Source: a virus
Reading direction: 5' to 3' (one strand)
IMG/VR virus record: IMGVR_UViG_3300030450_002456
Coordinates: 1 to 20,324 of that record
Length of the DNA: 20,324 nucleotides
Shown: positions 1-20,324 of the stretch, in pieces
Layout: each line of letters starts with the position of its first letter
Numbering within the stretch: the stretch's first letter is position 1
The notes under the pieces: model-generated
Seen by the model: the letters and a program-made list of their open reading frames with translations, nothing else
Databases searched by the model: none
Told to the model about the DNA's origin: nothing
Program-made: the position numbers and the translations under genes

Positions 1-1237
1 TTTTTTCAAATCTAGGGACGCAACGATCTTTAACTTCCCTTACAATTCTTTGTCCACTTCTATCAACAATACCACCTTGTAATATTGATGCTTTGTCAGA
101 TAAAGTTGCATTAGTTGGAATATCAATAGTAATACCATTAATAGTTCCATGTCCACGTTTTCCAATTTTTGATTTTACTTCAAGATTTTTAAAGTTAAAT
201 TCCTTAGAATTTGTTAATTTTCTTGTGCTAATAACAGTATTACTAGGATCGTCAGGTCCATCTGAATCAAACTTTTGTTCTACGTAAGATGTTCCAAGAT
301 CCTGTCTTCCATCATTTGTATGCACTTCGTTTCTAGGTTGAAAATGATGACCCGTGCCTTGAAAAGTACCAAGGTCTCCCCCTAAAACCTCTATTGGATC
401 TGGTTCTTTTACTAAATTCTTGTTATCTTCATTTACTTTATCTTTATTTTTCTCTATTTTTTTATTTTCAAGCTCTTGACAATCAACACATCCATCTCCT
501 TCTGGGTTATCGCAAAGTCCTTGCTGTTCACAAGTACGTAAACCTGATACATCTTCTTCACATTCACAATCAACGTCAATAGGTAGCATCTTTCCTTGAT
601 CAGGACCTGGGCACATACATTCTCTTTCAGTTGTGCCAGCCGGATAAGTACACGAACCATCGTCTTGTGTAGCGTCTTCGTTATAATTTTCAGCATTAGG
701 ATCCGTACATCCAGAAACAATAGGATCTTTATATTCACAACAATCTGGACACTTTTCTGTAGCGGTAGGATCGTAATTTAAAGCAGTAGTATCTGTACAT
801 CCAACTTTAGTTACATCATCATCATTAATGATAGGTGGAGGAACATATCCAGGTGTATCAGGATCATCAGTTACACCAGTACCTCCAGTACCACCAGCTC
901 CACCCGGTCCGCCTCCATGATGATATATATCTACACGTTGGCTACTATCTTTTTTATCTACACATTCACAATTTTTATTTAAGACTTTAGGTTCTACACA
1001 CGCTTCTTTTTGTTCGTCAGTACATTTTTTACCAGCACGTTCTTTATTACCCATGATACTTTGTAAAGTATCTTTTAAAGGATCCATCATCTTGTTAATA
1101 TCAACTTCTCCGTAACCAGTATATGAATCACCTCCAGAATATTTACTAGTTAATCCCGCTTGTTTTACAAGTGTTGAATTTAGTTTAAATGGATTTATAT
1201 CTTTAAATGATGTCGGTTTTTTATCTTTTTTCGCCAT
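1..1237 (-). CDS. Cys-rich GCTD-repeat virion protein, probable tail fibre or adhesin (partial, cut by left edge)
   Basis: The frame is open from an ATG at 1237 to the first base of the window, giving 412 visible residues with no stop, so the C-terminus is missing. The N-terminus is lysine-rich (MAKKDKKPTSFKDINPFKLN). Residues 67-253 hold 18 cysteines. A glycine-rich linker lies at about 107-121, followed by two copies of the GCTDxxAxNYxxxA motif, starting at residues 146 and 176; the second ends DDGSCTY. This repeat is known mainly from secreted proteins of marine Bacteroidota. Residues about 255-290 are charged and lysine-rich, and the rest (KIGKRGHGTINGITIDIP and on) looks beta-rich. It lies 12 bases after the internal-virion-type gene, at the distal end of the tail module. 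I infer a tail fibre, spike or accessory adhesin that forms disulfides outside the cell. The protein family as a whole is not recognised. Confidence 0.7.
   Translation of the reverse strand, partial: MAKKDKKPTSFKDINPFKLNSTLVKQAGLTSKYSGGDSYTGYGEVDINKMMDPLKDTLQSIMGNKERAGKKCTDEQKEACVEPKVLNKNCECVDKKDSSQRVDIYHHGGGPGGAGGTGGTGVTDDPDTPGYVPPPIINDDDVTKVGCTDTTALNYDPTATEKCPDCCEYKDPIVSGCTDPNAENYNEDATQDDGSCTYPAGTTERECMCPGPDQGKMLPIDVDCECEEDVSGLRTCEQQGLCDNPEGDGCVDCQELENKKIEKNKDKVNEDNKNLVKEPDPIEVLGGDLGTFQGTGHHFQPRNEVHTNDGRQDLGTSYVEQKFDSDGPDDPSNTVISTRKLTNSKEFNFKNLEVKSKIGKRGHGTINGITIDIPTNATLSDKASILQGGIVDRSGQRIVREVKDRCVPRFEK
644..802 (-). repeat. Two GCTD Cys-rich protein repeats in the left-edge gene
   Basis: Residues 146-198 of the left-edge protein contain GCTDTTALNYDPTATEKC and, 30 residues on, GCTDPNAENYNEDATQDDG followed by SCTY. 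The same motif occurs in the muzzle protein at 4923-5396. Confidence 0.8.
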
Positions 1238-1246
1238 AGTTTATTT

Positions 1247-1251
1247 TCCTT
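1247..1251 (-). promoter_or_regulatory. Shine-Dalgarno-like AAGGA before the left-edge gene
   Basis: The minus strand reads TAAGGAAAATAAACTATG, which places AGGA nine bases before the ATG at 1237 and overlaps the stop codon of the upstream gene. The other starts in the window have only A/T-rich leaders, so this site is unusual here. It may aid translation of this gene, or it may be chance in purine-rich sequence. Confidence 0.4.
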
Positions 1252-1954
1252 ATTGATTGTATCTCCATTGGTTACTACCCATTCTTTTGAACCAGCTCGC
1301 ATCAGGATTAGCCTTATCCCACTCTGCCCCTTGATTTGCTCCTAAATTTTGACTTCCTGTCGCAACTCCACCTGCTACAGCCCCAGTTATATCACCAATA
1401 CCAGACATTATTTGATCAGTAGCTCTCTGTCTAGCAGCATCAGCTGATATTTTTCTTTGCTGTGACATTCCAAATAGAGTTTCAATTTTTTCTTGTTCCA
1501 TCTTTTGTGTCCCTCTTACACCTTGAGCTTCCATTGCTTGAAGTCTAGAAGCTTCCCCCATCATAGCTTTTTGATTAGCAGCTTCCTGTTGTGCTATATT
1601 TGCGGCAGCTTGCTGCTGTTGTTGTTGACCAGATTGCATTAATTGTTGTGCTAAACCAGCAACTCCACTTCCACCTGCTGAAGCTTGCATTTGTTGCATA
1701 ATATTAGCTTGTTGTTGTTGTGATTGCTGATTCATCATATCAGCAGCCTGCGTGTTTACAGTTAAATCTTCATACACATTCTCTAAATCAGCATAAGGAT
1801 TAGAAAAATCCATATCTTCATATGCTCGTTTACGAGCTGCTAACTCTTTATTAGCCGCTTCTTGCTCTGCTATTCTAGCGGCTTTACCTTTACTAGCCAT
1901 TACTATTTTTGCTATACCACTAGCAGCGGCAACACCTACCATTACCCAACTCAT
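1250..1954 (-). CDS. Ala/Gln-rich internal-virion-type protein
   Basis: The 234-residue protein begins with a hydrophobic stretch (about residues 3-19, VAAASGIAKIV) that could insert in a membrane. A basic/acidic helical region with Arg/Lys/Glu follows, then the tract NPYADLENVYEDLTVNTQAA at about 52-71. Residues 72-145 are a long Gln/Ala/Met-rich segment including Gln runs of four to six and an AGGSGVAGLAQQL motif. The end is Gly/Ala/Asn-rich. This overall plan (hydrophobic start, NPYADLTVNTQAA-type tract, Gln-rich helices, GSSGVAGLAQ-type motif) is shared by virion structural proteins of many phages with short tails, often called internal virion protein. In such phages these are ejected or form part of the DNA channel. 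It follows the cupin-like gene by 3 bases. The assignment rests on remembered family pattern, not alignment. Confidence 0.6.
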   Translation of the reverse strand: MSWVMVGVAAASGIAKIVMASKGKAARIAEQEAANKELAARKRAYEDMDFSNPYADLENVYEDLTVNTQAADMMNQQSQQQQANIMQQMQASAGGSGVAGLAQQLMQSGQQQQQQAAANIAQQEAANQKAMMGEASRLQAMEAQGVRGTQKMEQEKIETLFGMSQQRKISADAARQRATDQIMSGIGDITGAVAGGVATGSQNLGANQGAEWDKANPDASWFKRMGSNQWRYNQ

Positions 1955-1957
1955 AAC

Positions 1958-2428
1958 TTATTTATTTTTATTAATATACTCATTAAATTCTTCATAATTT
2001 TTTACTATAATAGTTTTTTCTAATTCTTGTAAGTCTCTAGTATTTGTTGGATTTGGATAAATATTCACCCATATAGAATCTTCATGAGCATATATTACTC
2101 TTTTAGATCCAGCAGGAGCTTCAACGTAACACGGCGCCTTATAGTCCTCAGAACTAGTTTCTGATGCTACAGATAGGTGCCCCACTAACAAGAACCAAAC
2201 ATGTGCATTTTTATGTATTTTACCTATAACAGCAGAATCTTTCTTCATAGACATTTGTCTAATATATATTCCGTCTGTAAAAGTATGTTTTAATGGAAAA
2301 ACTTCAGTATCTCCTTCAACTATATTTTCTCCGTCTACAAGATCTAATAAAGCATCTTGTAAATTCATTATTTTACCTCTAGCTTGTAACTGCTGTTCTT
2401 TTTTGATTATTTCTTGTTTATCAGACAT
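1958..2428 (-). CDS. Cupin-like small protein
   Basis: The 156-residue protein has an N-terminal helical, Lys/Gln-rich segment (1-30) followed by a beta-rich core. The core contains GKIHKNAHVWFLLVG at 69-83, with His72 and His76, then APCYVEAPAGSKRVIYAHED at about 98-117, with Glu103 and His115. The order is His-x3-His, a short loop ending in Gly, a Pro/Gly turn and a later His. It resembles the two motifs of a single-domain cupin, although the first motif departs from the textbook HxH spacing. Small proteins of this kind occur near phage tail genes, and their role is not known to me. Metal binding is plausible but not shown. The start is the ATG at 2428, with a leader of A/T only. It sits between the 121-residue unknown and the internal-virion-type gene. 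Confidence 0.55.
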   Translation of the reverse strand: MSDKQEIIKKEQQLQARGKIMNLQDALLDLVDGENIVEGDTEVFPLKHTFTDGIYIRQMSMKKDSAVIGKIHKNAHVWFLLVGHLSVASETSSEDYKAPCYVEAPAGSKRVIYAHEDSIWVNIYPNPTNTRDLQELEKTIIVKNYEEFNEYINKNK

Positions 2429-2468
2429 TTAATTAAATTTATATCAATATAATTACAGTTTTTATAGA

Positions 2469-2834
2469 TTATTTACTACTTTCAAAACAATCAGCGCCTA
2501 TAGAAAATAACTCAGCGTTTTCATTTGAATTATTTTCAAATCTGAATAAAGCAAAATAACCTAATAAACTACTCATATTTGCTTGATTATCTTTTGAAAA
2601 CATTATAAAATCATCGGCAGATGGTGGATTAGGACTATTCCATAAAGCTGATGGAATATCAACTACTATATAATTTGGACCAACTTCATCTATTAATCCT
2701 AACTCTACTACATTACTTGTAGCTGTGCTAGATGGGATCGTAGTGTCATTAATAGTATCTACATAGTAAGCAGTATCACCAACTTGTACTGATACGTTTA
2801 AATTATTTGGAAATGTAATTGTTACTAAAGGCAT
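2469..2834 (-). CDS. Conserved-looking small protein of unknown function in the tail module
   Basis: The 121-residue protein opens with a beta-rich half (MPLVTITFPNNLNVSVQVGD, then a Thr/Ser-rich strand region). It closes with a more distinctive part containing DFIMFSKDNQANMSSLLGYF at about 76-95, then a phenylalanine/asparagine-rich strand and FSIGADCFESSK at the end. I do not recognise a named family. I have an impression of similar C-termini in flavobacterial and uncultured marine phage proteins, but cannot check it. The ATG at 2834 is one base from the stop of the Ig-like gene, so the two are probably translationally linked. Position suggests a minor virion or tail assembly component, which is inference only. 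Confidence 0.55.
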   Translation of the reverse strand: MPLVTITFPNNLNVSVQVGDTAYYVDTINDTTIPSSTATSNVVELGLIDEVGPNYIVVDIPSALWNSPNPPSADDFIMFSKDNQANMSSLLGYFALFRFENNSNENAELFSIGADCFESSK

Positions 2835-2835
2835 A

Positions 2836-4032
2836 TTATGTTAGTGTTATAGTTACTGTTTTAGTTGCGCTATCTGTTGTACCATCGTTACACTTAAAAG
2901 TGAATGTGTCTGTTGCACCTGCAGATCCACTAGTATTGTTATATGTTATACTTGATCCTGTAAAAGTATTATTGTTAAAAGCTGTAGAATTGTTTCCAAC
3001 ACTACCTTTTGAAGGTCCTGCTACTCTTGAATATGTTTTACTACTTGCGTTAGCATCTGTATCACCAGTACCACAATTTATTGAAACTGTAGCTCCAGCT
3101 GTACATGTAGCAGTTTGATCGCTTGCGTTTGGTACTGTAGTTACATTTTGCTCTAATTGCCACTGTATTGTTTGATCAGCGTAACCATAAGAAAGTATAT
3201 CAGCTTTTGCTGTAGCTGTTAAAGATGTAGTTCCACTACCTGTAATAGTTGCCTCAAATACATCAACTCTCCAACTTCCCATAGAGAAAAATAATACATC
3301 TCTTTCTTTTAATCCTTTAGGCCATTTTGTAAGCGTTATTATATCACTACCATCTTTAGAAATTGTTATTTGTTCTTTTATAGTACTATGAAACACAGTC
3401 ATACCATCTAAAAGATTAGTATCATCATTTAGATGTATTTTTCTAGTTGCTGGATTCATTTTTTGAATAGTATATTCTGCCCAATTACTATTAACGAAAT
3501 CCCCGCCAGTAGCGGCATTAATTAAAGGGACTCTTGTAACATAAAGTAAAGCTGAACTTTTACTAACGGCACCTGTCACGCTTATTCTATTAAGTCCTTT
3601 AGCTATTTCATTTTCACCCTCTTCTTCGTTTAATTTTAATTCAGGTTTCGTAACTAGAGTTGTATCTAAAGCCGCTGCTATAGTGTATCCAGCCGTACTA
3701 TGTCTAGTGTCCCAAGTTAATGTTTTTGTAGTATATTCTTTTAAACTGAGTTCATTTGGTGTTCTAAGATTTTTTTCATTCAAAAATGTTGATACAACTT
3801 TTTCTTTACCTTTTAACGTTACGTCAAACGTGTCATCACTTGAAACTGTTGGAATATAAACATTTACTACGGCAGTCCCACTATCACCTATAACTTTTCT
3901 TACTCTAGTTAAAGTTGATGTAAATTCCTTAGTTCTTTGGTCGTAAGTATTTCCAGCGGAATTAGTTATAGTGACATCCGTGATAGAACCAGGTTTTCCT
4001 GTTAATAATATATTTTTATATTCTTTAGACAT
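2836..4032 (-). CDS. Phage structural protein with C-terminal Ig-like domain
   Basis: The protein is 398 residues long. Residues about 1-295 are beta-rich with no recognised domain. Residues 297-398 form a separate Ser/Thr/Asn/Gly-rich domain that ends in ATDTFTFKCNDGTTDSATKT and two further strands. That ending is the signature of Ig-like/cadherin-like domains seen in large bacterial surface proteins and as add-on domains in phage structural proteins. Such domains in virions usually project from the capsid or tail and bind weakly to carbohydrates or cell surfaces. The gene is 32 bases after the muzzle gene and one base before the 121-residue gene. I infer a tail accessory or decoration protein; a head fibre is the main alternative. 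Three cysteines fall inside the Ig-like domain, which is unusual for this domain type in bacteria and echoes the Cys-rich repeats next door. Confidence 0.6.
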   Translation of the reverse strand: MSKEYKNILLTGKPGSITDVTITNSAGNTYDQRTKEFTSTLTRVRKVIGDSGTAVVNVYIPTVSSDDTFDVTLKGKEKVVSTFLNEKNLRTPNELSLKEYTTKTLTWDTRHSTAGYTIAAALDTTLVTKPELKLNEEEGENEIAKGLNRISVTGAVSKSSALLYVTRVPLINAATGGDFVNSNWAEYTIQKMNPATRKIHLNDDTNLLDGMTVFHSTIKEQITISKDGSDIITLTKWPKGLKERDVLFFSMGSWRVDVFEATITGSGTTSLTATAKADILSYGYADQTIQWQLEQNVTTVPNASDQTATCTAGATVSINCGTGDTDANASSKTYSRVAGPSKGSVGNNSTAFNNNTFTGSSITYNNTSGSAGATDTFTFKCNDGTTDSATKTVTITLT

Positions 4033-4064
4033 TGTTTATATTGTTATATTAATATTCCATTTTA

Positions 4065-7000
4065 TTAACAAAAATCTATGTCTAATTCTAATACTAAATC
4101 AGAGTTAGGCATAGGTACTGGGTTTAAAGCTACAATTACATTTACTGTATTAGATAAAGAACCAACAGTCAAATTAGGATTATAATTTGGGTTTGGATTA
4201 GTTGGACTATTAGGATTACTCCAATCTGTATATACAGAATTACTTGAATCTTCAAAAACTACAAAAGCAACTTCTGGTGGTAAACTACCACCTGTAAAAG
4301 TTCTTGGTATTGTGTTTGTTAAAGTAGAATTTCCAATACAAAAATCAGATGCTTGTATATTGTTTGCGCCTACAGGATTTAAAACCATATAACTAACTGG
4401 AGGTATAGTTGTTCCAGGTATAATATTTTGATAATCAGTATCAGCTGGTGTATTACCACTTCCAGATCCAGAGGAGTAAGAAACCTGCCATAATCCGGTT
4501 CCTTGATCTTGATCTCCTAAATCTTGCGTTATTATATTAAAAGTATCACAAGCCCCACATGTTACATCTATATTTATAGTTTGACCAACCCCACCTGGTG
4601 AAGGTAGGAATGTTGGGGCCATATTAAATAAATTACTTAAAAATACATCAATTATCGCTGGATTCACGGAATTAGGAGACATGTTTATTATTTCTGTTCC
4701 AGTTGGTAAATATTGACTTGAAACACTACAACCAATTACTATATTGTTTTGTTGAATAGTAGTGTCAAAAATTTGGATATGATTACTATTAGAAATCCAT
4801 GGACCAGGTGTTGTCGCAGTTGCACCCATACTTCCACCACCTAAAGTACCGCCTTGTATATTAGGGTGAAACCCAGATCCTGGTTGTGCGTTAACATCTA
4901 AATTTACTGTTGTAGTTGCTGTACAATACGTACAACTTCCATCATCACAAAGAGCTGAAACATCATAATTAAGAGCTAAAGGATCTGTACATCCACAATA
5001 AATACAAGTGCCATCATCAATAACTGCACCGGCATAGTAATTATAAGCTGTAGGATCAGTACAACCAAATAATATGGCTGGATAGTTGCAACAATTAGTA
5101 AGATTTTCCCCTGTTGGATCATCAGGTGAACAGCAATCAAATTTATAATCAAAATTATCAGCTGCAAAACCAATAGGTTGGCTATTGGCATCTATACAAG
5201 GAGTACCACAAGGGTTTTGAAATCTATCTAGACCTATCCCAGTAATTGGGTCTGGATTAAATGGGAAATAACCAACTTGATTATCTGTACAACCATATTC
5301 ATAACAACAACATTCAGTGTCATTTCCACCTACAACATTACTACAATCAGAAGTAGCATTTGGATCAAAATTCAATGCTGTCGGATCTGTACAACCAGGA
5401 ATATTTACACCTTCAATCATACTAGAGGCCATATCAATACCTTGAAAAGAAAATTCTTTTAAATCTATATTTCCTAAATTTGTAGATAAACCTTTCATTC
5501 TGGAAAACCACTTACCTTCTTTATCTTTAAATAATAACCTATCACTAGTTTGTAAATTAGTTTCTCCACTACTAACAAACCAACCAAATCTAGCTTCGTT
5601 ATTATAATATTCAGGATCAGTTGAGTTAATATCTATTCTAGCTTGACTACCTTCGTAATTTAAAGAACCAAAACTTTTCACAGAATCCGGTTGTTGATTT
5701 AAAAGAACATCAACAAATGGATCTCTTCTAGCCCCGTAAAATGTAGCTGTAGGTCCAGGTTCGTGATGTCTAAATATATTACCATTACTAAACGTGTAAT
5801 AATTATTGTTTAAACTAGTTCCACCTTGTTGTATAAAAGATTTAAAACTAGTCCAACCATTTGTTCTTTCACCAAAACTAATAGTTTCGTTATCTGGTTT
5901 AATTAATGTTAAATTATAAGAATCTTTTTTGTCATCGTAACTACCTATAGCACGTGTTGTATTTCTAAGTTCATCAGCAAAATAATCTTTCATACCATGG
6001 TCAGATATTGGTACAACACCATTACTGTCCATTTTTAATACAACACCTCTAGATCTATCTGTAAAGTAAGCTTTATAAGCTTGAGAAGCAAAAGATTCTG
6101 GATTTTTAGATATACCATATTCTCCACCCATTGGTGTCGCTTGCCCTAAAACTTTATCAGTAGCAACTAATTGAGGATTACCATCTGCGTTATACAAAGC
6201 ATCTTTATTAGATAATATTCTTAAAATTTTATCTTCACAAAGAGCAATTAAATCTTGTTCTCTAGCATGAAGTTTTTGTATACTTCCATGTCTTGGATTT
6301 AGATCTTTTGTAATTTTTTCTGCTGCTATAAACTCACTAGTATTATTAACACCGCTACTAGAATTGTAAATACCTGAATATATTAAACTATTTGCTTTTC
6401 TTGTTTCTCTATATCTTTTAGCTAAAGTTGTTGAAACTCTAGGTCCTTTATCCATAATAACAGCATTAAAATCATCTCTTATTCTATTAGATTCAACTCC
6501 ATTACCGAAAGAGTAACAATTAAACCAATTTAAATCTATTTTAGAGTTCCAAACGTTTCTGTGTAATATTATTTCTAAAAATCCGTTATTATTAGGAAAT
6601 ATACCGGTAAAATAATTTATATCATTTGTAAAAATACTAGCGGTTATAGTTCCACCACCTATTTTATCAAATATAATACCATTAGGACTATTTAATCCTA
6701 AACTAGGATTATGAGCCAAAGACCAAGGTATAAATATATTATCATAACTAAAACCTGGAGGAGAAGCTGAACCTGAGTTATACCCAGATCCAATAATTTT
6801 ACAATCTAAAGTTATTCTATTATCATTCCACATTTTAACTTTTGGTAAAGTTACTTTTGTTATAGTTATGGGTTGATTCGTATAACTACCATCAGCAACT
6901 TCACTCATTGTTAACTCTAAACCGTCATCAGATATAGACTCTATAAACGTTCCTGCAGGAAAAACAGTAGGTATAAGATTAGAAGAGTTTTGTATAGTAT

Positions 7001-10000
7001 CTCCTGGACTAACAAAATTACTAACATTAGCGCTTATTATTACTTTATTATCACCATCAGATATATCAATTGTCCAAGGTGTTGCAGGTGCAAGATCTTT
7101 CCATGTTTGTAATAAACCGTCTGGATGATCTATTCTAACTTCACTTCCAATAGGTACAAAAAGTTCGTTATTATTATTATTTAATCTTATAGGAAATGCT
7201 TGATCCATTTCATGATAAATATCTAATCCAATATCTTCTTTTGGTTCTGTTTCAAATACAGCAGGGCTTTCACTCATTGGTTTATCAGCTTCTGTATTAT
7301 ATTTTTGTACTATTTGTATGTGATTATAAAACTTATTGTTATTTTGAACTTTAGTATCATTATAAGTAGTTCCATTTGGATGAGATGAAAGCATTTGAGT
7401 TGGAGGATTATTTGGATTGGAATAACCAGGGTCGTTACCATAAGTTGTTGGTTGTTCTATTGATACATGATTTGTTGCACTTGGAGATCCAGAATAATTA
7501 TTATTTTTAGTTGGATCCCAATTATTATTTACCCAATAAGTGCCAGAGTTTGTCTCTATATTATCATCTATCCATGTCGGATTAAAGTCTTTTATATTTG
7601 ACTCAAATACATAACTACCACCAGCGTTTTTCATCCAACCAGTAGCTTTTAAATCTATATATATTCTTTTTGTTTTATTACTTCGAAATTTTCTTTTACT
7701 ACCATTTCCACTCCAATTATATATACCTGACCCATGTCCATACGCAGCATCTTCTTGTGCTATACCTCTCCTTATTTCATAAACAATTCCATTAGGATCT
7801 TCTTTCCATCTAATCCAACTAGTTTCAGTTTTCATGGCATTGTAAAAATTTATCTGCTCAGAATCATGTAAGGCCATACTAAAACCTTCTTTAGCCCAAT
7901 CATTAATTCCACTTATAGATAATTCTAAATGGCTCTTTTTAAAACCAGCTCTATTATTCGTAATACCATACCCATCGTCTTGTGGGTAAGGACCTTTTTT
8001 AGGTGAATTACCCCAGTTTCTTTCAATTTCATCAATATAAAACCCAAAACCTATAACATCTGTCCAAGAGTTACTTCCTTGCCATTGTTTTTCTCTACAG
8101 TAAGCGTTGTCTACGCCAGAACTTTTTATATAATATTGTTTTTGTTCTTGTAAGACTGTAAATTGCGAACCTAAGTCACTTTTTCCTGTATCTATATTAG
8201 TTAGTAAAGTTGAATCTTGTTTTATTTTTACAAAAAATCTACCTTGAAATTCTGGTTTGTTATGTACTTTTTCTTGAGCTACTTCTGCTTTAGTGCCTGG
8301 AGAAACAGATGCAGCTCCTCCAAAAGTAGTAGCTGTAACATCAACCCCAAAAGAAGTTTTAAGTTTAATTGTGTTTACTGTAGTATCACTAGTATTAACA
8401 TTTTTAACTCTAAACCAATCTGTAGTTGCGTTAGCATCAAAAATTCTAACAACCATCCCTTGTTTCTCTCTTGTAGTATCATTTAATGTTCCATCACCAC
8501 CATCGTAGTTTATACTACCATCTGCAGATACAAATGTTTGACCAGCATTTATTTGTACAATACCTAAAGATACTCTTTCTGTTTTTATCCAATCAGGTGC
8601 TTCATTTTCTATCGCTATAACTTTATATCTAGCTGGTTCTTCAACAAAAGTATCTACATCATGTCTTTTCTTAAGTATTAAATACGTATCTTCATCTACT
8701 TTATTTCTTTCAGCAGAAGGAAAAGATAACCATATATGACCATCTTGAGCGTCATACCATCTGTCTAATGCTAAGTTATAATACTCATTAGAAGTTTCTT
8801 TAATAAAAAACTTATAACTATCTGCCCATGAAGGTGGTGGATTTTTAGATTGTACAGAAAGACTATTGTAATCATTAGCTAAACTTTTAGCTATATTAAA
8901 AGATGCTTTTTCATTTGTAAAAACAGGTGTTTCTCTACCAAAATCATCTTTATAAATTATACCAACTTGGTATGTTCTTAAAGATTTAATAGATGGTTCA
9001 CCCATAAGGTGCGCTACTTCCTTTGTTAAATCATTAGATAAATCTTTTGATTTTACATAAGTTTGTATATTTACGTTTGGAGTATTGTTATTCCATTGCA
9101 TATTATAACCTTCAACATAATTACCATATATAACTCTATTAGCGCTTATTTCTTGCGCTTTAGCTAATCTAGGTACATTATCCCAAGGTCTTAAAGCTTG
9201 GTTTGATGGAACAGTCGCGTATATAACTTCTGATTCTAATTGTATTGCACCTTTTGTTTGTCCTGTCCAAGGCGCTTGTGATGTTGTATGTCCATATTCT
9301 AACCACTCTGGATCTCCTTCTTTTATAGTTTTTACAGTGTAAACATTAGGTGAATTAGATTCTTTATATAATATATCTATTTCTATAACACCTGGTGGTA
9401 TGCCATCTGGTACAAAATCTAATATTTTAATAAATCTAATTTGATTAATCATTCCTAAATTATGAGCTTCTTTAGCACTGTATTTAAAAGATCCTGCTAA
9501 AAAAGCTATTTCTGAAAATGGAGAAAATGACGAATATTCTCCATCTTGATATTTATATCTATATGCAAATCGTGGGAATTTAAACTCAAATAGAGATTTG
9601 GATTGTTCTAAACATATAGCCCAATTTTGATCAGGGTCACCGTTTGCATCTACTGAGTAAGGAAAGAAATCTTTTTTGAATGATAATATTTTAACGGTTA
9701 ATGTTAAAGCGTTGGTGTCTTTATTTGTAACAACAACTCTTATTTTACCATCTGTAAAAACTTGAGGGATTGTTAAAATAGAAGATTCATCTGTTAATAA
9801 TAAAATATCTCCAATTTCAAAATCAGGTATACTATTTGCAAATGGTATCTCTACTGTAGTCCCTGTAACAAATGGTTCTATTTCATATATTGGAGAAGAT
9901 CCTTGAGTTACAGCATTGGGATTATCTAAAACTGATTCTGAAAAGTTAATAAAATCTGTTACACCAAAAACAACGCCTCTAGCGTTAATATCACGATACA

Positions 10001-10970
10001 TTTCTAAATTTGGAGGAGTTAAAGGATTTTGTTTTATAACTGTTGCATCTCTTTCTTTAGCAAACTCTTTATATTGTATTGCCGAACCAATAACTCCATC
10101 TTTATAAACAACATATTTAGTGTGTATATTGAAACTAGGAGTACCATTTTTAGATACTTGAATATTTATTTTTTTAGGTTCACTTATATTATCAGTCCAA
10201 AATAATAAATTATCTATTATATTTATACCTGTAATATGTCTTTCTTGTGTAAAATTTAAAATTCTTTTACTTTTGAAAGTTATTACATCGCCAGCTACAC
10301 CACCGGTAAAAGTATAATGTGCATAATTTGATGGTCTAGCATAAATCTCATATTGCGTACCAGCTGAATTCGTATTTACACTATCAACAACAAAAGGTCC
10401 TCCAAAATCATCAATTAAGTTACCATTATTATCAATTATTTGACCACTATTAGTTGTCATAATTAAATCTTGATTTGGTATTATACCTACGTTGCTCAAT
10501 GTACCATCTAACAACATGCCCTCTCTTATATTTTCGTATATATTGATATTGGTAGGTGCACTTATAAAAGAACTACCAGAACCAGTAAATTGAGAAAAAG
10601 TTGCTATTGGAAAATTTAAGTTAAAATCTACTTCATATACATCTACAAAAACAGGTATAGCACCACCACTTTCACTATACTCTACTATCATATCTTTTGC
10701 AATACCATTAAACTTATTGCATCTTATAAAATAATAGATTTTATTACTTTTCTCATTAGTTATAGATCCTACAACTTCTCCTCCACTTGGCGTTAAAGAA
10801 TTTGTAGCTAAAATATTTCCTCTAACAGACTGCACAGCACCAACATTTGAACCTTCTGAAGTAGAAACTTCAATGTTCATTGCTCTTCTATATTCTCCGT
10901 CTGGTACTAGTCTTTCATCAAGGTCTAGATTCATTCTACCCTTAATAAAGTTCTGCTTTAACTCTGGCAT
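4065..10970 (-). CDS. Giant tail muzzle/nozzle (tail stabilisation) protein with Cys-rich C-terminal extension
   Basis: This 2301-residue protein is the largest in the window. The N-terminus, with KGRMNLDLDERLVPDGEYRR and STSEGSNVGAVQSVRGN, matches the pattern I associate with the tail stabilisation or muzzle proteins of Bacteroidota phages (role like P22 gp10 or T7 gp12). The long middle is beta-rich with many Asn, Trp and Tyr. Residues about 1555-1730 read like a continued beta-propeller (LHAREQDLIALCEDKILRIL, then DRSRGVVLKM). From 1859 to 2016 lie four GCTD Cys-rich repeats, and the last 285 residues are Ser/Thr/Asn/Pro-rich and end in Cys. T7 gp12 is about 794 residues, so this is nearly three times that. 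The gene starts 3 bases after the 401-residue ring-like gene, fitting neck-to-tail order. I infer that the core forms the tail tube tip and the extension faces the host. Confidence 0.72.
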   Translation of the reverse strand: MPELKQNFIKGRMNLDLDERLVPDGEYRRAMNIEVSTSEGSNVGAVQSVRGNILATNSLTPSGGEVVGSITNEKSNKIYYFIRCNKFNGIAKDMIVEYSESGGAIPVFVDVYEVDFNLNFPIATFSQFTGSGSSFISAPTNINIYENIREGMLLDGTLSNVGIIPNQDLIMTTNSGQIIDNNGNLIDDFGGPFVVDSVNTNSAGTQYEIYARPSNYAHYTFTGGVAGDVITFKSKRILNFTQERHITGINIIDNLLFWTDNISEPKKINIQVSKNGTPSFNIHTKYVVYKDGVIGSAIQYKEFAKERDATVIKQNPLTPPNLEMYRDINARGVVFGVTDFINFSESVLDNPNAVTQGSSPIYEIEPFVTGTTVEIPFANSIPDFEIGDILLLTDESSILTIPQVFTDGKIRVVVTNKDTNALTLTVKILSFKKDFFPYSVDANGDPDQNWAICLEQSKSLFEFKFPRFAYRYKYQDGEYSSFSPFSEIAFLAGSFKYSAKEAHNLGMINQIRFIKILDFVPDGIPPGVIEIDILYKESNSPNVYTVKTIKEGDPEWLEYGHTTSQAPWTGQTKGAIQLESEVIYATVPSNQALRPWDNVPRLAKAQEISANRVIYGNYVEGYNMQWNNNTPNVNIQTYVKSKDLSNDLTKEVAHLMGEPSIKSLRTYQVGIIYKDDFGRETPVFTNEKASFNIAKSLANDYNSLSVQSKNPPPSWADSYKFFIKETSNEYYNLALDRWYDAQDGHIWLSFPSAERNKVDEDTYLILKKRHDVDTFVEEPARYKVIAIENEAPDWIKTERVSLGIVQINAGQTFVSADGSINYDGGDGTLNDTTREKQGMVVRIFDANATTDWFRVKNVNTSDTTVNTIKLKTSFGVDVTATTFGGAASVSPGTKAEVAQEKVHNKPEFQGRFFVKIKQDSTLLTNIDTGKSDLGSQFTVLQEQKQYYIKSSGVDNAYCREKQWQGSNSWTDVIGFGFYIDEIERNWGNSPKKGPYPQDDGYGITNNRAGFKKSHLELSISGINDWAKEGFSMALHDSEQINFYNAMKTETSWIRWKEDPNGIVYEIRRGIAQEDAAYGHGSGIYNWSGNGSKRKFRSNKTKRIYIDLKATGWMKNAGGSYVFESNIKDFNPTWIDDNIETNSGTYWVNNNWDPTKNNNYSGSPSATNHVSIEQPTTYGNDPGYSNPNNPPTQMLSSHPNGTTYNDTKVQNNNKFYNHIQIVQKYNTEADKPMSESPAVFETEPKEDIGLDIYHEMDQAFPIRLNNNNNELFVPIGSEVRIDHPDGLLQTWKDLAPATPWTIDISDGDNKVIISANVSNFVSPGDTIQNSSNLIPTVFPAGTFIESISDDGLELTMSEVADGSYTNQPITITKVTLPKVKMWNDNRITLDCKIIGSGYNSGSASPPGFSYDNIFIPWSLAHNPSLGLNSPNGIIFDKIGGGTITASIFTNDINYFTGIFPNNNGFLEIILHRNVWNSKIDLNWFNCYSFGNGVESNRIRDDFNAVIMDKGPRVSTTLAKRYRETRKANSLIYSGIYNSSSGVNNTSEFIAAEKITKDLNPRHGSIQKLHAREQDLIALCEDKILRILSNKDALYNADGNPQLVATDKVLGQATPMGGEYGISKNPESFASQAYKAYFTDRSRGVVLKMDSNGVVPISDHGMKDYFADELRNTTRAIGSYDDKKDSYNLTLIKPDNETISFGERTNGWTSFKSFIQQGGTSLNNNYYTFSNGNIFRHHEPGPTATFYGARRDPFVDVLLNQQPDSVKSFGSLNYEGSQARIDINSTDPEYYNNEARFGWFVSSGETNLQTSDRLLFKDKEGKWFSRMKGLSTNLGNIDLKEFSFQGIDMASSMIEGVNIPGCTDPTALNFDPNATSDCSNVVGGNDTECCCYEYGCTDNQVGYFPFNPDPITGIGLDRFQNPCGTPCIDANSQPIGFAADNFDYKFDCCSPDDPTGENLTNCCNYPAILFGCTDPTAYNYYAGAVIDDGTCIYCGCTDPLALNYDVSALCDDGSCTYCTATTTVNLDVNAQPGSGFHPNIQGGTLGGGSMGATATTPGPWISNSNHIQIFDTTIQQNNIVIGCSVSSQYLPTGTEIINMSPNSVNPAIIDVFLSNLFNMAPTFLPSPGGVGQTINIDVTCGACDTFNIITQDLGDQDQGTGLWQVSYSSGSGSGNTPADTDYQNIIPGTTIPPVSYMVLNPVGANNIQASDFCIGNSTLTNTIPRTFTGGSLPPEVAFVVFEDSSNSVYTDWSNPNSPTNPNPNYNPNLTVGSLSNTVNVIVALNPVPMPNSDLVLELDIDFC
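4923..5396 (-). repeat. Four GCTD Cys-rich protein repeats in the muzzle C-terminus
   Basis: Residues 1859-2016 contain GCTDPTALNFDPNATSDC, a longer Cys-rich unit starting GCTDNQVGYFPFNPDP, then GCTDPTAYNYYAGAVIDDG and GCTDPLALNYDVSALCDDG; each of the last two is followed by a Cys and a CGC or TYC end. The underlying DNA repeats the plus-strand word gatctgtaca or close variants. The repeat type is known mainly from secreted Bacteroidota proteins. Confidence 0.85.
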
Positions 10971-10973
10971 ATA

Positions 10974-12179
10974 TTAGTGTTTTATATGTTTAGATTTACC
11001 TCTTAATACTTGAGTTAACTCTTCTAATTTTATATTTGATAATCTTAATTTTGCTTTTCTTGTTTCAGCAAATCTATCTTTCTTTAATCTAGCAATTAAA
11101 CTTTCTGGTATATTAACTCTTGTTGAAAGTATAGCGTAAGCCATATGTTTATACATAGCTTCTTCAGCGAGTTTATGAACTACCATTTCTTCATCAGTTC
11201 CTAAACCATCGCTTATATATTTTATTATTATAGTTCTTCCTTCAACATTAGAACTAAAATGTACTTTTCCGCCAATTTCATCTATAAAAAACGATCCGTT
11301 TGTTTGGGCATGTCCAGGTTCTAATCCGTATCTACCACCTAAATTTGGCCAGTAAGTATCGTCTTCATAATCGTCAACTTTGTTTGTTTCAGCAGGTGTT
11401 ATAGATTTATAATTATTCCAAGTTTCATTTTTATCTAACACATCTATTGTTATGGGTCCATTTACTACTGCTGTATTTGTGCTTTCATGAGATAAAGTAA
11501 TTGACATGTTAACAGAACTAGTAGCTTCCGTGACTGTTGATATAGTAGTTCCTGCTGGAAAATAAGGACTAACTATTTCCATACCCTCTACAAATGGATT
11601 TTTATCTGGAAAATTTTCATAACCAGGATTCGTTGTTAAATCATCCGTAGTATTATCAAAACCTAATACATGTGGAAATATCTCTATAACAGTTTGTCCA
11701 ATTTGTAAATCATCTTGTAATTGCAATTTAAAAGGAAATTGTATAATATCATTTGGTGAACCTGTACTATCAACATCTATATTATCTGTAGCAAATATAT
11801 AGTTACCATCACTATCTTGCGCTATGGAATTTGGATTTGAAGTTTTTGAAACAGGATATAATACGTGTTCTATACCAGAATCATCAGAATAAGCAAACTT
11901 AACATAATTAACATAATCTTGTGGTAATGGCATTACTAAAGATGGTGGTAGTTCTATTTCTTGTGATTTAATAGACTTTAACGTATCATAACTAAATTCT
12001 TGTAAAGCTCTTTGAGCGTAAAAAGCGACGTCAATTCTCTTAATTTTACCTATTATTTTATTTTCACCAACATATCCAATCATAAAGTTGCTAATTATAT
12101 GATCTAAAGATATAAATTGATAACTACCTAAGTTTGTTCCACTATAATAACTATGAGCTGATTCTTTTATTAACGCCAT
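10974..12179 (-). CDS. Ring or tail-tubular-type head-tail connector protein
   Basis: In this 401-residue protein, the N-terminal part (about 22-110) carries helices then AFYAQRALQEFSYDTLKSIK and ELPPSLVMPLPQDYVNYVKF. This helix-strand arrangement, with a PLPxDYVNYVK-type strand, fits the ring/tail tubular proteins that precede the muzzle gene in crAss-like and related phages. Residues about 150-250 look like an inserted beta domain (FPAGTTISTV at 207-216), and the same motif occurs in the muzzle protein. The C-terminus (about 325-401) is helical and very basic, ending GKSKHIKH. It lies between the 237-residue adaptor-like gene (1-base gap) and the muzzle gene (3-base gap), the place expected for a ring that joins neck and tail. 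The family is inferred from order and fold pattern. Confidence 0.55.
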   Translation of the reverse strand: MALIKESAHSYYSGTNLGSYQFISLDHIISNFMIGYVGENKIIGKIKRIDVAFYAQRALQEFSYDTLKSIKSQEIELPPSLVMPLPQDYVNYVKFAYSDDSGIEHVLYPVSKTSNPNSIAQDSDGNYIFATDNIDVDSTGSPNDIIQFPFKLQLQDDLQIGQTVIEIFPHVLGFDNTTDDLTTNPGYENFPDKNPFVEGMEIVSPYFPAGTTISTVTEATSSVNMSITLSHESTNTAVVNGPITIDVLDKNETWNNYKSITPAETNKVDDYEDDTYWPNLGGRYGLEPGHAQTNGSFFIDEIGGKVHFSSNVEGRTIIIKYISDGLGTDEEMVVHKLAEEAMYKHMAYAILSTRVNIPESLIARLKKDRFAETRKAKLRLSNIKLEELTQVLRGKSKHIKH

Positions 12180-12180
12180 T

Positions 12181-12894
12181 TTATTGTTTTACTTTTTGTT
12201 GAGTTATTATTTCCATTTCTTCGTTTGCTGCTGTTTGAGATAAACCTGGTTTATTTAAAACTATCCCAGCCATTTCTAATATTTTTATAACTAATAAATA
12301 TTCTTCAGAAGGATGTAATTCAAAATCTTGAGATGCACTCGCATTATACATCGCTTCACCCATAGTTATTACATATCCCCAATTAACTTTAGTTGGCTTT
12401 TTAATGTAAGTTGCAGTAACACCACTTGTTATAGTTGTTGTAGAAATTATTCTAATACCCTCTTCTCTACGTACAAACAATGGGCGTGATCTATCTGGTT
12501 TAGTTAATGGTGAGTTGTAATAGTCTAGTAACTCATCATCATTTATCTCTTGTATCTCAATACCGTCTTCTAATAAAGAAGTTTCTGCATAATATAACGT
12601 ACCCAATCTATACATGTCTGGTGGATATTGGAAAAAGTTATTTGCAAAAACTAAAGCTGTATCATATTTTTTAAATATACTTATTTTTTCATTAAGTATT
12701 TTTATCATATCAGAGTATTCAGTTTCATTACCCCGTATAGCGTTAAATTTATCTATATCATAAAAATATTGTTCAAATACAAGCATTTGTGCTTGATTAG
12801 CTAATAAATTAAATTCTTGAGGCGTTATATATCCTCTTTGTTCTTTATTTGCTAGTGCTAAAACTCTTTGATATACTGTATCTACGCTTACCAT
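12181..12894 (-). CDS. Putative head-tail adaptor protein
   Basis: The 237-residue protein has a helical N-terminal half (QRGYITPQEFNLLANQAQML and EQYFYDIDKF, about 19-50). A central strand region follows with NFFQYPPDMYRLGTLYYAE (about 86-104) and RPLFVRREEGIRIIS (about 138-152). Then comes ATYIKKPTKVNWGYV, and a helical end rich in Leu, Ile, Glu and Gln. Helices around a beta core, on a gene placed just before the ring and muzzle genes, suggest a dodecameric adaptor that binds below the portal. No named motif proves this; another neck or tail-completion protein is possible. The start at 12894 is 6 bases after the 68-residue gene, and a 1-base gap separates its stop from the next start, so the three neck genes look co-translated. 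Confidence 0.45.
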   Translation of the reverse strand: MVSVDTVYQRVLALANKEQRGYITPQEFNLLANQAQMLVFEQYFYDIDKFNAIRGNETEYSDMIKILNEKISIFKKYDTALVFANNFFQYPPDMYRLGTLYYAETSLLEDGIEIQEINDDELLDYYNSPLTKPDRSRPLFVRREEGIRIISTTTITSGVTATYIKKPTKVNWGYVITMGEAMYNASASQDFELHPSEEYLLVIKILEMAGIVLNKPGLSQTAANEEMEIITQQKVKQ

Positions 12895-12900
12895 ATTTTT

Positions 12901-13107
12901 TTATTTTCTATATTTTTCTATTAAGTCCTTTGCTTTATTTTTGTAAGGAAAAGCTTTATTTAAGGCTTCTTTTCTTTTACTGCAACCACAATCTTTTCCA
13001 GTTGCTTTAGATACTGTATCAACTACTTTTTTAATACCAGTAACCTTTGTAATTTTCTCTATTGTATCTCCTAAACCCCTTGATTTTTTATAGTCTGATA
13101 ATTTCAT
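12901..13107 (-). CDS. Small basic CGC-motif protein of unknown function
   Basis: This 68-residue protein is very lysine-rich. It carries GLGDTIEKITKVTGIKKVVD (about 11-30), then DCGC at 39-42, SKRKEALNKAFPY and a lysine-rich helix at the end. I recall similar short proteins (GLGDTIEK plus DCGC plus an ALNKAFPY-type ending) in phages and prophages of Bacteroidota, with no assigned role. The two closely spaced cysteines could bind a metal or form part of a pair in an oligomer. The predicted structure is two helices joined by the CGC turn. It is the first gene after the hairpin at 13126-13153 and sits at the start of the neck-gene cluster, which hints at a small assembly factor. That is only inference. 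Confidence 0.6.
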   Translation of the reverse strand: MKLSDYKKSRGLGDTIEKITKVTGIKKVVDTVSKATGKDCGCSKRKEALNKAFPYKNKAKDLIEKYRK

Positions 13108-13125
13108 TATATTGTATTTTTAGTA

Positions 13126-13153
13126 TTGCAACCACCCTTTCGAGTGGTTGCTT
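13126..13153 (-). other. RNA hairpin with GAAA tetraloop between two genes
   Basis: On the minus strand, GCAACCAC pairs with GTGGTTGC (13128-13135 and 13144-13151). Inside this a U-G and a C-G pair close a GAAA loop, giving a 10-pair stem in the 56-base gap between the 272- and 68-residue genes. The sequence just downstream on the minus strand (AATACTAAAAATACAATATA) has no U-run, so this is not a standard terminator in that direction. On the plus strand it would be followed by TTTACTATTTGATTATTTT. It may be an attenuator, a processing or stability element, or a terminator for antisense transcripts. Confidence 0.6.
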
Positions 13154-13163
13154 TACTATTTGA

Positions 13164-13982
13164 TTATTTTAACCTTTTTTCTACACTTTTGTAAACTTCC
13201 ATACCTTCGTCAGTTTTAAACCAAGCAGCTAAAGCTGAATATGGATGCTCTTCAAATGGAACTGTCATTAATTTTCTATCATTAGACGCCCATGAAAAAG
13301 TTCTTTGGTCTTGTGATAGTTTAATAATTCCACTTTCTGTAGCTTTAATACCCATGTTTCTAAGTTGGATATTTTCATCAGTAACTAATTCTAAGAATAG
13401 TTTAGGATTTCTTCTAGCGTATAATAACAAATCACGTTTAAGTTCTTTAGAACTCATCTGAGACACTGCAGAGCCTAACTCTACTCTCATTACCGCTTCT
13501 GCCATATCAATATCTAAGTTTTTAGCTACATTTAATGCCTCAACTTCAAACTCTAACCAATCCAATTGGTTTTCAGCTTGTTTTTCTGGTTCCCATTCAT
13601 GAAAAGTTATGTTAGCTTCTGGGTGATATAAAGAAAGAAGTTTTTGTAAAATTGTTTTTTCTCTAGTAACATGCAGAGCTCCATTTCTAAATATAATATG
13701 AGATAGTCTTTGGTCACCTAACATTTCATCAACAAAGCAAGTTTTTTGATTCTCACAATATTTTAATTCTCTTTCGTATCCCTTTTCTTCATCAAACCAA
13801 TATATATTAGCGGATTTTATAGATTTAGTTAATGGTTTTCTACGTCCTTTTAAGTAGTAAACTCTATCTTTTATTTCCCACTCTGGTTTCTTAGGTTCAA
13901 CTTTTTTTTGTTTCGGTTGTTCTATAACAACATTTGGAGTTTCCTCCATAGTTTCTTTTTTTGTTTCTTTTTTCTTTGCCAT
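13164..13982 (-). CDS. Unknown phage protein between capsid and neck genes
   Basis: This 272-residue protein starts with a Lys/Glu-rich tail of about 35 residues (MAKKKETKKETMEETPNVV) that is likely disordered. A compact region follows with RVYYLKGRRKPLTKSIKSAN and a Trp/Phe/Asp strand, then CENQKTCFVDEMLGDQRLSH (about 77-96), with two cysteines six residues apart. The second half is helical, with LKRDLLLYARRNPKLFLELV (about 181-200). The end (FSWASNDRKLMTVPF and a helix) looks like a small winged or alpha-beta domain. I do not recognise the family. The gene lies just after the capsid terminator and before the GAAA hairpin, so it may be expressed at a level different from the capsid gene. A role in the virion or its assembly fits position only. 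Confidence 0.55.
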   Translation of the reverse strand: MAKKKETKKETMEETPNVVIEQPKQKKVEPKKPEWEIKDRVYYLKGRRKPLTKSIKSANIYWFDEEKGYERELKYCENQKTCFVDEMLGDQRLSHIIFRNGALHVTREKTILQKLLSLYHPEANITFHEWEPEKQAENQLDWLEFEVEALNVAKNLDIDMAEAVMRVELGSAVSQMSSKELKRDLLLYARRNPKLFLELVTDENIQLRNMGIKATESGIIKLSQDQRTFSWASNDRKLMTVPFEEHPYSALAAWFKTDEGMEVYKSVEKRLK

Positions 13983-14004
13983 AATATAATATATAATAAA
14001 ATTA

Positions 14005-14042
14005 ATAAAAATAAAGGGCCGAGGCCGAAGCCTCGACTCTTT
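14005..14042 (-). terminator. Rho-independent terminator with UUCG tetraloop after the capsid gene
   Basis: The minus strand reads CGAGGC TTCG GCCTCG (14020-14035), a perfect 6-pair stem closed by the very stable C(UUCG)G loop. The stem extends outward by T-G and G-C pairs, one A-C mismatch, and AAAG with CTTT (14013-14016 and 14039-14042). A T-rich tail follows (ATTTTTATTAATTTTATT). It starts 14 bases after the capsid stop codon. Confidence 0.88.
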
Positions 14043-14055
14043 AAAGTATAAATGC

Positions 14056-15558
14056 TTACTGCATTAACATAAAGTTGTTTGCACCTTGAGTGATTAAACA
14101 TCTTTCTGATAACATGTGTATTTGCATTGCGTCTAACGCAGATGTAGTAGCTCCAACAGAACCAGTAACCCAAGTTTTGAATTTTCTGTTATCTGTTTGA
14201 GAAGCTCTATAACGAACGTGTAAGAAAGGTCTTTTAAGATTCTTTCCTAATTGTTGGTCATAAACTGTAGATGTACCAGCTGGAATAATAACCCCTCTGA
14301 TAGCTGCAGATGTAGCTGTATCATTAATACCACCTCTTGTAGCTTTATCATTTAAGTATCTAAAGTCTGATTTATAGAAATCATAAGAACCTCTTCTAAA
14401 TCCAGAGAAACCTAAATTAAGCGCCATATCTTCTTCGTTGTCAAATACTCCATAAGAAGTACCTCCAGCTCCGTAAGAATTCATTGAAGCTAACATGTCA
14501 TCGATTGCTAGAGACGTAGCTCTATTAACAAACATCATATTTTCTTCAATAGCACCTTGATTGTCAAACTCAGCTAAAATAGCATCAAATTCAGCTAAAT
14601 CAGTAGCAGCGTTAACACCAGTAATACCAGAAGTAACGTTACCTCTTTCAGAAATAGCGTCAAATAAACCTTGTGTACCTGCTCCACCAGCACCTAAATC
14701 AGCACCACCGTGAGACCAACCAATAACAGAAGCATCTGCTGTTTGCTCAGATTCTAGCATAGCCATTTCCATATAATCAGTAAAACGCATTCTAGTTTCA
14801 GCTTCAGCTTTTAAATACCAAAGATATCCACTAGTTCCGTCTTCAGCAGATATTTCAACCCAACCAATTCTAGATGCATCAGAACCTGATACTTCGTAGT
14901 AATCTTTCATAATAATTGGTTTGTTGCTAAAAGACTTAAATGTAGGTTCGTTAGCTCCATGTGAATCTTGAGCTGTAGCAGCGTCACTAGCAGCATAGTA
15001 AGATAATCCTTTACCCCACTCAGAACCAACAACTAATAAAGTAGATCCACCAACCGTTGTTGCGTGACCAGTTAAATCAGCTTTGTCATAAGGTTCTACT
15101 TCTATTTTTGCTGTATTTGATTCAACAACCTTACATTTAGTAACAATACCAGCACTTGCAATAAGTACAATATCATTTACTCTAACACCGTGATCAGCTA
15201 AAACAAAAGCTGGTGTAGATGAAGCGTTGTTTCCATCAATATCCGCAGTAACAGTAAACGTACCGTTTGTGTCACCTGCTGTTGCTACAGTACCTCTTAC
15301 TGAGATATGTAGTCTTGATTGTTCAGACCATACCACCTGATCAGATGTCATGCTCTCTTCAGCTCCAACTTGTGAAAGAAATCCAGATATAGTCCTAGGA
15401 CCAAATACCTCCGCTTCTTTCTCCATTAGATCTGGTAGATACTGCTGAGCCCATGTGTTGTCAGTAGTACCTGTAAAATCTAGGTAGTTTGTAGCTAGTG
15501 TTTGCTTCTGTGAAGAAGGAACACTATTCAATAAACCACCTGGGTTTGAAATTGCCAT
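14056..15558 (-). CDS. Major capsid protein
   Basis: This 500-residue protein has the layout of a HK97-fold capsid protein of crAss-like or related phages. An N-terminal arm (1-45) leads to a helix and the segment EAEVFGPRTISGFLSQVGAE (about 48-67). A beta-rich stretch at about 83-178 looks like an inserted domain. A conserved-looking core follows (YYEVSGSDASRIGWVEIS, then a long helix LKAEAETRMRFTDYMEMAML), and the C-terminal half ends in strands and a helical tail. Its place after portal and scaffold-like genes, and before a strong terminator, fits. The composition is less AT-rich than neighbours: one sampled line (14701-14760) has 28 G+C of 60, while a muzzle line (6541-6600) has 15, which fits high expression. 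The assignment rests on gene order and overall pattern, not alignment. Confidence 0.82.
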   Translation of the reverse strand: MAISNPGGLLNSVPSSQKQTLATNYLDFTGTTDNTWAQQYLPDLMEKEAEVFGPRTISGFLSQVGAEESMTSDQVVWSEQSRLHISVRGTVATAGDTNGTFTVTADIDGNNASSTPAFVLADHGVRVNDIVLIASAGIVTKCKVVESNTAKIEVEPYDKADLTGHATTVGGSTLLVVGSEWGKGLSYYAASDAATAQDSHGANEPTFKSFSNKPIIMKDYYEVSGSDASRIGWVEISAEDGTSGYLWYLKAEAETRMRFTDYMEMAMLESEQTADASVIGWSHGGADLGAGGAGTQGLFDAISERGNVTSGITGVNAATDLAEFDAILAEFDNQGAIEENMMFVNRATSLAIDDMLASMNSYGAGGTSYGVFDNEEDMALNLGFSGFRRGSYDFYKSDFRYLNDKATRGGINDTATSAAIRGVIIPAGTSTVYDQQLGKNLKRPFLHVRYRASQTDNRKFKTWVTGSVGATTSALDAMQIHMLSERCLITQGANNFMLMQ

Positions 15559-15574
15559 AATTCTTAATTTTTAA

Positions 15575-16693
15575 TTATTTACTCTTTTTTCTAATTTTAA
15601 ATGAAGTAAAATCATCAGGAGTTTGATCAAGCACTTTTACTTTCATACCAGATTGAATAGGCTCGTTATGTGTTTGCCTTGGATCCATGTTGATATTTTT
15701 AGATTTAGCAATACTATCTTTTAAAGCATCTGCCTTACCTTGTTCGTAAAAGTGATTAGCAATAGCATCAGAATTCATAGCTGTAAATAAAGATTTGTGA
15801 TAACCAGTAGCATTGTCCATTTGATTATTTTCATTTAAGAACTTCTTAACGAAATTATTAATGTCACTTTGACTAGTTTTAACTTTATTAACATCTCCAA
15901 CATTAAATCTAAATCTTCTGTTTCCAATTTGATATTCGAAACCTTTAAATTCTTCATTAAAAACTTCATCAGTTTTTGTTAAAAATGTTTTTTTAGCTTC
16001 ATCTTGAACTTTTTGCATTTCTTCAGATTCTACTTTGTATTTATGAAAACTCTCGATAGCGACTTGTTGTTCTTCTGTAAGTCTAGATCCCATCTTAAGA
16101 TCTTCATAGTATTTGGACTTTAGCCCGTCCAGATGGCTTTTAGCGCTGGCAACTTGCTCTTTTAACGCTAATTTTTTTCTTTTAATATCTTTTTCCTCAT
16201 CTAAATCATTGTCCCAACTAAAATTATCTTCTACTAAAAATCCAATTTCTTCGTCGTTTAAATGTGGTTTAGTTTCTTTATAGTACTTTCTAAGTAAATC
16301 ATCATCGTCCCAATTGCTATAATCTTGATTTAATTGCATGTAGTCATTTAAATCTCCCCCGGTTTCTTTCATAAAATTAACAGCTTTTTCTAAACCCTCT
16401 GGTAAATCTGGAGTTTCTGGAAGTTTTACTTCAACTTCATTAATTTCTGTTACTTCTTCTATAATTGGAACTTCTGATTCTTCTTTTGATTTCTCTACAG
16501 GATTATCTGATATTTCAACTTTAGTAATTTCTTCTTTTACTTCAGTTTCTTTTATATCAACTTTTACAACCTCATCTGTTTGTTGAAATTTTTTACCTGT
16601 AGGTTTCTTTTTAATTTTAATTTTCTCAACAGTATTATCTACTATTGGTTCTTCTTTAGCCACTTCTGGCTTTACTTTTTCTTTTTTTGCCAT
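15575..16693 (-). CDS. Head scaffold-like protein
   Basis: The 372-residue protein is highly charged. Residues 1-100 are low complexity, dominated by Lys, Glu, Val and Ile, and probably disordered. Then comes a helical part with GGDLNDYMQLNQDYSNWDDD (about 112-131), followed by KPHLNDEEIGFLVEDNFSWD (about 142-161). A long Lys/Glu-rich region (LKEQVASAKSHLDGLKSKYY and onward) is likely a coiled coil. The C-terminus, ending PDDFTSFKIRKKSK, is basic and could touch the capsid shell. A charged, helical protein directly between portal and capsid genes is typical of scaffolding proteins, which guide procapsid growth and leave before or during packaging. The gene starts 34 bases after the portal stop and ends 16 bases before the capsid start. 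A minor head protein is the alternative. Confidence 0.62.
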   Translation of the reverse strand: MAKKEKVKPEVAKEEPIVDNTVEKIKIKKKPTGKKFQQTDEVVKVDIKETEVKEEITKVEISDNPVEKSKEESEVPIIEEVTEINEVEVKLPETPDLPEGLEKAVNFMKETGGDLNDYMQLNQDYSNWDDDDLLRKYYKETKPHLNDEEIGFLVEDNFSWDNDLDEEKDIKRKKLALKEQVASAKSHLDGLKSKYYEDLKMGSRLTEEQQVAIESFHKYKVESEEMQKVQDEAKKTFLTKTDEVFNEEFKGFEYQIGNRRFRFNVGDVNKVKTSQSDINNFVKKFLNENNQMDNATGYHKSLFTAMNSDAIANHFYEQGKADALKDSIAKSKNINMDPRQTHNEPIQSGMKVKVLDQTPDDFTSFKIRKKSK

Positions 16694-16727
16694 AATAAAA
16701 TATTATATAATTAATTAATTGTTTGGT

Positions 16728-19157
16728 TTATAAAAAACCTGCTATACCCGGAATTTGTGATAAACCTTCTTCTTCAGGTGGTAATTGAGTTGGTTCTTCA
16801 AAAGTTCTAGGTGGTGTCTTTTTTTCTTTTTGATCTAATAATTCACTTTTTTGTGTAGCTTCCATTTTAGATCTTTTATCTTTTCTATCTTCTTTAACGA
16901 TTTCTTTTTCTTTTAAACCGTCTACTTCTAATCTTTTAAGTCTAAGATTAATTTCAAACTCATGATCCATTAATTCTTTTTTAAGCGCAGCTTCCATTTG
17001 CATTCTTTGAGCTTGTAATTGTGATTTAGTTCTTTCTAAATTTAATGTAGCATCTGTTTCCATTTGTTTCTTTTGCATTTCAGATTCTGCAGCTGCTCTT
17101 TGTGTATCTGCATTAGCAATAGCTTGAGCCTGTATATTTTCTTGCTGCATCTTCTGATCTCTTTCTAACTTTTTCTTTCTACGTATTTTTAAAAGTTGAT
17201 TAGCTAATTTAACATTTCTAATATCTCTTAAATCAATAGCGTCTTCTAGATCTATACTTTGTTGAGTTAATGCCATTTGTATATTATTTTCTAATACAGC
17301 TTGTTGCTCTTCATCTGGCATCAATTCTATAAATATACCAAAATCATATAGGTGTAATTGAGATAATTCTTCTAAAACAGCGACATTATGAGAACCTATA
17401 GATTGTATAAAAGCATCTTTTGTTGGTGAATATTCTATTATATCAGATATTCTAAGTGATAAAGCTTCTGCTACTTCAGATGTTAAAAATAATCCACCTT
17501 GAAGTATATGTCTTGTTGCTGTATTAGAATTAGCAGCTGCTAACTTCTGTACCCCAACTAAAGAATATTTTTCAGGTAAACTACCATCACTAGCCTCGTT
17601 TAATCCAGTTACATCTCTTATCATTTGTAAATAATAATTATATGTATTAATTAAACTTTGTATTTTATTACCTCCTGCCCCACTTTGAATTTCTTGAATA
17701 GGTATTTTACCAGGATTTTGATCTCCGTCGCCAGTAAAGCTTCTACCAATAACAGAACCTGTTTGAAAAAACATATTTAAAGCCTCTTGTGGATTGTAGT
17801 TTGTTCCATTACCTAAATCAACCTCAGCTAAACCATCTGCGTCAAGATACACACCATCTGGTACCATACGGGACATTACTTGCTGTAATTTTAAATGCGT
17901 AAGTTGAATCATATCTGCAAAACCAGTAATTCTACCTACTAAACTTTCTATTTTACCATCATACATTCTAGGTGCACATATAGCGTAATTCATTTTAACT
18001 TTAGTGTAATCGCTTTTAGGGCGCATCATGTTTTGTGCCATTTCCCATTTAAGTAACTTATCACTACCTAAAACCATAGCCCCTTCAAATAAAACTTCAA
18101 TACATCTTTTCATTTTACTATAATCTCCCTCTTTATTTTCAGGTGGATTAAAAGTATCATCTTTTTCAATAGCTTTATCACCTCCAGATTTAGTTTCTTT
18201 CATTTTATAAACCTCATTCATATAGGTTTTATAATTAAAATAAAGTACTGATATTTTGTTTCTATCATCTTGACGATCATCACTATCAAATCCATACAAT
18301 CCTCTATTACCACCACCTTGCTGAACTATTTCTTCTAAATTTTCATGTGTTAATTCTGGAAATTGTTTAACTAATTCGTTGATTGGTATTCTTTTTACTT
18401 CGCCGACATAATAAACATCTTCAAAATAAGGTGATTCTGTATAAGAATAAACTAAATTAGCTGGATCTACGTAATCTATAGTTACGCCTTCAGATTGATT
18501 AAAGGAAGTTTTTACAGCACCAATCCCTAAAACTGCTAAATCATAATAAAAACGTTTTTTAGTTAACTCATACCTATTACCTTCCATTAAGGTATTTATA
18601 GCTTGCTCCTCAGCTATTTCTGTAGCTTGTTTATAAGTTAATTGCATGTGAAGATCTAACTCTTCTTGTGAATTAGGTATTTCTTCTTTTTTATTATCCG
18701 AAATATCTACACCTAATGCTTCCATTACTAAATCTTGCATACTAGCTGTTTCCATATCTGTCATAAGTGACTCCATGTATTCAGTTCTTTTGGCTACACC
18801 GAAAGGGTCTTGAGAAAAAGCTTTAACATCATACATTCTCTCAGCTATTCCATTTACAACTATATCTACAAATTTAGATACTATTGGAACTGGTTTCCAA
18901 TCTAAATTAAGATAAGATAAATCACCATTAATAGATAATTCATCTTTATATTTTTGAATAGACTGTTCACCTCTAGCATACAGTCTTAAGTTGTGATATC
19001 TATTATTATCATTAACAAATCTATTACCACTACTTTTATTATTAAACCATTCGTTAGCTATAGCCCTACCTACCTCTAAACCGTATTCTCCAGACATCTT
19101 TTCTAGATCACTAACTATTTGACTTGGAAACGTGGTATTTATAACTGTTTTTAACAT
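16728..19157 (-). CDS. Portal protein
   Basis: This 809-residue protein is a long portal of the type found in crAss-like and other large podoviruses. Residues about 20-645 are alpha-beta, with features expected of the portal wing, clip and stem, including a long stretch around LVGRITGFADMIQLTHLKLQ and ARMYDGKIES-type segments. Residues about 650-780 are a very long Gln/Lys/Glu-rich coiled coil (AAAESEMQKKQMETDATLNL and onward), which would form the barrel or crown facing the DNA. The last 30 residues are Pro/Glu-rich. The start is the ATG at 19157, 5 bases after the terminase stop and with an A/T-only leader. Order terminase-portal-scaffold-capsid supports the call. It would form a 12-fold channel through which the terminase pumps DNA. 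Confidence 0.82.
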   Translation of the reverse strand: MLKTVINTTFPSQIVSDLEKMSGEYGLEVGRAIANEWFNNKSSGNRFVNDNNRYHNLRLYARGEQSIQKYKDELSINGDLSYLNLDWKPVPIVSKFVDIVVNGIAERMYDVKAFSQDPFGVAKRTEYMESLMTDMETASMQDLVMEALGVDISDNKKEEIPNSQEELDLHMQLTYKQATEIAEEQAINTLMEGNRYELTKKRFYYDLAVLGIGAVKTSFNQSEGVTIDYVDPANLVYSYTESPYFEDVYYVGEVKRIPINELVKQFPELTHENLEEIVQQGGGNRGLYGFDSDDRQDDRNKISVLYFNYKTYMNEVYKMKETKSGGDKAIEKDDTFNPPENKEGDYSKMKRCIEVLFEGAMVLGSDKLLKWEMAQNMMRPKSDYTKVKMNYAICAPRMYDGKIESLVGRITGFADMIQLTHLKLQQVMSRMVPDGVYLDADGLAEVDLGNGTNYNPQEALNMFFQTGSVIGRSFTGDGDQNPGKIPIQEIQSGAGGNKIQSLINTYNYYLQMIRDVTGLNEASDGSLPEKYSLVGVQKLAAANSNTATRHILQGGLFLTSEVAEALSLRISDIIEYSPTKDAFIQSIGSHNVAVLEELSQLHLYDFGIFIELMPDEEQQAVLENNIQMALTQQSIDLEDAIDLRDIRNVKLANQLLKIRRKKKLERDQKMQQENIQAQAIANADTQRAAAESEMQKKQMETDATLNLERTKSQLQAQRMQMEAALKKELMDHEFEINLRLKRLEVDGLKEKEIVKEDRKDKRSKMEATQKSELLDQKEKKTPPRTFEEPTQLPPEEEGLSQIPGIAGFL

Positions 19158-19162
19158 ATTTG

Positions 19163-20323
19163 TTATTTAATTAATCTTGAAAAACTGCCTTTATTAGAGT
19201 ACTTAGCAATATTCAAATTTAGTTTTTGTTTTTCTACTTTTGCATTTGGAGTATACAAATGTCTATTACAAGCCATTATAGCTAATCCAGAACTTATTGT
19301 TGCGTCAAATTTAGTTCTTTTTGTTATGTCAAATCTACCCCAATCATTTAATGTTCTATTAAAATATATATTTCCGTAATTCCCATCCCCTAAATGACCT
19401 ACGTGTTGTTGGATGTACATTTCAATAGCCGCTGCGTGTGCTTGTTTTATATCTTCACTTGAATTAGGTATTCCACCTATTTCTTTTTCTGCTATAGATA
19501 ATTTATTCCAAGATTTATCTGGCCTATTCATAGAATAACCTCTATATCCTCTTCTTCTTAAATAATACAACAATCTTGGTTTGTTATTTTCACAAAGAAG
19601 TGGCATTCCATAAAATACTAAAGCCATTAAAACATCTTCAAAAAATATTTCAGCTGTTGGAGGTCTAGATACATATTCTAAGAAAAAATGATTTGGAGGA
19701 GCGTCCTCCATACTAAATTTAGTTAAACCATGTAAAGCACCGTTAGATCCTCTTCCATCTACTGTTCCTGATATATCATAACTATCACATCCAAATGCTC
19801 CCATATGTTCATTTGCTGGATATTTTATACCTTTTTTTATTAATTGTTTATTTTGTAAATGCGTAGGTGGTACCCAACTTATTTTAAATCTTCCTTTTTG
19901 ATCAGGATAAAATATTACTTGTGTATCTTTTACTCCATTAACCCATTGAAAATTACCAGTATTAACATTAGATATTGTACCGGTACCGTCATTATAATCT
20001 ATCTGTTCGTATATTTTAACTAAATTAAATATAGAATTTACAGCTTCATCTCTAAACGCATGTTCTTCTGTTCTTGGGAACTGTCTATAAAACTCATTTA
20101 AAGCATCGTGATCTTGTTTTAAACCTTCAGCTTCGTTATCCCAATGCTCTATTATTCCTATATCTATTAATTCACCGTCTGGGCCGTGGACATCTGCGTC
20201 AGGAGTATCAAATACTGGAAGTCCGTACTCATCAATAAATCCTTCGTAGTTCCATTCCATTGGGATAAACAAAGAGTATAAACCAGATTTTGTCTGACCA
20301 TTTCTATTTCTCTGTGTGACATC
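19163..20323 (-). CDS. terL: Large terminase subunit, C-terminal part with nuclease domain (cut by right edge)
   Basis: The frame is open to the right edge, giving 386 visible residues. The first are DVTQRNRNGQTKSGLYSLFI, so a TTG at 20272 is internal and not a start. The N-terminal ATPase (Walker A and B) is outside the window. An RNase H-like nuclease domain follows, with FGCDSYDISGTVDGRGSNGA (Asp180 of the visible part is the likely first metal ligand). LLCENNKPRLLYYLRRRGYR (Glu245) and KFDATISSGLAIMA (Asp340) match the further acidic ligands and final helix of the family. The enzyme cuts concatemeric DNA and drives it through the portal. The portal gene starts 5 bases after its stop, so the two are co-translated. 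The C-terminal tail is basic and ends SFSRLIK. Confidence 0.85.
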   Translation of the reverse strand, partial: DVTQRNRNGQTKSGLYSLFIPMEWNYEGFIDEYGLPVFDTPDADVHGPDGELIDIGIIEHWDNEAEGLKQDHDALNEFYRQFPRTEEHAFRDEAVNSIFNLVKIYEQIDYNDGTGTISNVNTGNFQWVNGVKDTQVIFYPDQKGRFKISWVPPTHLQNKQLIKKGIKYPANEHMGAFGCDSYDISGTVDGRGSNGALHGLTKFSMEDAPPNHFFLEYVSRPPTAEIFFEDVLMALVFYGMPLLCENNKPRLLYYLRRRGYRGYSMNRPDKSWNKLSIAEKEIGGIPNSSEDIKQAHAAAIEMYIQQHVGHLGDGNYGNIYFNRTLNDWGRFDITKRTKFDATISSGLAIMACNRHLYTPNAKVEKQKLNLNIAKYSNKGSFSRLIK

Positions 20324-20324
20324 G

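Follow-up and report, generated by a model that had tools for sequence, protein, structure and literature searches.

Tandem GCTD units in the C-terminal extension of a predicted crAss-like phage muzzle protein: a possible docking point for exchangeable modules

A virus record from IMG/VR, analysed here over 20,324 bases (the window), encodes a 2301-residue tail protein that carries four Cys-rich GCTD units directly behind the conserved core of a predicted crAss-like muzzle. The position of this array, its recurrent presence and absence among relatives, a swap with a different kind of sequence and a divergence that increases outward were all observed, and the canonical array was predicted to have a stable fold. 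We lean cautiously towards a reading in which exchangeable modules can dock at the muzzle C-terminus, a site occupied here by a disulfide-stapled spacer that presents a fast-evolving distal domain for host contact. The C-terminus of crAss-like muzzles would accept such modules, and each 21-residue unit would be closed by a disulfide once outside the reducing cytoplasm. The array would then act as a compact, stiff spacer placing residues 2017-2301 outside the muzzle hexamer, presumably exposed on the virion, where this distal domain may help to contact the host surface. The array itself would be a general-purpose extracellular building block, passed between Bacteroidota surface proteins and phages over a long period. 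This phage tail architecture is among the most widespread, and the muzzle C-terminus would be an apparently unreported place of exchange on it. Muzzles, host T9SS surface proteins and phage-encoded T9SS proteins, three different settings, would be linked by a single small disulfide module whose fold is well predicted.

The window contains no tRNAs, and all features described below lie on its minus strand. In the order of transcription, the genes run from a probable terminase end (19163-20323), assigned by position alone as it had no family match, through the portal (16728-19157), a major capsid protein candidate (14056-15558) and two ring/tail proteins (12181-12894 and 10974-12179) to the muzzle gene (4065-10970), several small genes and an open ORF. 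Directly after the muzzle is a gene for a 398-aa protein with a Big_9 Ig-like domain at its end (2836-4032; E 2e-5), and a further small gene (1958-2428) matches a tail-fibre adhesin PHROG. The initial annotation had called the 2301-aa product a muzzle protein, and this was supported in several ways. The protein matched PHROG 14478 (E 2e-140), and its conserved C-terminal core (residues 1476-1858; 5397-6545), which is the beta-propeller part, ends with EFSFQGI and could be aligned across 49 sequences, matched the muzzle protein gp44 of PhiCrAss001 in a profile comparison (query 79-303 to residues 1055-1279 of 1371; hhalign probability 95.8, E 8e-9). When the confident part of the AlphaFold model of the core was used as a Foldseek query, the top PDB matches were 7qok and 7qol, the PhiCrAss001 muzzle (E 1.9e-9; PMC10172136), with tail proteins of P22 and Pa223 lower in the list; a sequence search of the muzzle against the PDB gave nothing useful. 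The likeness to gp44 lies in its C-terminal propeller region, by both profile and fold, and extends to the gene order of portal, capsid, ring proteins and muzzle, the muzzle gene being located near ring, capsid and portal genes as in crAss-like phages. Judged by sequence and modelled fold, the protein is a crAss-like muzzle of the gp44 type. However, gp44 stops about 12 residues beyond the end of the core and has neither an extension nor GCTD units, and so the extension seen here is extra. As the core end maps to the gp44 propeller, the point where the extension emerges may be close to the tail barrel or on the flank of the muzzle, and not at the distal tip. The nearest isolates by muzzle core (∼32% identity) were phages of Flavobacterium, Cellulophaga, Tenacibaculum and Maribacter, and the host is therefore probably a marine flavobacterium or a relative.

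Residues 1859-2016, which correspond exactly to 4923-5396, comprise the four units, starting directly after the conserved core end. Unit 1 (residues 1859-1892; 5295-5396), identified by the unit HMM (E 3.5e-8) and its Cys positions, reads GCTDPTALNFDPNATSDC...CCCYEY and thus has a variant end (C...CCC) as well as a Phe in place of the Tyr. Unit 2 (residues 1893-1968; 5067-5294) is expanded by about 40 residues inserted after GCTDNQ, and was recognisable mainly by alignment with the related viral loci L004 and L005, the L005 counterpart having a canonical DDGSC end. Units 3 (residues 1969-1992; 4995-5066) and 4 (residues 1993-2016; 4923-4994), both found with the unit HMM, are canonical and show every element of the repeat (GC-x18-C, N9, A14 and DDGSC, in tandem), which unit 1 shows in part. 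The training set of the HMM included units 3 and 4 and not unit 1, which affects the E-values of the trained window units. The initial annotation was therefore right in placing four GCTD units near the muzzle C-terminus, although only units 3 and 4 are fully canonical, and the Cys enrichment it described is real (the 158-aa array has 19 Cys, whereas residues 1-1858 have 6 and residues 2017-2301 have 5), but the counts per unit are 5, 7, 3 and 4 rather than 2-4. When the extension was shuffled, none of 20,000 shuffles contained even one loose unit, which excludes chance as the source of the array. An assembly fusion was rejected, as L004 and L005 come from two other metagenomes and share the architecture. 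Pfam, PHROG and NCBIfam contained no family for the repeat, and no paper naming GCTDP as a repeat was found, the literature matches being unrelated plant papers.

The array-bearing muzzle is not unique to the window phage. Among 40 distinct muzzle relatives, chosen by muzzle similarity alone, 10 carried GCTD units, 11 had other extensions (Ig-like or Thr-rich stretches) and 19 ended no more than 50 aa past the core. When the repeat alone was used as the query, 17 of the 79 best loci were muzzle loci, and in many muzzles the array starts about 10 aa beyond the conserved muzzle end. On a tree of 56 cores, some of which had been selected for having repeats, repeat presence changed at least 8 times, with 5 of the changes forced by strongly supported branches; it was also clustered by lineage (at least 8 changes against a mean of 18.8 when shuffled). 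The architecture is already present in public data, since the BFVD model of the annotated muzzle of Virus NIOZ-UU157 (UniProt A0A7S9SUA2) is, among others, a match to the GCTD array, with 43% identity across 107 columns; this muzzle is a public record only, and no paper describing its repeat was found. The muzzle sits at the end of the tail, and length variation altering its surface has been documented (PMC10172136). The short ends of 19/40 relatives indicate that the muzzle as such can do without the array, and very different sequences occupy the extension site. Both points would fit a C-terminus that tolerates any sequence, with the arrays carried there by recombination and having no role beyond stability. 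However, whole clades retain their arrays, the signature of the unit shows conservation and this phage has units in another gene as well, and we consider it unlikely that the array is passive in this way.

Two pairs of close relatives were informative about the extension. L009 and its sister L011 have cores that are 84% identical, and the last ten residues of the two proteins are similar, but the two units of L009 are replaced in L011 by a Thr-rich stretch. L004 and L005, with cores that are 99.7% identical, differ in unit 2, which has the end CCSPDDPNGFNMGNCC in L004 and CDDGSC in L005. In four muzzles (L129, L130, L134 and L136) the array was the last, or nearly the last, part of the protein, and these are ill-suited to a pure spacer. 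The short remainder behind the array in several muzzles (L009, L129, L134 and L190), the variation of units between near-identical phages (L004 and L005) and the tolerance of the expanded units for insertions would suit an array that is itself the adhesin, binding a surface ligand directly and leaving the rest of the extension a secondary role. Against this, the unit is under strong constraint at most of its positions and is interchangeable with a Thr-rich stretch (L011), both of which are more like a spacer, and it has no known ligand; direct binding by the units appears to us rather unlikely, if worth keeping in mind.

The reading of the array as a disulfide-stapled spacer is consistent with its composition and predicted structure. 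Extensions bearing repeats contain 5.3 Cys per 100 aa, compared to 0.6 for the core. Disulfides stabilise the PhiCrAss001 tail (PMC10172136), and by analogy disulfides formed in the units outside the cytoplasm are plausible for this group. A four-unit muzzle array (L045), modelled by AlphaFold with 74 aligned arrays, gave a pLDDT of 95.3 across all residues. The sole credible PDB match of the array was to MPEG1/perforin-2 (24 residues, 0.5 A rmsd, 54% identity), with a Foldseek E of 1.0 because the match is short, and a profile search agreed with it (E 0.0014). The truncated EGF-like module of this animal immune protein, located between its MACPF and P2 domains and described as a hinge (PMC6989145), is a single unit with all of the signature residues at the same spacing as in the GCTD unit. 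The six-cysteine EGF pattern was absent from the canonical unit, which has two Cys, and there was no match to an EGF family. The spacer reading draws on the high pLDDT and on the perforin-2 precedent, in which one such unit is the hinge joining two large domains, as well as on the Cys enrichment, the start of the arrays about 10 aa after the muzzle end, their patchy presence, the L009/L011 swap and the outward rise in divergence. The hinge module with the full GCTD signature can be seen in perforin-2 PDB entries 6u2j and 6sb1, and MACPF proteins of giant viruses were among the weak array matches in BFVD. A link between the arrays of bacteria and the perforin-2 of animals seems to merit a search of its own.

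Beyond the array lies the distal domain (residues 2017-2301, 285 aa with 5 Cys; 4068-4922), for which phmmer found relatives in L004 and L005 and in no other sequence compared. Identity between the window and L004 fell from 72% in the core to 67% in the array and 41% in the distal domain; the corresponding values for L004 and L005 were 99.7%, 94.7% and 91.1%. Divergence therefore grows outward, being lowest in the core and highest in the distal domain, where the faster change may reflect relaxed constraint. An AlphaFold model of the window core with its extension had a mean pLDDT of 50.8, that of the extension being below 40 and too low for use.

The unit is strictly 21 residues long (GC[T/M]D-P-x-A-x-N-Y-x-P-x-A-[T/N]-x-D-D-G-S-C) and in tandem arrays is mostly spaced at 24-26 residues. 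Genome contigs contained at least 595 stretches, mostly in Flavobacteriales and other Bacteroidota, and the unit was also found in Neomarinimicrobiota, Anaerolineae, CPR and archaeal genome bins. The earlier statement linking the repeat to secreted proteins of marine Bacteroidota was supported, the unit being common in exported proteins of this group, mostly from marine members: about 70 of the best 80 genome loci were from such organisms by record title, 57 of 68 host repeat proteins had a signal-peptide-like start as scored by a crude rule, and 23 of 56 host C-termini had a T9SS sorting domain (T9SS type A in 20, CHU_C in 3). One Flavobacteriales bin held 358 exact-pattern units, and a strict DNA pattern was present in 2 of 198 genomes sampled from the phylum to which the Flavobacteriales MAG G029 belongs, G029 itself being one of them, so that the occurrence of the unit is patchy and not general. 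The exported Bacteroidota proteins have the 21-aa unit, the spacing and the tandem arrangement in common with the muzzle, but differ in that they carry signal peptides and, in many cases, PF18962 or CHU_C, none of which the muzzle has. By the same kind of simple rule a signal-peptide-like start was seen in 0/55 muzzles, and residues 1857-2301 gave no T9SS sorting domain or any other Pfam match; without either element, the muzzle does not have the sequence features expected of a T9SS cargo protein.

It had been proposed that the window phage took up the module from its host. Host matches are strong, with unit 4 identical at 18/21 residues to host units in L047, L108 and L111, and a host genome may contain several hundred units (358 in one case), as would be expected if a surface module had recently been captured and served to mimic the host surface or bind to it. 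However, the array occurs at the same site in many phages, the unit is abundant in phage proteins, and the muzzle has no flanking host domains, T9SS domain or signal peptide. The 21-residue units are too short for phylogeny, but in a balanced comparison of nearest neighbours 39% of the units from muzzles were uniquely nearest to a muzzle unit and 8% to a host unit, the rest being tied; Cys at position 8 was found in 29% of host units and 6% of muzzle units. As muzzle units most often resemble muzzle units, a recent host donor is not supported, and we regard such a capture as very improbable. The observation that would have counted against transfer from the host, namely a repeat present in all close relatives and lacking host matches, was not made, since relatives vary and host matches are strong. 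On these sequence comparisons, a long-shared pool of units in Bacteroidota surface proteins and phages fits better than recent uptake.

Viral contigs contained at least 600 repeat stretches, and the non-muzzle repeat proteins of phages had a signal-peptide-like start in 34 of 53 cases. Of 28 phage contigs tested, 27 had exactly one PF18962 domain, usually within the array protein, and a T4-type gp23 capsid protein was also encoded on 11 of the 28. Phage array proteins resemble in this respect the phage-encoded T9SS cargo proteins of Cryophage (PMC7468147), which have T9SS type A sorting domains; those are enzymes and a PA14 protein, with no GCTD array reported there. We also noted a two-gene phage cassette (L173:3565-7624, L174:4423-8672, L195:3346-7984, L169:3754-8107 and others), in which the first gene encodes a signal peptide, GCTD array and T9SS type A sorting domain, and the second, often overlapping it by 1-18 nt, a signal-peptide-like protein of ∼360 aa. 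This partner had no match in Pfam, NCBIfam, PHROG or the PDB; it occurred in 39 viral loci, 24 of them at or near a repeat gene, in 1 of 40 repeat-rich host bins and in no phage isolate record. A speculative and distinctly unlikely extension would make arrays a common interaction language of Bacteroidota surfaces, with hosts coated in array proteins, crAss-like muzzle arrays engaging the coat, and T4-type phages using the host T9SS to export an array protein and its dedicated partner so that rival phages are blocked or redirected.

Units with a C..CC end (type B) were considered as phage-only and rejected as such: they were absent from 80 host loci, but 7 were found in 5 of 49 host genomes, and they are only commoner in phages than in hosts. 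They occur in 59 viral stretches (L210-L268), several within the first 20 residues of other-looking phage proteins. Finally, the second GCTD-unit gene of the window (2-1237), which encodes 412 aa and runs off the window end, carries two units missed in the first reading, one with a variant end (GCTDTTALNYDPTATEKCPDCCEY; 713-802) and one canonical (650-712; unit HMM), inserted ahead of a Cys-rich stretch. Its N-terminal 67 aa are common to genes of L004 and L005 that have no repeat; a search of viral contigs with this ORF found no relative beyond these two partial ones. Units in both the muzzle and the next gene were also seen in L131, L136 and L145.
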